NCBI RefSeq assembly: GCF_014638915.1
Contig: NZ_BMFQ01000001.1
Span: 1,005,142 to 1,069,141, forward strand
Reading direction: 5' to 3'
DNA length: 64,000 bases
DNA from: Xanthomarina arctica
GTDB lineage: Bacteria > Bacteroidota > Bacteroidia > Flavobacteriales > Flavobacteriaceae
The notes below the pieces were generated by a model, which saw only the letters and a program-made list of their open reading frames with translations, was not told the DNA's origin and did not search any database. This document shows, piece after piece, positions 1-64,000 of this stretch; the stretch's first letter is position 1; the number at the start of each line of letters is the position of its first letter. Position numbers and translations under genes: made by a program.

Positions 1-1993
1 CCATTTCCGGAATTACAGAGAGTGCTTCTTTAAACTTATCGGCCAATTCGTCCTTACTAGAGGCAGAAACCCATTGGTTTTTAGGTTTTAATTTAATTAT
101 AACATCACTTTCTTCCATAGACATAGGGTCTGTTGGTACTTCGGCAGCCCCAATTCTACTAACAGCTTGCTCAACTTCGGGGAAATTATCGAGTAATATT
201 TGTTCTATTCTAGTAGTAATTTCTATGGTTTTACTTAATGAGGTTCCCGTTTTTAAAACGGGTTGAATAACAAAATCACCTTCATCTAAAGTTGGCACAA
301 ATTCACCTCCCATTTTATTGAAAATCCAGCCACTTGAGATTAACAAGATTACTGAAAGAGAAATAACCAAACGTTTATTTTGTAGAGCCCAGTTTATTAC
401 TGGTTTATAGCCTTTATTTAATACCTTCATTAAGCGAACTGAAATATTTTTGTCGCTTTGAACATGAGGTTTTAAAACTAAGGAAGAAATTACTGGAACA
501 TATGTTAAACAAAAAATCATGGCTCCAACTAAAGCAAAACTGAAGGTCATTGCCATAGGTTTAAACATTTTTCCTTCAATACCGCTAAGAGATAAAATGG
601 GGATAAAAACAATTAAAATGATAAGTTGTCCAAAGATGGCCGAGTTCATCATTTTAGATGAGCTTTTTAGGGTAATGATATCAATGTCTGCTTGTTGGTC
701 TTGTTTTGATAGCGAGGTGATTTTGGCACTTTGCGTAGTAATTTGAAAGGCTATAAATTCGACAATAATAACAGCTCCATCGATAATAATTCCAAAATCA
801 ATAGCTCCTAAACTCATTAAATTGGCATCGACACCAAAAATGTTCATTAATGAAATTGCAAATAGTAAGCTTAAAGGAATTACGGATGCCACAACCAATC
901 CTGAGCGCCAATTTCCTAATAATAAAACCACTACAAAAATCACGATTAAGGAACCTAAAATTAGGTTTTCGGCTACTGTAAATGTTGTTTTATCTATCAA
1001 TTCTGTTCTTTCCAGAAAACCATTAATATAAACACCTTCCGGTAACGTATTTTGAATAGATGCCACGCGTTCTTTAACGGCCTTTATAATTTCATTGGAA
1101 TTTCCATCCTTTAGCATCATAATTTGCCCTAATACTTTTTCGCCTTCTCCATTCCCGGTTATGGCGCCAAAACGAGTAGCGCTTCCAAAACCTACTTTAG
1201 CAATGTCTTTAATGTATATAGGAACACCATCGTTTTTAACGACTATGTTCCCAATATCTTCGAGAGATGTTACTAGTCCTTCGCCTCTAATAAAAAACGC
1301 TTGATTGGTTTTTTCAATATAACCACCACCTGCAACGCTATTATTTTTTTCTAAAGCGTCGTAAATTTCGGAAACCGAAATATGCATGGCATTTAACTTT
1401 TGCGGATTGATAGCAACTTCATATTGTTTTAAAAAGCCGCCCCAAGTATTGACTTCAACAACTCCGGGAATACCAGATAATTGGCGTTTTACCATCCAAT
1501 CTTGGATGGTTCGTAAATCGGTTGTGGAATATTGATCTTTGAATTCTGGCTTGACATCTAGAATGTATTGATAAATTTCTCCCAAACCTGTGGTAATAGG
1601 TCCCATTTCTGGAGAGCCAAAACCTTCTGGGATTTTTTCGGAAGCCGATTTAATTTTTTCGGCTATCAGTTGTCTAGGTAAATAGGTGCCTAAACCGTCT
1701 TCAAAAACAATGGTAACTACTGATAATCCGAATTTAGAAACGGATCTAATCTCAATGACTCCAGGTAAATTAGCCATTTCTAATTCGACTGGATAGGTAA
1801 TAAATTGTTCCACATCTTGAGTAGATAAATTTCTAGAAGTGGTAATAACTTGCACTTGGTTGTTGGTAATATCTGGAACAGCTCCAATAGGTATTTGAGT
1901 TAAGGAGAAAATTCCAAAACCAGCAACAAACGCTATAAATAGTAGAATAATAAGCTTATTCCTTAAACTAAATTTAATGATGTTTTCTAACAT
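1..1993 (-). CDS. CusA/CzcA-family heavy-metal efflux RND transporter, C-terminus outside the window
   Basis: This is the inner-membrane pump of a tripartite metal (Cu/Ag or Co/Zn/Cd) efflux system that moves cations from periplasm or cytoplasm to the outside using the proton gradient. The start ATG lies at 1993 and 664 codons can be read before the window ends; family members have about 1030-1050 residues, or about 1450 when a CusC-type factor is fused. A first membrane helix sits at about residues 10-30. The transmembrane-4 motif of the heavy-metal RND class is intact (DFGIIIDGAVIIVE), with D399, D405 and E412 as the proton-relay acids known in CzcA. Porter-domain text such as GAVPDITNNQVQV near the N-terminus is also typical. 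It follows the small His-rich gene at 2061-2447 with a 67-base gap and is probably co-transcribed. The metal cannot be decided without the missing part and the partner genes. Confidence 0.95.
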   Translation of the reverse strand, partial: MLENIIKFSLRNKLIILLFIAFVAGFGIFSLTQIPIGAVPDITNNQVQVITTSRNLSTQDVEQFITYPVELEMANLPGVIEIRSVSKFGLSVVTIVFEDGLGTYLPRQLIAEKIKSASEKIPEGFGSPEMGPITTGLGEIYQYILDVKPEFKDQYSTTDLRTIQDWMVKRQLSGIPGVVEVNTWGGFLKQYEVAINPQKLNAMHISVSEIYDALEKNNSVAGGGYIEKTNQAFFIRGEGLVTSLEDIGNIVVKNDGVPIYIKDIAKVGFGSATRFGAITGNGEGEKVLGQIMMLKDGNSNEIIKAVKERVASIQNTLPEGVYINGFLERTELIDKTTFTVAENLILGSLIVIFVVVLLLGNWRSGLVVASVIPLSLLFAISLMNIFGVDANLMSLGAIDFGIIIDGAVIIVEFIAFQITTQSAKITSLSKQDQQADIDIITLKSSSKMMNSAIFGQLIILIVFIPILSLSGIEGKMFKPMAMTFSFALVGAMIFCLTYVPVISSLVLKPHVQSDKNISVRLMKVLNKGYKPVINWALQNKRLVISLSVILLISSGWIFNKMGGEFVPTLDEGDFVIQPVLKTGTSLSKTIEITTRIEQILLDNFPEVEQAVSRIGAAEVPTDPMSMEESDVIIKLKPKNQWVSASSKDELADKFKEALSVIPEM

Positions 1994-2016
1994 AATTCGT
2001 ATGTATAAAGTGTTAA

Positions 2017-2032
2017 GCTATCAAAAGATAGC
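2017..2032. repeat. small intercistronic hairpin before the RND pump gene
   Basis: GCTATC, a loop of four A, and GATAGC form a perfect 6-bp stem between the His-rich gene and the pump gene. No T-run follows on the transcribed strand, so it is not a normal terminator; it may be an mRNA-processing or stability element. Confidence 0.4.
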
Positions 2033-2060
2033 CTGTAAAAAAACTTAAATCACGGGTGAA

Positions 2061-2447
2061 TTATGCGAATTTTGGTGGTTGAAAAACAGAATGTTTTTCG
2101 AATAAAGACTTAGATTCTTTATAAAAAAAGTTACAAGGAATTTCAACAAAAGGTTGATATTCCAAATTAAAGTTTAACGTTGGCAATGTAAATGCTACAT
2201 TGGCGTGAGAACAGGTTTGATGATGTTTAAAAGGTAAATTTTCATGTCCATGATGTTCATTTTCATGTTGAAATTTGCTGTCTCCATAATGTTCTGCAAT
2301 AAAATCTAAAAATGAGTCGCCATACGTTTTTTGATGATATTCGGCATGCTCAAACAGAACACTTAGCTTTGAAAAATCTTCAAAACTAAAGTTGAAGCTT
2401 TGTACAAGCATCAAAACAGAATAAGCTATGGCAACGATTTTATTCAT
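2061..2447 (-). CDS. small His-rich exported protein in the metal-efflux operon
   Basis: No named family is recognised. The 128-residue product starts with a hydrophobic segment (about residues 5-20) that can act as signal peptide or anchor. A central region of about 30 residues (about 53-82) is crowded with histidines (HENEHHGHENLPFKHH) followed by a Cys-Ser-His, which looks like a soft-metal binding stretch. The C-terminus ends in QPPKFA. It lies directly upstream of the CusA/CzcA pump gene in the same direction, so a role as periplasmic metal chaperone or sensor for that system is a reasonable inference, but it is not shown. Small Cys/His-rich proteins are common beside metal pumps in Bacteroidota. 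A promoter-like TAACTTTG sits only a few bases before the ATG, so either the mRNA is nearly leaderless or translation starts at the later Met13. Confidence 0.75.
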   Translation of the reverse strand: MNKIVAIAYSVLMLVQSFNFSFEDFSKLSVLFEHAEYHQKTYGDSFLDFIAEHYGDSKFQHENEHHGHENLPFKHHQTCSHANVAFTLPTLNFNLEYQPFVEIPCNFFYKESKSLFEKHSVFQPPKFA

Positions 2448-2455
2448 ATACGCTA

Positions 2456-2498
2456 CAAAGTTATGAAAAATAACTACTTAGAAAGTAACTCTTGTTAC
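2456..2498 (-). promoter_or_regulatory. promoter -7 box with upstream palindrome, metal-efflux operon
   Basis: On the minus strand TAACTTTG (2463 down to 2456) matches the Bacteroidota -7 consensus TAnnTTTG. The palindrome GTAAC-TCTT-GTTAC (2485-2498) is centred 28.5 bases upstream of that box, where a class II activator would sit. There is no good TTTG -33 box. The core is almost the same as a palindrome at 42579-42594. Confidence 0.45.
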
Positions 2499-2502
2499 AT
2501 TA

Positions 2503-5500
2503 TTAAAAATAAGCTTTTAATTGCACGCTTCCAGTATGGATAACTTTGATAGTTTCGCTCTTTCTACCTTGGTAGTTGAGGTTTAAGTCTAAAAACGAGG
2601 TGATTTTCTTTTGAGCTAAAAGACTCCATGTGTAGTTTTTTCCGGGTTGCAGGCCTTCCATCATTTGATAGGCAACAGGTGTGTTCATATCTCCTTCAAA
2701 ATTATTAGAAAAATAATTAATCTCTCCAATGATTGACATTTTTTGAAAGTTTAAAAATGAAAAAGAAAGACCATAGTTTTGTTGGTTTAAAGTTTCTAAA
2801 CTTCCAATGGTATTATTCTTGCTTGCGTATTGATAGAAGATATCAAAACGGATGTTATCGTTTAATAGGTAAGATAATTTGGGGTTTATATTGCCTTCGT
2901 CTATATCGTAATTTTTATTGGCAAAGTTTTCGCTAACACTTTTATTTGAATTCCAGCTTGTTTGAAAATTAATCAACCAATTTATAGCGAATTTATGATT
3001 GAAAAGTAAGATATGACTAATGATATCATTTTCAATAGACCCGATGGTTAGGTTGTTCTTTGTGTCATTTTTAAGAAAGGTATAGGATGTGGTATAATGT
3101 TGCTTTCCTCGATTAAAGAATAGGACATTTCTGAAATTTAATTGCAATCCTAATTCATTATCTGGATCGCGATAAAATGGATTTAAATTGATGCTATTTC
3201 CATCACGTTGGCTTTTACTATCTACCAAATATGATGTTTGATTATAAAAATGGGAAAGTGCTTTTTTAATCCCTGTTACTTCGCTAGACCATTGTTGTGG
3301 ATTTATGGTGAACGTCTGACTCAACCTATTTTGATGCGTTTTTATAAATACCTGGTTAGGTAGTAACACGCGAATGTATTTTCCTTGATCTTGAAATTGA
3401 GCGATTTCAAATTCTTCTAATTCTTGAATGCCGTTGTTATTATAATCAATCCACAAGTAATTTCCTTGTCCAGGTTCTACTTCTACATAGGTAAATTCTT
3501 GTTGAGGCAAAGTTCCAGAATTGGTTTCATATACCGTATTCCAAAGAAAAAACTGTCTAACAAAACGTTGGCTATATTGGATTCTTGAGTTTAGAGAACG
3601 TTCATCTTCTATGGTTTCATCTGTATTATTTAAAATTCTGTAATTGGCATAAATGGATAAGTTGGTTCGTTCGTTTTGAACAACTCTAGAATCTAAATAA
3701 AAAGTGTTGGAGGTATTTACTTGTTGTAATTGGTTGTTTCTAATACTATCGTTTACACGGTATTTATAGCCGATTTCAGCAAAAACTTTGGTGCTATCTC
3801 CAACGCCTGTAAATAATTCGTAAGATTTATATTTTTGACTAATAGGTGTGTAAATATTAGTTTCGTTAATTTTTTGCTGATTATCTTCCATAGCCAATCT
3901 GGTGCCAACCCATGCCTTATCAAAACTGTAAGAAATTAAATTAAAGCTTCTAAAAAAAGCAGAGTAATTGGTGGTGGAAGAGGTGTTTAGCATACTAGAT
4001 AGGGATACAATATGCCATTTATTAAGCTGTAAATTGGCTGAAACGATATGTCTACTTCCATTGAAATTTTTAGAATAATTTAAATACTCAAATTGATAAC
4101 TGGCTATCCCCATGTCGTTATGGAAGGCTTGAGCCCCAGTCTTAATAAGGGTTTGATTTCCTAAATACGTTGGTAGGGTAGAAGTTCCAAGGGTTGTTAA
4201 ATTCCAATCTCGATTAAATTCTGCATTATAAATACGTTGTATGGATCTAAAATCTTCTTGAATATAATTTACATCTGCATAAGCTTCTAGATTCCATAGA
4301 CTATCATTTTTAATGATAACTTGATTAGCTCTTAATTTTCCTGCCAAGCCATTGTTATTTTCATCATCTAAGGTTGAGAAAAGATTCAAGTCGTTATCAC
4401 TAGCAGCCACTTCAAAGCTCAGGGAAGTTTTTTCAGTTGGTTTATAATCGCCATTAATGACCGCTATTTGTAATTTTGTTGGAGCTACCAACAGAGTAAT
4501 CGGGTCGTAATTTCCTTGTAGCACGCCTCCAATAGGTTCAACATATTCATAAATGGTGCTAATGGCATCGATACTGCTTATTATGTAATTCCCCAAATTA
4601 TCACCTACCAACGAAAATCTGGCACTAAACAATTGATCGTCTGGATTGTTTGAAAACACTAAGGCTTCGACGCCATTTATATCTTCTTTTTTATATAAAA
4701 TCCTATTTTCATTATAAGCTTCTGGTGTAATGGAAGGCGCTACCATTTTCGCTTTATCGTCACCAGCTTCGGCTAAAATTTCAACCTGTTCAGAAGATAA
4801 ATTTTGTTGAATCGGATTATTTTTTGAATCGTTTTCACTATATATAGAAACCCCGAGGTTTAGTTTCTCGCTTTCATACCTTCCACCTCCAAACACTACC
4901 AAACGTGAATAATTTCTATCGCTATATTGATAATCTACGGTAACTCGCATTTCGGAAGTTACAGGGAACGTTGAGTTGAAAATAATTTCTCCAGCATTAT
5001 AATCTATAATATAATCGTTGGACTCGCCTCGTTTTAATGGAATTCCATTAACATATACAGTTTCACTTCCTGAGACTATTAAGACATATAATTCTAGGTT
5101 TGGACCTCTTAGTTTATAAGGTCCTTGGTTGCCTTCTTGCGCTGTAAACTCGCTAGTAGTAAATTGTCCTCGAACCAAAGCTCCAGAAGCAAATAAATAC
5201 GTTTGAGAATCTGGATGATGTATTGTAGCTCCTAACGATAAACCTTGTACGCGTTTGGTAAAGTTGGCAAAATAAGAATGCGTATTTGATAGATCAATGT
5301 CTCCAGCACGAATTTTCCAATTATCACTAAATAATTCTATAAAAACCTGATCGAATTCATCCAAACGTTGTGAATAACCACTTTGCTGTAAAGGGACGTT
5401 GGCATCTTGGATGGAAGCTCTTAAAGAAATACTTTCACTTAATTTCCCTGTAATTTGAAGATCTAACTCACTGTTTAAAACAGAATTTTGATTGTTACCT

Positions 5501-5940
5501 ATAACCACGCCACGTGAAATACTTCCCGAAGTAGATAAACCATCAAAAGGAGTGAAGGTTCGTTTTTCGCTTGGTTGTGATAGTTTGTAAAGTTTAGCAA
5601 GGTTTGCATTATTTTCAACAATAACACTATCACTAATCTGTCTGTAAGTCCTAGTTAAGTAATTGGGGTATTTTAAATAATTTACAATTATAGAATCGGC
5701 CTCAATTGGTTTATTAAAAGTTATAATTGCTCTTTGGTAATCTACTGTATAATAGGAGGCATCAACAAAGGAGCTATCTTTTTTCTTGATGGTTAAGAAA
5801 TTAGAATTGATACTTACACTGTCTATGGCAATAGAATCTGATACAGCAACCGTTTTTGTTCTGTAATTAGAATCCTGGTCTTGAGCAAAAGCCACAAAAC
5901 CAAAAAGTAAAAATATAAGAGTAAGTATAAACTTCATCAA
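2503..5940 (-). CDS. large outer-membrane beta-barrel protein of unknown function
   Basis: The 1145-residue product has a clear signal peptide (about residues 1-19, ending FVAFAQ). The rest is rich in alternating aromatic and polar strands and ends in KAYF, the terminal phenylalanine expected of an outer-membrane barrel. Residues about 290-335 carry the text VYVNGIPLKRGESNDYIIDY followed by AGEIIFN, which resembles short repeated segments of SprA, the T9SS translocon barrel, although SprA itself is about twice as long. A DYNNNGIQELEEFE stretch near residue 830 looks like a calcium-binding loop. It is transcribed alone and faces exonuclease III across a 178-base divergent gap. I see no TonB box or plug domain, so a TonB-dependent receptor is unlikely. 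Function is unknown. Confidence 0.85.
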   Translation of the reverse strand: MMKFILTLIFLLFGFVAFAQDQDSNYRTKTVAVSDSIAIDSVSINSNFLTIKKKDSSFVDASYYTVDYQRAIITFNKPIEADSIIVNYLKYPNYLTRTYRQISDSVIVENNANLAKLYKLSQPSEKRTFTPFDGLSTSGSISRGVVIGNNQNSVLNSELDLQITGKLSESISLRASIQDANVPLQQSGYSQRLDEFDQVFIELFSDNWKIRAGDIDLSNTHSYFANFTKRVQGLSLGATIHHPDSQTYLFASGALVRGQFTTSEFTAQEGNQGPYKLRGPNLELYVLIVSGSETVYVNGIPLKRGESNDYIIDYNAGEIIFNSTFPVTSEMRVTVDYQYSDRNYSRLVVFGGGRYESEKLNLGVSIYSENDSKNNPIQQNLSSEQVEILAEAGDDKAKMVAPSITPEAYNENRILYKKEDINGVEALVFSNNPDDQLFSARFSLVGDNLGNYIISSIDAISTIYEYVEPIGGVLQGNYDPITLLVAPTKLQIAVINGDYKPTEKTSLSFEVAASDNDLNLFSTLDDENNNGLAGKLRANQVIIKNDSLWNLEAYADVNYIQEDFRSIQRIYNAEFNRDWNLTTLGTSTLPTYLGNQTLIKTGAQAFHNDMGIASYQFEYLNYSKNFNGSRHIVSANLQLNKWHIVSLSSMLNTSSTTNYSAFFRSFNLISYSFDKAWVGTRLAMEDNQQKINETNIYTPISQKYKSYELFTGVGDSTKVFAEIGYKYRVNDSIRNNQLQQVNTSNTFYLDSRVVQNERTNLSIYANYRILNNTDETIEDERSLNSRIQYSQRFVRQFFLWNTVYETNSGTLPQQEFTYVEVEPGQGNYLWIDYNNNGIQELEEFEIAQFQDQGKYIRVLLPNQVFIKTHQNRLSQTFTINPQQWSSEVTGIKKALSHFYNQTSYLVDSKSQRDGNSINLNPFYRDPDNELGLQLNFRNVLFFNRGKQHYTTSYTFLKNDTKNNLTIGSIENDIISHILLFNHKFAINWLINFQTSWNSNKSVSENFANKNYDIDEGNINPKLSYLLNDNIRFDIFYQYASKNNTIGSLETLNQQNYGLSFSFLNFQKMSIIGEINYFSNNFEGDMNTPVAYQMMEGLQPGKNYTWSLLAQKKITSFLDLNLNYQGRKSETIKVIHTGSVQLKAYF

Positions 5941-5985
5941 GTACTAAACTACATATCAATTAAAATATTTTGTTGATAGCTTTTG

Positions 5986-6000
5986 TTAAAACGGTTTTAA
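5986..6000. promoter_or_regulatory. 15-bp palindrome in a divergent promoter region
   Basis: TTAAAACGGTTTTAA is a perfect inverted repeat (7-bp arms, one central base) in the gap between the divergently transcribed barrel gene and exonuclease III gene. It could be an operator, but AT-rich palindromes of this size also arise by chance. Confidence 0.25.
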
Positions 6001-6118
6001 ATTAATAGTGTAAATGTAAAGCATTATTTATTTTAGCTGAAAATAACTCGCTAATTTAATGTGTTGGGTTATTTCACATGTTTAATTTAAAAGAATACCT
6101 TTTTTAAGGGAAGAGCAA

Positions 6119-6880
6119 ATGAAGATAATTTCTTATAACGTAAACGGGATTCGTGCGGCATTAAATAAAGGATTTATAGACTGGTTAAAAGCAGCAGATC
6201 CAGATGTTATTTGTTTGCAAGAAATAAAGGCCATGGAAGATCAGTTGGACCTAAGTCTATTTGAAGATGCGGGATATAAATATCATTATTGGTTTAGTGC
6301 TCAGAAAAAAGGCTATAGTGGAGTCGCTATCTTATCTAAAACAAAACCCAATCATGTAGAATTTGGTACAGGAATTGAGTCTATGGATTTTGAAGGAAGA
6401 AACCTTCGAGTAGATTTTGATGGGATTTCTGTTATGAGCTTGTATTTACCGTCAGGAACCAACGATGCTCGTTTGCAACACAAGTTCGATTATATGGACC
6501 AGTTTCAAATTTATATAAGCAATTTAAAACAGGAAATTCCAAATCTGGTTATTTGTGGCGATTATAATATTTGTCACGAAGAAATAGACATTCACAATCC
6601 TAAAATGAAAGGTGTTTCAGGATTTTTACCAGAAGAACGCACTTGGATTGGGCAATTTATAAATTACGATTTTATTGATGCCTTTAGATATTTACATCCT
6701 GAAAAACAAGAATATAGCTGGTGGAGTTATCGTGCAAATTCCAGAGCAAATAATAAAGGTTGGCGCTTAGATTACACAATGGTTTCAAAACCATTACAAG
6801 AAAAAATAAAAAGAGCCGTTATATTAAGAGATGCCGTACATAGCGACCATTGTCCAGTTTTAGTTGAAATTGAAAATTAA
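6119..6880 (+). CDS. xth: exodeoxyribonuclease III (AP endonuclease)
   Basis: This is the ExoIII/Xth enzyme of base-excision repair: it cuts the backbone 5' of abasic sites and degrades DNA from 3' ends. The 253-residue length is normal for the family. Visible motifs are N7 in SYNVNG, the metal ligand E35 in LQEIKA, the catalytic GDYNICHEE segment near residue 147, LDYTMVS near 219, and the terminal SDHCPV with the catalytic histidine. The cytoplasmic enzyme needs a divalent metal. It is read alone, 69 bases ahead of an OmpA-type lipoprotein gene that is functionally unrelated. The ATG follows an A-rich leader (GAGCAA) with little Shine-Dalgarno character. Confidence 0.97.
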   Translation: MKIISYNVNGIRAALNKGFIDWLKAADPDVICLQEIKAMEDQLDLSLFEDAGYKYHYWFSAQKKGYSGVAILSKTKPNHVEFGTGIESMDFEGRNLRVDFDGISVMSLYLPSGTNDARLQHKFDYMDQFQIYISNLKQEIPNLVICGDYNICHEEIDIHNPKMKGVSGFLPEERTWIGQFINYDFIDAFRYLHPEKQEYSWWSYRANSRANNKGWRLDYTMVSKPLQEKIKRAVILRDAVHSDHCPVLVEIEN

Positions 6881-6949
6881 AACATATTTAATAAATCCAA
6901 TTAGCAACAAACTAAATTTGAAATTAAAATTTAAACCCAAATATTAAAA

Positions 6950-7909
6950 ATGAAAAACAGAATCTTAATTATAGCAATTACTACCGTTTTAATGAGCTCT
7001 TGTGTGTCTCCTAAAGTTTATAAAGACTTGGAAGGCAAATACACAACCTTAAAAAATGAAAATGGGGATTTAAAAAATGAAAATGAAAGTTTGTTGAGTG
7101 CTAAAAATGCAACGCAAAATGAATTGGATCAACTACAAACCGCATATCAAGAAGCCATTTCTCAAAGAGATAAATTGCAAGGAGATTATAATGCTTCCAA
7201 GGCTAATTTGGATAATTTGAAAGCTTCTTATAGTGCCTTAGAAAAAAACAGTTCGTCTGCTATTGCTGAAAACGTTAGTAAAAACAGAGAGTTATTAGCG
7301 CAACTAGAAGCTAAAGAGCAAGCTCTTGAAGCTGAAAAGTCTAGATTAGAAACTTTAAAAAGTGAATTAGAGATTCGTTCTAATCGTGTAGCAGAATTAG
7401 AAAGCATGATTGCTGCTAAAGATGCCGCGATGACTGCATTAAAAAATGCCATTTCTAAAGCCTTGGTAGATTTTGAAGGAAATGGATTAACTGTAGAGCA
7501 ACGCGACGGAAAAGTATATGTGTCTATGGAAAACAAATTACTTTTTGAATCTGGAAGTTGGTCTGTAGGTGTAGAAGGTAAAAAAGCGGTTATGCAATTG
7601 GGAAGTGTTCTTGCAGATAATCCCGATATTAATGTGCTAATAGAAGGACATACAGATAATGTGCCTTACTCTGGAAATGGGATATTAAAAAGTAATTGGG
7701 ATTTATCAACCAAGCGTGCCACAGCTATTGTGGAAATTTTAAATGACAATCCGAGTATCAATCCAGGAAATCTAACCGCTGCGGGAAGAGGAGAATATGC
7801 ACCAGTGGCAACTAATGACACTTCTGATGGCAAAGCAAAAAACAGGCGTATTGAAGTTATCTTAACGCCTAAATTAGACGAGATAACAAAACTGCTTAAT
7901 GATATGTAG
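6950..7909 (+). CDS. OmpA-family lipoprotein with long coiled coil
   Basis: The 319-residue protein has a lipoprotein signal (SSCVSP, lipidated Cys at about residue 18), a heptad-rich coiled coil at about residues 25-165 full of Leu, Glu, Lys and Asn, and a C-terminal OmpA/MotB-like peptidoglycan-binding domain at about 185-310 (IEGHTDNVPYSG, then a region ending NRRIEVILTP). The family tethers the outer membrane to the cell wall through meso-diaminopimelate. The layout (lipid anchor, rod, OmpA domain) is like Pal with a spacer. A strong hairpin terminator follows at once, so it ends its transcript. The specific role is not known. Confidence 0.9.
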   Translation: MKNRILIIAITTVLMSSCVSPKVYKDLEGKYTTLKNENGDLKNENESLLSAKNATQNELDQLQTAYQEAISQRDKLQGDYNASKANLDNLKASYSALEKNSSSAIAENVSKNRELLAQLEAKEQALEAEKSRLETLKSELEIRSNRVAELESMIAAKDAAMTALKNAISKALVDFEGNGLTVEQRDGKVYVSMENKLLFESGSWSVGVEGKKAVMQLGSVLADNPDINVLIEGHTDNVPYSGNGILKSNWDLSTKRATAIVEILNDNPSINPGNLTAAGRGEYAPVATNDTSDGKAKNRRIEVILTPKLDEITKLLNDM

Positions 7910-7933
7910 TTATTAAATACTATGTAATTTTTT

Positions 7934-7963
7934 AAACGCGATTCGAAAGAATCGCGTTTTTTA
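7934..7963 (+). terminator. rho-independent terminator after the OmpA-family gene
   Basis: A perfect 11-bp stem (AAACGCGATTC pairing with GAATCGCGTTT) with a GAAA loop is followed by a T-run. Confidence 0.9.
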
Positions 7964-8019
7964 ATGAGATATTTTTAAATTGCATTATATTTTATTTTTC
8001 AACCTATTTCAAATATCAT

Positions 8020-10200
8020 ATGAAGCATCTTTATTTGGTTGTTTTAATTTTACTTTTTGTTTCGTGTTCAAACAATTCAAAAAAAGAAAGCTATGTGGAT
8101 TCCAAAAAAATAACCTCTGTTCATAAAGATGGTTATGTTGGAGATGCACAATGTATTTCTTGTCATAAGGATGCGGTTGCTACTTGGGAAGGTTCCGATC
8201 ACGATTTGGCTATGGAAGTAGCTAATGAAGAAACTGTTTTAGGAGATTTTAATAATGTGAACCAAAATATTGATGGAATTGCTTATGTCTTCAGCAGAAA
8301 AGATTCTGATTATTATGTTCAAGTTACCGAAATTGATGGTTCTGTAAACGACTACAAAATAAGTTACACTTTTGGAGTTACACCATTGCAACAATATTTA
8401 ATAGATTTTGATAATGGAAAAAAACAAGTGCTTCGGGTTACTTGGGATGATATAAAAAAACAATGGTATCATCAATATTCTGGAGATGCTTTCGATCCTC
8501 ACGACTGGATGCACTGGACACAAAGTTCGCAAAACTGGAATACCATGTGTGCCGAATGCCATTCCACAAATCTTCAGAAGAATTATATTGTTGATGAAGA
8601 TAGATTCGAAACCACATTTTCATCCATAGATGTTAGTTGTGAAAGTTGTCATGGCCCAGCCGAAAAACATGTTAATTGGGCAAATAACATGCAAGACTCA
8701 CTTCATACTAGTAAATATATTATAGCAGGAAATTCGCAATTTTCTCAAATGAATATGTGTGCGCCTTGTCATTCTAGACGTGCAAAACTTACCCAAAATT
8801 TAATTCCCGGAACAAATTTCGAAGATCAATATTTGCTTCAAAATTTATCTCAGGAGTTTTATCATGGCGATGGACAGATTGAAGCTGAAGATTATGTTTA
8901 TGGTTCTTTTGTGCAAAGTAAGATGTACCATAATAATGTTACTTGTACTGATTGTCATGATCCACATTCCTTAAAATTGAAAGCTGTTGGTAATAATTTA
9001 TGCATGCAGTGTCATGAGCCAAAATACGATAAGCCTACCCATCATTTTCATCCACAAAACTCAGAAGGGGCTCAATGCATCAATTGTCATATGACAGGTG
9101 TTACTTATATGGGAATTGATTTTAGAAGAGATCATAGTTTTAGAATTCCAAGACCTGATCAAAGTGTTACGTATGGTACACCAAATGCTTGTAATACATG
9201 TCATGCCGACAAATCAAACAAATGGGCAGCTAACAAAGTAGTGGAGTGGTATGGTTCAACTAGAGAAGAGCATTTTTCGGATGCTTTATTAATAAGTGGT
9301 CAAAATAATATCTCCAAAAAAGATCGTGAAGCTTTAGATGTATTTATCAACGATTTAAAATTTCCAGCCATTGCAAGAGCTTCGGTAATAGATAATTTAC
9401 AAATAACAGAATCAAAACAATATGAAGCTTTGTTACAAGGCTTGAACGATCCATCACCTATGGTGAGATACGCTTCTTTACAAAAGTTTAGAGGCTTAAG
9501 TATAGAAGACAGAACGTCGATTGCTATTAAACATACAAACGATACAACAAAACTTGTAAGAATAGGTGCGGCTCAATTACTCCTTGATTTAGATGCTAAT
9601 ACTTTGACAAATGTTGATTTAAATGGGTTAACCAAGTCTAGAAAGGAATTGGAAGATATGCTTTATAGTAGTGCCGATTTTTCGAATGGACGTATGCAAT
9701 TGGGAGATTATTACCTTCAAACAAACGATATCAATAGTGCTATAAAACATTATAAAATGGCGATAAAGTTAGATAGTCTGTTATTGCCTGTGTATTCCAA
9801 CCTAGCTACCAGTTATAGTATGCAAGGTAAATTAAGCGAAGCGCTCAATATTTTAAACCTCTTAATACAAAAAGACCCAGAATCATCAAGATCGTATTAT
9901 TTAAGAGCTTTATTGTATTTTGAATTAGAACAAAGCACCTTGGCTATAGCCGATTTAAAGAATGCCATAAACTTAGAGCCTTCAAATTCCAGATATTATT
10001 ATAATTTGGCAACCTATTATTATCAAAGTAAAAACTTTAATGAAGGAGAAAAAATAATAAAAAGCTCCCTGAATATTGAGCCTCAAAATCCAGATTACAA
10101 ATATCTTTTAGCATTAATTTATCAAGAACAAGGAAAAATTATAGAGGCACAAAAAATCATGCAAGAGCTAAATGTCAATCAACCTAAAAATGGTAATTAA
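8020..10200 (+). CDS. octaheme c-type cytochrome lipoprotein with HEAT-like and TPR repeats
   Basis: The 726-residue protein begins with a lipoprotein signal (LLFVSCSN, Cys16). Eight CXXCH heme-attachment motifs follow in the first 400 residues: CISCH, CAECH, CESCH, CAPCH, CTDCH, CMQCH, CINCH and CNTCH. The layout resembles multiheme cytochromes of the NrfA/octaheme reductase superfamily. After the hemes come a HEAT-like helical part (about 430-545) and four or so TPR units (about 550-715, LPVYSNLATSYSMQGKLSEA and similar). It is probably exported and bound to a membrane facing the periplasm. Fusion of a multiheme domain to TPR suggests a scaffolded electron-transfer complex. The substrate cannot be named: no matching reductase partner is nearby. 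Confidence 0.9.
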   Translation: MKHLYLVVLILLFVSCSNNSKKESYVDSKKITSVHKDGYVGDAQCISCHKDAVATWEGSDHDLAMEVANEETVLGDFNNVNQNIDGIAYVFSRKDSDYYVQVTEIDGSVNDYKISYTFGVTPLQQYLIDFDNGKKQVLRVTWDDIKKQWYHQYSGDAFDPHDWMHWTQSSQNWNTMCAECHSTNLQKNYIVDEDRFETTFSSIDVSCESCHGPAEKHVNWANNMQDSLHTSKYIIAGNSQFSQMNMCAPCHSRRAKLTQNLIPGTNFEDQYLLQNLSQEFYHGDGQIEAEDYVYGSFVQSKMYHNNVTCTDCHDPHSLKLKAVGNNLCMQCHEPKYDKPTHHFHPQNSEGAQCINCHMTGVTYMGIDFRRDHSFRIPRPDQSVTYGTPNACNTCHADKSNKWAANKVVEWYGSTREEHFSDALLISGQNNISKKDREALDVFINDLKFPAIARASVIDNLQITESKQYEALLQGLNDPSPMVRYASLQKFRGLSIEDRTSIAIKHTNDTTKLVRIGAAQLLLDLDANTLTNVDLNGLTKSRKELEDMLYSSADFSNGRMQLGDYYLQTNDINSAIKHYKMAIKLDSLLLPVYSNLATSYSMQGKLSEALNILNLLIQKDPESSRSYYLRALLYFELEQSTLAIADLKNAINLEPSNSRYYYNLATYYYQSKNFNEGEKIIKSSLNIEPQNPDYKYLLALIYQEQGKIIEAQKIMQELNVNQPKNGN

Positions 10201-10243
10201 CAGATTTTTTCAGATACCCGCTTTATTTACCAGTTAGAATAAA

Positions 10244-11281
10244 ATGAAATATACCAATTTACCACATACTAATATTAAAGTAAGCAAACTCTGTTTAGGA
10301 ACCATGACATGGGGAAATCAAAATACCCAAGAAGAAGGTTTTGCCCAAATGGATTTGGCAACAGACAGAGGAATCAATTTTTTCGATTGTGCCGAATTAT
10401 ATCCAGTTCCTGCAACCGCAGAAACCTACTCCAAAACAGAACAGATTATAGGAAATTGGTTTAAAAAAACAGGAAAACGGGACCAGATTGTGTTAGCAAC
10501 CAAAATCGCAGGCCCTGGAGATTATACGGCTCATATTAGAACCAATGGATTTAGTCCTGAAGCACTAAAGGATGCTGTAAACCAGAGTTTAAAAAGACTT
10601 CAAACAGATTATATAGATTTATATCAGCTTCACTGGCCAGAAAGACAGACTAATACGTTCGGGGTTCGGGATTATAAACACGAAGAAACGGATAAGTGGA
10701 AAGATAATTTTAATGAAATCCTTCAAACGTTTCAAGACATTATTAAAGAAGGTAAGGTGAGGCATATTGGTGTTTCAAACGAAAAAGCTTGGGGAACCAT
10801 GCGTTATCTTGAAGAATCTAAAAACAACAGTTTGCCTAGAATAATAACCATTCAAAATGCCTATTCTCTATTAAATCGTGTGTTTGAAGGAGATATGGCA
10901 GAAATTTCCATGAGAGAAGATGTTGGACTTTTAGCCTATTCCCCTATGGCATTTGGGGTATTGTCTGGAAAATATATTAAAGGGACAGCTACCGAAAATT
11001 CTAGATTGAAATTATTTCCTAGATTTTCAAGATATAGTTCAGAACAAGCAAATCAAGCAACTCAAGCTTATTTAAAGCTAGCTGAAGAACATAATATGTC
11101 TTTAGCTCAAATGTCTTTGGCATTTGTTACCCAACAACCATTTATAACGAGTAATATAATAGGAGCAACAAATTTAATTCAATTACAAGAAAATGTAGAA
11201 AGTATTGAATTGAATTTAAGTCAAGAAATATTGGATTCTATTAATAAAATACATGGTATTTTTCCAAATCCAGCTCCTTAA
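10244..11281 (+). CDS. tas: NADP(H)-dependent aldo-keto reductase, Tas-like
   Basis: The 345-residue protein matches the E. coli Tas type of aldo-keto reductase over its length, as judged from memory of that sequence: LCLGTMTWGNQN, AELYPVPATAETYSKTE, LQTDYIDLYQLHWPERQTNTFG, IGVSNEKAWG and the final PNPAP. These enzymes are cytoplasmic (beta/alpha)8 barrels reducing carbonyl compounds with NADPH. The catalytic tetrad is visible as D50-region (FFDCAELY, with Tyr), Lys in LATKIAG and His in LHWPE. It follows the cytochrome gene with only 43 bases between, so co-transcription is possible, but no shared pathway is evident. The physiological substrate is unknown. Confidence 0.92.
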   Translation: MKYTNLPHTNIKVSKLCLGTMTWGNQNTQEEGFAQMDLATDRGINFFDCAELYPVPATAETYSKTEQIIGNWFKKTGKRDQIVLATKIAGPGDYTAHIRTNGFSPEALKDAVNQSLKRLQTDYIDLYQLHWPERQTNTFGVRDYKHEETDKWKDNFNEILQTFQDIIKEGKVRHIGVSNEKAWGTMRYLEESKNNSLPRIITIQNAYSLLNRVFEGDMAEISMREDVGLLAYSPMAFGVLSGKYIKGTATENSRLKLFPRFSRYSSEQANQATQAYLKLAEEHNMSLAQMSLAFVTQQPFITSNIIGATNLIQLQENVESIELNLSQEILDSINKIHGIFPNPAP

Positions 11282-11514
11282 TCTAGCAGAATCTATTAAA
11301 ATTTTAAAAATCGAATATTAACACAATTCACCGAAGAAACAAGTAGTTTATCTATTAAGTAAATGTTAACACATTCTTAATACAGAAATTTTATAATTTA
11401 GGTTTTTGGAATTTGTCAGATTGTAAGTGATCCATTTTCAATCTGAAATTCACTAAAAACTTAAGCTATTAGTAGTTAGTGGCTTACATAAAATAACTAA
11501 CCTATTTTTATAAA
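11282..11514 (+). promoter_or_regulatory. 233-base leader region of the first adhesin module
   Basis: No gene is seen here. Two perfect inverted repeats lie in it: CAGATTG (11417-11423) with CAATCTG (11439-11445), and GTTAGT with ACTAAC just before the gene. A -7-like TATAATTTAG occurs near 11391. These suggest a folded 5' UTR of about 100 bases before the adhesin-PorP-OmpA operon. Confidence 0.4.
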
Positions 11515-14500
11515 ATGAAAAAAATTACGCTATCTCTACTATTTGGGTTTATTTCCTTAATTGGGTTTTCTCAAATAGGTTTAGTAGAAAATTTCGACGC
11601 GGGTTTGACCTTGCCTACAGGATGGACGGGTACTGGATACTCCGGATCTGTATTTCAAACATGTAGTGTGGTGTCTTTAAGAGCCAACTTAAGTGATCAA
11701 AATTTTACTGACGATTTGATTTCACCGAACATTGTTGGTCAATCCAATGGTACTGATTTAACAGTAGCTTTTGACTATAAAATTGTTGACTGGCCTTCTG
11801 CAATCACACCAGCTCCTCCAGGTTGGGGAGAATTATTAGTGCAATATTCCACTAATAATGGAACAGATTGGACGACCATGGGAACTGTAAACGATGCTAA
11901 TCACGTACCTGGAATTACCTGTAACAACATAAGTTTTGTGTTGCCTGCGGCAAATATTCCAACGGGTTCCAATTTTAAATTAAGGTTTTTAAATAATTAT
12001 TTCTCAGGAAATTATTATTTCTACATAGATAATGTAACGGCTACACAAGTAGTAGTGGACCCACCTTCATGTTCTAATTTAATGGCCCCAGCAAATGGAG
12101 CAACTGGTGTGCCAATAACAGCCAATTTAAGCTGGGTGGCTGCTACTGGAATTCCTACAGGATATACCCTTTCTGTTGGAACAACTCCTGGTGGAACAGA
12201 TGTGGTTGACAACTTAAATGTTGGTCTTTCAACAACATATGATTTACCAGAATTAAATTACTCTACAACCTATTATGTAACCATTTCGCCATTTAACGCT
12301 AATGGTCCAGCTATAGGCTGTTCTGAACAATCTTTTACTACTGGAGCAGATCCAAACGCACCAGTTGATTGTGGTTCGGGTATTCCTATTAATACAATTT
12401 TTTGTTATACAAATAACGATAGTACAAGCTTTAGTTTTGTAAGTAGCGATGGAGCTCCATTGGTAGTGATCTTCAACTCAGGAACTACCGAAAATAACTG
12501 GGATGAGCTTGTGGTTACAGACTCTGACGGTTCGAATATATATACTGGATATGGCGTTGCAGGTAACTTAGCGGGGTTAATGTTTACTTCTTCTGGAGAC
12601 AGTATTACCATTGGAGTAACTTCTGATAGTTCTGGTGTTAGTTGTACAACCAATCCTTGGAATTTTGATGTTTCTTGTGTAGATACAACGGTTGTTCCTA
12701 ATTGTAATGCCGTTTTAACCACGCCTGCAAATGGAGCAGTTAATGTCAATGAAAATGAAAATTTAACATGGAGTCCTGCTAGTATTTTTGTAACTGGTTA
12801 TACACTTTATATGGGAACTACGCCTGGAGGAACAGATATTCTGGACGGAGTTGATGTAGGAAACGTTTTAACTTACGATCCTGGTACTTTAGCTTACGAA
12901 ACAATGTATTATGTAACCATTATTCCTTATAATGATAATGGTCCTGCAATAAATTGTAATGAGCAAAACTTTACTACAAGACTAGATCCTAACCAAATTA
13001 TTGATTGTGCTACAAGTCAAGTTTTAAATACGGTTTTCTGTTACGAAAATGGAAATAACACGTATCAAGAAATTTTTAGTTTCCAAAGTTCAGATGGAGC
13101 ACCTTTAAACTTGTTCTTTAATTCTGGAACTATTGAAACTTGTTGCGATACCCTTAGAATTGAAGAAGGTGATGGAACTGTCCTTTACCAAGGTACAGGA
13201 GATGCTACAGGTAGTTTTGCCGGTCTTTCTATAAATTCCACTACAGATAGAATTGTAATGTTCTACGAAGCAGATAGTTCTGTAAGTTGTGGAAGTGGAA
13301 GTCGTACCCCATGGGATTTTGATGTATCCTGTATTGATACTACTGTTATTCCAAACTGTAATGCCTCTTTAACAAGTCCTATAGATGGCGCAGTTGGTGT
13401 AGATGAAGATGACGATTTAACTTGGAGTCCTGCAACTATTTTCGTTACTGGATATACCTTATATATGGGAACCACTCCTGGTGGAACAGATGTTTTAGAT
13501 GGTGTTGATGTTGGAACGGATTTAACTTACGATCCAGGTACTTTAACTTATGGAACAACTTATTATGTTACTATTGTACCTTATAATACTAATGGTCCAG
13601 CTACAGGTTGTACAGAAGAAAGTTTTACAGTACGAAATGATCCATTCCAAATTGTGGATTGCGAAACAAATCAAATAGTAAATACCATTTTCTGTTATGA
13701 AAATGGAAATAATACATTTATAGAGACTTTCAGTTTTCAAAGTTCAAATGGAAACCCATTAAATATGTTTTTTCATTCCGGAACCTTAGAAGCTAACTGG
13801 GACACTATTAGGATAGAAGAAGGAAATGGAACAATTATTTATGAAGGAACTGGAACTGCAGGAAATTTAGCAGGCTTGTCTGTGAATTCCACTACTGATA
13901 CTATGGTGTTGTTTTATGAAGCAGATGGTTTTGGAAGTTGTGCAAGTGGAGGTCAGACACCTTGGAATTTTGATGTGTCTTGTATAGATACAACTGCAGT
14001 TCCAAACTGTAATGCCGCTTTAACCATTCCATTAAATGGTGCTGTTGATGTAAATGAAAATACCGATTTAACTTGGAGCGCTGCTTCTATTATTGTTACT
14101 GGATATACACTTTATGTTGGAACCACACCAGGTGGAATAGATATTTTAAATGCTGTTGATGTAGGAAATGTTTTAACCTACGATTTAGGAACCTTAGCCT
14201 ATGAAACAACTTATTATGTAACTGTAGTTCCTTATAACACTAATGGTTCAGCTAGTGATTGTACTGAATATAATTTCACTACAAGACTTGACCCTAATCA
14301 AATTATAGATTGTGATAATGGAGATGTATTAAATACGGTACATTGCTATGAAAATGGAGATAATACCTATCAAGAAATTTATAGTTTTCAAAGTTCTACA
14401 GGATTTCCTTTAAATATCTTGTTCAATTCTGGAACTATAGAAACCTGTTGTGATACTTTAAGAATTGAAGATGGAGACGGTACAGTTTTATATCAAGGAA

Positions 14501-17496
14501 CTGGTAATAATGGTGACCTTGCTGGTTTATCGTTTACATCTACTACAGATAGAATTGTTGTTTTTGCTGAGGCAGATGGCTCAATAAGTTGTGAGAGTGG
14601 AAGTAGAGAGCCTTGGGATTTCGATGTTTGGTGTCAAACATGTTTACCACAAACCGTTACTTTTAATGTTGTAAACGGAGACTGTGTTACAGATCCAGAT
14701 AATCCAGTTTTTGAAGTGCAAGTGGATGTTACTGATATGGGAGATGCAGAATCTATAACACTTACAGATAATCAAGGAAGTGCTCCTCAAATAATCACTG
14801 AAACTGGAGTATTGATTTTTGGTCCTTATGCAGCAAATACAAATATTGTAATTACTACAGCTAATACTAACGATCCTAATTGTACGGTTATTAGTAATCC
14901 ATTATCATTCTTATGTCCACCACCACCAAATCCATGTTCTATTGTATTTGCTGGAGATGATACGTCTGTAGATTGTGCAACACCAGAAGCTGTGCTTGCT
15001 GCTAACTTCCACTTATATGGGCAAGACACAAATAATTACGAAATTAATGCCATAGATACTTGTCCTACGCCACCAGTTGATGGAGCAACACCTACTAGTA
15101 TAGATGTGGATGACACTTGGTCTGAAGTTCTTGAGTTAGGTTTTGATTTCTGTTTCTATGGAGGCGTGTATAATCAAGTAATTATAGGGTCCAACGGTGT
15201 AGTGAGTTTTGAAATAGAGAATGCTGGAGATTATAACGGCTGGGATTTATCGCCATTTACTGGTGGTGTTTCGACCTTACCAAATTCAACGAATACGACA
15301 ATAACTCAAGCTAACATATTTGGGGTAGGGCATGATATCGACCCTTCTGTATGTGGAAGTATTGACTATGTTGTATTAGGTTCCTCACCTTATAGACAGT
15401 TTGTAGTTAATTACAACGCTGTTTGTCAATTTGGTTCTGCTTGTAATTCACTTCAAAGCACATCTCAGATTATACTTCATGAATCGTCAAATAATATTGA
15501 TATTCATGTAATAAGTAAACCAACGTGTATGAGCTGGAACGATGGTTTAGCGGTAGTTGGATTGCAAAATGTTGGTGATACTGCTGCTACTACACCTCCA
15601 GGTCGTAATACAGGAGTTTGGACAGTTACAGAACCAGAATCTTGGAGATTCTCACCTTCTGGAACACCAAATTACACTTTAGAATGGTTAGATGAAAACG
15701 GAAATATAATCGGAACAGAAGATACTGTTACAGTATCTCCTACTCAAACATCAACCTATACGTTCGAAGTTACTTACGACTTATGTACTGGTGGAACTGC
15801 TACAGTTTCAGATGAAGTGGAAGTTGAATATATTAACCTTTCAACTTTTGATTCTACTTTTGAAATGACAGCAACTTGTACTGGTGGTACTGCCGACATT
15901 CTTGGTGATACGGGAGGAACATTTACATTCAATCCTGAGCCAACGGATGGAGCAACTATTAACGTTTCTACTGGTGAAGTTATGAATGGAATTCCTGGAA
16001 CAACCTATACTATTCAATATACAGTTGGAGAAGAAGCTTGTCCTTCTATAGGAACACAAACTTTAGAAGTGCCTGGAGCTGGTGATGCGTCCTTTACACT
16101 AACTGCAAGTTGCGATGGCGCAATTGCAACAATTACTGGATCTACTGGCGGAACATTTGCTTTTAACCCAGAACCTGGTGATGGAGCGATTATTGATGCA
16201 GACACAGGAGAAATTACAAATGGCGTTGCTGGAACAACTTATACTGTTGAATATGAAACTTCAGGAGATTGTGGAACTTCAAGTATGCAAACGGTAACCA
16301 TTACTGGTTCGGATGATTCGTCATTTACAATGACAGCAAGTTGTACTGGAGCTACTGCAGAAATAACAGGAATGACTGGAGGAGTATTTACTTTTAACCC
16401 AATACCTTCAGATGGTGCCTTAATTGACCCAACAACAGGAGAGATTACAAATGGGGTTACTGGAGCTACCTATACAGTAGAATATGCAACAGATAGTGCT
16501 TGTCCAAGTACGACTACGCAATCTGTAACAATATCTTCACAAGAAGATGCTACATTTACATTAGTACCAACTTGCGATGGTGCAACTGCAACCATAACTG
16601 GAGATTCAGGAGGAACATTTACATTTAATCCTGTGCCAACAGATGGAGCAACTATTGATGCTTCTACTGGTGTTATTACTAATGGCGTTTCTGGAACAAC
16701 CTATACGGTGGTATATACCACAGCAGGATCTTGTCCAGCAAACTCTACTCAAACGGTAACTGTAACAGGTACATCAGATGCTTCATTTAGCATGTTCCCA
16801 ACTTGTAGTGGTGCAACAGCAAACATAACAGGTGATATGGGAGGAACCTTCGCGTTCAACCCAGAACCTGGAGATGGTGCAGTAATTGATCCAGTTACGG
16901 GAGAAATTACAAATGGTACACCTCAAGAAACTTATACTGTTGAATATACTACATCAGGTACATGCTCTGAAATGAGTTCTGTCTTGGTAACTTTATTAAC
17001 AAGTCCGGAAGATGCGTCCTTTATTATTGTATCAATAACTTGTGATAATGCTACGGTTGAAGTAACTGGAGATACAGGTGGTACATTTGCACTTAATCCT
17101 CCTTCACAAGGTGGAGCAGTAATAAACCCTATTACAGGAGAAGTTACTGGTGCAGTATCTAATACCAATTATACTATAGAATACACGACGTCTGGTTCTT
17201 GTCCTGTTACCACAGATGAAACATTTAAAACAGAAACATGTGTTATCCCTCAAGTAATTACACCAAATGGAGATAATTATAATGATTCTTTCGACTTAAC
17301 TGGCTTTGATGTAAGTAGTTTGGAAGTATTCAATAGAAATGGGATTAAAGTTTACAGTAGAAATAATTATACAAATGAATTTATAGGCATTTCGGATAAT
17401 GGAGACGAGCTACCAACAGGAACTTATTTCTATGTGATGAGATATCAAGAAGACAAGGTAAAATCGGCTTGGGTATATATTAATAGAGAACAGTAA
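11515..17496 (+). CDS. giant cell-surface adhesin with T9SS type B sorting domain
   Basis: The 1993-residue protein is exported by Sec (signal peptide 1-19, ending IGFSQ) and then by T9SS. Residues about 20-178 form a jelly-roll-like region. Four tandem units of about 217 residues follow (starting near 182, 393, 612 and 828); each joins a fibronectin-III-like part (GYTLYMGTTPGGTD, TTYYVTI) to a CUB-like part (NTVFCYENG, DTLRIEEGDGT, WDFDVSC). Residues about 1105-1300 look nidogen-like (GFDFCFYGGVYNQVIIGSNG). Six Ig-like repeats of about 78 residues (near 1444-1905) share GTFTFNP, TGEITNG and TYTVEY. The last 85 residues are a gliding-motility-associated type B domain (VITPNGDNYNDSFDLTGF, PTGTYFYVM). 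Downstream at 23 bases is a PorP/SprF gene, the usual partner for type B cargo. The ligand is unknown. Confidence 0.92.
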   Translation: MKKITLSLLFGFISLIGFSQIGLVENFDAGLTLPTGWTGTGYSGSVFQTCSVVSLRANLSDQNFTDDLISPNIVGQSNGTDLTVAFDYKIVDWPSAITPAPPGWGELLVQYSTNNGTDWTTMGTVNDANHVPGITCNNISFVLPAANIPTGSNFKLRFLNNYFSGNYYFYIDNVTATQVVVDPPSCSNLMAPANGATGVPITANLSWVAATGIPTGYTLSVGTTPGGTDVVDNLNVGLSTTYDLPELNYSTTYYVTISPFNANGPAIGCSEQSFTTGADPNAPVDCGSGIPINTIFCYTNNDSTSFSFVSSDGAPLVVIFNSGTTENNWDELVVTDSDGSNIYTGYGVAGNLAGLMFTSSGDSITIGVTSDSSGVSCTTNPWNFDVSCVDTTVVPNCNAVLTTPANGAVNVNENENLTWSPASIFVTGYTLYMGTTPGGTDILDGVDVGNVLTYDPGTLAYETMYYVTIIPYNDNGPAINCNEQNFTTRLDPNQIIDCATSQVLNTVFCYENGNNTYQEIFSFQSSDGAPLNLFFNSGTIETCCDTLRIEEGDGTVLYQGTGDATGSFAGLSINSTTDRIVMFYEADSSVSCGSGSRTPWDFDVSCIDTTVIPNCNASLTSPIDGAVGVDEDDDLTWSPATIFVTGYTLYMGTTPGGTDVLDGVDVGTDLTYDPGTLTYGTTYYVTIVPYNTNGPATGCTEESFTVRNDPFQIVDCETNQIVNTIFCYENGNNTFIETFSFQSSNGNPLNMFFHSGTLEANWDTIRIEEGNGTIIYEGTGTAGNLAGLSVNSTTDTMVLFYEADGFGSCASGGQTPWNFDVSCIDTTAVPNCNAALTIPLNGAVDVNENTDLTWSAASIIVTGYTLYVGTTPGGIDILNAVDVGNVLTYDLGTLAYETTYYVTVVPYNTNGSASDCTEYNFTTRLDPNQIIDCDNGDVLNTVHCYENGDNTYQEIYSFQSSTGFPLNILFNSGTIETCCDTLRIEDGDGTVLYQGTGNNGDLAGLSFTSTTDRIVVFAEADGSISCESGSREPWDFDVWCQTCLPQTVTFNVVNGDCVTDPDNPVFEVQVDVTDMGDAESITLTDNQGSAPQIITETGVLIFGPYAANTNIVITTANTNDPNCTVISNPLSFLCPPPPNPCSIVFAGDDTSVDCATPEAVLAANFHLYGQDTNNYEINAIDTCPTPPVDGATPTSIDVDDTWSEVLELGFDFCFYGGVYNQVIIGSNGVVSFEIENAGDYNGWDLSPFTGGVSTLPNSTNTTITQANIFGVGHDIDPSVCGSIDYVVLGSSPYRQFVVNYNAVCQFGSACNSLQSTSQIILHESSNNIDIHVISKPTCMSWNDGLAVVGLQNVGDTAATTPPGRNTGVWTVTEPESWRFSPSGTPNYTLEWLDENGNIIGTEDTVTVSPTQTSTYTFEVTYDLCTGGTATVSDEVEVEYINLSTFDSTFEMTATCTGGTADILGDTGGTFTFNPEPTDGATINVSTGEVMNGIPGTTYTIQYTVGEEACPSIGTQTLEVPGAGDASFTLTASCDGAIATITGSTGGTFAFNPEPGDGAIIDADTGEITNGVAGTTYTVEYETSGDCGTSSMQTVTITGSDDSSFTMTASCTGATAEITGMTGGVFTFNPIPSDGALIDPTTGEITNGVTGATYTVEYATDSACPSTTTQSVTISSQEDATFTLVPTCDGATATITGDSGGTFTFNPVPTDGATIDASTGVITNGVSGTTYTVVYTTAGSCPANSTQTVTVTGTSDASFSMFPTCSGATANITGDMGGTFAFNPEPGDGAVIDPVTGEITNGTPQETYTVEYTTSGTCSEMSSVLVTLLTSPEDASFIIVSITCDNATVEVTGDTGGTFALNPPSQGGAVINPITGEVTGAVSNTNYTIEYTTSGSCPVTTDETFKTETCVIPQVITPNGDNYNDSFDLTGFDVSSLEVFNRNGIKVYSRNNYTNEFIGISDNGDELPTGTYFYVMRYQEDKVKSAWVYINREQ

Positions 17497-17519
17497 ACTA
17501 ACACAACCAAATTATTATA

Positions 17520-18428
17520 ATGAAAAAACTATATATCATTCTCGTATTCTTGTTTGCATTACAAATGCATGCGCAACAAGACCCTCAATTTACACAGTAT
17601 ATGTATAACATGAACGTTATAAATCCAGCTTATGCTGGCTCTTACGATGGCGTAGCAATTGGGCTTCTGTATAGAAGCCAATGGGTTGGCTTAGATGGCT
17701 CTCCTAATACTGCTACTTTTAATGTAAGTTCTCCAGTAGGCAAAAGAGTGGGGGTTGGACTATCTTTTATTAATGATCAAATTGGGCCTGTTATAGAAAA
17801 CAATGTCTATGCAGATTTCTCTTATACGCTTCCATTAGGAGGTGAGAATAAGTTAGCTTTCGGTCTAAAGGCAGGTGCAACATTCCATGATATTGGACTG
17901 GTTGATCTAGATGCTACAGATCCTAATGATCCCTTATTACAAACTAATATAAACCAAGCGACACCTAATGTGGGTGTCGGGGTTTATTTTTATCAAACAA
18001 ATAAGTATTATTTGTCTCTGTCTATGCCTAACATGTTGAACTCAGTTCATTTAGATGATAATGGTTATAAAATAGGTTCAGAAACGCTACACTTCTTTGC
18101 TGCGGCAGGGTATGTGTTTAGCCTTTCAGAGAATTTTAAATTAAAGCCAAATACCATGTTTAAAATGGCTGTAGATGCACCTTTAAGTTTCGATATAAAT
18201 GCGAACCTGTTTATGTATGATAGAGTTGAGGTTGGAGTTGGATACCGTTTAGAAGATTCTTTTATTGGAATGATTAATTTCTTAATCACACCTAATATTA
18301 GAGTTGGATATGCTTATGATAGTGTTATATCAGATCTTGATGTAGCAACATCTGCTTCTCATGAAATTTTTATAAATTTCGATATTCCACTTTTAAAGAA
18401 AGTGTCACGTTCACCTCGTTACTTCTAA
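17520..18428 (+). CDS. PorP/SprF-family T9SS membrane protein
   Basis: This 302-residue outer-membrane barrel belongs to the PorP/SprF family, which helps secrete or anchor SprB-like adhesins carrying type B sorting domains. Seen features are the signal peptide (ending LQMHAQQD), the family opening DPQFTQYMYNMNVINPAYAGS, and a C-terminal strand ending RSPRYF. It lies 23 bases after the giant adhesin gene and 18 bases before a TPR-PD40-OmpA gene, the three-gene order familiar from sprB-sprF-like loci. A second copy is cut by the window end at 63946. Confidence 0.95.
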   Translation: MKKLYIILVFLFALQMHAQQDPQFTQYMYNMNVINPAYAGSYDGVAIGLLYRSQWVGLDGSPNTATFNVSSPVGKRVGVGLSFINDQIGPVIENNVYADFSYTLPLGGENKLAFGLKAGATFHDIGLVDLDATDPNDPLLQTNINQATPNVGVGVYFYQTNKYYLSLSMPNMLNSVHLDDNGYKIGSETLHFFAAAGYVFSLSENFKLKPNTMFKMAVDAPLSFDINANLFMYDRVEVGVGYRLEDSFIGMINFLITPNIRVGYAYDSVISDLDVATSASHEIFINFDIPLLKKVSRSPRYF

Positions 18429-18446
18429 TTACTTAAGCTAAACATT

Positions 18447-20339
18447 ATGAAAAAATTAAATATATTTTTTACAATCATATTAATGAGTAGTTTAAGTATA
18501 ACTGCTCAAAACAAAAACACCCAAAATGCTGATAAGTATTTTAATAAATATGAATTTATTGAAGCTATCGAAGCCTATACTGTAATAGTAGAAAATGGAA
18601 AAGCCGACGAGTATGTCTATGGGCAATTAGCTGAAGCAAATTATAATATTTTCAGTACAGTAGAAGCTGAACGTTGGTATGCTAAAGCGCTTGAAACAAA
18701 TCAAGATCCAGAAATGATTTACAGATACTCTCAAATGCTTAAAGCGAATGGGAAGTATGATGAATCTAATAAATGGATGAAAAAATTTGCTGATGCAAAA
18801 CCTAAAGACGATAGAGCCATCGCTTTTATTGCAAATCCAGATTACATTCCAGGAATTTTAGAAGGGGAAAAATTATACGACATTTCATCTTTAGAATTCA
18901 ATACTGAATATTCAGATTATGGAGGAACTGTTTTAGACGGTAACCTTTATTTCTCTTCAGCAAGAAACAATGCTAGAAGAAATTATGGTTGGAACGATGA
19001 GCCATATTTAGATATTTATCGTGTAGCTGTTGGTGGAGATGCCGCTGGTATTGAAGCAGAATTGGTTAATGGAGTAAATACAAGATACCATGAAGGATTA
19101 GTATCTTTTAGTCCAGATGGTAACACCATTTACTTCTCTAGAGAAAGTTTCTCTGAAGGGGATTTTGAAAAAAATAAAGAAGCAAAAACTAAAAAAAGTT
19201 TATTGTACTTATTTAAAGCAACAAAAGATGGTGAGAATTGGACCGATGTTCAACCTTTAATCTTAAACAATAAAGAGTACTCAGTAAAAAGTCCATCTGT
19301 AAGTAAAGATGGTAAAACACTTTATTTTGCTTCAGATATGCCTGGAGGTTTTGGTTATTTCGATATCTATAAAGCAGCGATTAATAGCGATGGTTCTTTT
19401 GGAACTGTTGAAAATTTAGGTGCTAAAGTTAATACGGAAGGTCAAGAAATGTTTCCTTATATAAGTGATACAGACGTACTTTATTTCTCTTCTAACGGTC
19501 ATTTAGGTTTAGGAGGTTTAGATGTGTTTTATATCTCTGAATCTGGCGATGCTGTAAATGCAGGTGTTCCTGTAAATAGTAATTCAGACGATTTAGCTTT
19601 TACTATTAACGAGGAAACTGGAGAAGGCTTTGTCTCTTCCAATCGTCCAGGAGGAAAAGGTAATGACGATGTTTATGCACTTAAGCGTTTAGAGCCTTGT
19701 AATGTCAATGTTATCACAACAGTTGTGGATAATGTTACTAATAACCCTTTAGCTGGCGTAGCGGTTACTATTAAAGATGCTAGCGGACGTGTTGTTTCAA
19801 CACAAACTTCAGATGCAAATGGACAATTGGAATACACAGTTTCTTGCGATAAGACTTTAGACTTTTCGGGCGTTTTAAAAGAATATGTAAGTAATAGTGT
19901 TACATTCTCTGGAAGCAAAGAAAAGGAAGCTTCATTTCAACTTAATTTAGATCCTATTGAGCATATTATAGTCGAGGATAGAGTTGTTCTAAATCCAATA
20001 TTATTTGAATTCGATAAAGCAAACATAACAGAACAAGGCGCTTTCGAGCTTGATAAGCTAGTTGCCATTATGAATAAATATCCAAATATGGTTATTTTAG
20101 CAGAATCTCATACAGATAGTAGAGGACCGGCAAGTTATAATGAGAAATTATCTGATAGACGTGCAAAATCTACCGTACAGTATGTCATCTCTAAAGGTAT
20201 TGAAGCTAATAGAATTTCAGGTATTGGAAAAGGAGAGAGCGATCCAAAAATTGATTGTGGTAATAAATGTACTGAAGAAGAATATCAAACAAACAGACGT
20301 TCAGAATTTATTATTGTAAGCGGAGGTCCTTCTAAATAA
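18447..20339 (+). CDS. TPR-PD40-OmpA outer-membrane-associated protein of a T9SS module
   Basis: The 630-residue protein has a signal peptide (ending SITAQN), TPR-like helices at about 25-130, a PD40/WD40-like beta-propeller at about 150-415 (VSFSPDGNTIYFSRE, SPSVSKDGKTLYFASDMPGG, FPYISDTDVLYFSSNG), a carboxypeptidase-regulatory-like fold at about 420-490, and an OmpA domain at about 515-628 (ILFEFDKANI, LAESHTDSRGP, NRRSEFIIVSG). This order is that of PorE-like proteins, which bind peptidoglycan and hold T9SS parts at the outer membrane. It ends the three-gene adhesin operon and is followed by a strong terminator. The gene at 62060-63928 is a full-length paralogue. Confidence 0.93.
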   Translation: MKKLNIFFTIILMSSLSITAQNKNTQNADKYFNKYEFIEAIEAYTVIVENGKADEYVYGQLAEANYNIFSTVEAERWYAKALETNQDPEMIYRYSQMLKANGKYDESNKWMKKFADAKPKDDRAIAFIANPDYIPGILEGEKLYDISSLEFNTEYSDYGGTVLDGNLYFSSARNNARRNYGWNDEPYLDIYRVAVGGDAAGIEAELVNGVNTRYHEGLVSFSPDGNTIYFSRESFSEGDFEKNKEAKTKKSLLYLFKATKDGENWTDVQPLILNNKEYSVKSPSVSKDGKTLYFASDMPGGFGYFDIYKAAINSDGSFGTVENLGAKVNTEGQEMFPYISDTDVLYFSSNGHLGLGGLDVFYISESGDAVNAGVPVNSNSDDLAFTINEETGEGFVSSNRPGGKGNDDVYALKRLEPCNVNVITTVVDNVTNNPLAGVAVTIKDASGRVVSTQTSDANGQLEYTVSCDKTLDFSGVLKEYVSNSVTFSGSKEKEASFQLNLDPIEHIIVEDRVVLNPILFEFDKANITEQGAFELDKLVAIMNKYPNMVILAESHTDSRGPASYNEKLSDRRAKSTVQYVISKGIEANRISGIGKGESDPKIDCGNKCTEEEYQTNRRSEFIIVSGGPSK

Positions 20340-20360
20340 ATATAGAAAACATCACGCATA

Positions 20361-20395
20361 AAAAAAGCCTTGCTAATATTTAGCAAGGCTTTTTT
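20361..20395. terminator. bidirectional terminator between convergent genes
   Basis: AGCCTTGCTA and TAGCAAGGCT form a 10-bp stem with A-run before and T-run after, so it can stop transcripts from both the OmpA-type gene and rng. Confidence 0.93.
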
Positions 20396-20396
20396 A

Positions 20397-21941
20397 TTAT
20401 TTAATTTGTTCACCATTTTTATCAAAAAAATGATATTCTAAGTATGTGTAAGCATCTCTTGGTAAAACTTTAACCCACTTCTTATGTTCAAAAAACCATT
20501 TTGAACGAATCGATGGAAAACCTTTAGTTAAATAGGCTGCTATAAAAGGATGCGTGTTTAAAGTTACCTTTGTATAGTCTTTTTTTAATAATTGCTCAAG
20601 ATCAAAATTAATCTTTTGTACCAAGCCAATTGGTGCTTCAACTTCTTCGCCATTAGCTCCATCGGGGTTGTCCTCTCTGGTTTTAATGTTCATTTCTGGT
20701 CGAACACGTTGTCTTGTTATTTGAATTAATCCAAATTTACTTGGAGGCAATATTTTGTGTTTTGCTCTATCGTGTTTCATTTCATCTTTAAGATGATTGA
20801 AGAGCTTTTTTCTGTTTTCAGCTTTATTCATATCAATAAAGTCAACCACAATAATTCCTCCCATATCTCGGAGGCTTAATTGTCTTGCAATCTCAGACGC
20901 CGAAATTAAATTTACTTCTAAGGCAGTGTCTTCTTGGTTGTTTTCTTTATTAGATCTATTACCACTATTAACATCAATAACATGTAATGCTTCTGTATGT
21001 TCAATAATGACATATGCTCCTTTAGCCATTGAAACCGTTTTTCCGAAAGATGTTTTTATTTGTCTTTCTATTCCAAACTTCTCAAAAATGGGAACAGTAG
21101 ATTGATATAGCTTAACGATTGATTCTTTTTTTGGTGCAATTTCCTGCACATAATCTTTAATTTGAATGTAAAGCTCTTCATCATCAACAACAATACTTGT
21201 AAAGGAGTCATTAAAAATATCGCGCAAAATAGACGATGCTTTATTTAGTTCTCCTAAAACTTTACTTGGATGATGTGCTTTATGTAGCTTTTTACACATT
21301 GCGGTCCAGCGACCTAACAAATTTTGTAAATCTTTATCTAGTTCGGCTACTTTTTTGCCTTCAGCTACTGTACGTACAATAATACCAAACCCTTGTGGAG
21401 TAATACTCTTAACAAGGCGTTTTAGTCTTTCTTTTTCTTCTTTACTTTCTATTTTTTGTGAAATAGAAATTCTGTCAGAAAATGGAACTAAAACAATATA
21501 TCTACCAGCAATAGAAAGCTCTGAGCTTATTCTAGGGCCTTTGGTGGATATAGGTTCTTTAGCAATTTGTACTAAAATAGACTGATTTGATTTTATGACG
21601 TCATTAATCTTGCCGTCTTTATCAATATCTTTTTCAAATGGGAATTTGTTAAGAGAAAAATCTCTTAGTTTACCTGTGCTTACACTTTTTGTGAATTTTA
21701 AAAGCGAAGGGAGTTTTGGTCCTAAATCATGATAATGTAAAAAGGCATCTTTTTCGTAGCCAACATTTACAAAAGCAGCATTTAGCCCAGGAACAGATTT
21801 TCTTACTTTGGCAATAAACACATCGCCAACAGAAAAGTTGTTACTTCCTTCGTCTTTCTGTAATTCAATTAATTTTCCATCTTTTAATAAGGCAAAATCA
21901 ACATGGTCTGAACTAGATCGAATAATCAATTCTTTATCCAT
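20397..21941 (-). CDS. rng: ribonuclease E/G family protein
   Basis: This is the 514-residue single-strand endoribonuclease of the RNase G type (rRNA 5' maturation and mRNA decay), without the long C-terminal scaffold of RNase E. The S1-like fold is at about 38-125 (VGDVFIAKVRKSVPGLNAAF) and the catalytic part holds GAYVIIEHTEALHVIDVNSG and GGIIVVDFIDM, with the metal-binding aspartates in those two segments. I place the start at 21941 (MDKELIIRSSS), because the open frame runs 22 codons further up without similarity to the family. About 360 bases of gene-free, highly folded sequence lie upstream; RNase E of E. coli regulates itself through its folded leader, so similar control is an inference here. 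Confidence 0.95.
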   Translation of the reverse strand: MDKELIIRSSSDHVDFALLKDGKLIELQKDEGSNNFSVGDVFIAKVRKSVPGLNAAFVNVGYEKDAFLHYHDLGPKLPSLLKFTKSVSTGKLRDFSLNKFPFEKDIDKDGKINDVIKSNQSILVQIAKEPISTKGPRISSELSIAGRYIVLVPFSDRISISQKIESKEEKERLKRLVKSITPQGFGIIVRTVAEGKKVAELDKDLQNLLGRWTAMCKKLHKAHHPSKVLGELNKASSILRDIFNDSFTSIVVDDEELYIQIKDYVQEIAPKKESIVKLYQSTVPIFEKFGIERQIKTSFGKTVSMAKGAYVIIEHTEALHVIDVNSGNRSNKENNQEDTALEVNLISASEIARQLSLRDMGGIIVVDFIDMNKAENRKKLFNHLKDEMKHDRAKHKILPPSKFGLIQITRQRVRPEMNIKTREDNPDGANGEEVEAPIGLVQKINFDLEQLLKKDYTKVTLNTHPFIAAYLTKGFPSIRSKWFFEHKKWVKVLPRDAYTYLEYHFFDKNGEQIK

Positions 21942-22030
21942 TTTGTTAATTTTTATCCATACTTTAAAGTTGTAATGTCGTGAAGTTGTATAGGTGTTAA
22001 GTTGCAATCGTGCTAAGCAATAAACTTAAC

Positions 22031-22072
22031 AAAAAACAACCAACAACTAACAACTAACAACCTACAACTATG
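22031..22072. repeat. AAC-rich low-complexity tract
   Basis: An irregular repeat of the unit CAACTAA/CAAC fills these bases, in the presumed 5' UTR of rng. On the transcribed strand it reads as repeated GTTGTTA. It is likely an unpaired spacer between the folded leader and the start codon, about 90 bases before it. Confidence 0.6.
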
Positions 22073-22098
22073 CTGTACAGATGGATGATACAATTTTT

Positions 22099-22240
22099 AT
22101 ATCCACCGTAAAATACGGTAGGATATCACGTAATAACATATTCATGGGTCGATCCCATATTATAGGTATTACATGTCACAGGATTTTAATAAATCCGTGG
22201 AGTTTATACTAATGCAAGGTCATGCAAAATTTATAAACTC
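22099..22240 (-). ncRNA. folded leader or small RNA upstream of rng
   Basis: Four consecutive stems occupy 142 bases with no reading frame: ATATCC+ACCGTA with TACGGT+GGATAT (22099-22126, one mismatch pair); ATGGG with CCCAT (22144-22158); CAC+GGATTT with AAATCC+GTG (22177-22199); and GAGTTTATA with TATAAACTC (22200-22240), whose large loop holds a second small TGCA/TGCA stem. The run lies between the basic 30-residue gene and rng and would be transcribed toward rng. It may be a 5' UTR that lets RNase G control its own mRNA, or an independent small RNA. It does not resemble SRP RNA, tmRNA, RNase P RNA or 6S RNA as I know them. Confidence 0.5.
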
Positions 22241-22265
22241 ATGTCAAAGAACGTTTTTGTTATAA

Positions 22266-22295
22266 AACCAAAAAAGTAGTTATTAACTACTTTTT
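22266..22295 (-). terminator. terminator after the 30-residue basic gene
   Basis: AAAAAGTAGTT and AACTACTTTTT pair over 11 bp around a 3-base loop just after the stop of the small basic gene, with a T-run on the minus strand. It separates that gene from the rng leader, at least in part. Confidence 0.75.
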
Positions 22296-22299
22296 GGAT

Positions 22300-22392
22300 T
22301 TATTTCTTTTTCTTGTGACGATTAGCGCGTCTTCTCTTCTTACGCTTATGCGTTGCAACCTTGTGTCTTTTTCTCTTTTTACCACTTGGCAT
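22300..22392 (-). CDS. very basic 30-residue protein, candidate ribosome-associated protein
   Basis: A 30-codon frame begins with ATG at 22392 and ends with TAA at 22300. The product starts MPSGKKRKRHKVATHKRKKR and continues with RRANRHKKKK, so more than half of it is Lys, Arg or His. Such a composition fits a peptide buried in rRNA, like Thx or bL36-size proteins. I remember similar short frames beside rng in other Bacteroidota. A Bacteroidota-specific ribosomal protein called bL38 has been described from Flavobacterium, and this gene is a candidate for that or a similar role, but I cannot confirm the match. It lies 34 bases after the HU gene in the same direction and has its own terminator, so HU and this gene may share a transcript. 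Confidence 0.75.
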   Translation of the reverse strand: MPSGKKRKRHKVATHKRKKRRRANRHKKKK

Positions 22393-22426
22393 AAGTACTG
22401 GTTTTTTAAATTAATATTATGGGTCT

Positions 22427-22717
22427 TTATTTAACCTCTACGTTTGATTTCACTCCTTCTACAAATACTTTTGCAGGTTTAAATGCTGGGATGTTGTGAG
22501 CTGGAATTTTAATGGTTGTGTTTTTTGAAATATTTCTTCCAGTTTTTTCCGCTCTAGTTTTAACTATAAAACTACCAAAACCTCTTAAATACACGTTGTC
22601 TCCACTCTCTAAAGAAGTCTTTACTTCTTCCATAAATGTTTCAACAGTTGCCTGAACATCACCTTTTTCTATTCCTAATTTCTCAGAAATTTTCGTTACT
22701 AAATCAGCTTTAGTCAT
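22427..22717 (-). CDS. HU/IHF-family DNA-binding protein
   Basis: The 96-residue nucleoid protein has the full HU/IHF fold: helical dimer part at 1-45 (MTKADLVTKISEKLG), the VYLRGFGSFIVKTRAEKTGRN segment that starts the beta arm, and NTTIKIPAHNIPAFKPAK in the arm and following strand, with the conserved prolines that kink bound DNA. It bends and compacts DNA as a dimer. Its promoter at 22759-22791 is one of the best matches to the Bacteroidota consensus in the window. It is divergent from mutY. Confidence 0.97.
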   Translation of the reverse strand: MTKADLVTKISEKLGIEKGDVQATVETFMEEVKTSLESGDNVYLRGFGSFIVKTRAEKTGRNISKNTTIKIPAHNIPAFKPAKVFVEGVKSNVEVK

Positions 22718-22758
22718 TTTTAATCTATTTAAGTTACTATTAATTATTTAAAGGGATG

Positions 22759-22791
22759 CAAATATAGGAATTTAATATTCAATATTTCAAA
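22759..22791 (-). promoter_or_regulatory. HU gene promoter, Bacteroidota type
   Basis: On the minus strand TTTG, 21 bases, TATATTTG match both boxes of the Bacteroidota housekeeping promoter exactly. The -7 box lies about 40 bases before the HU start codon. Confidence 0.8.
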
Positions 22792-22800
22792 CCTAATTCA

Positions 22801-22832
22801 TTTAAATTTAAGAATATAAACGTTTATTTTTG
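22801..22832 (+). promoter_or_regulatory. mutY promoter
   Basis: TTTA, 20 bases, TATTTTTG: a perfect -7 box and a near -33 box, 19 bases before the mutY ATG. It stands back to back with the HU promoter. Confidence 0.65.
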
Positions 22833-22851
22833 CTCTCAATAGACATTTTTA

Positions 22852-23892
22852 ATGACCACTACAAAAGTTTTAACATCTTGGTACTCAATTAATAAACGTG
22901 ATTTCCCATGGCGTAACACCATAAATCCATATAAAATTTGGCTCTCAGAAATTATTTTGCAACAAACACAAATTAAACAAGGACTCCCTTATTATGAGGC
23001 TTTTACAGCTAAATACCCCACGGTTTTTGACCTTGCCAATGCAGACGAGAGCGACGTTTTAAAATTATGGCAAGGCTTGGGTTATTATTCTAGAGCGAGG
23101 AACTTACATGCCACGGCAAAGCATGTAGTGGATACTTTAAATGGTCAGTTTCCTAACAATTATAAAGAACTTTTAGCATTAAATGGAATTGGAGATTATA
23201 CAGCTAGTGCAATTGCATCCATTTGTTTTAACGAAAAAACGGCCGTATTGGATGGTAACGTCTATCGTTTTTTGTCCAGATATTATGGTATCGACACTCC
23301 TATTAATACTACAATTGGATTTAAAGTCTTTAAAGCTTTGGCTCAAGATATTTTAAGTAAGAAAAACCCAGCAGAACACAACCAAGCCATAATGGATTTT
23401 GGGTCCAGACAATGCACTCCAACAAACCCAGATTGTACTGTTTGTCCTTTTAATAAATCTTGTGTTGCTTTTAAGGATCATTTGGTAGATCAATTACCAG
23501 TAAAAATCAAAGCTAAGAAGCCAATAAAAAAGTATTTTAACTTTTTGGTTTTTGTTTCAGATTCTCGTGAAACCATTATAGAGAAGCGTGAGGAAAAAGG
23601 CATTTGGAAAAATCTCTATCAATTTCCGCTAATCGAAACTGAAAAAGATCCAAACTTAAAGGAATTTCATTCTCAATTAAAAGACTATACGATTATAAAG
23701 GACCTAAATTATGAGTTGTCCTTATATAATGATGTCGATATTGTTCATAAACTTTCACACCAACACCTTCATACTAAATTCTGGATTATTAATTTGAGAA
23801 AATTACCAATTTCAGGGATTCCTATTAAAAAAATTAGAGATTTTGCGGTGCCTGTTTTAATTGAAAATTTTATTGAAGACTTTAATTTTTAG
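22852..23892 (+). CDS. mutY: A/G-specific adenine glycosylase MutY
   Basis: MutY removes adenine mispaired with 8-oxoguanine. The 346-residue protein has the catalytic glutamate E33 in LSEIILQQTQ, the helix-hairpin-helix LNGIGDYTASAIASI near residue 108, the catalytic aspartate in AVLDGNVYR near residue 135, and a [4Fe-4S] cluster loop with C188, C195, C198 and C204 (spacing 6-2-5). The C-terminal Nudix-like part (about 230-340) recognises 8-oxoG. It opens the set mutY, ssb, gldE, gldD, an order known from Flavobacterium johnsoniae. Confidence 0.97.
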   Translation: MTTTKVLTSWYSINKRDFPWRNTINPYKIWLSEIILQQTQIKQGLPYYEAFTAKYPTVFDLANADESDVLKLWQGLGYYSRARNLHATAKHVVDTLNGQFPNNYKELLALNGIGDYTASAIASICFNEKTAVLDGNVYRFLSRYYGIDTPINTTIGFKVFKALAQDILSKKNPAEHNQAIMDFGSRQCTPTNPDCTVCPFNKSCVAFKDHLVDQLPVKIKAKKPIKKYFNFLVFVSDSRETIIEKREEKGIWKNLYQFPLIETEKDPNLKEFHSQLKDYTIIKDLNYELSLYNDVDIVHKLSHQHLHTKFWIINLRKLPISGIPIKKIRDFAVPVLIENFIEDFNF

Positions 23893-23927
23893 AGCTTTAA
23901 CAAATTCGTTCATAATTTTTTATTAAA

Positions 23928-23960
23928 TTTAAAGAAATGAAAAGCAATTACGTAATTTTG
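23928..23960 (+). promoter_or_regulatory. ssb promoter candidate
   Basis: TTTA, 21 bases, TAATTTTG lies in the mutY-ssb gap, 25 bases before the ssb ATG. The -7 box is perfect, the -33 box has one mismatch. Confidence 0.5.
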
Positions 23961-23985
23961 CTGATTATTAACATATAAACAAATT

Positions 23986-24429
23986 ATGTCTGGAACATTA
24001 AATAAGGTTATGCTAATAGGGCATTTAGGTGATGAAGTGAAAATGCACTATTTTGATGGTGGAAATTGTATTGGGCGTTTTCCTTTGGCAACAAACGAAA
24101 CCTATACCAATAAGCAAACCAACGAGCGCGTTACCAATACAGAATGGCATAATATTGTTGTAAGAAATAAAGCTGCCGAAATCTGCGAAAAGTATCTTTC
24201 TAAAGGTGACAAAGTATATATTGAAGGTAGAATTAAAACCAGAAAATGGCAAGATGAAAGTGGAAACGATAGATATTCTACCGAAATACACTGTACAGAT
24301 TTCACATTTTTAACAACTAAAAATGAGAATGATAATCAACAGACAAGCAATCAAACAGCTCAGAAACCTGTAGATATTAATAAAAATCAACCAGCTCAAC
24401 AAGAAGCAGAAGACGATCTTCCTTTTTAA
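23986..24429 (+). CDS. ssb: single-stranded DNA-binding protein
   Basis: The 147-residue SSB carries an OB-fold at 1-108 (NKVMLIGHLGDEVKMHYFDGG, EWHNIVVRNKAAEICEKYLSKGDKVYIEGRI) and a flexible Gln/Asn-rich linker that ends in the acidic tip EDDLPF, the docking tail for repair and replication partners. It binds ssDNA as a tetramer. It lies 31 bases ahead of gldE; in Flavobacterium the same neighbourhood links ssb to gliding genes, probably by history rather than function. Confidence 0.97.
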   Translation: MSGTLNKVMLIGHLGDEVKMHYFDGGNCIGRFPLATNETYTNKQTNERVTNTEWHNIVVRNKAAEICEKYLSKGDKVYIEGRIKTRKWQDESGNDRYSTEIHCTDFTFLTTKNENDNQQTSNQTAQKPVDINKNQPAQQEAEDDLPF

Positions 24430-24460
24430 CCATAAATTTATATAATTAAAGCTATAATCA

Positions 24461-25765
24461 TTGGACCCTGAACCCTCGAGTTTTTATGCGTTTATTTCAA
24501 CAATTGATTTTTCAATTGTTTTTGGTTTTTTATTGTTAGCGCTGCTACTTGCTTGCTCTGCACTTATTTCTGGCGCAGAAGTGGCACTTTTTTCTTTAAA
24601 TAGAACCGATTTAGAAGAAGGTTTACAAGAAAACCCAAATACCTTTAAAATTATTTCTTCACTTTTAGAAAGACCTAAAAAGCTATTAGCAACCATTTTG
24701 GTGGCTAATAATTTTATAAATATTGGTATTGTTATTTTGTTTGCCTACTTGGGCGACTATCTATTTGCTGGTATTATACATCCAATTCTTAGATTTGTTG
24801 TAGAAGTAATAGTCATTACTTTTTTAATTTTACTTTTTGGCGAAATTTTACCTAAAATTTATGCCAGTAGAAATAAACTGAAATTTTCAAATTTTATGGC
24901 TTATCCTTTAAGGGTTTTAGATGTTCTAATTTCTCCTTTAAGTCTGCCTATGCGAAGTATTACTTTGGGGATTCATAGTAAATTAGGGAAACAGAAATCT
25001 AATTTAAGTGTTGATCAATTATCGCAAGCATTAGAATTGACTAGTGAGTACGATACAACAAAAGAAGAGCAAAAAATCCTTCAAGGCATTGTGTCCTTCG
25101 GAAATACAGATACCAAACAAGTAATGCGTCCGCGTATCGATATTTTCGCATTAAATATCAATCAGAAATATTTAGAAATTATTCCGGATATTGTAAGTCA
25201 TGGGTATTCTAGAATTCCTGTTTTTGAAGATAATATTGACAAAATTAAAGGAATTCTTTATGTGAAAGATTTGTTGCCTTACATTGATAGAAAGCAATTT
25301 GATTGGACCAGTCTTTTAAGAGAACCATTTTTTGTGCCAGAAAATAAAAAGCTGGACGATTTAATGGCGGAATTCCAAGAGAAAAAAGTCCATTTGGCTG
25401 TTGTTGTAGATGAATATGGAGGTACTTCTGGTTTGATTTCTTTAGAAGATATTATTGAGGAAATTGTTGGAGATATTAGTGACGAATATGATGATGAAGA
25501 TCTAGTTTATTCTAAATTAGACGATAAAAATTTCGTGTTTGAAGGAAAAACGCCCTTAAAGAACTTTTATAAAATCATTAAGCTTGAAAACGATTCTCTT
25601 TTTGAAAATGAAAAAGGTGAAGCCGAAACCATTGCAGGTTTTGTATTAGAAATTTCTGGTGGTTTCCCAAAAACAGGAAGTAAAATTAAATTCGAAAATT
25701 ACTTGTTTACTATTGAAGCATTAGATAATAAACGTATAAAACGAGTTAAAGTTACTTTACCATAA
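24461..25765 (+). CDS. gldE: gliding motility protein GldE (CNNM/CBS/CorC-type membrane protein)
   Basis: The 434-residue protein has an N-terminal CNNM/DUF21 membrane domain with about four helices (17-190), a CBS pair (about 205-330: MRPRIDIFAL, YSRIPVFEDN, AVVVDEYGGTSGLISLEDIIEEIVGDI) and a CorC_HlyC domain at the C-terminus. GldE is needed with GldD for gliding and T9SS stability in Flavobacterium. The first in-frame start that gives the full membrane domain is TTG at 24461; no ATG occurs upstream in frame, so the start carries some doubt. The 7-base gap to gldD supports translational coupling and the family call, since CorC-like ion transporters otherwise look the same. Confidence 0.93.
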   Translation: MDPEPSSFYAFISTIDFSIVFGFLLLALLLACSALISGAEVALFSLNRTDLEEGLQENPNTFKIISSLLERPKKLLATILVANNFINIGIVILFAYLGDYLFAGIIHPILRFVVEVIVITFLILLFGEILPKIYASRNKLKFSNFMAYPLRVLDVLISPLSLPMRSITLGIHSKLGKQKSNLSVDQLSQALELTSEYDTTKEEQKILQGIVSFGNTDTKQVMRPRIDIFALNINQKYLEIIPDIVSHGYSRIPVFEDNIDKIKGILYVKDLLPYIDRKQFDWTSLLREPFFVPENKKLDDLMAEFQEKKVHLAVVVDEYGGTSGLISLEDIIEEIVGDISDEYDDEDLVYSKLDDKNFVFEGKTPLKNFYKIIKLENDSLFENEKGEAETIAGFVLEISGGFPKTGSKIKFENYLFTIEALDNKRIKRVKVTLP

Positions 25766-25772
25766 AACCCAT

Positions 25773-26354
25773 ATGAAACATAGTCTTTTAGTTATCTGTA
25801 TTCTTTTTATTTGCGTATCCTGTAAACAAGATCCTGTACCTAAACCCGAGGCTTATTTGAGATTGGAATTTCCTGAGGCTTCTTACCAAGAATTAGATGC
25901 TAATTTACCATTTAACTTTGAAAAAAATCAATTAGCATCTCAAGTTGAAACCAAAAGCTTGGAAGGTCCAACAGAAAGTTATGGAGTAACTTTACAATAC
26001 CCTAGTTTAAAAGGAGCCATTTACCTTACCTACAAGAGTATCGATAATAACGAAGAGAATTTAATAGCTTTTTTACGTGATGCACAAAAATTCACCCAAG
26101 AACATACCAAAAAAGCTGATGAAATTGTGGAACAACCTTTCGAGAATAAGGATAGAAAAATTTATGGCATGTTATATGAAATAGGAGGTAATGCAGCATC
26201 GCAATCTCAGTTTTATGTAACAGATAGTACAAATCATTTTTTAACTGGTTCTTTGTACTTCTATGCAAAGCCTAATTACGACTCTATTTATCCAGCCGCG
26301 AAGTATCTTGAAAAAGATATTAAGCAAATTATGGAAAGCATTACCTGGAAATAA
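25773..26354 (+). CDS. gldD: gliding motility lipoprotein GldD
   Basis: The 193-residue lipoprotein has signal IFCVSCKQ-like text (ICVSCKQD, lipidated Cys17) followed by the GldD opening PKPEAYLRLEFPEASYQ. GldD is a periplasm-facing lipoprotein required for gliding, and its loss destabilises T9SS parts. Its place 7 bases after gldE and the length of about 190 residues fit F. johnsoniae GldD. It ends the operon at a strong terminator shared with hemD. Confidence 0.95.
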   Translation: MKHSLLVICILFICVSCKQDPVPKPEAYLRLEFPEASYQELDANLPFNFEKNQLASQVETKSLEGPTESYGVTLQYPSLKGAIYLTYKSIDNNEENLIAFLRDAQKFTQEHTKKADEIVEQPFENKDRKIYGMLYEIGGNAASQSQFYVTDSTNHFLTGSLYFYAKPNYDSIYPAAKYLEKDIKQIMESITWK

Positions 26355-26396
26355 AAAAAGCATCTCTTCAAAATTTTGAAAGAGATGCTTTTTTTT
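26353..26396. terminator. bidirectional terminator between gldD and hemD
   Basis: AAGCATCTCTT and AAGAGATGCTT pair over 11 bp, extended by A/T runs on both sides, around a loop with AAAATTTT. It serves both convergent genes. Confidence 0.92.
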
Positions 26397-26418
26397 GATC
26401 TTATATAGTTTATAAAAT

Positions 26419-27168
26419 TTATTTCTTTTTATTAACCTCGTTTATATACTTTTCCAAAGCCATGGTCATTGAAGGGGTTTCAGGTGTTGGAGCCGCAATA
26501 TCAACTCTTAATCCTTGATCTTCTGCAGCTTTAATGGTGGTATTTCCGAAAACGGCTATTCGCGTTTCATTCTGTTTGAATTCTGGGAAATTATGAAAAA
26601 GTGAATCAATTCCAGACGGACTGAAAAATACTAAAATGTCATATAAAACATCGGCTAAATCAGAGAGGTCGCTAATTACAGTTTTGTAAAAAACAGCTTC
26701 TTTCCAATTAACACCTAATTCGTTTAAAATTTTTGGTACTTCAGGTTTTAATTTATCAGTTGTAGGTAGTAAGAAATTTTCGTCCTTATATTTTTTAATT
26801 AAAGGAGATAATTCAGCAAAATTTCGTTTCCCAACATAAATCTTACGTTTTCTATAAACTACATATTTCTGAAGATAAAAGGCAACAGCTTCCGACTGAC
26901 AAAAATATTTCATAGAATCAGGAACCTTGAATCGCATTTCATCTGCAACTCTAAAGTAATGATCTACGGCATTTCTGCTTGTTAAAATTATTGCTGAGTA
27001 GTTTTTTAAATCAACTTTTTGTAATCTTATTTCTTTTGTATCAACTCCTTCGACATGAATAAAAGGTCTAAAGTCTATTTTAACTTTTTGCTTTTCTTGA
27101 AGATCAAAGTAAGGCGAATTTTCGATTTTAGGTTCTGGTTGAGATACTAAAATTGTTTTCACTTTCAT
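26419..27168 (-). CDS. hemD: uroporphyrinogen-III synthase
   Basis: HemD closes and inverts ring D of hydroxymethylbilane to make uroporphyrinogen III for heme. The 249-residue protein has the two-lobed fold with its recognisable segments: ILVSQPEPKI at the start, YSAIILTSRNAVDHYF near 58, YKTVISDLSD near 160 and LVFFSPSGIDSLF near 180, then IAVFGNTTIKAAEDQGLRVD and PTPETPSMTMALEKYI. Sequence conservation in this family is low, so the pattern of these segments is the main evidence. It lies 13 bases after the DUF4271 gene, a usual pairing in Flavobacteriaceae. Confidence 0.92.
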   Translation of the reverse strand: MKVKTILVSQPEPKIENSPYFDLQEKQKVKIDFRPFIHVEGVDTKEIRLQKVDLKNYSAIILTSRNAVDHYFRVADEMRFKVPDSMKYFCQSEAVAFYLQKYVVYRKRKIYVGKRNFAELSPLIKKYKDENFLLPTTDKLKPEVPKILNELGVNWKEAVFYKTVISDLSDLADVLYDILVFFSPSGIDSLFHNFPEFKQNETRIAVFGNTTIKAAEDQGLRVDIAAPTPETPSMTMALEKYINEVNKKK

Positions 27169-27181
27169 AGGCTAGAATGTG

Positions 27182-27835
27182 TTATACTTTGTTTTCTATT
27201 AGAACCTTATATACTATTAGATAAGGTCCAATTTCGAGTGCGCAAAGATATAAAATAAAATAGAAAAAATCTCTTTTAATTAAATTAAGATTTGATTTAT
27301 AGGAAGTAAGCAAACCTATGGTGTTTATTAAGACTAAAAGGATAATAGCACTAAAAATTAAAGTCTCATTTGGAGAAATACTAAAAAGAAAAATAACATT
27401 TAGAGGAATTAGCACAAGTCCTAAGAAATTTTTATAGCTAGTTTTTTGAAATAAATACCTATCTATTAAATTGTCGATACTAAAAAGACTCCCGATAAGT
27501 CTTTCCAGTAAAACTTTAATTAAAATAAAGACACCGATACCAAGCATCAGTTTTAAAATAATTGGAAGAGATATTTCAATATTTTCAAATAGTGTATTGT
27601 AACTTATAAAGCTAAATATGGAAGCTGAAAATATGAGGTTGAAAAACAAAAGGCCATCAAATAAATCGATAAATTTTTGATCTTTAGAATAGATTTTTAA
27701 ATAACTAGAATTAATTAAAATAGAAGCAAATTGATTGAATCTTTTTTCGAATAATAATTTAGTTATTGCCACAAAGACAAGGCTAATTACAATTAATATT
27801 ATGAAAAAATCGTTAGAGAATATTGGACGTAACAT
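27182..27835 (-). CDS. DUF4271 integral membrane protein
   Basis: The 217-residue product has about six hydrophobic segments and no signal peptide. It fits the Bacteroidota-only family DUF4271, whose members sit beside hemD: the sequence MLRPIFSNDFFIILIVIS at the start and RDFFYFILYLCALEIGPYL near the end are typical. The biochemical role is unknown. Coupling with hemD suggests a link to heme handling, but that is inferred only from position. Confidence 0.88.
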   Translation of the reverse strand: MLRPIFSNDFFIILIVISLVFVAITKLLFEKRFNQFASILINSSYLKIYSKDQKFIDLFDGLLFFNLIFSASIFSFISYNTLFENIEISLPIILKLMLGIGVFILIKVLLERLIGSLFSIDNLIDRYLFQKTSYKNFLGLVLIPLNVIFLFSISPNETLIFSAIILLVLINTIGLLTSYKSNLNLIKRDFFYFILYLCALEIGPYLIVYKVLIENKV

Positions 27836-27915
27836 GTTGTAAAATTATTATAAAAAATAATACTTATTTCATATTTTTTAAGGAATATTTAAAAAACTAT
27901 CTCTTTTAAATAGTT

Positions 27916-27923
27916 TACATTTG
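27916..27923 (+). promoter_or_regulatory. promoter -7 box before the GT2 gene
   Basis: TACATTTG matches TAnnTTTG and lies 20 bases before the glycosyltransferase ATG; the -33 region has only TTTA-like text. It would drive the GT2-pyrC-DUF4296 operon. Confidence 0.5.
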
Positions 27924-27943
27924 TTGAAATTATACACTTTTTA

Positions 27944-28669
27944 ATGAAAGACGCTATTGTCATTATCCCAACCTATAATGAAATAGAGAATATAGAAGCT
28001 ATCATAAAAGCTGTATTTTCTCAAGATAAAGCGTTTCATATTTTAGTGGTGGATGATAATTCCCCCGATTTAACTGCTGCAAAGGTACAAGAATTGCAAC
28101 AAGAGTTTAATGATAAATTATTCTTATTAAATCGAGATAAAAAAACAGGTTTGGGCACAGCTTATATCGCCGGATTTAAATGGTGTTTAGAAAAGGATTA
28201 TCAGTATATTTTTGAAATGGATGCCGATTTTTCACATAATCCAGACGATTTAATCCAACTGTATAACGCTTGTTTTTTGGAGCATGCAGATGTGGCTATC
28301 GGTTCTAGATACATAGATGGTGTAAACGTTGTAAATTGGCCAATGAGTCGTATTTTACTATCGTATTTCGCTTCAAAATATGTCCGATTTATTACAAGAA
28401 TGAAAATACAGGATACAACAGCTGGTTTTGTCTGTTATAAAAGAAACGTTCTAGAAACTATTAATCTAGATAAAATTGAGTTTGTAGGTTATGCGTTTCA
28501 AATAGAAATGAAATTTAAAGCTTATTTAAAAAAGTTTCAAATTGTTGAAGTGCCAGTAATTTTTACCGACAGAAAAAAAGGAAAATCTAAAATGAGTGGA
28601 GGCATTATTTCCGAAGCTATTTTTGGAGTTATTAAAATGAAATTAAAAAGTATTTTCAACAACAAATAA
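27944..28669 (+). CDS. polyprenol monophosphomannose synthase-like glycosyltransferase (GT2)
   Basis: The 241-residue protein is a GT-A fold family 2 transferase of the Dpm1 type: it moves a sugar, usually mannose, from a nucleotide to a polyprenyl phosphate at the inner membrane face. Visible parts are IIPTYNEIENIEAII, VVDDNSPDLTA, the metal-binding EMDADFSHNPDDL (DAD), GSRYIDG and the C-terminal FTDRKKGKSKMSGGII, which are all Dpm1-like. No C-terminal membrane helices follow, as in soluble members. It overlaps functionally with nothing nearby, but shares an operon with pyrC (1-base gap). Confidence 0.9.
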   Translation: MKDAIVIIPTYNEIENIEAIIKAVFSQDKAFHILVVDDNSPDLTAAKVQELQQEFNDKLFLLNRDKKTGLGTAYIAGFKWCLEKDYQYIFEMDADFSHNPDDLIQLYNACFLEHADVAIGSRYIDGVNVVNWPMSRILLSYFASKYVRFITRMKIQDTTAGFVCYKRNVLETINLDKIEFVGYAFQIEMKFKAYLKKFQIVEVPVIFTDRKKGKSKMSGGIISEAIFGVIKMKLKSIFNNK

Positions 28670-28670
28670 T

Positions 28671-30011
28671 ATGAGTACGATACTAATTAAGAATGCGAAA
28701 ATAGTTAACGAAGGAGAGATTTTTGAAGGAGACATTCTAGTTGAAAATGATATAATAAAAGAAATATCTATTTCTATTAGTGCCAAATCCTCAGAGGTGC
28801 AGATAATTGATGCCGAAGGTAATTATGTTATTCCAGGTGTTATCGACGATCAGGTGCATTTTAGAGAGCCAGGTTTAACCCAAAAGGCAACCATTGAAAC
28901 GGAATCTAAAGCCGCTATAGCTGGAGGGATAACGTCTTACATAGAAATGCCCAATACCAATCCGCAAACCACTACTATTGAAGCTTTAAATGATAAATTT
29001 AAAATTGCTGAAGAAACATCCTACGCCAACTATTCATTTATGTTTGGTGGTACAAACGATAATCTGGACGAAATTTTAAAAGTAAATCCTAAAGAGGTGG
29101 CGGGATTAAAATTATTTTTAGGTTCTTCAACTGGAAATATGCTGGTTGATAACCCAGAAGTACTAGAAAAGATATTTTCAAGTACAGACATGATTATTTC
29201 AGTTCATTGTGAAGATGAAGCTACTATACAAGCAAATTTAGAAATATATAAAAAGGAATATGGAGACGATATTCCTATCAAACTTCATCCACATATTAGA
29301 AGCGATAAAGCGTGTTATATTTCATCATCAAAAGCTATCGAATTAGCAAAGAAAACAGGAGCTAGATTGCATGTGTTTCATGTTTCTACTGGAATAGAAA
29401 CCAAATTGTTTTCGAATAAAATTCCATTAAAAGATAAAAAGATAACTGCTGAAGTTTGCGTACATCATCTTTGGTTTAGTGAAGAAGATTATGAAGCCAA
29501 AGGCACTTTAATAAAGTGGAATCCGGCCGTTAAAACAGCAAAAGATAGAGATGAACTTTGGAAAGCTCTTTTAGATGGTAGAATAGATGTGCTAGCTACA
29601 GACCATGCGCCACATACACTAGAGGAAAAGAGACAAGTTTACACCAAAGCACCTTCTGGAGGTCCGTTAGTACAACATGCATTGGTAGCTATGTTAGAAG
29701 CACATCATAAAGGAAAAATTTCTATAGAAAAGGTCGTTGAAAAAATGTGTCATAATCCTGCCATACTTTTTCAAATTGAAAAAAGAGGCTTTTTAAAAGA
29801 AGGCTATTTTGCCGATTTAGTAATTGTAAACCTTAATAAACCTTGGACAGTTAATAAGCAAAATATACTATACAAATGTGGTTGGTCTCCATTTGAAGGA
29901 ACAGCTTTTAAATCTAGAGTGACACATACTATTTTGAATGGTCATTTAGTTTATGAGAATTCTAAACTAAGTGCTTCCAAACATGGGAAACGATTAACTT
30001 TCAACAGATAA
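28671..30011 (+). CDS. pyrC: dihydroorotase
   Basis: Dihydroorotase closes carbamoyl-aspartate to dihydroorotate in pyrimidine synthesis. The 446-residue length fits the class I amidohydrolases. The motif at 59-67 reads DDQVHFREP: the usual first metal histidine of the HxH pair is Gln61 while His63 and Arg65 remain. Other metal positions look normal: Lys in GLKLFLGSSTGNM (the carbamylated lysine), His in SVHCED, His in HVFHVSTG and Asp in LATDHAPHT. The Gln variant is, to my memory, usual in Bacteroidota. The gene is followed with no gap by the DUF4296 gene. Confidence 0.94.
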   Translation: MSTILIKNAKIVNEGEIFEGDILVENDIIKEISISISAKSSEVQIIDAEGNYVIPGVIDDQVHFREPGLTQKATIETESKAAIAGGITSYIEMPNTNPQTTTIEALNDKFKIAEETSYANYSFMFGGTNDNLDEILKVNPKEVAGLKLFLGSSTGNMLVDNPEVLEKIFSSTDMIISVHCEDEATIQANLEIYKKEYGDDIPIKLHPHIRSDKACYISSSKAIELAKKTGARLHVFHVSTGIETKLFSNKIPLKDKKITAEVCVHHLWFSEEDYEAKGTLIKWNPAVKTAKDRDELWKALLDGRIDVLATDHAPHTLEEKRQVYTKAPSGGPLVQHALVAMLEAHHKGKISIEKVVEKMCHNPAILFQIEKRGFLKEGYFADLVIVNLNKPWTVNKQNILYKCGWSPFEGTAFKSRVTHTILNGHLVYENSKLSASKHGKRLTFNR

Positions 30012-30479
30012 ATGAGGAAAATACTTACAGTCATAACGTTGTTTGCTTTTTTAATTGCTTGTAGTAATTCTGCAAAAATAAAAAAGCCGAAGAATTTAAT
30101 TCCTAAGGAGCAGATGGCTGATATTTTAATAGATGTGGCATTAATAAATTCCGCAAAAGGCATTAATAAATCTGTTATAGAAAAAAATGGGATTATTCCT
30201 GATGCTTATATTTATAAGAAGCACAACATAGACAGTTTGCAATTTGTTTTAAGTAATGAATATTATACCTATAACATAAAAGTCTATCAAGAAATAATAT
30301 TGAAAGTGGATGATAGTCTTAAAAATCTAAGAATTAAATACGAAACTTTAGCAGATAGAGATCATGACGAACTTATGATTTTAGATTCAATAAAAAAATC
30401 TAAACGTAAAGTTAAAGAGTTACTTAAAGAACCTCTTAAAGAGAATCCAATTCCACCTAAAGATTTAAAAAAGAATTAG
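30012..30479 (+). CDS. DUF4296 lipoprotein
   Basis: The 155-residue lipoprotein has signal LIACSNSA (Cys17) and the DUF4296 core (LIPKEQMADILIDVALINSAKG and YYTYNIKVYQEIILKVDDSLKNL). The family is limited to Bacteroidota and has no known function. Its ATG directly follows the pyrC stop, so it is co-transcribed. Its last four bases overlap the 3' end of the convergent epimerase-type gene. The C-terminal tail is Lys/Pro-rich and probably disordered. Confidence 0.88.
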   Translation: MRKILTVITLFAFLIACSNSAKIKKPKNLIPKEQMADILIDVALINSAKGINKSVIEKNGIIPDAYIYKKHNIDSLQFVLSNEYYTYNIKVYQEIILKVDDSLKNLRIKYETLADRDHDELMILDSIKKSKRKVKELLKEPLKENPIPPKDLKKN

Positions 30480-31483
30480 TGTTCCTTTATAAAAATAGAA
30501 GAAACGGCTTCAATACTTTTATCTATTGGTATGAACGTGTAATTTAAAAGTGTTTTAATTTTAGAATTGTTATAAGCAGATTTAGTTTCTAAGCTGTTTG
30601 CTAATTGTTTACTTAGGGTTCGCGGTTTTCCTGTTAACTTATGGTGAATCCAGTCTAATCTCCATCCTAAATTTAATAAAAAGGAACCTGCTTTTTTAGT
30701 TGGCGCTTTCACTCTTAGCGTCTTAGCAATCTGATTTATAAAATCTTTGTAAGACATGTTTTCCGCTACCAAAATAAAACGTTCGTTTTTAATTTGACCT
30801 TCCATGAGTCTTATCATACAAGTTACCACATCAAAAACAGCCACATAGCCTACAGCACCTTCTGTAAAAAAAGGCAAACCTTTATAGACTTTTTCAAAAA
30901 TATTACCACTGCCATATTCCCAAATTCCTGGGCCAATTATAACACCTGGATTAACTATTACAACATCTAAACCTTCTTGAGTGCCTCGCCATACTTCCAT
31001 TTCAGCACCATATTTTGTAATGCCATATACACTGTTGTCAGCTTCAGGATTCCAAATAGTTTCTTCATCATCTATATCGCTATTAATTGCTGTTCCTATG
31101 GTTGCAATAGAACTGACATAGCAAAGTTTTTCAACATGATTGGCAATGCAAAAGTTAACGATATTGGCTGTGCCCTCAATATTAGTTTTTCTTAATAAAT
31201 GGTATTTGTTGGGTTCAAAAGAAACAAAGGCGGCGCAATGATACACATAAGTGACATCTTTAAAAGCTTCAGTTAATAAAGAAATATCTAGCAAATCGGC
31301 TTTAACCCAAACAATTTTTTTGAAGAGTTCCTCAGGGTTTTTACAATAATAAGAGAATACTTTTTTTACGATAGAAAGTTTTTTTTCGTCCCTATAAATT
31401 GCTTTTATAGGTTTATCTTCTTTTATAAGTTCGTATAATAAATGCGAACCAACCAATCCAGTACCTCCAGTAACTAATATCAT
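30476..31483 (-). CDS. NAD-dependent epimerase/dehydratase family protein
   Basis: The 335-residue protein is an extended short-chain dehydrogenase with a Rossmann fold: ILVTGGTGLVGSHLLYEL at 2-19 binds NAD(P), YHCAAFVSF is the NNAG-like strand, and YGITKYGAE near 153-161 holds the catalytic YxxxK. The later KPRTLSKQLANSLETKSAYNN is typical of 3-beta-HSD or dihydroflavonol-reductase-like members. The substrate is not known. It converges with the DUF4296 gene with a 4-base overlap and faces away from tyrS. Confidence 0.9.
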   Translation of the reverse strand: MILVTGGTGLVGSHLLYELIKEDKPIKAIYRDEKKLSIVKKVFSYYCKNPEELFKKIVWVKADLLDISLLTEAFKDVTYVYHCAAFVSFEPNKYHLLRKTNIEGTANIVNFCIANHVEKLCYVSSIATIGTAINSDIDDEETIWNPEADNSVYGITKYGAEMEVWRGTQEGLDVVIVNPGVIIGPGIWEYGSGNIFEKVYKGLPFFTEGAVGYVAVFDVVTCMIRLMEGQIKNERFILVAENMSYKDFINQIAKTLRVKAPTKKAGSFLLNLGWRLDWIHHKLTGKPRTLSKQLANSLETKSAYNNSKIKTLLNYTFIPIDKSIEAVSSIFIKEH

Positions 31484-31537
31484 GAAACTAAAGTAAAGAA
31501 TTATTAATAAAGAGATAGTAATTATTCATTGATTTTT

Positions 31538-31545
31538 ATCTTTGC
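31538..31545 (+). promoter_or_regulatory. tyrS promoter -7 box
   Basis: TATCTTTG fits TAnnTTTG and lies 27 bases before the tyrS ATG. No convincing -33 box was seen. Confidence 0.45.
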
Positions 31546-31572
31546 CCAAATAAAACGATTAAAACAGGAATA

Positions 31573-32880
31573 ATGGCTAATAAATTTGTTGAAGAGCTAC
31601 GTTGGAGAGGAATGGTACACGATATCATGCCAGGAACTGAAGAACAATTAAATAAGGAAAGCACCACAGCTTATATTGGTTTCGATCCCACTTCAGATTC
31701 TTTACATATAGGTAGTTTGGTGCCTATTATCTTATTAATGCATCTTGAAAAAGCAGGACATAAACCTGTTGCCTTGGTTGGTGGAGCTACAGGAATGATT
31801 GGAGATCCTTCTGGAAAAAGCGATGAGCGTAATTTATTAAACGAAGAGACTTTAAATAAGAATGTTGAAGGTATAAAAAATGTGTTGTCACGTTTTTTGG
31901 ACTTTAACTCTGAAGCAGCAAATGCACCTATATTAGTAAATAACTACGATTGGATGAAAACATTTTCATTCATCGATTTTGCTAGAGATGTTGGAAAACG
32001 AATTACCGTAAACTACATGATGGCAAAAGATTCTGTGAAAAAACGTCTTTCTGGGGAAGAAGGAAATGTGGGAATGTCTTTTACTGAATTTACATATCAA
32101 TTAATTCAAGGGTATGATTTTTACCATTTACACAAAAACTACAATTGCTTATTGCAAATGGGAGGAAGTGACCAATGGGGAAATATCACCACTGGAACCG
32201 AATTGGTAAGACGTATGAATGTGGATGAACAAGCCAAAGCATTTGCTATGACTTGTCCGTTAATTACTAAAGCAGATGGCTCAAAATTCGGAAAAAGCGA
32301 AGGTGGAAATATCTGGTTGGATACAGATAAAACATCGGTTTATAAATTTTACCAGTTTTGGTTAAATACAAGTGATGAGGATGCAGAAAAGTATATTAAA
32401 ATATTTACGTTCTTAGATAAAGTAACAATTGAAGCATTAGTTGAAGAGCATAAGCAAATGCCACATTTACGTTTGTTACAAAAGCGCTTAGCTGAAGAAG
32501 TAACTACCTTGGTTCATTCCAAAGCCGATTTTGATAATGCTGAAAAAGCTTCAAATATTCTTTTTAGCAAATCTTTTAAAGAAGATATTAAAACCTTAGA
32601 TGAAGGAACTTTTTTAGATGTTTTTGAAGGTGTGCCGTTGGCAGAGATTTCTCAAGCAGATTTAAATGAAGGTTTCGATATGATTGCTGCTTTATCCGCA
32701 AAAACAGACTTCTTAGCATCTAATAGCGAAGCTAGAAGAGCTTTAAAGGAAAATGCGGTATCTGTAAATAAAGAAAAGGTTGATGAAGGTTATCAGTTAA
32801 CTTCTGAAGACTTAATAAACAACAAATATATTATCCTTAATAAAGGAAAGAAAAACACCTATATTATTAAAGTGGTTTAA
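31573..32880 (+). CDS. tyrS: tyrosine-tRNA ligase
   Basis: TyrRS charges tRNA-Tyr. The 435-residue protein is a class I synthetase of the bacterial TyrS type: HIGSL at 45-49 is the HIGH motif, [12 protein letters not shown] near 195 binds tyrosine, and KFGKSEGG near 236 is the KMSKS loop. The last 65 residues form an S4 RNA-binding domain ([19 protein letters not shown]). It is transcribed alone with its own terminator. Confidence 0.98.
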
Positions 32881-32885
32881 AAAAT

Positions 32886-32917
32886 AATAAGGTCCCGAAA
32901 TTATCGGGACCTTATTT
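32886..32917. terminator. terminator between tyrS and the LuxE-like gene
   Basis: AATAAGGTCCCGA and TCGGGACCTTATT make a perfect 13-bp stem with a 5-base loop between two convergent genes. Confidence 0.88.
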
Positions 32918-32985
32918 ACTAAAAACTAACTAACCAATCTTCTCTTTTACAGAGCGATTAATTGGTCGTAATAGGTTATTTGACC

Positions 32986-33966
32986 TTACAATGCCATTAA
33001 ATTACAGCCTCTAATATCAGAATTATCAAATCTTCCAATAATTTCAAAAGCTCCATTATTATATACACGACCTAAATCTTGTGTGGCAATAAAAGAACAG
33101 GAATTTATATTGGCTAAATCTATAATATTAATCCCTCCAGTTTTATTGTTTTCTAAAATAGTTAAGGCATCTTCTGGATCTCTAGCAAAAATCTTCATGG
33201 TTTTAGAACATTCAAAAACACCATTTCCTTTAGAATAGCCTTGACTCAATAATTCGGTCATACCATATTCGCTATGAATATTATCAACGCCGAAGCCTTC
33301 TTTTAAGATAGAGTGAAGTTCATTTCTTACTAATTCTTTACGTCTCCCTTTCATGCCCCCAGTTTCCATTACAATGGTGTTTTTTAACTGAAACTGATGA
33401 CTTTCTACTAAATCTAAAAGGGCGAAACTAACACCAATTAAAAGTACATTTTCACCTTGAGCCTCTAATTCAATTAAAGTATCTTTTAACTCTGAAAGAT
33501 TGTCCAAATAAAAACCACTTTTAGGTTTCAGGGATTGCTTTATTAAAGAGTCCACCATATAGATTAACGAAGACCCATCACGTTCTAAATAACTAGGTAA
33601 TAAAGCTAGAATGGTATAATCTTCTATAGGTCCATAAAACTGCTTAAAACCTTCATTAAAGCTATTTTCGTAGATGTTTAAATCGGTTACTAAATGTTTG
33701 CTAGTTATGCTTCCAGTAGTTCCAGAGCTAGAAAATGTTTTTTGAACAGGTTGTTTTGAACTCAAGATATCATGAGTTTTAAAAAACTGAATAGGTAGGA
33801 AAGGAATCTCTTTTAAAGATTTAATATCGCTTGGATTTTTATAAAGTAAATCACAAAAGGAGCGATAGACAGCATTATGATCAAATTGAAATTTGAAGGT
33901 TTTAAAAGCCAGAGCTTCAAATTCCTTTTCGGTATTGATATTAAATAGGTTTCCTGTGTCTATCAT
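32986..33966 (-). CDS. LuxE/PaaK-family acyl-activating enzyme
   Basis: The 326-residue protein has the adenylate-forming core of LuxE acyl-protein synthetases: FLPIQFFKTHDI near 56, the phosphate loop FSSSGTTGS near 82, METGGMKGRR near 200 and HSEYGMTELLSQGY near 233 (the ATP-binding Y-G-M-T-E motif). It likely activates a carboxylic acid as acyl-AMP. In Flavobacteriaceae such genes stand alone and have been tied only loosely to acyl transfer. No luxCD partner is present, so bioluminescence is not implied. Confidence 0.88.
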   Translation of the reverse strand: MIDTGNLFNINTEKEFEALAFKTFKFQFDHNAVYRSFCDLLYKNPSDIKSLKEIPFLPIQFFKTHDILSSKQPVQKTFSSSGTTGSITSKHLVTDLNIYENSFNEGFKQFYGPIEDYTILALLPSYLERDGSSLIYMVDSLIKQSLKPKSGFYLDNLSELKDTLIELEAQGENVLLIGVSFALLDLVESHQFQLKNTIVMETGGMKGRRKELVRNELHSILKEGFGVDNIHSEYGMTELLSQGYSKGNGVFECSKTMKIFARDPEDALTILENNKTGGINIIDLANINSCSFIATQDLGRVYNNGAFEIIGRFDNSDIRGCNLMAL

Positions 33967-33976
33967 TTTGAATTAA

Positions 33977-33993
33977 GTCTCGAGACAAAAGTA
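33977..33993 (-). promoter_or_regulatory. promoter -7 box with 10-bp palindrome, LuxE-like gene
   Basis: TACTTTTG on the minus strand (33993 down to 33986) fits the -7 box. The perfect palindrome GTCTCGAGAC (33977-33986) follows at the expected transcription start. Confidence 0.4.
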
Positions 33994-34002
33994 TGTAAAA
34001 TA

Positions 34003-34036
34003 AAAAAGCGTTACCAAATTTTGATAACGCTTTTAA
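34003..34036 (-). terminator. terminator after the type A sorting-domain gene
   Basis: AAAAGCGTTA and TAACGCTTTT pair around a CAAATTTTGA loop, with T-run on the minus strand. Confidence 0.85.
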
Positions 34037-34055
34037 AATGTATTATAACAAATGA

Positions 34056-35783
34056 TTATCTAACCACTAATTTTTTAGTAATTGTTTGACCATCTTGAGC
34101 TATTTTCATAATGTAAACACCAGTAGTTAATGAAGATACATTAAGTCTGTTATTATTTACAGTATTGTTTAATACTTGTTTTCCTAAGATATCAAAAATG
34201 GTAACGCTAATAACATCATTAGTTTTGCTAGTAATATTTACAAATCCAGTTGAAGTTGGGTTAGGATAAACGTTAAAGTTACTTAATTCAAAAACGTTAG
34301 CAGACAAAGTAACATCTAATAAAGATCTTGAACTTATCTGTGGAGCACCACCAAACTCACCAATTAAACCAACTAAAGGCGCAGCTCCAGAAGGGATAGT
34401 TTGGTCAATGTAATCAGCTTCGTTAAAAGGTCTGAAAAACATAGAGTTAGTTGAAGCATCAGAAATATCGTAATTCGTATTGGTTTCAAAAGTTCCACCA
34501 GCGTCAGCAAATGTTGTACTGTTAATTCGTACTAATTCAGATTCATATTGTTCCCAATCAGTAAGAAGAGTAGCAATTGTAACTACTTGAGGTGTTACTG
34601 TAGTTCCTGTGGTAACAGAAGCATCAGAAACAGGGATAAATTGTAAAACACCATTAAATTCTGATGCTTGTCCCATTAAACCAGACATACCGTCTCCAAT
34701 AGCAAAAGTTGTTGAAATATTTCCTGATGTATCATCTATTAATATTCCAGCAGTTGCATCTTGGATATATTTTTGATTTCTACTAGCTCTTGTAAAAGTA
34801 ACAGTAGGGATGCTTGTTAATTGATAATAAGCTCCAGTTCCGTTAGCAATAAAATCAGCTCTTAATGCAGCTAAATCTGCAACAACGGTAGCAGAAGCTA
34901 CTGAAAAGTTTACAGTAGATTCTACTGCAGGTGAAATTGGAGTATGAGAGTCATCAACTAATTGCATAAATACAGCATAAGATGTTCCGTCAGTTACTGT
35001 AATAACTTCATCATCTGTATCGTATTTCATTGGTTGTGCAGTTCCATTAATGGTCCAATGAATATGTCCATCGAATCCACTTCCAGTAGCACCAACATTA
35101 AAATTTTGTACATTAATTGAAAGGATAGCAGTAGTTGTTCCAGGAGTTAATGTTGCACCTTCCGCAGGTGTTAAAATAGTTAATGCAGGCTCAGTAGAAC
35201 CCATTGTAGTATAAGTTCCAATTGGAAATTGAGAAGTACAAGTTGCATTATCTGAACAGCCATCTGTTGCATTAGCACCACTAAAAGACCAATTTGTTTC
35301 AACAAAAGTAGTTCCATCAGGTCCTGTTCCATCAACTCTATAAGCCCAACCATCTAAATAATCCCATGGTAATCCAGTACCATCGATGTTAATATCTCCA
35401 AAAGTGTCAATAACATTTCCATTAAAGAATAACTCCAAGGCATCATCACCATTCACGTTCGCGGAAGAATCGTCATAATCTCCAGTAATACCAAAATAGG
35501 TCATTAAAGAACCTGGATTCGATCCTTCATTATAAATATAAATAAAGTCTCCAGCAGTTGCAGTTCCAGTGAAAGTGATTTCTTCACCATCAGAGCCACC
35601 ACCATTGTTAGCAGATCCAAAACCGTATAGAGAAAGGTCAGAAATATCGTTTGCAACGTATATTTCTATTAATTTAGGTGTTCCTCCAGTTAATGGGCCA
35701 TCAAATGCTCCAGTGATAATCATGTCTTGACCATAAGTTAAGGTAGCCATGAATGTTAATAATAATAAGTAAATTTTTTTCAT
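34056..35783 (-). CDS. secreted lamin-tail-like protein with T9SS type A sorting domain
   Basis: The 575-residue protein has a signal peptide (ending ATLTYGQD) and a lamin-tail-like domain at about 20-150 (LIEIYVANDISDLSLYGFG, EITFTGTATAGDFIYIYNEG, GDDALELFFNGNVIDTFGD). A middle part (about 195-300) looks Ig-like, and about 305-470 resembles OB/DUF5689-type domains found beside secreted nucleases. The final 75 residues are a type A sorting tail (FNVYPNPTSTGFVNITSK, ending KKLVVR). T9SS would secrete it and cut the tail or attach the protein to A-LPS. No catalytic domain is visible. The gene has its own promoter and terminator. Confidence 0.92.
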   Translation of the reverse strand: MKKIYLLLLTFMATLTYGQDMIITGAFDGPLTGGTPKLIEIYVANDISDLSLYGFGSANNGGGSDGEEITFTGTATAGDFIYIYNEGSNPGSLMTYFGITGDYDDSSANVNGDDALELFFNGNVIDTFGDINIDGTGLPWDYLDGWAYRVDGTGPDGTTFVETNWSFSGANATDGCSDNATCTSQFPIGTYTTMGSTEPALTILTPAEGATLTPGTTTAILSINVQNFNVGATGSGFDGHIHWTINGTAQPMKYDTDDEVITVTDGTSYAVFMQLVDDSHTPISPAVESTVNFSVASATVVADLAALRADFIANGTGAYYQLTSIPTVTFTRASRNQKYIQDATAGILIDDTSGNISTTFAIGDGMSGLMGQASEFNGVLQFIPVSDASVTTGTTVTPQVVTIATLLTDWEQYESELVRINSTTFADAGGTFETNTNYDISDASTNSMFFRPFNEADYIDQTIPSGAAPLVGLIGEFGGAPQISSRSLLDVTLSANVFELSNFNVYPNPTSTGFVNITSKTNDVISVTIFDILGKQVLNNTVNNNRLNVSSLTTGVYIMKIAQDGQTITKKLVVR

Positions 35784-35814
35784 AATTGATTGTTTATATA
35801 AATAATTAAGGAAA

Positions 35815-35822
35815 CAAATATA
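35815..35822 (-). promoter_or_regulatory. promoter -7 box of the lamin-tail gene
   Basis: TATATTTG on the minus strand lies about 30 bases before the start codon and fits TAnnTTTG. Confidence 0.5.
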
Positions 35823-35898
35823 AGAATTTAATGCCTAAAAAATATTAGAAACAACAATTAATTAGCTATTTTACAATATAATAACATGGAAGTAATAA

Positions 35899-36231
35899 TT
35901 ACCTAATAACAAGTTTTCTAGTGGTAGAGTTGCCGTTTTCTGTTATTTTTAGAATATAGACGCCTGCCTTTAGTTTAGAAACATTTAACTCATTTTGTGT
36001 AAGAGTAACTGTTAAAATATTCTTGCCTAAAACATTGTAGATTTCAATAATTTTTGGAGAATTGCTATTAGAAGTAATATAGACTTTGTCTTGACTAACT
36101 GGGTTCGGGAAAATGGAGAGATTTTCAATGTTAGAAGTGTTATCTAAAACCATACCATTAGTTTGGCTAAAGCCATTTACTGTAAACAAGCCAATTGCTA
36201 TGGTAATAATTATTAAGTAATGCTTTTTCAT
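35899..36231 (-). CDS. mini-protein made of a signal peptide and T9SS type A sorting tail
   Basis: The 110-residue product has a signal peptide (ending FTVNGFSQ, about residue 23), a linker of about 15 residues, and then a complete type A sorting domain (LSIFPNPVSQDKVYITSN, IYNVLGKNILTV, ISKLKAGVYILKI-like text, ending TTRKLVIR). There is no cargo domain between them. It is an intact frame with a normal start and stop, set between a type A cargo gene and the response regulator. It could be the remnant of a longer substrate, a decoy for the sortase PorU, or a small surface peptide. Function is unknown. Confidence 0.85.
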   Translation of the reverse strand: MKKHYLIIITIAIGLFTVNGFSQTNGMVLDNTSNIENLSIFPNPVSQDKVYITSNSNSPKIIEIYNVLGKNILTVTLTQNELNVSKLKAGVYILKITENGNSTTRKLVIR

Positions 36232-36385
36232 TAAAAAGTATTTATATAAAGTTACAGATTTTTATTCAAAAAGTGTACCAAAAAAGAGTAAAATAAAATA
36301 ATTCGATTTCTAGTGTTAATTCAATGTAAGAAACATGTTACTTAATTGTTATTTGTGGAGTTATGGCTTTAACTAATTATGAATA

Positions 36386-36401
36386 ATGGTATCTTTACCA
36401 T
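36386..36401. repeat. hairpin before the two-component operon
   Basis: ATGGTA-TCTT-TACCAT is a perfect 6-bp inverted repeat about 22 bases upstream of the response-regulator start; a TATTTTGG -7-like text follows it. Confidence 0.35.
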
Positions 36402-36422
36402 GTATTTTGGAAAACAAATTAT

Positions 36423-37106
36423 ATGAATGAAAAGGACATAAAGATTCTTTTAGTAGATGACGAACCGGATATTTTAGAAATTGTTAGTTACAATTTATCT
36501 AATGAAGGTTATCAAGTTATTACTGCAGAGAATGGATTAAAAGCAATAAAAAAAGCTAAAAAAGAAAAGCCTCATTTAATTATTCTTGATTTAATGATGC
36601 CGGAAATGGATGGTATTGAAACTTGCGAAAACATCCGACAAATTCCTGAATTAAAAAACACCATTATTACTTTTCTAACTGCTAGAGGTGAAGACTATTC
36701 TCAAGTAGCAGGTTTTGATGCTGGAGCGGATGACTATATAACGAAACCCATAAAGCCAAAACTTTTGGTTAGTAAAGTAAAGGCTTTGTTAAGACGTTTA
36801 AAAGACGACGAGCAAGAGGAGCCAGTTCTTGAAATTGGACATTTAATAATTAACAGAGAGGAATATAAAGTTACTTACAAGAACAAGGATATTGTTTTGC
36901 CTAGAAAAGAATTCGAATTATTATCTTTATTAACATCTAAGCCAGGAAAAGTTTTTAAGCGCGAAGAAATTTTGGATAAAGTCTGGGGAAATGAAGTTGT
37001 AGTTGGAGGAAGAACTATAGATGTTCATATTAGAAAACTGAGAGAAAAAATTGGAGACGATTCCTTTAAAACAGTAAAAGGTGTAGGGTACAAGTTTATT
37101 GAATAA
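36423..37106 (+). CDS. OmpR/PhoB-family response regulator
   Basis: The 227-residue regulator has a receiver domain at 4-120 with acidic pocket D12/D13, phospho-acceptor D56 in LIILDLMMPEMDG, Thr in FLTARGED and Lys in ITKPIKPK, and a winged-helix DNA-binding domain at about 130-226 (PRKEFELLSLLTSKPGKVFKRE, VGGRTIDVHIRKLREKIG, TVKGVGYKF). The sequence is close to PhoB-type regulators of Bacteroidota. It overlaps the kinase gene by one base (TAATG), so they are translationally coupled. The signal is unknown; a phosphate role is only suggested by the PhoB-like domain set. Confidence 0.95.
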   Translation: MNEKDIKILLVDDEPDILEIVSYNLSNEGYQVITAENGLKAIKKAKKEKPHLIILDLMMPEMDGIETCENIRQIPELKNTIITFLTARGEDYSQVAGFDAGADDYITKPIKPKLLVSKVKALLRRLKDDEQEEPVLEIGHLIINREEYKVTYKNKDIVLPRKEFELLSLLTSKPGKVFKREEILDKVWGNEVVVGGRTIDVHIRKLREKIGDDSFKTVKGVGYKFIE

Positions 37107-38143
37107 TGCAAAAAATAAAAAAAACATATAAATTCGCTTTCAAAACAGCGTTGTATATTACTTTTTCAATGACACTCCTTACGAGTGTTTTTTTGCTTCT
37201 TATGGGTCAATTATCAGTCCTTATAATTTTATTTGCCATTGCTTGTTACTGTATTTCCTTTATTATTATCCAGTATCGTGCTGAACGTTTTATTTACAGA
37301 CGGGTTAAGAAAATCTACGACGACTTAACTTTATTAGAATCGGCTTCTTTAACAAACAAGCCTATTACTACAGATATGGCGACTCTTACCAAGGAGATAG
37401 ATAAGTACGCCAGAGATAAAAAATTAGAAATAGAGACTCTTAAAATTAGGGAAGAGTATCGAAAAGAATTTATTGGCAATGTATCTCACGAATTAAAAAC
37501 CCCTCTTTTTACGGTTCAGGGCTATTTATTAACTTTAGAAGATGGTGCTATAAACGATAGTAAAATTCGAGATAAGTATTTACTAAGAGCTAATAAAGGT
37601 GTTGAAAGGCTTATTTATATTGTTAAGGATTTAGACATGATTACTAAATTTGAAGCAGGAGATTTAAGGTTAAAAATAGCGACCTTCGATATAGTAGAGT
37701 TAATAAAAAGTGTTTTTGATCTTCTAGAGATGAAGGCCACTAAGAAAAAAATCACGCTTACACTAGATGTCGATTATCCCAAGCCAATTTTTGTAAATGC
37801 AGATGTGGAACGTGTTCAGCAAGTGCTAACAAATCTTATTGTCAATTCAATTAAATATGGAAGAGAAAAAGGAACTACAGAAATTAGCATAGAAAACCTG
37901 ATTAAAAACAAAGTCATTGTTAGAGTTACAGATAACGGAGAAGGAATTGCTAAAGCAAATCTATCCAGAGTATTTGAACGCTTTTATAGAGTCGATAAAA
38001 GTGGCTCTAGAAAAGAAGGTGGTTCTGGTCTAGGTTTATCCATAGTAAAGCATATTATTGAAGCTCACGACGAGAAAATATATATTGAAAGTGAACTTGG
38101 TGTAGGGAGTGAATTTTCATTCAGTCTTGAAAAGGCTGAATAA
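37106..38143 (+). CDS. sensor histidine kinase (PhoR-like)
   Basis: The 345-residue kinase has two membrane helices close together (about 15-34 and 37-56), leaving almost no periplasmic sensor. The HisKA domain holds H128 in NVSHELKTPLFTVQGYL, followed by HATPase motifs NLIVNSIKYG (N box), VTDNGEGIA (G1) and GGSGLGLSIVKHI (G2). It is translationally coupled to the response regulator upstream. Without an extracellular loop, it likely senses a membrane or cytoplasmic signal, or acts through a partner, as PhoR does. Its last 27 bases overlap the convergent glycosyltransferase gene. Confidence 0.95.
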   Translation: MQKIKKTYKFAFKTALYITFSMTLLTSVFLLLMGQLSVLIILFAIACYCISFIIIQYRAERFIYRRVKKIYDDLTLLESASLTNKPITTDMATLTKEIDKYARDKKLEIETLKIREEYRKEFIGNVSHELKTPLFTVQGYLLTLEDGAINDSKIRDKYLLRANKGVERLIYIVKDLDMITKFEAGDLRLKIATFDIVELIKSVFDLLEMKATKKKITLTLDVDYPKPIFVNADVERVQQVLTNLIVNSIKYGREKGTTEISIENLIKNKVIVRVTDNGEGIAKANLSRVFERFYRVDKSGSRKEGGSGLGLSIVKHIIEAHDEKIYIESELGVGSEFSFSLEKAE

Positions 38144-39172
38144 TTTTTTATAGTTTATTTCATATTCAAAATCGCTTAGTCCTTTGTAGCTAGATGTTTT
38201 TTCCAGCGCTTTCAAAGTGAAATCTTCTTGTTTACAGCTCGGCACTAATTTTTGTTTGTCTAATCTTTCGGCTAGATATTCTTGTTCAAATTGTCCAGGA
38301 GTAGGAATGAAAAAGGCCTGCTTCCCTAATTTCGCTAAATCCATAATGGTTGTATATCCAGATCTAGAAATAATTAACTTGCTTTCATTTAAAGACGTTT
38401 CTAACAAATCACTAGTCATAAAATTATAGAGAATCATATTGCCACGCTTTTCTATAATCTGCTCTTTTTCAACAACACCTTTAACAAATAATACAGTCCC
38501 TGGATAAAATTTTAATTCTAAAAGTAATTTTTCTTCCAGCATGGTTCGTTGTGGTTCAGGACCAGAAAGCAACACCATAATATCGTTCTTAATAGCGCAG
38601 TCTTTTTTTGTAAACCTGCTTAAAGGACCAATAAATTTAACGGCTATATCCTTGGTGTCTGTGTGACCAAGTTTTCCACTTAGATTTTGAAACCCTTTAT
38701 TGTCCGGAACCCAACATTCATTAAAATGTTTAATAATTTTTAGATGTAATTTAGTGCTTATCCATGTGGTATTACCACTCAAAACTTGGAGCTGATGGGT
38801 CATAAAAACGCTTGGCACGAGTTTATTGTAAACACCCAATCTGTTATCTGAAATAATTCCATGAATGTTTTTGGTTTCAACAATTTCTTTCACTTCCTTT
38901 TTTTCAGCTTTAATAGCTTTTAGTAATTTAGGAGAATGTTGCAATAACTTTAGCTTAAAAAAATGTCTATTTTTTGCGTAGGTTACATTGTAAGCAGGAA
39001 GTTCTATGTGTTCTAAATCGGGGAATTCTTTTTTTAAAAGCTCTAGAGCAACACCATCGCTAGCAATTACAGGAGTAAACTTATTTTCAATTAAAGCATT
39101 AATAATTGGAATAGACCTTGTGGCATGACCTAATCCCCAGTTTAATGGCGCAACTAAAATTCGTTTGTTCAT
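38117..39172 (-). CDS. MurG-like glycosyltransferase (GT28-type)
   Basis: The 351-residue protein has a GT-B fold: RILVAPLNWGLGHATRSIPI at 4-23 is the N-terminal glycine loop shared with MurG and related enzymes, and LLETSLNESKLIISRSGYTTIMDL near 250 plus FIPTPGQFEQEYLAERL near 285 are the nucleotide-sugar binding C-terminal motifs. It is not MurG itself, which is elsewhere in cell-division clusters and has other motifs. Acceptor and sugar are unknown; a cell-envelope glycolipid is likely. It converges with the sensor kinase with 27 shared bases and is divergent from trmB. Confidence 0.87.
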   Translation of the reverse strand: MNKRILVAPLNWGLGHATRSIPIINALIENKFTPVIASDGVALELLKKEFPDLEHIELPAYNVTYAKNRHFFKLKLLQHSPKLLKAIKAEKKEVKEIVETKNIHGIISDNRLGVYNKLVPSVFMTHQLQVLSGNTTWISTKLHLKIIKHFNECWVPDNKGFQNLSGKLGHTDTKDIAVKFIGPLSRFTKKDCAIKNDIMVLLSGPEPQRTMLEEKLLLELKFYPGTVLFVKGVVEKEQIIEKRGNMILYNFMTSDLLETSLNESKLIISRSGYTTIMDLAKLGKQAFFIPTPGQFEQEYLAERLDKQKLVPSCKQEDFTLKALEKTSSYKGLSDFEYEINYKKLFSLFKTE

Positions 39173-39329
39173 TTGGTTTTTTATGGCGTGCCTTTTGAAA
39201 AAAAAATCAAAAAAGGATACCGCTACTATCGGTCACGCTAATTTTGATAAAAACAAAGATAAGGATATTACCCCTTGCATATATTTCCTTAATTTTACCG
39301 AATTATATTTTAATTGTAAAATTAATTCA

Positions 39330-40004
39330 GTGGGAAGTAAAAATAAATTAAAACGTTTTAGAGAAAACGAAACTTTTGCCAATGTGTTTCAGCCATCTAG
39401 AGACGAATTGGTGAATAATCAATTCGATTTAAAAGGCAATTGGAACAAGATTTTTTTTAAAAACAGTAATCCCTTGGTTTTGGAATTAGGTTGTGGTAAA
39501 GGAGAATATTCTGTGGCACTAGCTAAAAAATATCCAAACAAGAATTTTATTGGAATTGATATTAAAGGCGCTAGATTTTGGAGAGGAGCAAAAACAGCAC
39601 TCGAAGATAACTTGCCTAATGTCGCTTTTATGCGTTCACAAATTGAATTAATCGATCATGCTTTTGCGGCAGGCGAAGTGGATGAAATTTGGATCACATT
39701 CCCAGATCCTCAAATAAAATATAAGCGTACTAAACACAGAATGACTAATTCAGAATTTTTAAAACGTTATAAAACCGTTTTAAAACCAGATGGTGTAATG
39801 AATCTGAAAACCGATAGCGAATTTATGCATGGTTACACGCTTGGTTTACTTCATGGAGAAGGCCACGAAGTACTTTATGCAAACCATAATGTGTATAAAC
39901 AAGAAGGAAGTCCAGAGGAAGTTACTAGTATTCAGACCTATTATGAAAGTCAATATTTAGAACAAAACAAACCAATTACGTATATTCGATTTAAAATTAA
40001 ATAA
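39330..40004 (+). CDS. trmB: tRNA (guanosine(46)-N7)-methyltransferase
   Basis: TrmB methylates G46 of tRNA with S-adenosylmethionine. Starting from the GTG at 39330 the protein has 224 residues and begins MGSKNKLKRFRENETFANVF, the usual Bacteroidota N-terminus; the frame stays open 55 codons further upstream, but that text (many Lys, Cys, aromatic) has no family similarity. The SAM-binding LELGCGKGEYSVAL, the acidic GIDIKGARFW and the catalytic ITFPDPQIKYKRTKHRM are present. It is followed 2 bases later by a LysE-type gene. Confidence 0.95.
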   Translation: MGSKNKLKRFRENETFANVFQPSRDELVNNQFDLKGNWNKIFFKNSNPLVLELGCGKGEYSVALAKKYPNKNFIGIDIKGARFWRGAKTALEDNLPNVAFMRSQIELIDHAFAAGEVDEIWITFPDPQIKYKRTKHRMTNSEFLKRYKTVLKPDGVMNLKTDSEFMHGYTLGLLHGEGHEVLYANHNVYKQEGSPEEVTSIQTYYESQYLEQNKPITYIRFKIK

Positions 40005-40006
40005 GT

Positions 40007-40639
40007 TTGAATTTAACAGCACTCTTTTTTATAGCTATGCTTGTGGCTTTTGCGGCAGCACTTCCGCCAGGATTGTTAAACATGACAGCGGCTAAAATTA
40101 GCTTAAAAGAAGGACGTACCAGAGGCATTATGTTCTCTATTGGAGCTGTTATAATTTTTTTATTTCAAACTCTTTTAGCTACTGTTTTTGCAAGATATTT
40201 AACCAAGCATCCAGATATTATTAATGTTCTTCAACAAGTAGCTTTTGTTATTTTTGTTTTAATTACTATTTACTTTTTGCTCATTGCAAAAAAAGATAAT
40301 AAACCAGAGAAAGATTTAATAACTAAAAGCAAACGAAGTCGTTTTTTTCAAGGTATGTTCTTGGCTAGCATCAACATGTTTCCAATTCCTTTTCAGGCAT
40401 ATATGACCATTACTTTTGCTTCAATTGGATGGTTAACTTTCGATAATTATGGAATTTCAACTTATGTTGCCGGAGCAACCTTAGGGTCTTTTTTAAATTT
40501 ATATTTTTATATTTTCTTCTTCGATAAAATAAAGAAGACTAAAGAAACGTCTCAAAAAAATATGAATTTTATTATTGGAATAATTACTGGTATCATCTCC
40601 ATTATTACTTTAATAAGTATTCTAAGAAAGTACTATTAA
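40007..40639 (+). CDS. LysE/RhtB-family membrane exporter
   Basis: The 210-residue protein has about six hydrophobic helices. The N-terminal AALPPGLLNMTAAKISLKEG is the LysE-family signature, and the position of Pro and Gly in helix 1 fits amino-acid exporters. The start is TTG at 40007, two bases after the trmB stop, so it relies on coupled translation; the protein length then matches the family. The substrate may be an amino acid or another small molecule; nothing nearby decides it. Confidence 0.87.
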   Translation: MNLTALFFIAMLVAFAAALPPGLLNMTAAKISLKEGRTRGIMFSIGAVIIFLFQTLLATVFARYLTKHPDIINVLQQVAFVIFVLITIYFLLIAKKDNKPEKDLITKSKRSRFFQGMFLASINMFPIPFQAYMTITFASIGWLTFDNYGISTYVAGATLGSFLNLYFYIFFFDKIKKTKETSQKNMNFIIGIITGIISIITLISILRKYY

Positions 40640-40648
40640 CACTCTGTT

Positions 40649-40978
40649 ATGCAACCAGAAACGCTCAATTTTTTCGAGAAAGTTTATCAAGTAGCTAAAA
40701 AAATTCCTTATGGGAGAGTAACAAGTTATGGAGCTATAGCAACATATCTTGGAGCGGCAAGAAGTGCCAGAATGGTGGGTTATGCCATGAATGGTTCGCA
40801 TAATAAAGACGTGCCAGCGCATCGGGTTGTAAATAAAAAAGGCTTGCTAACTGGCAAACATCATTTTGATGGTACTAATTTAATGCAACAGCTATTGGAG
40901 AGTGAAGGTGTTAAGGTGAAAGACTTGCAGATTCAACATTTGGAAACTGTTTTTTGGGATCCTGCCAAGGAATTATAA
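40649..40978 (+). CDS. alkyltransferase-like (ATL) MGMT-fold protein lacking the acceptor cysteine
   Basis: The 109-residue protein has the MGMT DNA-binding fold (FEKVYQVAKKIPYGRVTSYG, VGYAMNGSHN). The active-site motif PCHR of O6-alkylguanine transferases reads P56-A57-H58-R59 here, so the alkyl-accepting cysteine is replaced by alanine. Such ATL proteins bind O6-alkylguanine, flip it out and hand the lesion to nucleotide-excision repair; PWHR and PAHR versions are known. It lies 9 bases after the LysE gene and seems part of the trmB-lysE transcript. Confidence 0.92.
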   Translation: MQPETLNFFEKVYQVAKKIPYGRVTSYGAIATYLGAARSARMVGYAMNGSHNKDVPAHRVVNKKGLLTGKHHFDGTNLMQQLLESEGVKVKDLQIQHLETVFWDPAKEL

Positions 40979-41095
40979 TTATTTTTAAATTTTCCAAAAA
41001 TAGGAAGTAATTACAAATCTTTAATCTCATAAGAAAACCATATTCCAGCATCAATCATTTCAATTAATCTATTTCAAATTCTAAACAATTCGCTG

Positions 41096-41103
41096 TATCT
41101 TTG
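41096..41103 (+). promoter_or_regulatory. promoter -7 box of the mrp-nifU operon
   Basis: TATCTTTG fits TAnnTTTG, with TTTC about 20 bases upstream as a weak -33. The start codon is 77 bases on, and the leader holds an inverted repeat of AAAATCTA with TAGATTTT. Confidence 0.55.
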
Positions 41104-41180
41104 CTGTTTAGAATTAATCTTAATAAAAACCGAAAATCTAATCTGTTTTCTAGATTTTATTTTCTCTAGTCTATTATATA

Positions 41181-42314
41181 ATGAAATTAAATAAGCAAGA
41201 TATATTTAAAGCACTTGAAACTATTTCAGCTCCTGGTGAAGGAAAAAACATGGTAGAAAGTGGTGCAGTTAAAAACATAGTTACTTTTGCCGATGAGGTA
41301 ATTGTAGATATTGTAATAAATAATCCAAGTTTACAAGCCAAAAAGAAAATGGAAGTAGAGATCATGAAAACCATTCATGATTTGGTATACGAAAAGGCTA
41401 AAATTACTGTCAATGTAAAGGTGGAGGCAACGACACCGACTAAAAATGAAATAAAAGGAAAATCGATTCCTGGAATTCAAAATATTATTGCCGTTGCTTC
41501 TGGAAAAGGTGGTGTTGGAAAATCTACAGTTACTGCAAATTTAGCAGTGACTTTAGCTAAAATGGGTTTTAAAGTTGGGATTTTAGATGCCGATATTTAC
41601 GGGCCTTCTGTTCCAATTATGTTTCAGGTAGAAAATGAAAAACCTTTGGCAGTTAATATCGAAGGGAAATCTAAAATGAAACCCGTAGAAAATTATGGGG
41701 TAAAAATATTATCTATAGGATTTTTCACTAAACCAGATCAAGCAGTTGTTTGGAGAGGACCCATGGCGGCAAAAGCTCTTAATCAAATGATTTTTGATGC
41801 ACATTGGGGAGAATTAGATTTTATGTTAATCGATTTACCTCCAGGAACGGGAGATATTCATTTAAGTATTATGCAATCTCTACCAATTACTGGAGCCGTA
41901 ATTGTAAGTACACCTCAAAAAGTTGCTTTGGCAGATGCAAAAAAGGGAGTTGCTATGTTTCAACAGGAAAGTATAAACGTACCTGTTTTAGGAATTATAG
42001 AAAACATGGCCTATTTTACACCAGAAGAACTGCCTGAAAATAAATATTATATTTTTGGAAAAGAAGGTGCTAAGCATTTAGCCGAAGATTTAGATGTTCC
42101 CTTTCTAGGAGAGCTTCCATTAATACAAAGCATTCGTGAAGCAGGAGATATTGGACGTCCGGCAGCGATGCAAACAGCAACTCCTTTAGAAGAGGCTTTC
42201 GAAAAAATAACACAAAATGTAGTTCAAGAAGTGGTAAGAAGAAATACTGATTTGCCTCCAACTGAAGCTATAAAAATTACTACTATGGCTGGATGTTCAG
42301 CAGTTAAAAAATAG
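41181..42314 (+). CDS. mrp: Mrp/NBP35-family Fe-S cluster carrier ATPase
   Basis: The 377-residue protein has an N-terminal MIP18/DUF59 domain at about 1-85 and a deviant Walker P-loop ATPase (VASGKGGVGKSTVTANLAV at about 106-124), then DADIYGPSVP and LIDLPPGTGDIHLS. Mrp/ApbC carriers bind and pass on [4Fe-4S] clusters. The usual CxxC cluster motif after IENMAYF is absent: this segment reads TPEELPENKYYIFG, as I recall for Bacteroidota members. The only late cysteine is near the C-terminus (MAGCSAVKK). It is followed 3 bases later by a NifU-domain gene, which supports the Fe-S role. Confidence 0.94.
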   Translation: MKLNKQDIFKALETISAPGEGKNMVESGAVKNIVTFADEVIVDIVINNPSLQAKKKMEVEIMKTIHDLVYEKAKITVNVKVEATTPTKNEIKGKSIPGIQNIIAVASGKGGVGKSTVTANLAVTLAKMGFKVGILDADIYGPSVPIMFQVENEKPLAVNIEGKSKMKPVENYGVKILSIGFFTKPDQAVVWRGPMAAKALNQMIFDAHWGELDFMLIDLPPGTGDIHLSIMQSLPITGAVIVSTPQKVALADAKKGVAMFQQESINVPVLGIIENMAYFTPEELPENKYYIFGKEGAKHLAEDLDVPFLGELPLIQSIREAGDIGRPAAMQTATPLEEAFEKITQNVVQEVVRRNTDLPPTEAIKITTMAGCSAVKK

Positions 42315-42317
42315 GTT

Positions 42318-42560
42318 ATGACTACAGAAGAACTAAGAATGAATATTGAAAAAGCGCTTGACGAAATTCGTCCATTTTTACAAAGTGATGGTGGCGATAT
42401 TTCGTTGTTATCCATTGAAGATGGTAAGCTTGTAAGAGTGCAGTTAGAAGGAGCTTGCGTAGGATGTAGTGTCAATCAAATGACGCTTAAGTCTGGTGTA
42501 GAAATGACAATTAAAAAATATGCACCTCAAATTGAACAAGTTATTAATGTTGAAGCTTAA
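42318..42560 (+). CDS. NifU C-terminal-domain Fe-S scaffold protein
   Basis: The 80-residue protein is a stand-alone NifU/Nfu domain that carries an Fe-S cluster between two subunits through C47 and C50 in GACVGCSVNQMTLKSGVE. Typical text DEIRPFLQSDGGDISLLSI starts the domain. It follows mrp by 3 bases and is probably translated with it, so both likely act in the same cluster delivery step. The ferredoxin system downstream needs such clusters. Confidence 0.95.
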   Translation: MTTEELRMNIEKALDEIRPFLQSDGGDISLLSIEDGKLVRVQLEGACVGCSVNQMTLKSGVEMTIKKYAPQIEQVINVEA

Positions 42561-42573
42561 TTAAAATAAAAGC

Positions 42574-42599
42574 TTAAATGTGACTTTTGTCACATTTAA
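42574..42599 (+). promoter_or_regulatory. perfect CRP/FNR-like palindrome before the ferredoxin reductase gene
   Basis: An 11-bp inverted repeat (TTAAATGTGAC, loop TTTT, GTCACATTTAA) contains TGTGA-N6-TCACA, the exact E. coli CRP consensus. Its centre (42586.5) lies 29.5 bases upstream of a perfect -7 box. It could alternatively be a hairpin in the 3' end of the mrp-nifU mRNA, but no T-run follows. Confidence 0.6.
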
Positions 42600-42615
42600 A
42601 TAATAAAGTAAATAA

Positions 42616-42623
42616 TAACTTTG
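42616..42623 (+). promoter_or_regulatory. promoter -7 box of the ferredoxin reductase gene
   Basis: TAACTTTG fits TAnnTTTG exactly and lies 20 bases before the ATG. No TTTG occurs at -33, consistent with an activator-dependent promoter using the palindrome above. Confidence 0.6.
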
Positions 42624-42643
42624 TTTTTTGAAATTTACAATTC

Positions 42644-43705
42644 ATGATTAAAACAGATATTCTTATTATTGGAGCTGGTCCAACAGGCTTATTTGCCGTT
42701 TTTGAAGCAGGCCTTTTAAAATTAAAATGCCACTTAATAGACGCTTTACCTCAAGCAGGAGGGCAATGTTCAGAGATTTATCCTAAAAAACCGATTTACG
42801 ATATTCCAGGATTTCCAGAAATTTTAGCAGACGATCTAACTAAAAACCTATTAGAACAATGCAAACAGTTCGAACCAGGATTTACTTTAGGTGAACGTGC
42901 TGAGACTATAGAAAAGCAAGAGGATGGAAGTTTTATTGTAACAACTAATAAAGGCACCAAACATCAAGCTCCAATTGTTGCTATTGCTGGTGGTTTGGGT
43001 AGTTTTGAACCAAGAAAACCTTTAATTAATAATATTGAATCCTTTGAAGATAAAGGCGTGGAATATTTTATAAAGGATCCTGAAAAATATAGAAACAAAC
43101 GTGTCGTAATTTCTGGCGGAGGAGATTCAGCATTAGACTGGAGCATCTTTTTATCTGATATTGCTTCTGAAGTGACCTTAATTCATAGAAGAAATGAATT
43201 TAGAGGAGCTTTAGATTCTGTTGACAAAGTACAAGAATTAAAGAATTCAGGAAAAATAAATCTTATAACTCCTGCCGAAGTCATTGGAATTGTTGGCGAA
43301 CATCACGTTAAAGCAGTGGTTGTGTCTCAAGCAGAACATATAGAAAAAGAATATGAAGTGGAATGTGATCATTTTATTCCTTTATTCGGATTGTCTCCAA
43401 AACTAGGTCCTATTGCAAACTGGGGATTAGAAATTGAAAAAAATGCCATTAAAGTGAATAACGCTTTAGATTATCAAACTAATATTCCTGGTATTTTTGC
43501 TATTGGAGATGTTAATACGTATCCAGGAAAGTTGAAACTGATTTTGTGTGGTTTTCATGAAGCTACTTTAATGTGCCAAGCGGCATATCAAATCCTAAAT
43601 CCTGGAAAAAAATATGTCTTAAAATATACAACAGTTAGTGGGATTGATGGTTTTGATGGCTCTAGAAAAGAGGCTCCAAAAGCAGTAGTTAAAGCTATAA
43701 ATTAA
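42644..43705 (+). CDS. thioredoxin-reductase-like ferredoxin-NADP reductase
   Basis: The 353-residue flavoprotein has FAD-binding GAGPTGLFAVFEAGL at 9-23, an NADP-binding GGGDSALDWSIFL near 165, and FAIGDVNTYPGKLKLILCGFHEA near 287, the flavin-contact motif of the thioredoxin-reductase-like ferredoxin-NADP reductases (FNR type 2). It lacks the CxxC of true thioredoxin reductase. It would pass electrons between NADPH and the ferredoxin whose gene follows 37 bases later. Its upstream CRP/FNR-like palindrome suggests regulation by redox or metabolic state. Confidence 0.93.
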   Translation: MIKTDILIIGAGPTGLFAVFEAGLLKLKCHLIDALPQAGGQCSEIYPKKPIYDIPGFPEILADDLTKNLLEQCKQFEPGFTLGERAETIEKQEDGSFIVTTNKGTKHQAPIVAIAGGLGSFEPRKPLINNIESFEDKGVEYFIKDPEKYRNKRVVISGGGDSALDWSIFLSDIASEVTLIHRRNEFRGALDSVDKVQELKNSGKINLITPAEVIGIVGEHHVKAVVVSQAEHIEKEYEVECDHFIPLFGLSPKLGPIANWGLEIEKNAIKVNNALDYQTNIPGIFAIGDVNTYPGKLKLILCGFHEATLMCQAAYQILNPGKKYVLKYTTVSGIDGFDGSRKEAPKAVVKAIN

Positions 43706-43742
43706 ATTATTAAACCTTTCAGGTTTTTTGCAATATCCTAAC

Positions 43743-44075
43743 ATGGAACAAGACGTTAACATTAAGATAATAGATAGAAACGGTGTTGCTCACGCTATTT
43801 TAGCGCCAACAGATATGGCCATGAACTTGATGGAGGTGGTTCGTAGTTACGAACTTGCTCCAGAAGGAACTATTGGTATTTGTGGCGGGATGGCCATGTG
43901 CGCTTCTTGTCAATGCTATGTTTTAAGCGATACAAAATTACCAGACATGCAAGATGATGAAGAAGCAATGCTTAGTGAAGCGTTTTATGTTAAAGAGAAT
44001 TCTCGTTTGGGTTGCCAGATTCAAATAACTCCAGAAATGGAAGGTTTAGAAGTAGAATTAGCTCCTGAAAGTTAA
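43743..44075 (+). CDS. [2Fe-2S] ferredoxin
   Basis: The 110-residue protein is an adrenodoxin-type [2Fe-2S] ferredoxin. The cluster ligands are C47, C53 and C56 in GICGGMAMCASC (spacing 5-2) and C91 in RLGCQIQ. I start at ATG 43743 (MEQDVNIKII); the TTG five codons earlier is less likely. It is the probable electron partner of the reductase encoded just upstream. The partner on the acceptor side, such as an oxygenase or P450, is not in the window. Confidence 0.94.
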   Translation: MEQDVNIKIIDRNGVAHAILAPTDMAMNLMEVVRSYELAPEGTIGICGGMAMCASCQCYVLSDTKLPDMQDDEEAMLSEAFYVKENSRLGCQIQITPEMEGLEVELAPES

Positions 44076-44097
44076 AATTTCTGTGAAGGCAGGAATG

Positions 44098-44997
44098 CTA
44101 TTCCGTTTTGTAATCCATCAATTTTCTTGGACCTTCTAACAGGACTCTTACAATTTGAAGTGTGCCATTTTCAGTAGTATCTATAAACCATTTAATCAAC
44201 GAAATTTCTCCATTTTCTATTTCAATACCCGTTATGCTTCTGGGGTGAACACAACTCCCAGCATTAAAATAGGCAATCTCACTTGGATTTGGGAATCGTG
44301 GTCTGTGTGTATGTCCAAGAATAGTAATTAAATTGTTGTTTTCTATAATCCACTTCTTTGTCCGACGTTCTATTTTAATCAACTCTTTATAGTTTTTTGC
44401 AGGACTAGTTGGATCTGCAATTCCCATAACATTTAGGGGTTTCCATAAAGCACGAACCATGAAGCGACTAATTTTCCAGAAGGTATAATTCCACGAATCT
44501 GCTTGATGTCCGTGAGTTAAAAACACTTGCTGTTGGGTGTTAGTATTTCTTAAAATAATACCCTCGCTATAAGTTACATTACAAAATAGATCCACATCTT
44601 CACCTAATTTTTCATCGAAATAAGTAGATAGATTTTTCGTTACATAATCTGGATTTTGGTAAACCATATCATGGTTTCCCCATATTAAATGAAGTCGTTC
44701 CTGCTCGTGAAAAAGCTTCATTAATAAATAGATGTTTTTGTGAGCTTCAAAAATAGGTTGAAAGGAAATGTTTTCCCAAAGTTCGTCTCCATCTCCTATT
44801 TCACAATACTGAAATCCTTCAGCATAATAATGTTTTAAAGCATGAAAATAGATGTTTCGGTTATTGGCAAAATCGTCTGCAAAACTATTATCACCTCGAT
44901 GGCAATCGCTGAATAAAATGAATTTACTAGAGTCATCAAAATTGATAACTTTTGCATTTTTATAAGCTCTATCTAAGCGTTTTTTGGATGAAAACAT
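44098..44997 (-). CDS. calcineurin-like metallophosphoesterase
   Basis: The 299-residue protein belongs to the calcineurin-like phosphoesterases. Metal-binding motifs are FSDCHRGDNSF near 32, the dinuclear GDGDELW near 66, IWGNHDMVY near 103, LTHGHQADSW near 165 and LGHTHRP near 230 with its two histidines. The start at 44997 (MFSSKKRLD) is chosen because 18 upstream residues are hydrophobic text without family similarity; a longer start at 45051 would give a membrane anchor and is not excluded. The substrate is unknown. The gene stands alone on the minus strand, convergent with the ferredoxin gene. Confidence 0.85.
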   Translation of the reverse strand: MFSSKKRLDRAYKNAKVINFDDSSKFILFSDCHRGDNSFADDFANNRNIYFHALKHYYAEGFQYCEIGDGDELWENISFQPIFEAHKNIYLLMKLFHEQERLHLIWGNHDMVYQNPDYVTKNLSTYFDEKLGEDVDLFCNVTYSEGIILRNTNTQQQVFLTHGHQADSWNYTFWKISRFMVRALWKPLNVMGIADPTSPAKNYKELIKIERRTKKWIIENNNLITILGHTHRPRFPNPSEIAYFNAGSCVHPRSITGIEIENGEISLIKWFIDTTENGTLQIVRVLLEGPRKLMDYKTE

Positions 44998-45114
44998 AAA
45001 GTAAATGTAAACAAAAAAGATAAAAAAATGCTCCTCATAATTGAGAAGCATTTGGGTTATTTTTCATTTCACATAAATTGCGTCCGAGGGAGGTAATTAA
45101 ATGTCGCTTAGCGA

Positions 45115-46293
45115 CTATTTGAAAGCGTTTAAGCCAGTAACATCCATTCCTGTAATCAGTAAGTGAATATCGTGAGTTCCTTCGTAAGTAATCACACTTT
45201 CAAGGTTCATAGAGTGTCTCATAATAGAGTATTCTCCACTAATTCCCATACCGCCTAGCATTTGTCTAGCTTCACGAGCAATATTAATTGCCATGTCCAC
45301 ATTGTTTCTTTTTGCCATAGAAATTTGTGCTGAAGTTGCTGTTCCATTGTTACGCATCACACCTAATTTCCATGCTAATAATTGTGCTTTGGTGATTTCA
45401 GTAATCATTTCAGCTAATTTCTTTTGTTGTAATTGGAATTGACCAATTGGTTTTCCAAACTGCATACGTTCTTTACTGTAACGTAAAGCGGTATCATAAC
45501 AATCCATGGCTGCTCCAATGGCTCCCCAAGCAATACCAAATCTAGCAGAATCTAGGCATCCAAGTGGTGCGCCTAGTCCAGATTTATTAGGTAATAAATT
45601 TTCTTTAGGAACTTTAACATTATCAAAAATAAGCTCTCCAGTTGCTGAAGCTCTTAAAGACCATTTGTTATGTGTTTCAGGAGTTGAAAAACCTTCCATA
45701 CCACGTTCTACAATTAAACCGTGAATTCTTCCTTCTTCATTTTTAGCCCAAACTACTGCTACTTGCGCAAAAGGCGCATTAGATATCCACATTTTGGCAC
45801 CATTTAAAAGATAGTGGTCACCCATGTCTTTAAAATTGGTTACCATGCCACCTGGATTAGAACCATGATCGGGTTCTGTTAATCCAAAACAACCCATCCA
45901 TTCTCCAGAAGCTAGTTTTGGTAAGTATTTTAGACGTTGTTCTTCATTCCCATATTTCCAAATTGGATACATAACCAGAGAAGATTGTACAGAAGCTGTA
46001 CTTCTAACACCAGAATCACCACGTTCAATTTCTTGCATGATTAATCCGTAAGAAATTTGGTCTAAACCTGCTCCTCCGTATTCATGAGGAATATAAGGTC
46101 CAAAAGCACCAATTTCGGCTAATCCTTTTATAATTTGTGTTGGGAATTCAGCTTTTTGAGCATAGTCCTCTATAATAGGTGATACATCACGTTTAACCCA
46201 CTCTCTAGCCGCAGTACGTACTAATTTGTGTTCGTCGGTTAATAATTCGTCTAGATTATAATAATCAGGAGCTTCAAATAAATCAGGCTTCAT
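45115..46293 (-). CDS. acyl-CoA dehydrogenase, glutaryl-CoA dehydrogenase-like
   Basis: The 392-residue flavoenzyme has the acyl-CoA dehydrogenase fold: substrate and flavin motifs WMGCFGLTEPDHGSNPGG and YLLNGAKMWISNAPFA, and the catalytic glutamate in VITYEGTHDIHLLITG near 371. The sequence GDSGVRSTASVQSSLVMYPI and the late position of the Glu are typical of glutaryl-CoA dehydrogenase, which makes crotonyl-CoA in lysine and tryptophan degradation. The enzyme is soluble and uses an electron-transfer flavoprotein. It is the last gene of a minus-strand run. A 19-base perfect palindrome overlaps its likely -7 box (46318-46325). Confidence 0.93.
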   Translation of the reverse strand: MKPDLFEAPDYYNLDELLTDEHKLVRTAAREWVKRDVSPIIEDYAQKAEFPTQIIKGLAEIGAFGPYIPHEYGGAGLDQISYGLIMQEIERGDSGVRSTASVQSSLVMYPIWKYGNEEQRLKYLPKLASGEWMGCFGLTEPDHGSNPGGMVTNFKDMGDHYLLNGAKMWISNAPFAQVAVVWAKNEEGRIHGLIVERGMEGFSTPETHNKWSLRASATGELIFDNVKVPKENLLPNKSGLGAPLGCLDSARFGIAWGAIGAAMDCYDTALRYSKERMQFGKPIGQFQLQQKKLAEMITEITKAQLLAWKLGVMRNNGTATSAQISMAKRNNVDMAINIAREARQMLGGMGISGEYSIMRHSMNLESVITYEGTHDIHLLITGMDVTGLNAFK

Positions 46294-46317
46294 TTTTAAA
46301 TCTTTATGTTAGAAAAG

Positions 46318-46339
46318 CAAATGTAACAATTTGTTACAT
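46318..46339 (-). promoter_or_regulatory. operator-like palindrome over the acyl-CoA dehydrogenase promoter
   Basis: ATGTAACAATTTGTTACAT (46321-46339) is a perfect inverted repeat with 9-bp arms. TACATTTG on the minus strand (46325 down to 46318) fits the -7 box and overlaps one arm. A repressor bound here would block the promoter. It also overlaps the stop of the upstream tRNA methyltransferase gene. Confidence 0.55.
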
Positions 46340-47047
46340 CTTTAGATAAAAATCTTTTGTCAAATTTATATACTCTGTAGTGTATTGATGTCTCGAAGTT
46401 TCTATGGTAAGATCTTCTAAAATAGGTTCGCTTTTAGTGAATGAAAACTGAATGAGACTTCGTTTAATTTCTGAAGTAGGTGAACCTTTTACGTGCAAAA
46501 TTCTATTTGGAAATAAACCAACTTTTATAGCCAAAGCAATAAAATGTTCTTCTTCCTTAAAAGGAATAATGACAGAGAAGATTCCATCTTCTGATAACAA
46601 TTTTGAAGCACTTTCAACTAAATGATTAAAAGGCATGGCATCTTCAAAGCGGGCCAAATCACGTTGGCTGTTATCTGTTTTATAATCTTCAGAATAAAAT
46701 GGCGGATTTGAAATAATCAAGTCGTAAGTGTCTTCTATCTCTTCTGCAAATTCCTCAAGTGACGCATGATAACAAAATAATCTGTCGGCCCAAGGAGAGC
46801 TTTCAAAATTTTCAACACATTGTTCGTAGGCTTCATCATCAATTTCAAGCGCATCTATCGCTTCGGCATAACTTCTTTGAGCTAGAATAAGTGCTAAAAC
46901 ACCAGTTCCAGAACCTATATCTAATATTGAAAAGGGATTTGTTTCGATGGACGTCCATGCGCCAAGAAGCACGGAATCTGTGCCGATTTTCATCGCACAT
47001 CGGTCTTGGTTTATACTGAATTGTTTAAATTTGAAGGGTTTACTCAC
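46334..47047 (-). CDS. tRNA1(Val) (adenine(37)-N6)-methyltransferase-like (TrmN6/YfiC)
   Basis: The 237-residue protein has a Rossmann methyltransferase fold with SAM-binding ILDIGSGTGVLALIL and the catalytic ISNPPFYSED, the NPPF motif of N6-adenine methylation. The order FKFKQFSINQDRCAMKIGTDSVLLGAW at the N-terminus marks the TrmN6 (YfiC) group, which methylates A37 of tRNA-Val. There is no ATG before it: I use GTG at 47047, since it gives the expected start just before KPFKF; TTG at 47056 is the alternative. That start region overlaps the left TTCCAAA-type repeat beside the four-helix-bundle gene, so the insertion reached the start codon. Confidence 0.9.
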   Translation of the reverse strand: MSKPFKFKQFSINQDRCAMKIGTDSVLLGAWTSIETNPFSILDIGSGTGVLALILAQRSYAEAIDALEIDDEAYEQCVENFESSPWADRLFCYHASLEEFAEEIEDTYDLIISNPPFYSEDYKTDNSQRDLARFEDAMPFNHLVESASKLLSEDGIFSVIIPFKEEEHFIALAIKVGLFPNRILHVKGSPTSEIKRSLIQFSFTKSEPILEDLTIETSRHQYTTEYINLTKDFYLKM

Positions 47048-47079
47048 AAATTCCAAAAATTAAATTCCAAATTCCAAAA
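47047..47079. repeat. left flanking repeat of the four-helix-bundle gene
   Basis: Three copies of an AAATTCCAAA-type unit stand in a row and end 3 bases before the stop of the four-helix-bundle gene. The reverse complement (TTTGGAATTT) occurs on the other side of the same gene. Confidence 0.6.
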
Positions 47080-47082
47080 GGA

Positions 47083-47430
47083 TCAGGATTTGTTAATAAT
47101 AGCAGATAATATTTTACGAAGTTGTTCTGCTTCATTTATTAAATTAATTAAATCTTCATCTATAGGATTTAAATCTCTAAGCAGTTTTAGCCATAAAACA
47201 GATTCTTTGGCTTCCTTTCTTGAAATTTTTAATCTAAACTTGAAATCTTTATCCCCAAGTTTTTCATTCGCTTCAATATAGTTTGCAGCAATTGATCCAG
47301 AGGATTTAACTAATTGTTTTCCATCTTCAATATTTGAAATTGTTTTTTGAAGTTGTCGTACTTTCAATCTACAGTCTTTAGCAAACAAATATGTTCTTTC
47401 CTCTAAATCGTATATTTTATAAGATGCCAT
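47083..47430 (-). CDS. four-helix-bundle protein (23S rRNA intervening-sequence protein family)
   Basis: The 115-residue protein is a helical bundle of the IVP/S23 family (TIGR02436): the usual order is YDLEERTYLFAKDCRLKVR, then SSGSIAANYIEAN near residue 45 and a C-terminal EAEQLRKILSAIINKS. Such genes are known inside spacer insertions of 23S rRNA and as scattered single genes, and are related to the accessory protein Avd of diversity-generating retroelements. Here it sits between trmN6 and rimM, bracketed by inverted TTCCAAA repeats that touch the start codon of one neighbour and the stop codon of the other. This suggests a mobile origin. The cellular role is unknown. Confidence 0.93.
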   Translation of the reverse strand: MASYKIYDLEERTYLFAKDCRLKVRQLQKTISNIEDGKQLVKSSGSIAANYIEANEKLGDKDFKFRLKISRKEAKESVLWLKLLRDLNPIDEDLINLINEAEQLRKILSAIINKS

Positions 47431-47436
47431 AGTCGG

Positions 47437-47475
47437 AAGTTTTGGAATTTGTTATTTCAAGTTTGGAATTTTTTA
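47437..47475. repeat. right flanking repeat of the four-helix-bundle gene
   Basis: TTTTGGAATTTG and TTTGGAATTT are inverted copies of the unit on the left side (47047-47079). The second copy runs into the rimM stop codon at 47473-47475. Confidence 0.6.
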
Positions 47476-47997
47476 AAGATATAAATCTATGAGCCCTTCT
47501 GGAGTTTCAACAAAAACGGTCTTATTTGGTCTATCTATTTTATTAATAAACTCATCATTCATTGGAATTAAGATTTCAATTCCATCTCTGTCTATTTCAA
47601 AAAGAGCTTGAGCTGTAGAATCATTAATCGATACAATAGTTCCCACAGTTCCGAAGTTGATGTCTTCTACTTTAAAACCAATAACTTCATGGAAATAAAA
47701 TTTATCTCCTTCTAATTTTGGCAAAAATTCAAGAGGTAAATACACATCACATTTTATCAAGGCATCAGCATCTGGTTCGTTGTCAACATCTTCAAAACGC
47801 ACACGTAATAAATCTGATTTATGTAATTGAGAGGCTTCAATAAAGAAGGGTACTAAATTATTTCGTAAATCAACAAACATGGCATCTAGGTTTTCGTATA
47901 AGCCTGGTTCGTCTGTATCTAATTTTATAAGTAATTCGCCTTTAAAGCTGTACTTTGATACTATTTTTCCTAAGTAAAAACAATCTTCTTTTTTCAT
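47473..47997 (-). CDS. rimM: ribosome maturation factor RimM
   Basis: RimM binds S19 and helps the 30S head mature. The 174-residue protein has the N-terminal RimM barrel (FYLGKIVSKYSFKGELLIKLDTDEP) at 5-85 and the PRC-like barrel at about 100-170 (FYFHEVIGFKVED, VGTIVSINDSTAQALFEI, ILIPMNDEFINKID). It is downstream of rpsP, an old and conserved pairing. A terminator lies between the two genes, and a GC-rich hairpin sits just before the rimM start codon, so its expression may be damped relative to rpsP. Confidence 0.96.
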   Translation of the reverse strand: MKKEDCFYLGKIVSKYSFKGELLIKLDTDEPGLYENLDAMFVDLRNNLVPFFIEASQLHKSDLLRVRFEDVDNEPDADALIKCDVYLPLEFLPKLEGDKFYFHEVIGFKVEDINFGTVGTIVSINDSTAQALFEIDRDGIEILIPMNDEFINKIDRPNKTVFVETPEGLIDLYL

Positions 47998-48003
47998 ATT
48001 TAT

Positions 48004-48021
48004 TTCCCGTTAAAACGGGAA
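48004..48021 (-). promoter_or_regulatory. hairpin directly before the rimM start
   Basis: TTCCCGT-TTTA-ACGGGAA on the minus strand is a perfect 7-bp stem that ends 6 bases before the rimM ATG, where it could hinder ribosome binding. Confidence 0.5.
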
Positions 48022-48059
48022 CCTTTTTTTAATTATGAGAATCCCACTTCTGTAGGAAT

Positions 48060-48090
48060 AAAAAAACCCAGACTTTAAAAAGTCTGGGTT
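48060..48090 (-). terminator. terminator or attenuator between rpsP and rimM
   Basis: AACCCAGACT and AGTCTGGGTT pair over 10 bp and a run of seven T follows on the minus strand. Partial read-through would let rpsP outnumber rimM transcripts. Confidence 0.88.
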
Positions 48091-48114
48091 CAAAAGTATA
48101 AAAAATAATTGTTT

Positions 48115-48636
48115 TTATTCTTCTTCGCCTGAAGCATCTGCTTCTGCTACTGGAGCATCTTCTGCTACCGCTTCAACAACTTCCTCTACAGGAGTGTTTG
48201 CTGCAATACGAGCTTCATTAGCTACTTTTTCAGCTTCGAAAGCTTTTGCTTTAGCTTCTGCATCAGCTTTTGCTAATCCATCAGTTTTTGCTCCTACTTT
48301 ACCAGCTTTTTCATCTAACCAAGCAGTGAATTTTGCTTCAGCTTGCTCTTCAGTTAAAGCTCCTTTTCTTACACCACCGGCAAGGTGATTTTTAAGCATT
48401 GCGCCTTTGTAAGAAAGTATTGCTTTAGCGGTATCAGTTGGTTGTGCACCATTCTGTAACCATTTAACAGCACCATCAACATCTAATATAATAGTTGCTG
48501 GGTTTGTGTTTGGATTGTAAGCACCTAATTTCTCTAAGTATTTACCATCTCTTTTTGATCTAGCATCTGCTGCAACGATCCAATAGTAAGGTTTCCCTTT
48601 CTTTCCGTGTCTCTGTAATCTAATTTTAACTGCCAT
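48115..48636 (-). CDS. rpsP: 30S ribosomal protein S16 with long acidic tail
   Basis: S16 is an assembly protein of the 30S body. The start is ATG 48636 (MAVKIRLQRHGKKGKPYYW), although the frame is open 25 codons further upstream; only the inner start gives the universal N-terminus. Residues 1-85 are the S16 core (AADARSKRDGKYLEKLGAYNP). The 173-residue length is about double that of E. coli S16: an Ala/Lys- then Ala/Glu-rich tail of about 80 residues ends in ASGEEE. Such tails are usual for Bacteroidota. It has a good promoter and a leader hairpin. Confidence 0.97.
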   Translation of the reverse strand: MAVKIRLQRHGKKGKPYYWIVAADARSKRDGKYLEKLGAYNPNTNPATIILDVDGAVKWLQNGAQPTDTAKAILSYKGAMLKNHLAGGVRKGALTEEQAEAKFTAWLDEKAGKVGAKTDGLAKADAEAKAKAFEAEKVANEARIAANTPVEEVVEAVAEDAPVAEADASGEEE

Positions 48637-48650
48637 ATAAATTAATTGAT

Positions 48651-48665
48651 GAGGTTCGCGACCTC
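48651..48665 (-). promoter_or_regulatory. hairpin in the rpsP leader
   Basis: GAGGT-TCGCG-ACCTC is a perfect 5-bp stem with C/G loop in the short rpsP 5' UTR, about 15 bases before the start codon; it may be a target for translational feedback. Confidence 0.4.
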
Positions 48666-48682
48666 TATTATTAATAAGTGTG

Positions 48683-48712
48683 CAAAGATACGATATTTTT
48701 TTAATTCTCAAC
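48683..48712 (-). promoter_or_regulatory. rpsP promoter
   Basis: On the minus strand GTTG, 18 bases, TATCTTTG lies about 47 bases before the rpsP start and matches both Bacteroidota boxes closely. Confidence 0.7.
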
Positions 48713-48787
48713 TTTTTATATAAAAAGGAATTGTTAGTTTTTTTTATCTTATTTTTGAGTCCTTATTATTAATTTTTAAAATTTTTT

Positions 48788-49792
48788 ATGAAAAAGTTAT
48801 TGGTACTTGCATTAACCATTTTTACAATGGTAAGTTGTGGTGATGAAATTGAGTTTAATTCACCAGCAATGCAGGGAAAGGTAGATGGTAGTAACTGGAA
48901 AGCAGTCTCTTATAGTGGGTATATTGATGAAAATGGAAAATCAATTATTACTGGAGATAATAATTACGAAACTGTAAGCTTACAGGTGTCTTCCTTTGCT
49001 GTTGGAACTTATTTGTTAGGTGAGAGTAATACAAATATAGCGACCTTAATAGATTCTGACCTTCAGGAATACTCAACAAATAATTTGCCAGATGAGAATA
49101 TCGAATTGTATCCGCCAGATGGTATTATAGAAATTACGGAGTTTAATTCTTCTAATAATTCCATTACAGGGAAATTTTGGTTTAATGCTTACTCTGCTTC
49201 AGGAACTGAAACAGTAAATTTTAGTCAAGGGATCTTTTACAACTTGCCTATTCCTTTTTCCTCAGATCCAGTTTTATTATCTTGTGATGAGGCTGTAGCT
49301 GCAACAATAGCGGCTCAAGAAACCTTTAATTCAACAAGCACAACAGCTCCTGCTTATCCTACAGTTTGTAATGCGTATAGAGCAGCATTAATGGATCAGC
49401 AAACGGCTTGTGGTGACGATACTGGAGTGCTTCAGGCAATCATAGATACGTTATATTGTGGCGATGATGATAATGATGGGGTTTTAACTATTAATGAAGA
49501 TCTTAATGGAGATGGAGACCCTACGAATGATGATACTGATGGAGATTCAATTCCAAATTATCTAGATGAAGATGACGATGGCGATTCTATTTTAACTATA
49601 AATGAAGATATAGATGCTGATGGCGATGTTGTAAACGATGATACTGATGGCGATTCAATTCCTAATTATCTTGACAACGATGATGATGGCGATGGAATTC
49701 TAACTATAGACGAAGATGCTAACGGAGACGGAGATCCAACCAACGATGACACGGATGGGGACAGTATTCCAGATTATTTGGACAACAATTAA
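48788..49792 (+). CDS. lipoprotein with C-terminal thrombospondin-type-3-like calcium repeats
   Basis: The 334-residue lipoprotein has signal TMVSCGDE (Cys17), an N-terminal beta-rich domain at about 22-155 that resembles DUF6252-type Bacteroidota lipoproteins ([31 protein letters not shown]), a short helical part at about 170-225, and three tandem repeats of about 36 residues in the last 110 residues. Each repeat carries [27 protein letters not shown], an Asp-rich calcium-binding pattern. Such proteins face the cell surface or periplasm. The function is unknown. A terminator follows immediately. Confidence 0.87.
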
Positions 49793-49816
49793 TTTCCAAT
49801 ATAAAATAAAGTAATA

Positions 49817-49846
49817 AAAACGCAACTTGAAAGAGTTGCGTTTTTT
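49817..49846 (+). terminator. terminator after the calcium-repeat lipoprotein gene
   Basis: AAAACGCAACT and AGTTGCGTTTT form an 11-bp stem with a TGAAAG loop and a T-run. Confidence 0.9.
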
Positions 49847-49932
49847 GTTTATAACTGTTTGCTGTTTCTCTTTAAAAAAGCATTAATTCTATGTAATTTT
49901 ATAGTCTTATTTTTTTATAAAATTCATATAAT

Positions 49933-49973
49933 TTTCCCCAGCTTATACTGAGCGTAGTCGAAGGATGGGGAAA
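49933..49973. repeat. dispersed intergenic repeat ahead of dnaE
   Basis: CTGAGCGTAGTCGAAGG (49948-49964) lies within a stem of TTTCCCC and GGGGAAA. Similar TGAGCG-AGTCGAA text is a familiar dispersed element between genes in many bacteria, as far as I remember. It occurs once in this window, 15 bases before the dnaE start. Confidence 0.5.
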
Positions 49974-49987
49974 TCTAAAAGGGACTT

Positions 49988-52900
49988 ATGTATTTAATTT
50001 TCGATACCGAAACAACAGGTTTACCAAAACGCTGGGATGCACCAATTACAGATACTGATAATTGGCCAAGATGTATTCAAATTGCTTGGCAATTGCATGA
50101 CGATATGGGAAAATGTATCGAACATCAAGATTATTTAATCCAACCAGACGGATTTAATATTCCTTATGATGCCGAGAAAATTCATGGTATTTCTACCGAA
50201 TTAGCCCAAGAACAAGGAATCCCTTTAGCAGACGTTTTAGTAAAATTCAACGAAGCCTTAGCTAAAGCCAAATTTGTTGTGGGTCAGAATGTTAAATTCG
50301 ACCTCAATATTATGGGAGCCGAATTTGTAAGAGAAAACATAGAAAATCCCTTACAAGAACTTCCGGTATTAGATACCTGTACAGAACATACAGCTACACT
50401 TTGTCAGCTTCCTGGCGGACGTTATGGAAAATTTAAGCTTCCAACACTAACAGAGTTACATCAGTTTTTATTTAATCAGCCTTTTTCTGAAGCACATAAT
50501 GCCACGGCAGATGTGGAAGCAACCACACGTTGCTTTCTAGAATTAATTCGTCGTGAAGAATACAGTCAAGAAAAACTAGACGTTCAGCCAGATTATTTTA
50601 AGAATTTTTCTGAAGCCAATCCAAAGGAAATAAAACTTATCGGTTTAAAGCATATCAACCTAAAACAGGAAAGTGCTAAAATCAATAAACGCATCCAAGA
50701 GGAACAATCGGTTGATCTTTCTGAAGCTGAAATAAAGGAGAATATTTCAGAAATGGCTGAAGCAGAATTTGTTCATCTGCACAACCATTCGCAATTTTCA
50801 GTCTTACAATCTACCATTAGTATTCCCAAATTAGTAGCCGCAGCGGCAGATCAAAATATGCCTGCTGTAGCCTTAACAGATCATGCCAACATGATGGGAG
50901 CTTTTCATTTTGTAAAAGCTGTTAACAATCATAATAAAGGGATTCAGACTAAAAACAAAGAAGCTGAAGATCGTGGGGAAATCCCTTCGTTAAAGGAAAT
51001 AAAACCTATTATTGGTTGCGAATTTTTTGTTTGTGAAGACCATTTAGATAAAAGTAGAAAAGACAACGGGTATCAAATAGTACTCTTAGCAAAAAATAAA
51101 AATGGCTATCATAATTTAGCCAAATTATCGTCTCATGGCTTTGTAAATGGGTTTTATTATTTACCAAGAATAGATAAAAAACTTATTCAAGAATATAAAG
51201 AAGACTTAATAGTTTTAACAGGGAATTTATACGGAGAAGTACCAAGTAAGATTTTAAATATTGGAGAAAATCAAGCCGAAGAAGCCTTGTTATGGTGGAA
51301 GGAAGAGTTTGGCGAGGATTTGTATATAGAATTAATGCGACATAATCAGGAGGATGAAAATCGTGTAAATCCTGTTTTGGTAGAGTTTTCTAAAAAGCAT
51401 AATGTCAAACTTGTTGCAACAAATAACACGTATTATTGTAAGCAAGATGATGCCAATGCCCACGATATTTTACTTTGTGTAAAAGATGGCGAAAAACAAG
51501 CAACGCCAATAGGTCGCGGACGTGGTTATCGTTACGGTTTACCAAATCAAGAGTATTATTTCAAGTCTTCAAAAGAGATGAAAAATCTCTTTAAAGATTT
51601 ACCAGATGCTATTTCTAACATTCAAGAAGTTGTCGATAAAATCGAGTTTTATCAACTTGCCAGAGAAGTCTTATTACCTGCTTTTGATATTCCAGAGGAA
51701 TTTAAAAATGATGACGACCTCACTGATGGAGGTAAACGTGGTGAAAATGCCTATTTAAAACATATAACCTTTGAAGGTGCCAATAAGCGCTATCCAGAAC
51801 TTACTGAAGAAATTACTGAAAGATTAAATTTTGAATTAGATGTTATTCAGAATACCGGATATCCTGGTTACTTTTTAATTGTTGAAGATTTTATTCGCGA
51901 AGCTCGAAAGATGGATGTCTCTGTTGGTCCTGGTCGTGGTTCGGCAGCAGGTTCGGTTGTAGCTTATTGTCTTAAAATTACAAATATAGATCCTCTAAAA
52001 TATAATTTACTTTTTGAGCGTTTTTTGAATCCGGATCGTGTAAGTATGCCCGATATCGATATTGATTTTGATGATGAAGGAAGAAGCCGTGTCATGGATT
52101 ATGTTATCCAGAAATATGGAAGCAACCAAGTGGCTCAAATTATCACTTATGGAACCATGGCTGCTAAGTCGTCTATTCGAGATACGGCTAGAGTTTTAGA
52201 TTTACCGCTTTTTGATGCAGATAGAATTGCCAAGTTAATTCCAACTATGTCTAAGTTGCATAAAATTTTTGGGGCAGATGAAAAAGCCTTGAAAGGGATG
52301 TTTCGGGCTGAAGATTTGGAAAAGGTCAATCAGCTATTAAACATTTCAGATGGTGATGACTTGGAGGCAGAAACAGTAAATCTAGCTAGAACCCTTGAAG
52401 GTTCTGTTAGAAATACAGGAATTCATGCCTGTGGCGTAATTATTACTCCTGACGATATTACCAAGTTTGTTCCAGTAGCAACAGCAAAAGATTCAGATTT
52501 GTATGTTACCCAATTCGATAACTCGGTTGTGGAAGATGCAGGTTTGCTTAAGATGGATTTCTTAGGTCTAAAAACTTTGACATTAATTAAAGACACTGTA
52601 AAAATTGTCAAAGCAAAGCATGATGTTGATCTCGATCCAGATACGTTTCCCTTAGACGATGAAAAGACTTACGAGCTCTTTCAAAAGGGAGAAACGGTAG
52701 GTGTCTTTCAATACGAATCTCCTGGAATGCAAAAACACCTTAAAGAACTAAAGCCAACAGTTTTTGAAGATTTAATTGCCATGAATGCTTTGTATCGTCC
52801 TGGACCTATGGAATATATTCCAAGTTTTACCCGACGTAAACACGGACAGGAAGATATTGAGTATGATCTTCCAGCAATGGAAGAATACCTTAAGGAGACT

Positions 52901-54373
52901 TATGGAATTACGGTTTATCAAGAGCAAGTAATGCTACTTTCTCAGAAATTGGCTGGTTTTACTAAAGGTGAAGCCGATGTTTTAAGAAAAGCCATGGGTA
53001 AGAAACAAATTGCGGTTTTGGATAAAATGAAACCTCAGTTTATTGAACAAGCGGGAGAGAGAGGACATGATAAGGACAAACTTGAGAAAATCTGGAAAGA
53101 TTGGGAAGCTTTTGCCAGTTATGCCTTTAACAAATCGCACTCCACTTGTTATGCTTGGATTGCCTATCAAACCGCTTATTTAAAAGCACATTATCCAGCA
53201 GAATATATGGCGGCTGTGCTTTCTAATAATATGAATGATATCAAGCAGGTTACGTTTTTTATGGAAGAATGTAAACGAATGAAGCTAAACGTGCTTGGTC
53301 CAGATATTAACGAGAGTTATTATAAGTTTTCTGTAAATCAAGATAATGCTGTCCGTTTTGGAATGGGAGCTATTAAAGGAGTTGGGCATGGAGCCGTAAA
53401 AACTATTGTAGAAAACAGAAAAGACGATGGCAATTATAAATCGATTTTCGATTTTGCAAAACGAATAGATTTAAGAGCTGCTAATAAAAAAGCTTTCGAA
53501 AACCTAGCTTTAGCTGGTGGTTTCGATTGTTTTGCTACGACGCATAGAGCGCAATATTTTCTTGACGAGGGCGATGGTATTACTTTTCTGGAAAAGGCAA
53601 TCAAGTATGGGGCAAAACATCAAGAAAATGAAAATTCGGCGCAAGTAAGCTTATTTGGTGAAGCCAGCGATGTTCAAATTGAAGAGCCTTTGGTGCCTCC
53701 TTGCGAAGTTTGGGGAACCATGGAAAAACTAGCTAGAGAAAAAGAAGTGGTTGGAATTTATATTTCTGGTCATCCTTTAGACGATTTCAGAATAGAAATG
53801 AAAACTTTTTGTAATGCCAATTTGGCATTGTTAAGAGATTTAGATCAATTTATCAATAGAGAGCTCACTTTTGGTTGCGTGGTTTCAGATGTGCAACATA
53901 GGGTGAGCAAACAAGGAAAAGGATGGGCTATTTTTACTGTTGAAGATTATACAGATAGTTTTGAATTTCGAATTTTTGGAGAGGAGTATTTAAAATTCAG
54001 ACATTTCTTGTTAAAAAATTCCTTTGTTTATGTCAAGTTGTTTGTTCGTGAAGGTTGGGTAAATAGAGAGACTGGAAATAAAAGTGAGCCAAGAATGCAG
54101 TTCAATAGTTTCCAGTTGCTACATGATGTTATGGATACTTATGCTAAGAAGTTATCCATTCAATTACAGATTTCCGATTTGCAAGAAGATCGTATTTCAA
54201 AATTAAAAGAATTGTTTACCATGCATGCAGGCGATAATCTCCTAAACTTCATAATTTATGATACGGAAGAGCAGATAAAACTGGTAATGCCCAGTAGAAA
54301 ACAAAAAGTGAAAATCTCGCAAGAACTGTTGGATGAATTGGAATCGAATGATGTTTTTTATAAGTTGAATTAG
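49988..54373 (+). CDS. dnaE: DNA polymerase III alpha subunit with fused DnaQ-like proofreading domain
   Basis: The 1461-residue replicative polymerase starts with a DEDDh 3'-5' exonuclease at about 1-190: D6 and E8 (IFDTETTGL), D105, and H170/D175 (HNATAD). A PHP domain begins near 260 (FVHLHNHSQFS); it keeps HxH, but Gln replaces acidic and His ligands at two positions, so it may be only partly metal-binding. The polymerase carries the catalytic aspartates D689, D691 and D693 (PDIDIDF). A clamp-binding motif QVSLF is at 1219-1223 and an OB-fold follows. E. coli keeps exonuclease and polymerase in separate genes; the fusion is, to my knowledge, usual in Bacteroidota. It is transcribed alone. 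Confidence 0.96.
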   Translation: MYLIFDTETTGLPKRWDAPITDTDNWPRCIQIAWQLHDDMGKCIEHQDYLIQPDGFNIPYDAEKIHGISTELAQEQGIPLADVLVKFNEALAKAKFVVGQNVKFDLNIMGAEFVRENIENPLQELPVLDTCTEHTATLCQLPGGRYGKFKLPTLTELHQFLFNQPFSEAHNATADVEATTRCFLELIRREEYSQEKLDVQPDYFKNFSEANPKEIKLIGLKHINLKQESAKINKRIQEEQSVDLSEAEIKENISEMAEAEFVHLHNHSQFSVLQSTISIPKLVAAAADQNMPAVALTDHANMMGAFHFVKAVNNHNKGIQTKNKEAEDRGEIPSLKEIKPIIGCEFFVCEDHLDKSRKDNGYQIVLLAKNKNGYHNLAKLSSHGFVNGFYYLPRIDKKLIQEYKEDLIVLTGNLYGEVPSKILNIGENQAEEALLWWKEEFGEDLYIELMRHNQEDENRVNPVLVEFSKKHNVKLVATNNTYYCKQDDANAHDILLCVKDGEKQATPIGRGRGYRYGLPNQEYYFKSSKEMKNLFKDLPDAISNIQEVVDKIEFYQLAREVLLPAFDIPEEFKNDDDLTDGGKRGENAYLKHITFEGANKRYPELTEEITERLNFELDVIQNTGYPGYFLIVEDFIREARKMDVSVGPGRGSAAGSVVAYCLKITNIDPLKYNLLFERFLNPDRVSMPDIDIDFDDEGRSRVMDYVIQKYGSNQVAQIITYGTMAAKSSIRDTARVLDLPLFDADRIAKLIPTMSKLHKIFGADEKALKGMFRAEDLEKVNQLLNISDGDDLEAETVNLARTLEGSVRNTGIHACGVIITPDDITKFVPVATAKDSDLYVTQFDNSVVEDAGLLKMDFLGLKTLTLIKDTVKIVKAKHDVDLDPDTFPLDDEKTYELFQKGETVGVFQYESPGMQKHLKELKPTVFEDLIAMNALYRPGPMEYIPSFTRRKHGQEDIEYDLPAMEEYLKETYGITVYQEQVMLLSQKLAGFTKGEADVLRKAMGKKQIAVLDKMKPQFIEQAGERGHDKDKLEKIWKDWEAFASYAFNKSHSTCYAWIAYQTAYLKAHYPAEYMAAVLSNNMNDIKQVTFFMEECKRMKLNVLGPDINESYYKFSVNQDNAVRFGMGAIKGVGHGAVKTIVENRKDDGNYKSIFDFAKRIDLRAANKKAFENLALAGGFDCFATTHRAQYFLDEGDGITFLEKAIKYGAKHQENENSAQVSLFGEASDVQIEEPLVPPCEVWGTMEKLAREKEVVGIYISGHPLDDFRIEMKTFCNANLALLRDLDQFINRELTFGCVVSDVQHRVSKQGKGWAIFTVEDYTDSFEFRIFGEEYLKFRHFLLKNSFVYVKLFVREGWVNRETGNKSEPRMQFNSFQLLHDVMDTYAKKLSIQLQISDLQEDRISKLKELFTMHAGDNLLNFIIYDTEEQIKLVMPSRKQKVKISQELLDELESNDVFYKLN

Positions 54374-54527
54374 AATTTTTTAGGAGTAAAGACTCTGGTG
54401 AAAAAGAAGCATATAGAATTAAACAATAGGACAATAAAAGAAACAAATTGTCAGGGTGTAAGCTTTGGCAAAATTTTTGACTAATATTGTATAATAATAA
54501 GAAGTTGAACATATTAAACTATAAATT

Positions 54528-54845
54528 ATGGCATTAGAAATAACAGATGCAACGTTTGAAGAAACAGTATTAAAAAGTGATAAACCAGTGATGGTAGATT
54601 TTTGGGCAGCTTGGTGCGGACCATGTAGAATGGTTGGACCAATCATTGACGAAATAAGTACAGAATACGAAGGTAAAGCCGTTGTTGGAAAAGTAGATGT
54701 AGATGCAAATCAAGAATTTGCTGCTAAATATGGTGTTCGTAACATCCCAACAGTTTTGGTATTTCAAAATGGAGAAGTAGTAGGACGTCAAGTTGGTGTA
54801 GCGCAAAAAAGTGCTTATACGGAAGCTATCGATGTGCTTTTGTAA
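54528..54845 (+). CDS. trxA: thioredoxin
   Basis: The 105-residue cytoplasmic thioredoxin has the redox pair C30 and C33 in FWAAWCGPCRM and the cis-proline strand RNIPTVLVFQNGEVVGRQVG. It reduces protein disulfides with thioredoxin reductase. The length is normal. It is read alone, 154 bases after dnaE, with a strong terminator. A near-copy of that terminator occurs 1.25 kb downstream. Confidence 0.97.
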   Translation: MALEITDATFEETVLKSDKPVMVDFWAAWCGPCRMVGPIIDEISTEYEGKAVVGKVDVDANQEFAAKYGVRNIPTVLVFQNGEVVGRQVGVAQKSAYTEAIDVLL

Positions 54846-54868
54846 CATACTTTTTATAAGAAAAGATG

Positions 54869-54899
54869 AAAGGTTTGCTTAACGGCAAACCTTTTTTTT
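54869..54899 (+). terminator. trxA terminator
   Basis: AAAGGTTTGC and GCAAACCTTT pair over 10 bp around TTAACG, followed by a T-run. With the preceding AAGAAAAGATG text it forms the first copy of a direct repeat; the second copy is at 56111-56150. Confidence 0.93.
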
Positions 54900-55027
54900 G
54901 TTAAAAAATGAAGGTGTTTTAAGGTTTTTGAAAAATTTTCATGAATTAAAAATGTGTTTATGTTAACCTTACTTGTAAGATGCTCATTAAAGGATATAAC
55001 TCAAGTATAATTTAAAACACGATAAAG

Positions 55028-56005
55028 ATGAAACTAAAATTTTTAAGATGCTTATCCTTAGCATTTGTTACCGTATTAGTATTTTCATGTAGTAAAGATG
55101 ATGATAACGATGAAATCATTGTAGAGCCAACTGTTAATCAATTATTCAACATTCAAAATGCTACCTTGCAGAATGCCGATTTCCCCACAAGAAACTCAGA
55201 TGTAAACTTAGAAATTCTAAATATAAATACGCATGTTATTCCCGGTGGAACTTCATATGCAACCATAGAAACAAGCACTCCTGCGCAAAAAATATTTGTA
55301 GGTGCTGTAGATAAAATAGGATTTTATGAACTTGAATCTCAAAATAATTCCGACTTAAATCAAAATTTCATCTTAAAAATCAACCAATTAAATCACGAAA
55401 GTAGTTTTACTCTCCAATTAGCATATCTCGATGCAAACAATAATGTAAGTGAAACAATTTATGTAGACTTATTTGTAACCATTGTTGGTACTGGAGCTTT
55501 ACAGGTAAGTCTTTCTTTTGATAATGACAAAGACATTGACTTGCATCTTATCGAGCCAAATGGCGACCATATTTATTATAGTAATCCGCAAAGTAATAAT
55601 GGTGGCTATTTAGACTTAGATTCTAACCCAGGTTGTTCTATTGATGGAATTAACAATGAAAATATTTTTTATCCAGACAATGCCATTATAGAGGCAGGTA
55701 CTTATTTTGTCTATGTAGACATGTATAGCAATTGTAATCCTGATATTGCGACTAATTTTGTAACATCGGTTTATTTAAACGGTGTAGAAATACCTACTTC
55801 TACTCAAAATCCATTTACAGGAAATTTCCCTAATGGTTTTCCAAGTAATTATGGCGGTAGCGATATAGCAAGCGATATAGCACCTATTTTCTCTTTTGAA
55901 ATTACAGAAGGAATGGCCAGAGCTTCGCAATCTGAAAGAAAGTTGCAACCTAAAATATTAACTCCTTCCGCTAGAATGAAAATGATAGAATCAAATTCTC
56001 ATTAA
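55028..56005 (+). CDS. DUF2135-like surface or periplasmic lipoprotein
   Basis: The 325-residue lipoprotein has signal VFSCSKDD (Cys21) followed by an acidic spacer. The middle region (about 30-155) looks like an Ig-like beta domain. Residues about 158-295 match the YfaP/DUF2135 pattern: VSLSFDNDKDIDLHLIEPNG, GGYLDLDSNPGCSIDGINNEN and GTYFVYVDMYSNC, a sandwich with possible metal-binding Asp residues. The C-terminal 30 residues are charged and look disordered. Function is unknown. The gene lies alone between two copies of a terminator-bearing repeat, which suggests late insertion. Confidence 0.82.
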   Translation: MKLKFLRCLSLAFVTVLVFSCSKDDDNDEIIVEPTVNQLFNIQNATLQNADFPTRNSDVNLEILNINTHVIPGGTSYATIETSTPAQKIFVGAVDKIGFYELESQNNSDLNQNFILKINQLNHESSFTLQLAYLDANNNVSETIYVDLFVTIVGTGALQVSLSFDNDKDIDLHLIEPNGDHIYYSNPQSNNGGYLDLDSNPGCSIDGINNENIFYPDNAIIEAGTYFVYVDMYSNCNPDIATNFVTSVYLNGVEIPTSTQNPFTGNFPNGFPSNYGGSDIASDIAPIFSFEITEGMARASQSERKLQPKILTPSARMKMIESNSH

Positions 56006-56029
56006 TCCATAAATATCATTTTAATGTTT

Positions 56030-56064
56030 AAGGCAAACCCAAGTTATTTATTTGGTGTTTGCCT
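56030..56064 (+). terminator. terminator after the DUF2135-like gene
   Basis: AAGGCAAAC and GTTTGCCTT pair (with CAA/TTG extension across one mismatch) around a 10-base loop; a T-run follows. Confidence 0.8.
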
Positions 56065-56110
56065 TTTTAATTAAAACTTAAGCGAAATATTGTGGTAACG
56101 AAATTCTAAA

Positions 56111-56150
56111 AGAAAAGATAAAAGGTTTGCTTTAACGAGAAACCTTTTTT
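56111..56150 (+). repeat. second copy of the trxA terminator repeat
   Basis: AGAAAAGAT, AAAGGTTTGCTTTAACGA and AAACCTTTTTT repeat the trxA terminator text (54858-54899) with a few differences; the right arm lost two pairing bases. It lies just before the DUF58 gene. Confidence 0.65.
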
Positions 56151-56163
56151 AGTTTAGGGGCTT

Positions 56164-57093
56164 ATGGATTTAACTAAAGAACTTAACAAAACTGGAGGTT
56201 TTAAAAACTTAGATTTACTTGCCAAGCAGGTTGTTGAAGGATTTATTGCCGGAATGCATAAAAGCCCGTTTCATGGTTTTTCGGCAGAATTTGCCGAACA
56301 TAAAATCTATAATCAAGGAGAGAGTACCAAACACATCGATTGGAAACTCTATGCTAAAACAGATCGGTTATACACGAAACGTTATGATGAGGAAACCAAT
56401 CTTCGTTGTCATTTAATAATTGATAATAGCAGTTCTATGCACTATCCGGAGCTGAAATCGTTTTCAATAGATCATTTAAATAAAATAGCATTTACAGCTT
56501 TAGCTTCTGCTTCGTTAATGCATGTTCTAAAAAAGCAGAGAGATGCCATAGGAATGAGTATTTATAGTGATAGCTATAATTACTATGCGCCAGAGAAAGG
56601 AAGTGAGAGACATCACCAAATGCTCTTAAATCAACTTAGTGACCTCGTTGTTACAAAACCTGTCAATAAACAAACAGAAACTTATACCTATTTACATCAA
56701 ATAGCTAAAAAAATAAAGAGACGTTCACTTATTTTTTTCTTTACAGACATGTTCCAAACGGATGTCGATCAAGAAAAATTATTTGAAGCTTTAAGACATT
56801 TAAAATACAACAAGCACGAAGTAGTATTGTTTCATGTGTTTGATAAAGAAAAAGAAGTGCTATTCGATTTTGATAACACACCAAAGCGTTATGTGGATGT
56901 CGAGACTGGTGACCACATTAATCTGTATGCCGAAAACATAAAAGAGACCTATAAAAAGGAAGTTTCTGATTTTTTTGAGACCTTAAAATTAAAATGTGCT
57001 CAATACAAAATAAAATATGTGGAAGCGGATATTACAAAAAATTTCGATAACATCCTGACAACCTATATGGTAGAGCGACAAAAATTTGGATAA
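56164..57093 (+). CDS. DUF58 domain protein
   Basis: The 309-residue protein is of the DUF58 family, which usually works with a MoxR AAA+ ATPase and von Willebrand A proteins in envelope or metal-cofactor assembly. Seen parts are GMHKSPFHGFSAEFAEHKIYNQGE near 30, the family hallmark KHIDWKLYAKTDRLYTKRYDE near 58, and a VWA-like fold starting LIIDNSSSM with a MIDAS-type DxSxS-like loop, then LIFFFTDMFQTD. No membrane segment is evident. A MoxR gene is not in the window, so the partner would be elsewhere. It is read alone. Confidence 0.93.
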   Translation: MDLTKELNKTGGFKNLDLLAKQVVEGFIAGMHKSPFHGFSAEFAEHKIYNQGESTKHIDWKLYAKTDRLYTKRYDEETNLRCHLIIDNSSSMHYPELKSFSIDHLNKIAFTALASASLMHVLKKQRDAIGMSIYSDSYNYYAPEKGSERHHQMLLNQLSDLVVTKPVNKQTETYTYLHQIAKKIKRRSLIFFFTDMFQTDVDQEKLFEALRHLKYNKHEVVLFHVFDKEKEVLFDFDNTPKRYVDVETGDHINLYAENIKETYKKEVSDFFETLKLKCAQYKIKYVEADITKNFDNILTTYMVERQKFG

Positions 57094-57124
57094 ATAAAAA
57101 AAATAAAAAAAACTTCAAAAAACA

Positions 57125-57155
57125 TTTGAGATGTTATAAATGAGGTGTATATTTG
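57125..57155 (+). promoter_or_regulatory. tRNA-Asp promoter, Bacteroidota type
   Basis: TTTG (57125-57128), 19 bases, TATATTTG (57148-57155) match both boxes of the consensus exactly, 18 bases before the mature tRNA 5' end. Confidence 0.85.
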
Positions 57156-57173
57156 CAATCGCAATTAAGCAAC

Positions 57174-57247
57174 GGTCTGGTAGTTCAGCTGGTTAGAATG
57201 TCGCCCTGTCACGGCGAAGGTCGCGGGTTCGAGTCCCGTCCAGACCG
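57174..57247 (+). tRNA. tRNA-Asp (anticodon GTC)
   Basis: The 74-base gene folds as a normal tRNA: acceptor GGTCTGG with CCAGACC, discriminator G, D-arm with GTTCAGCTGGTTAGA, anticodon arm TCGCC-CTGTCAC-GGCGA with GTC at 57208-57210, and T-arm GCGGG-TTCGAGT-CCCGT. The 3' CCA is not encoded. It has its own promoter and terminator. Confidence 0.98.
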
Positions 57248-57258
57248 CTAAAATTGTT

Positions 57259-57300
57259 AATCGCTTAGAAATCAATTTGATATCTAAGCGATTTTTTTTT
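57259..57300 (+). terminator. tRNA-Asp terminator
   Basis: AATCGCTTAGA and TCTAAGCGATT form an 11-bp stem followed by ten T. Confidence 0.92.
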
Positions 57301-57353
57301 TGGTGTAAAGTGAAGGTATTCTTAAGGATGTATGATTGTTGGTTTTGTCTTTG

Positions 57354-57435
57354 ACGGTATAAACCAACTGATGCATTAAGTTTATAATAACCTAATGCAT
57401 CAATTAGATATTTCTAAGAAAGAAATATATACCGT
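57354..57435. other. branched folded element after tRNA-Asp
   Basis: In a gene-free stretch of about 150 bases, an outer stem ACGGTATA (57354-57361) with TATACCGT (57428-57435) encloses two inner stems: TGATGCATTA (57369-57378) with TAATGCATCA (57393-57402), and ATATTTC with GAAATAT (about 57407-57427). The layout is that of a three-way junction. It could be a small RNA, a processed 3' region or the relic of a small mobile element; no coding frame is present. Confidence 0.45.
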
Positions 57436-57451
57436 TTTAAACTTAGAGCCC

Positions 57452-60400
57452 TTACCTCACTAAAGAAAAATGCGAACGAAATTGCTTTGTTTGCCCGGAT
57501 TCTTCAAAAGTTAATACAAACCAATAGTCTGTAGCAGGAAGAAGTTCTCCATTAAATGTACCATCCCAACCACGACCTGATGGTTTAATGTTTGCTAAGA
57601 TCTTGCCATAACGATCGAAAATATTAATGGAAGCTTCTGGTTGATTACTTAACGAAGAGATGTTCCAGATGTCATTATAACCATCTGCATTAGGAGTAAC
57701 AAATTTAGGGTAATCTATAATATTTATATCTTCAATAATGATATAACCACAAGAAGGGGTGTCCGTTTTTCTGTCATAAACATAAACAGTATGTATGCCA
57801 CCACTGACATTAGTAAAAACCCCGCCATTATTTAGTATCGGGCCATTGTCTAATTGAAACCAATATTCACCATAGCCATCTACTGTAACTGTGATACTTG
57901 GATTGGGATTGAACGTGTCAGATTGCGTTACGCTAACAAAAACTGCTTGTCCAGATTGGATTACTTCAAAAGGTTCGCTTATTTCTGAAGTACAGTTAGC
58001 AACTGAATTAATTTCTGTGATAGAAATGGTATATAAGCCAGGAGAGGCTGTATTAATTACATAGCTACCTTGATTAGCTCCTGCGATTAAAACACCATCT
58101 AAATACCAAGTGTATTCGTAATTAGGATCCTGTAAATCACTTATTAAGGTGACTTGGTTTTGTGAGATTCCAGTTTCAAAATCAACACATATAGTATTAA
58201 GTCCATCTACAGAAGTTATTTCTGGTTTTAAAATAGGACTTACAGTATAATTGAAAGAAGTCGTTGCAAAACACACATCAGGAATATGAATGTTTGTAAC
58301 TCGAATATAAATAGTTTGATTATAAGCGGTAGTATTAATAAAGTTAGCTGGATCTGGAATTGAGTTGAACCCATCTATAGCATCTTGACTATTCCAATAG
58401 TAACTAACTTCAAAAATGCTCGAATTTTGACCATTTAAAACTTCAGAATCTAAGGTGGTTAAATCGAAAGGGAAATAGCCGTCATTCATGCCATCGTAAT
58501 CACATTCTATAATAGGGTTTGGCATGGTTGCCGTAGCGGCATCTTCCACAAATAAGTCAAACGGAAAAACATCAGAACATAATGTGGTGTTATTAGAAAT
58601 ACTTACATAGATGATTTGATTATAAGCTGCAGTATTTGTATATGGGTTAGTTGAAATTAAAATACTTGTCCCTGGATCTTCATAAAATGTAACCGTAAAA
58701 TCTGCTTGGTTTTGGGTAGCACCTAATATGTTTGGTATTTCGGCTAATAAATTAAAACTATCAATTCCATTACTACTTGTACTACATGCGGTTAACATAG
58801 TTAAATCTATTACAGGGATTGGATTTACAATAATCTCCATAGTTTGGGAGATGGCGCATTGTCCTGAATTAGGCGTAAAAGTATAGGTAGTATTGGCTGT
58901 ATTATTTATTGAAGGATTCCAAGTTCCAGCAATTCCATTATTCGATGTTGTTGGTAATGGAGCTAAACTATCACCATTGCAAATAGGAGTAACCTGTGTA
59001 AACATTGGTGTTACAATTGGATTTACAATTATTTGCATTGTCTCTACAGTTGCACACTGTCCTGCATTGGGAGTAAAAGTATAAGTTGCAGTTGTAGTGT
59101 TGTCAATTGTTGGATTCCAAGTTCCAGTCACGCCATTATTAGAGGTTGTTGGTAATGGTGTTAAAGCATCTCCACTGCAAATAGGTGCAACTTGTGTAAA
59201 CAGAGGTGTTACAATAGGATTTACAATAATGTCCATAGTTTGTGTGGCAGCACATTGCCCTGGATTTGGTGTAAAAGTATAGGTGGTTGTTGTGGTATTG
59301 TCCAAAGTTGGGTTCCAGTTTCCGGTAATTCCATTAGTCGAAGTTGTAGGTAGAGGACTTAAAACGTCCCCATCACAAATAGGATTAACTTGAGTAAATG
59401 TTGGAGTTATGGATGGGTTTACAACAATTTCCATGGATTGTGTTGTAGCACATATTCCCGAATCTGCTGTAAAGATATAGGTAGTGGTTGCCGTATTGTT
59501 AATGGATGGGCTCCAGGTTCCTGTTACGCCATTATTGGATGTGGTTGGTAAAGGCGCTAAAGATTCTCCACTACAAATAGGAGCAACTTGAGTAAAGGTT
59601 GGTGTAATTATTGGATTTACGGTAATGGTCATAGTTTCTACCGTTCCACATTGGCCTGCATCAGGCGTAAATGTATAGGTTGTTGTGGTTGCATTATCAA
59701 TTGCAGGGCTCCAAGATCCAACAATGCCGTTATCAGATGTTGTTGGCAGTGGTGCTAAAGTATCTCCACTACAAATTGGGGCAACCTGAGTAAATGAAGT
59801 TGTTATAATTGGGTTTACAACAATTTGCATATTTTCAACTAATGCACATTGACCTGCATCCGGTGTAAAGGTGTAGGAAGTGGTTGAGGTATTGTTAATT
59901 GCAGGACTCCAGGCTCCTGTTACACCATTATTGGATGTTGTTGGCAAAGGAGCTAAGGTTTCACCATTACAAATAGGAGTTACTTGAGTAAATACGGGAG
60001 TTATAATTGGGTTTACAACTATATCCATTGTTGGCGATGTTCCGCATTGACCGGCATCAGGAGTAAACGTGTAAGTAGTTGTTGTTGTATTGTCGATTGC
60101 TGGGCTCCAGGTACCTGTTACACCATTATTGGACGTAGTTGGTAAAGGAACTAAGGTTTCTCCACTACAAATAGGAGCAACCTGTGTAAAGGTTGGTGTA
60201 ATTATTGGATTTACGGTAATTGTCATTGTTTCTAACGTACCACATTGACCTGCATCAGGCGTAAATGTATAGGTTGTGGTTGAAGTATTATCTACTGTTG
60301 GATTCCAAGTTCCTGTAACACCATTATCAGATGTAGTTGGTAATGGGGCTAAAGTTTCTCCATTACAGATAGGTGCAACTTGCGTGAAAGTAGGTGTTAA

Positions 60401-61903
60401 AATGGGGTTTACAGTTATTAGCATGTTTGCAACTATTGCGCATTGCCCTGCATCTGGTGTAAAAGTATAAGTTGTTGTTGACGTGTTGTTAATTACAGGG
60501 CTCCAGGTTCCTGTTACACCATTATCGGATGTTGTTGGCAAAGGAGCTAGGGTTTCACCATTACAAATAGGAGCAACCTGAGTAAAGGTGGGGGTGGCAA
60601 TTGGATTTACCGTGATGGTCATCGTTTCTACTGTTCCACATTGACCTGCATCAGGAGTAAATGTATAAGTTGTAGTTACTGTATTATTCATTGCAGGACT
60701 CCAGGTTCCATCAATACCATTATCTGATGTAAGTGGTAAAGGAGCTAGAGCATCACCTTCACAAATCGCCGTTACTTGAGTAAATATTGTTGTTATATTA
60801 GGGGTAACAGTAACCATTGCCGTTCCAGATTGGGGATTGGGGCAGATAGGCATATTGGCTGCATCGAATATTTCAGCGCTTGTTAGCTCTAGCGTAGTAT
60901 CTGTAGTTGGATTTAAAGAAATGGTTGCTACTCCTGCAGCATTAAGAAGAATATTTAGAGAAGTGGTACCTCCATCTAAGGTATAGTAAACTCTAGCGTC
61001 TGGTGTTCCTGTTATAGTAAAAGTTACATTCTCTCCCTCACAAGCAGTTGTAGGCGAAACAGCAACCGTGGCTTCTGGTAAGAGAAACACAATTAAATCA
61101 AACTCAACGATGCTATAACAGTCCGTGCCACTTGATTTAGCTTTTGCATAAATGGTTTGCGGGTTAGAGGTGTTTGAATAAATAAATCCATTTAATGGGT
61201 ATAAACCGTCTGTAGCATCTGCCAGACTGGCAAAGTATTGAACAGGATCACTACTGATGCTACTGCTTAAACTATTTAAAGAAAAAAGTCCTATATCTGG
61301 AGTACTGCTACAAGTTATTTGATCACCAATATCGTTAACCGTAGGAGGCGTAGGAAAAGCACCAGTGCCATCCATTGCAGTACCTGTCCATTCTAATTCA
61401 AAACCACCATCACCATGAGGTCTATCTATAACTAAATAATAAGTTTCTCCAGGAAGAACGTCTAACCACCATACATAACCATTTCCATTTCCGGCTGGTC
61501 CAGCTTGTGTTGCGGATGTACTACCATTTATTCCTGTATGATTATTTAAAAGATCAGCTGCGTCTGGGTTTGTTGTAGAACATCGAACAGGAGTTCCTAA
61601 ATTGGAACAATTATTTGTTTCATATACAAAAAAATCATAATCAACTGTAATATCTGGATCATTAGGGATTAAATCGAAGCCTAATTGTCCAGCTTGAACT
61701 ATATTTATTTTTAACCATAATGAGTTATGCTCAGCACCAGAACAACTTGAAACTTCCCAGTCATCACCAAAACCAGAGGCATTAGACATGAAATTTCCAT
61801 TTCCACAAACGGTAATGGCATCCACGCAATCATTGGGTTCATTCTGTGCTTGAACTTGTGAAAACAATGCTATAAAAATCCCTAAAATTAAATACTTGTT
61901 CAT
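57452..61903 (-). CDS. repeat-rich adhesin with T9SS type B sorting domain
   Basis: The 1483-residue protein has a signal peptide (ending SQVQAQNEP), a lectin- or CUB-like N-terminal domain at about 20-175 (AITVCGNGNFMSNASGFGDDWEVSSCSG, YYLVIDRPHGDGGFELEW), and an Ig-like part at about 185-365. Ten tandem repeats of exactly 66 residues follow (about 369-1029): each reads FTQVAPICNGETLAPLPTTS, then TWSP, TYTFTPDAGQC and VNPI. A few more Ig-like domains follow, and the last 80 residues are a type B sorting tail (FVTPNADGYNDIWNISSLS, GTFNGELLPATDYWFVL). T9SS with PorP/SprF would place it on the cell surface. It lies 156 bases downstream of a PorE-like paralogue gene. Confidence 0.93.
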   Translation of the reverse strand: MNKYLILGIFIALFSQVQAQNEPNDCVDAITVCGNGNFMSNASGFGDDWEVSSCSGAEHNSLWLKINIVQAGQLGFDLIPNDPDITVDYDFFVYETNNCSNLGTPVRCSTTNPDAADLLNNHTGINGSTSATQAGPAGNGNGYVWWLDVLPGETYYLVIDRPHGDGGFELEWTGTAMDGTGAFPTPPTVNDIGDQITCSSTPDIGLFSLNSLSSSISSDPVQYFASLADATDGLYPLNGFIYSNTSNPQTIYAKAKSSGTDCYSIVEFDLIVFLLPEATVAVSPTTACEGENVTFTITGTPDARVYYTLDGGTTSLNILLNAAGVATISLNPTTDTTLELTSAEIFDAANMPICPNPQSGTAMVTVTPNITTIFTQVTAICEGDALAPLPLTSDNGIDGTWSPAMNNTVTTTYTFTPDAGQCGTVETMTITVNPIATPTFTQVAPICNGETLAPLPTTSDNGVTGTWSPVINNTSTTTYTFTPDAGQCAIVANMLITVNPILTPTFTQVAPICNGETLAPLPTTSDNGVTGTWNPTVDNTSTTTYTFTPDAGQCGTLETMTITVNPIITPTFTQVAPICSGETLVPLPTTSNNGVTGTWSPAIDNTTTTTYTFTPDAGQCGTSPTMDIVVNPIITPVFTQVTPICNGETLAPLPTTSNNGVTGAWSPAINNTSTTSYTFTPDAGQCALVENMQIVVNPIITTSFTQVAPICSGDTLAPLPTTSDNGIVGSWSPAIDNATTTTYTFTPDAGQCGTVETMTITVNPIITPTFTQVAPICSGESLAPLPTTSNNGVTGTWSPSINNTATTTYIFTADSGICATTQSMEIVVNPSITPTFTQVNPICDGDVLSPLPTTSTNGITGNWNPTLDNTTTTTYTFTPNPGQCAATQTMDIIVNPIVTPLFTQVAPICSGDALTPLPTTSNNGVTGTWNPTIDNTTTATYTFTPNAGQCATVETMQIIVNPIVTPMFTQVTPICNGDSLAPLPTTSNNGIAGTWNPSINNTANTTYTFTPNSGQCAISQTMEIIVNPIPVIDLTMLTACSTSSNGIDSFNLLAEIPNILGATQNQADFTVTFYEDPGTSILISTNPYTNTAAYNQIIYVSISNNTTLCSDVFPFDLFVEDAATATMPNPIIECDYDGMNDGYFPFDLTTLDSEVLNGQNSSIFEVSYYWNSQDAIDGFNSIPDPANFINTTAYNQTIYIRVTNIHIPDVCFATTSFNYTVSPILKPEITSVDGLNTICVDFETGISQNQVTLISDLQDPNYEYTWYLDGVLIAGANQGSYVINTASPGLYTISITEINSVANCTSEISEPFEVIQSGQAVFVSVTQSDTFNPNPSITVTVDGYGEYWFQLDNGPILNNGGVFTNVSGGIHTVYVYDRKTDTPSCGYIIIEDINIIDYPKFVTPNADGYNDIWNISSLSNQPEASINIFDRYGKILANIKPSGRGWDGTFNGELLPATDYWFVLTFEESGQTKQFRSHFSLVR
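58818..60797 (-). repeat. ten tandem 198-bp coding repeats inside the adhesin
   Basis: Ten in-frame copies of 66 codons lie head to tail. Most differ from one another by only some 10-20 residues, and conserved text FTQV-PIC, LPTTS, YTFTP and VNPI recurs with constant spacing. Such arrays grow and shrink by recombination. Confidence 0.93.
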
Positions 61904-61929
61904 TTTGAACGTTTTCAGTTTTATAAACT

Positions 61930-61970
61930 CTAATAGTCAAACTGTTTTTAAAATTCAGGTGGACTATTAG
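61930..61970 (-). promoter_or_regulatory. inverted repeat in the second adhesin leader
   Basis: CTAATAGTC (61930-61938) and GACTATTAG (61962-61970) are perfect 9-bp arms separated by 23 bases in the gap before the adhesin gene. It may be a 5' UTR stem of that gene. Confidence 0.45.
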
Positions 61971-62059
61971 ATGCTTATTGTAATTAATATATTAAATGGT
62001 TTTAAATGACCATTAAATTTAATCTAAAAAAAGCGGATTACTCTTTGATAATCAGTCTA

Positions 62060-63928
62060 TTATTTAATTATCAAGAATTCCGAACGTCTGTTCTGAGCAT
62101 CTTCTTCCTCTGTGCAATTTGCTTTACAAGCCACTTTAGGGTCTGCACTTCCAATACCTTCAGCTGAAAGTCGGTCTTTATTTATTCCTTTAGAAATAAG
62201 ATACTGAACGGTTGATTGAGCACGTCTTTCAGACAGTTTTAAATTGTATTCTGGACTCCCTTGGCTGTCTGTATGTGAACGTACCAATATTTTCATATCG
62301 GGATAATCATTCATTATTGTTACCAATTTATCTAATTCGAATGCACCTTGCTGTGTAATGTTACTTTTATTAAACTCGAAGTAGATGTTGTTTAATTTGA
62401 CTTCGGTTTCAGTAATCATTTCATTTATTGGATTTAATGAAGCATTTACAGCTAAGGCATCTTTTTTAGTGCCTGTAACAGGTATGGTAAGGGCATCATA
62501 TCCATCTTTTGAAATTGTGATATAATAATCAGGTTCGCAAGAAACATGAAAGGACGTGTTGCCTTTAGAATTACTAGACTGTTCTGTAATAGGATTATTT
62601 TGAGAATCTTTAATAACTACTTTGGCTCCTGAAATTAGAGCATTTGTTTTAGCGTCTTTTACAGAAACTATAATTTCTACATGGCAAATTGGAATGGCCA
62701 AATAAATATTGTCTACTCCAGAACGATTAGATGAAAAATACCCGATTTCCTTAAGTGTATTTATACTAAAAGCGAAATCGTCTCTATTAGTATTAACCGC
62801 GTTTCCCAGGTTGATGGCGTCTTCATTGTTGTTTAATTCTACTTTAAAGATATCTAATCCACCAAAACCTTGTTTGCCACTTGATGCAAAATAAAGGATG
62901 TTGTTGTCGCTAATAAAAGGAAAACCTTCTTTTCCAGAAGTATTTACACGTGCTCCTAAATTTTCTGGTTTGCTATAAGAATTACTGCTAATAGAAACTT
63001 TCCAAATATCAGTATCTCCTAATCCTCCAGGCATATTAGAAGTAAAAAATAGGGTTTTGCCATCCGAACTTAAACTTGGGTGACTTACAGAATAGTTAAT
63101 ACTATTGAATGGTAATGCTTGGATGTTTTCCCATTTCCCATTAACTAAATTTGCTTTATATAAGCCTTGTTGCGCTAATTTTGCCTTATTGTTTTTTAAT
63201 TTTTTGTAAGAACCTTCACTGTGTCCATCACGAGAAAAATACATGGTTTTACCATCGGCACTTAAAGTAATTGGGCCATCATGATAAGGAGTGTTTAAAC
63301 TTTTAACAGCTTCCGGTTCTGTTAAACTTCCATCCTCATTTCTTACCGATTTGTAAATGTCTAAATAAGATTGGTTTGTCCAATAATCTTCTTTTTTGCC
63401 GTTACTTCTTGTACTCACAAAATAAAGAATATTATCATTTGTTAGAATAGCCCCAAAGTCACTTCCTTCAGAATCACTTATTGTAGTTTCTTCAACCTCG
63501 AAGAATTCTGACTTATCTGTTAGTTGAGGTATATAATTTGGATTTTTCAAATGATTTTTGGCACGAATATCATTAGGCATTTTTTGCGCAAAAACATCCA
63601 TTTGCTTATTAGCCTCCTTATATTTTCCTTGAGATTTTAAAGTTTGTGCATATTTAAAATATGTTTCAGCATCTTGATCTGTTTGGACTGCTTTGGCATA
63701 CCATTTAGTAGCTTCTTCAATATTAAAAACATTGTAATAGCTGTCTGCTAATTGCTTATAAACATGCGCATCTGCTTTATTGTTCTTAATTAGTATTAAG
63801 TAGGCATCGATAGCATCGACATATTGATAACTCTCAAAAAGATTGTCAGCTTTTTCAGAATTTTTGTTTTGTCCGAAGCTGGCCGTCACAATAAGGGCGA
63901 TACTTAAAAGACTATATATTTTTTTCAT
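62060..63928 (-). CDS. TPR-PD40-OmpA protein, paralogue of the one at 18447
   Basis: The 622-residue protein copies the domain order of the gene at 18447-20339: signal peptide (ending VTASFGQN), TPR-like helices (about 25-130), PD40 propeller (PITLSADGKTMYFSRDGHSEG, HPSLSSDGKTLFFTSNMPGG, FPFISDNNILYFASSG), carboxypeptidase-regulatory-like fold and C-terminal OmpA domain (NIYFEFNKSNI, VRSHTDSQGSPEYNLKLSERR, NRRSEFLIIK). It is a PorE-like tether for T9SS components. I use ATG 63928; GTG 63937 three codons earlier is less likely. The upstream gene, 17 bases away, is a PorP/SprF cut by the window end. Confidence 0.93.
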   Translation of the reverse strand: MKKIYSLLSIALIVTASFGQNKNSEKADNLFESYQYVDAIDAYLILIKNNKADAHVYKQLADSYYNVFNIEEATKWYAKAVQTDQDAETYFKYAQTLKSQGKYKEANKQMDVFAQKMPNDIRAKNHLKNPNYIPQLTDKSEFFEVEETTISDSEGSDFGAILTNDNILYFVSTRSNGKKEDYWTNQSYLDIYKSVRNEDGSLTEPEAVKSLNTPYHDGPITLSADGKTMYFSRDGHSEGSYKKLKNNKAKLAQQGLYKANLVNGKWENIQALPFNSINYSVSHPSLSSDGKTLFFTSNMPGGLGDTDIWKVSISSNSYSKPENLGARVNTSGKEGFPFISDNNILYFASSGKQGFGGLDIFKVELNNNEDAINLGNAVNTNRDDFAFSINTLKEIGYFSSNRSGVDNIYLAIPICHVEIIVSVKDAKTNALISGAKVVIKDSQNNPITEQSSNSKGNTSFHVSCEPDYYITISKDGYDALTIPVTGTKKDALAVNASLNPINEMITETEVKLNNIYFEFNKSNITQQGAFELDKLVTIMNDYPDMKILVRSHTDSQGSPEYNLKLSERRAQSTVQYLISKGINKDRLSAEGIGSADPKVACKANCTEEEDAQNRRSEFLIIK

Positions 63929-63945
63929 TTTAAACACTTTTTTTA

Positions 63946-64000
63946 TTAGAAAAATCTAGGTGAAACAGATACTTTTTTAGGGAAATTTAAATCGAATAAT
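63946..64000 (-). CDS. PorP/SprF-family protein, last 17 residues only
   Basis: The frame ending with TAA at 63946-63948 reads LFDLNFPKKVSVSPRFF before the window edge. It matches the C-terminus of the PorP/SprF protein at 17520-18428 (FDIPLLKKVSRSPRYF). It lies 17 bases upstream of the PorE-like gene, in the same direction, as in the first module. The call rests on this short tail and on context, so it should be confirmed on the neighbouring sequence. Confidence 0.75.
   Translation of the reverse strand, partial: LFDLNFPKKVSVSPRFF

Follow-up and report, generated by a model that had tools for sequence, protein, structure and literature searches.

What kind of unit is formed by a small gene of the S23/IVP family that is enclosed by inverted arrays of a 7-nt word and fits flush between rimM and trmN6? 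The question is raised by a locus of Xanthomarina arctica, which was analyzed within a stretch of 64,000 nucleotides (contig NZ_BMFQ01000001.1; hereafter the window). Structures of S23/IVP proteins have been solved, and to our knowledge their function is not known. Short tandemly repeated heptanucleotides, the STRRs, occur in cyanobacteria. Tandem heptanucleotides are also on record as TAACTGA in Beggiatoaceae (PMC4679880) and as GGGAATC in Xanthomonas, as well as in Nostoc (PMC4692102), and the heptanucleotide repeats of X. campestris are described as forming inverted pairs in 70 cases. Like arrays of the window type, the STRR, TAACTGA and GGGAATC repeats are 7-nt tandem, intergenic and dispersed; unlike these published repeats, the arrays analyzed here are tied to S23 genes. 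S23 is not mentioned in the main text of PMC4679880 or PMC4692102, and no literature linking S23 with heptad repeats was found among the matches listed by our search, the coverage of which did not extend to subscription papers and preprints.

The gene (47083..47430, minus strand) encodes a protein of 115 aa that matched PF05635 with 53.1 bits (4.2e-14, cut-off 33.8) and TIGR02436 with 71 bits (8.8e-20, cut-off 24), and the Pfam search returned nothing besides PF05635 at E<=0.001. Its AlphaFold2 model (pLDDT 90.6) has four helices and is a confidently predicted four-helix bundle. The best solved structural match of the model was 2rld, of the S23 family (TM 0.84-0.89), and a weaker one was 2gsc, the X. 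campestris protein Xcc0516; both of these S23-family structures comprise five chains, and the X. campestris S23p is described as a pentamer (PMC4990558). Scoring above both curated profile cut-offs and sharing the fold, the window protein belongs to the S23/IVP four-helix-bundle family. Two arms of 32 nt each, 84% complementary and separated by 360 nt, enclose the gene. The upstream arm, 5' of the gene (47440..47471, minus strand), is made of AAATTCC heptads and is inverted with respect to the downstream arm, 3' of the gene (47048..47079, minus strand), which is made of GGAATTT heptads and reads TTTGGAATTTGGAATTT on the minus strand. AAATTCCAAA is found at positions 47048, 47062 and 47069 and TTTGGAATTT at 47441 and 47462; spaced by 14, 7 and 21 nt, all copies thus lie in a single 7-nt register. 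The repeats are beyond chance expectation, with 5 copies of AAATTCCAAA in the whole window versus 0.56 expected and 3 of TTTGGAATTT versus 0.64 (dinucleotide expectation), and they show the 7-nt tandem period and the several intergenic copies that characterize dispersed heptanucleotide repeats.

The element is flush at both ends. The stop codon of the upstream neighbour rimM (47473..47997, minus strand; TIGR02273, 96.4 bits, cut-off 66.2) touches it at 47473-47475, and so does the GTG start of the downstream neighbour trmN6 (46334..47047, minus strand) at 47047-47045, a start common to the congeners with an empty junction. The assignment of trmN6 draws on NF047853 (5e-71; 239 bits, under the model cut-off of 350) together with the congener alignment. 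An initial annotation, made from the letters alone, had described a four-helix-bundle gene enclosed by inverted repeats and fitted flush between the two neighbours, which profiles, fold and coordinates bear out; the strand has been added. The repeats it placed at the gene are there and are not unique to it, as tandem AAATTCC recurs at three further places of the genome, where the listed ORFs include no S23 gene. Elsewhere in the window, an S16-Flavobacteria ribosomal protein leader (RF03138) scored above the gathering score at 48641-48675 (minus strand), upstream of an S16-like gene.

A total of 36 rimM|trmN6 loci were compared, 8 of the genus (our own included) and 28 from further genomes; 28 of the 58 rimM-bearing genomes were outside this set. 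Empty sites, which the initial annotation expected at this junction in close relatives, were found in 4 of 7 congeners (G007, G003, G005 and G002), where the rimM stop and the trmN6 start nearly touch and heptads are absent. The remaining congeners carry a decayed S23 remnant (G001), a different insert of 1.4 kb (G006) and a different short insert (G004). Over all 36 loci, the gap amounts to about 7 nt or less, or is replaced by an overlap, in 15; two loci have an intact S23 gene (our own genome, G000, and G014, from another genus), two have a remnant, and in one (G034) only AAATTCC repeats are left, while the other 16 have different content or a wider gap, or lack trmN6 within the locus. The S23 protein profile matched in L010 and L184 only; the remnants (L013, L185) and the gene-less repeats (L188) were judged by eye from the nucleotide sequence. 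The coexistence of presence, absence, remnant and repeat-only states indicates that gene and repeats come or go as a unit and can leave repeats behind. Each state can be explained by gain or by loss, the RimM plus TrmN6 tree being not decisive. The S23 proteins of G000 and G014 are 67% identical and their RimM proteins 70%, which suggests a long stay with co-divergence from the neighbours, and hence that movement of the elements is rare. No target-site duplication was visible in comparison with the congeneric empty sites, the flanks of which have diverged. In two other genera (L174 and L180) the junction is filled by an unrelated protein of ~150 aa that the profile does not class as S23, and L190 has a tRNA-like sequence there.

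The local arrangement is one case of a general one. TIGR02436 matches numbered 14 in our own genome and 62 in total across the genus (8 genomes), versus 0 in 14 control genomes, and the flanks show inverted word arrays at most S23 genes of the genus, with words that vary by site. For the flank comparisons, 54 of the 62 genus genes were used, and 130 Flavobacteriaceae genes out of 133 unique genes from 155 ORF hits. In the family set, the upstream flank matched the reverse-complemented downstream flank with a mean score of 18.5, versus 10.6 for swapped non-orthologous flanks; 84 of the 130 genes scored above the swapped 95th percentile and 46 did not, and direct flank matches were somewhat raised too (13.9 versus 10.9). 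When flanks were swapped within the same genome (70 genes of nine genomes chosen by hand), the own partner was strictly the best in 51 of 70 cases, about 9 being expected by chance. A flank score of at least 16 was reached by 84/130 S23 genes and by 6/95 control ORFs, the controls being the 95 clean ORFs (free of S23) out of 265. Autocorrelation of the S23 flanks has its peaks at lags 7 and 14, with an elevated value at 21 as well; the lag-7 values are 0.41/0.40 versus 0.32/0.32 in the 95 control ORFs. Of 142 pairs at orthologous sites, 93 showed better arm agreement within than across genomes, 41 worse and 8 the same; the two arms thus tend to drift together. Some arms have 8-nt instead of 7-nt words (L033 and L047, of the AATGAGTT type). 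Inverted repeats around homologues elsewhere, as foreseen by the initial annotation, are therefore present, though with other words; it had caught the local pattern and missed the general one of lineage-typical 7-nt words.

These words follow the protein. Pairs of S23 genes at different junctions had a mean arm score of 16.6 where protein identity was at least 0.55 (n=86), versus 9.7 where it was below 0.45 (n=5249), and the difference persisted when gene-adjacent bases were trimmed and 23 non-overlapping pairs were used (p 7e-9). Conversely, pairs at the same junction with protein identity below 0.40 had unrelated arms (score 9.5, n=34), and some junctions seem to have been occupied by S23 lineages that are unrelated to each other. 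When every different-site pair is included, protein and arm similarity are only weakly rank-correlated (rho 0.10), as arm likeness fades in distant relatives and the signal sits in close ones. Since the words track the protein lineage and not the site, it appears that gene and arms travel together, which is what movement as one unit would predict.

Dispersed heptad arrays are frequent where a genome has S23 and scarce where it has none. Hits of one generic word pattern in 60 family genomes were set against their S23 counts: at least 3 hits were found in 36/45 S23-plus and 0/15 S23-minus genomes (Fisher 2.5e-8, kinship ignored), and outside the family in 38/54 and 3/19, respectively (kinship ignored). 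The pattern, which represents a single word family, was absent from 12 of 61 S23-plus genomes. S23 presence was predicted from it for 19 genomes, with strong 'present' calls correct in 7/7, weak 'present' calls in 2/4 and 'absent' calls in 4/8 (one-sided p 0.014), and for 79 further genomes, where S23 was found in 44 of the 47 with at least 3 hits. The three exceptions (G137, G078 and G099, the latter two of the same genus) had 3 to 11 hits, possibly owing to recent S23 loss or to another partner. Overlapping pattern hits numbered 1628, of which S23 flanks would account for ~156, so that the majority lie elsewhere. In G050, a single S23 gene with the word AGTGGTT is accompanied by an unlinked AGTGGTT array. 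Random stretches held 3 heptad arrays per 400 kb in S23-plus genomes and 0 per 400 kb in S23-minus genomes, counts too small to be telling. The window itself contains a gene-less inverted AACAACT array at about 21982-22072 (strictly 22028-22069), between ribonuclease G-like and HU-like genes, both on the minus strand and with names recognised from their translations.

The association extends beyond the family. From at least 580 loci of a genome scan, 80 named loci were kept, 78 of which were used for flank scores; those outside Bacteroidota were grouped by record title (Geobacter, Acidobacteria, Nitrospirae, Patescibacteria, Omnitrophica and others, one being unassigned). The 39 loci so labelled gave 19.4 for matched versus 9.5 for swapped flanks, with 27/39 above the 95th percentile and a lag-7 autocorrelation of 0.41/0.37. 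For 18 other Bacteroidota loci the means were 19.7 versus 11.1, with only 4/18 above that percentile, and for 21 named Flavobacteriia loci 17.4 versus 11.9, with only 8/21 above it and a direct score (19.8) exceeding the inverted one; in this last set lag 8 is a further autocorrelation peak. Among six S23 loci of cyanobacterial plasmids, inverted heptads were seen in four, direct heptads in one and little in one. One S23 query protein was matched by 45 of 72,556 plasmid records and an S23 query protein by 0 of 50,697 phage records. No S23 match was obtained with the PADLOC profiles. On two of the cyanobacterial plasmids (L275, 3007-3366; L276, 3007-3375), an S23 gene with heptads lies between cas6 and cas4 of a type I-D CRISPR-Cas operon. 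S23 genes are thus associated and linked with inverted heptad arms in several phyla.

Our main reading, to which we give a probability of about 0.5, is that the S23-heptad element is a mobile unit, the protein of which would recognise its own word and move gene plus arms. A regulatory role would account for part of the same data: the heptads would be sites of the S23 protein on DNA or mRNA, through which the host operon is controlled, the dispersed arrays would form a regulon, and the unit would be kept for its benefit and moved only by ordinary recombination. By our own ORF caller, 126/130 Flavobacteriaceae S23 genes point the same way as both of their neighbours, an arrangement compatible with selection for expression no less than with insertion, and words that track the protein, long residence at some sites, and gene-less arrays near gene ends at the loci inspected by eye are likewise in keeping with regulation. 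We nevertheless consider it unlikely, as the junctions have no common theme (rimM, sdh, atp, sco and met genes, read from translations), the S23 gene is missing from most examined relatives at rimM|trmN6, and orientation is looser outside Bacteroidota (23/39, versus 19/21 in the named Flavobacteriia and 14/20 in other Bacteroidota). Quite improbable, in our judgement, is an element acting as RNA, in which the arms would pair in the transcript, RNase III would cut the stem and the S23 mRNA would be excised, as in 23S rRNA intervening sequences (IVSs). The Coxiella IVS is described as an S23 ORF bearing a terminal stem of 28 bp, IVSs being excised by RNase III (PMC4990558), and the window element does fold with its arms paired (z -4.0 versus shuffles). 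A stem needs no 7-nt period, however, and a strand-specific wobble test lent no support to selection on an RNA stem, since mismatches between the arms showed no preference for sense G-U: 133 were compatible with it versus 189 on the antisense, an excess of the latter, at 90 family loci, and 77 versus 75 at 42 others.

The heptads could also be passive products of polymerase slippage, an explanation cited in PMC4692102 and PMC4679880, into which S23 genes merely insert or which they accumulate. This is disfavoured and, we believe, improbable, given that words track the protein and not the site, that the four empty congeneric junctions are heptad-free and that arrays are rare in S23-minus genomes. 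The initial annotation had taken the element for a minimal mobile module without its own transposase, mobilised in trans. The first part agrees with close S23 relatives that have similar words at unrelated junctions; the second is conjectural, no mobiliser having been identified. Its mention of Avd of diversity-generating retroelements, a related family with a four-helix bundle like that of S23, leads by analogy to a reverse transcriptase acting in trans. Kinship with Avd is supported for the relative L075 (PHROG Avd, 4e-5), and Avd structures are among the weaker fold matches (TM ~0.6, E 0.16 or more), whereas the PHROG search with the window protein itself gave no match. Unlike a diversity-generating retroelement, our own genome, with its 14 S23 matches, has no RVT_1 match, so that such mobilisation was rejected there, and within the genus 3 of 8 genomes have a single RVT_1 match each; as a general mechanism it seems highly improbable.

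For the mobile unit, we infer word binding by the S23 protein, and its role in movement, from this linkage. The protein, solved relatives of which have five chains, would bind tandem copies of its own 7-nt word, with help from host replication or recombination functions it would transfer the gene and its arms to gene junctions, and it would also allow short, gene-less arrays to spread. The TRAP ring offers a comparison for pentameric reading of repeats, and it is only an idea that an S23 pentamer might read five or six heptads in a similar way; the median arm length is 40-42 nt.

Among known systems, REP/RAYT elements have a single gene enclosed by short inverted repeats, and copies that lack the gene are found at other places of the same genome. 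The S23-heptad element has the same single gene, inverted repeats and gene-less copies, but S23 is a four-helix bundle in which no transposase domain was found, and its repeats are tandem heptads. It also differs from insertion sequences and MITEs, as Pfam shows no transposase in the window element (PF05635 only). The 23S rRNA IVS is the nearest known kin. IVSs with an S23p ORF, for example that of Coxiella, which has been termed a selfish element, likewise have an S23-family ORF between terminal inverted repeats and are sporadic (PMC4990558). They sit in rRNA, whereas the window element lies outside the 23S rRNA gene, in a junction of protein genes (rimM|trmN6), and window-type elements, unlike IVSs, have arms made of heptad arrays, with as many as 17 S23 matches in one genome.

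More tentatively, S23/IVP proteins may be the trans-acting, word-specific partners of scattered tandem heptanucleotide repeats, with one word per S23 lineage. The gene with its inverted arms would then be the autonomous member of a mobile family, the gene-less arrays would be the repeats seen for decades, and the intervening sequences of rRNA would form one of its branches. As a mobile element, if it is one, the unit would stand out by its small size and by the lack of any recognised enzyme. A protein family lacking a known function is here tied to a class of DNA repeats of unexplained origin, and the link between S23 and heptads with a lineage-typical word makes both open questions testable together.
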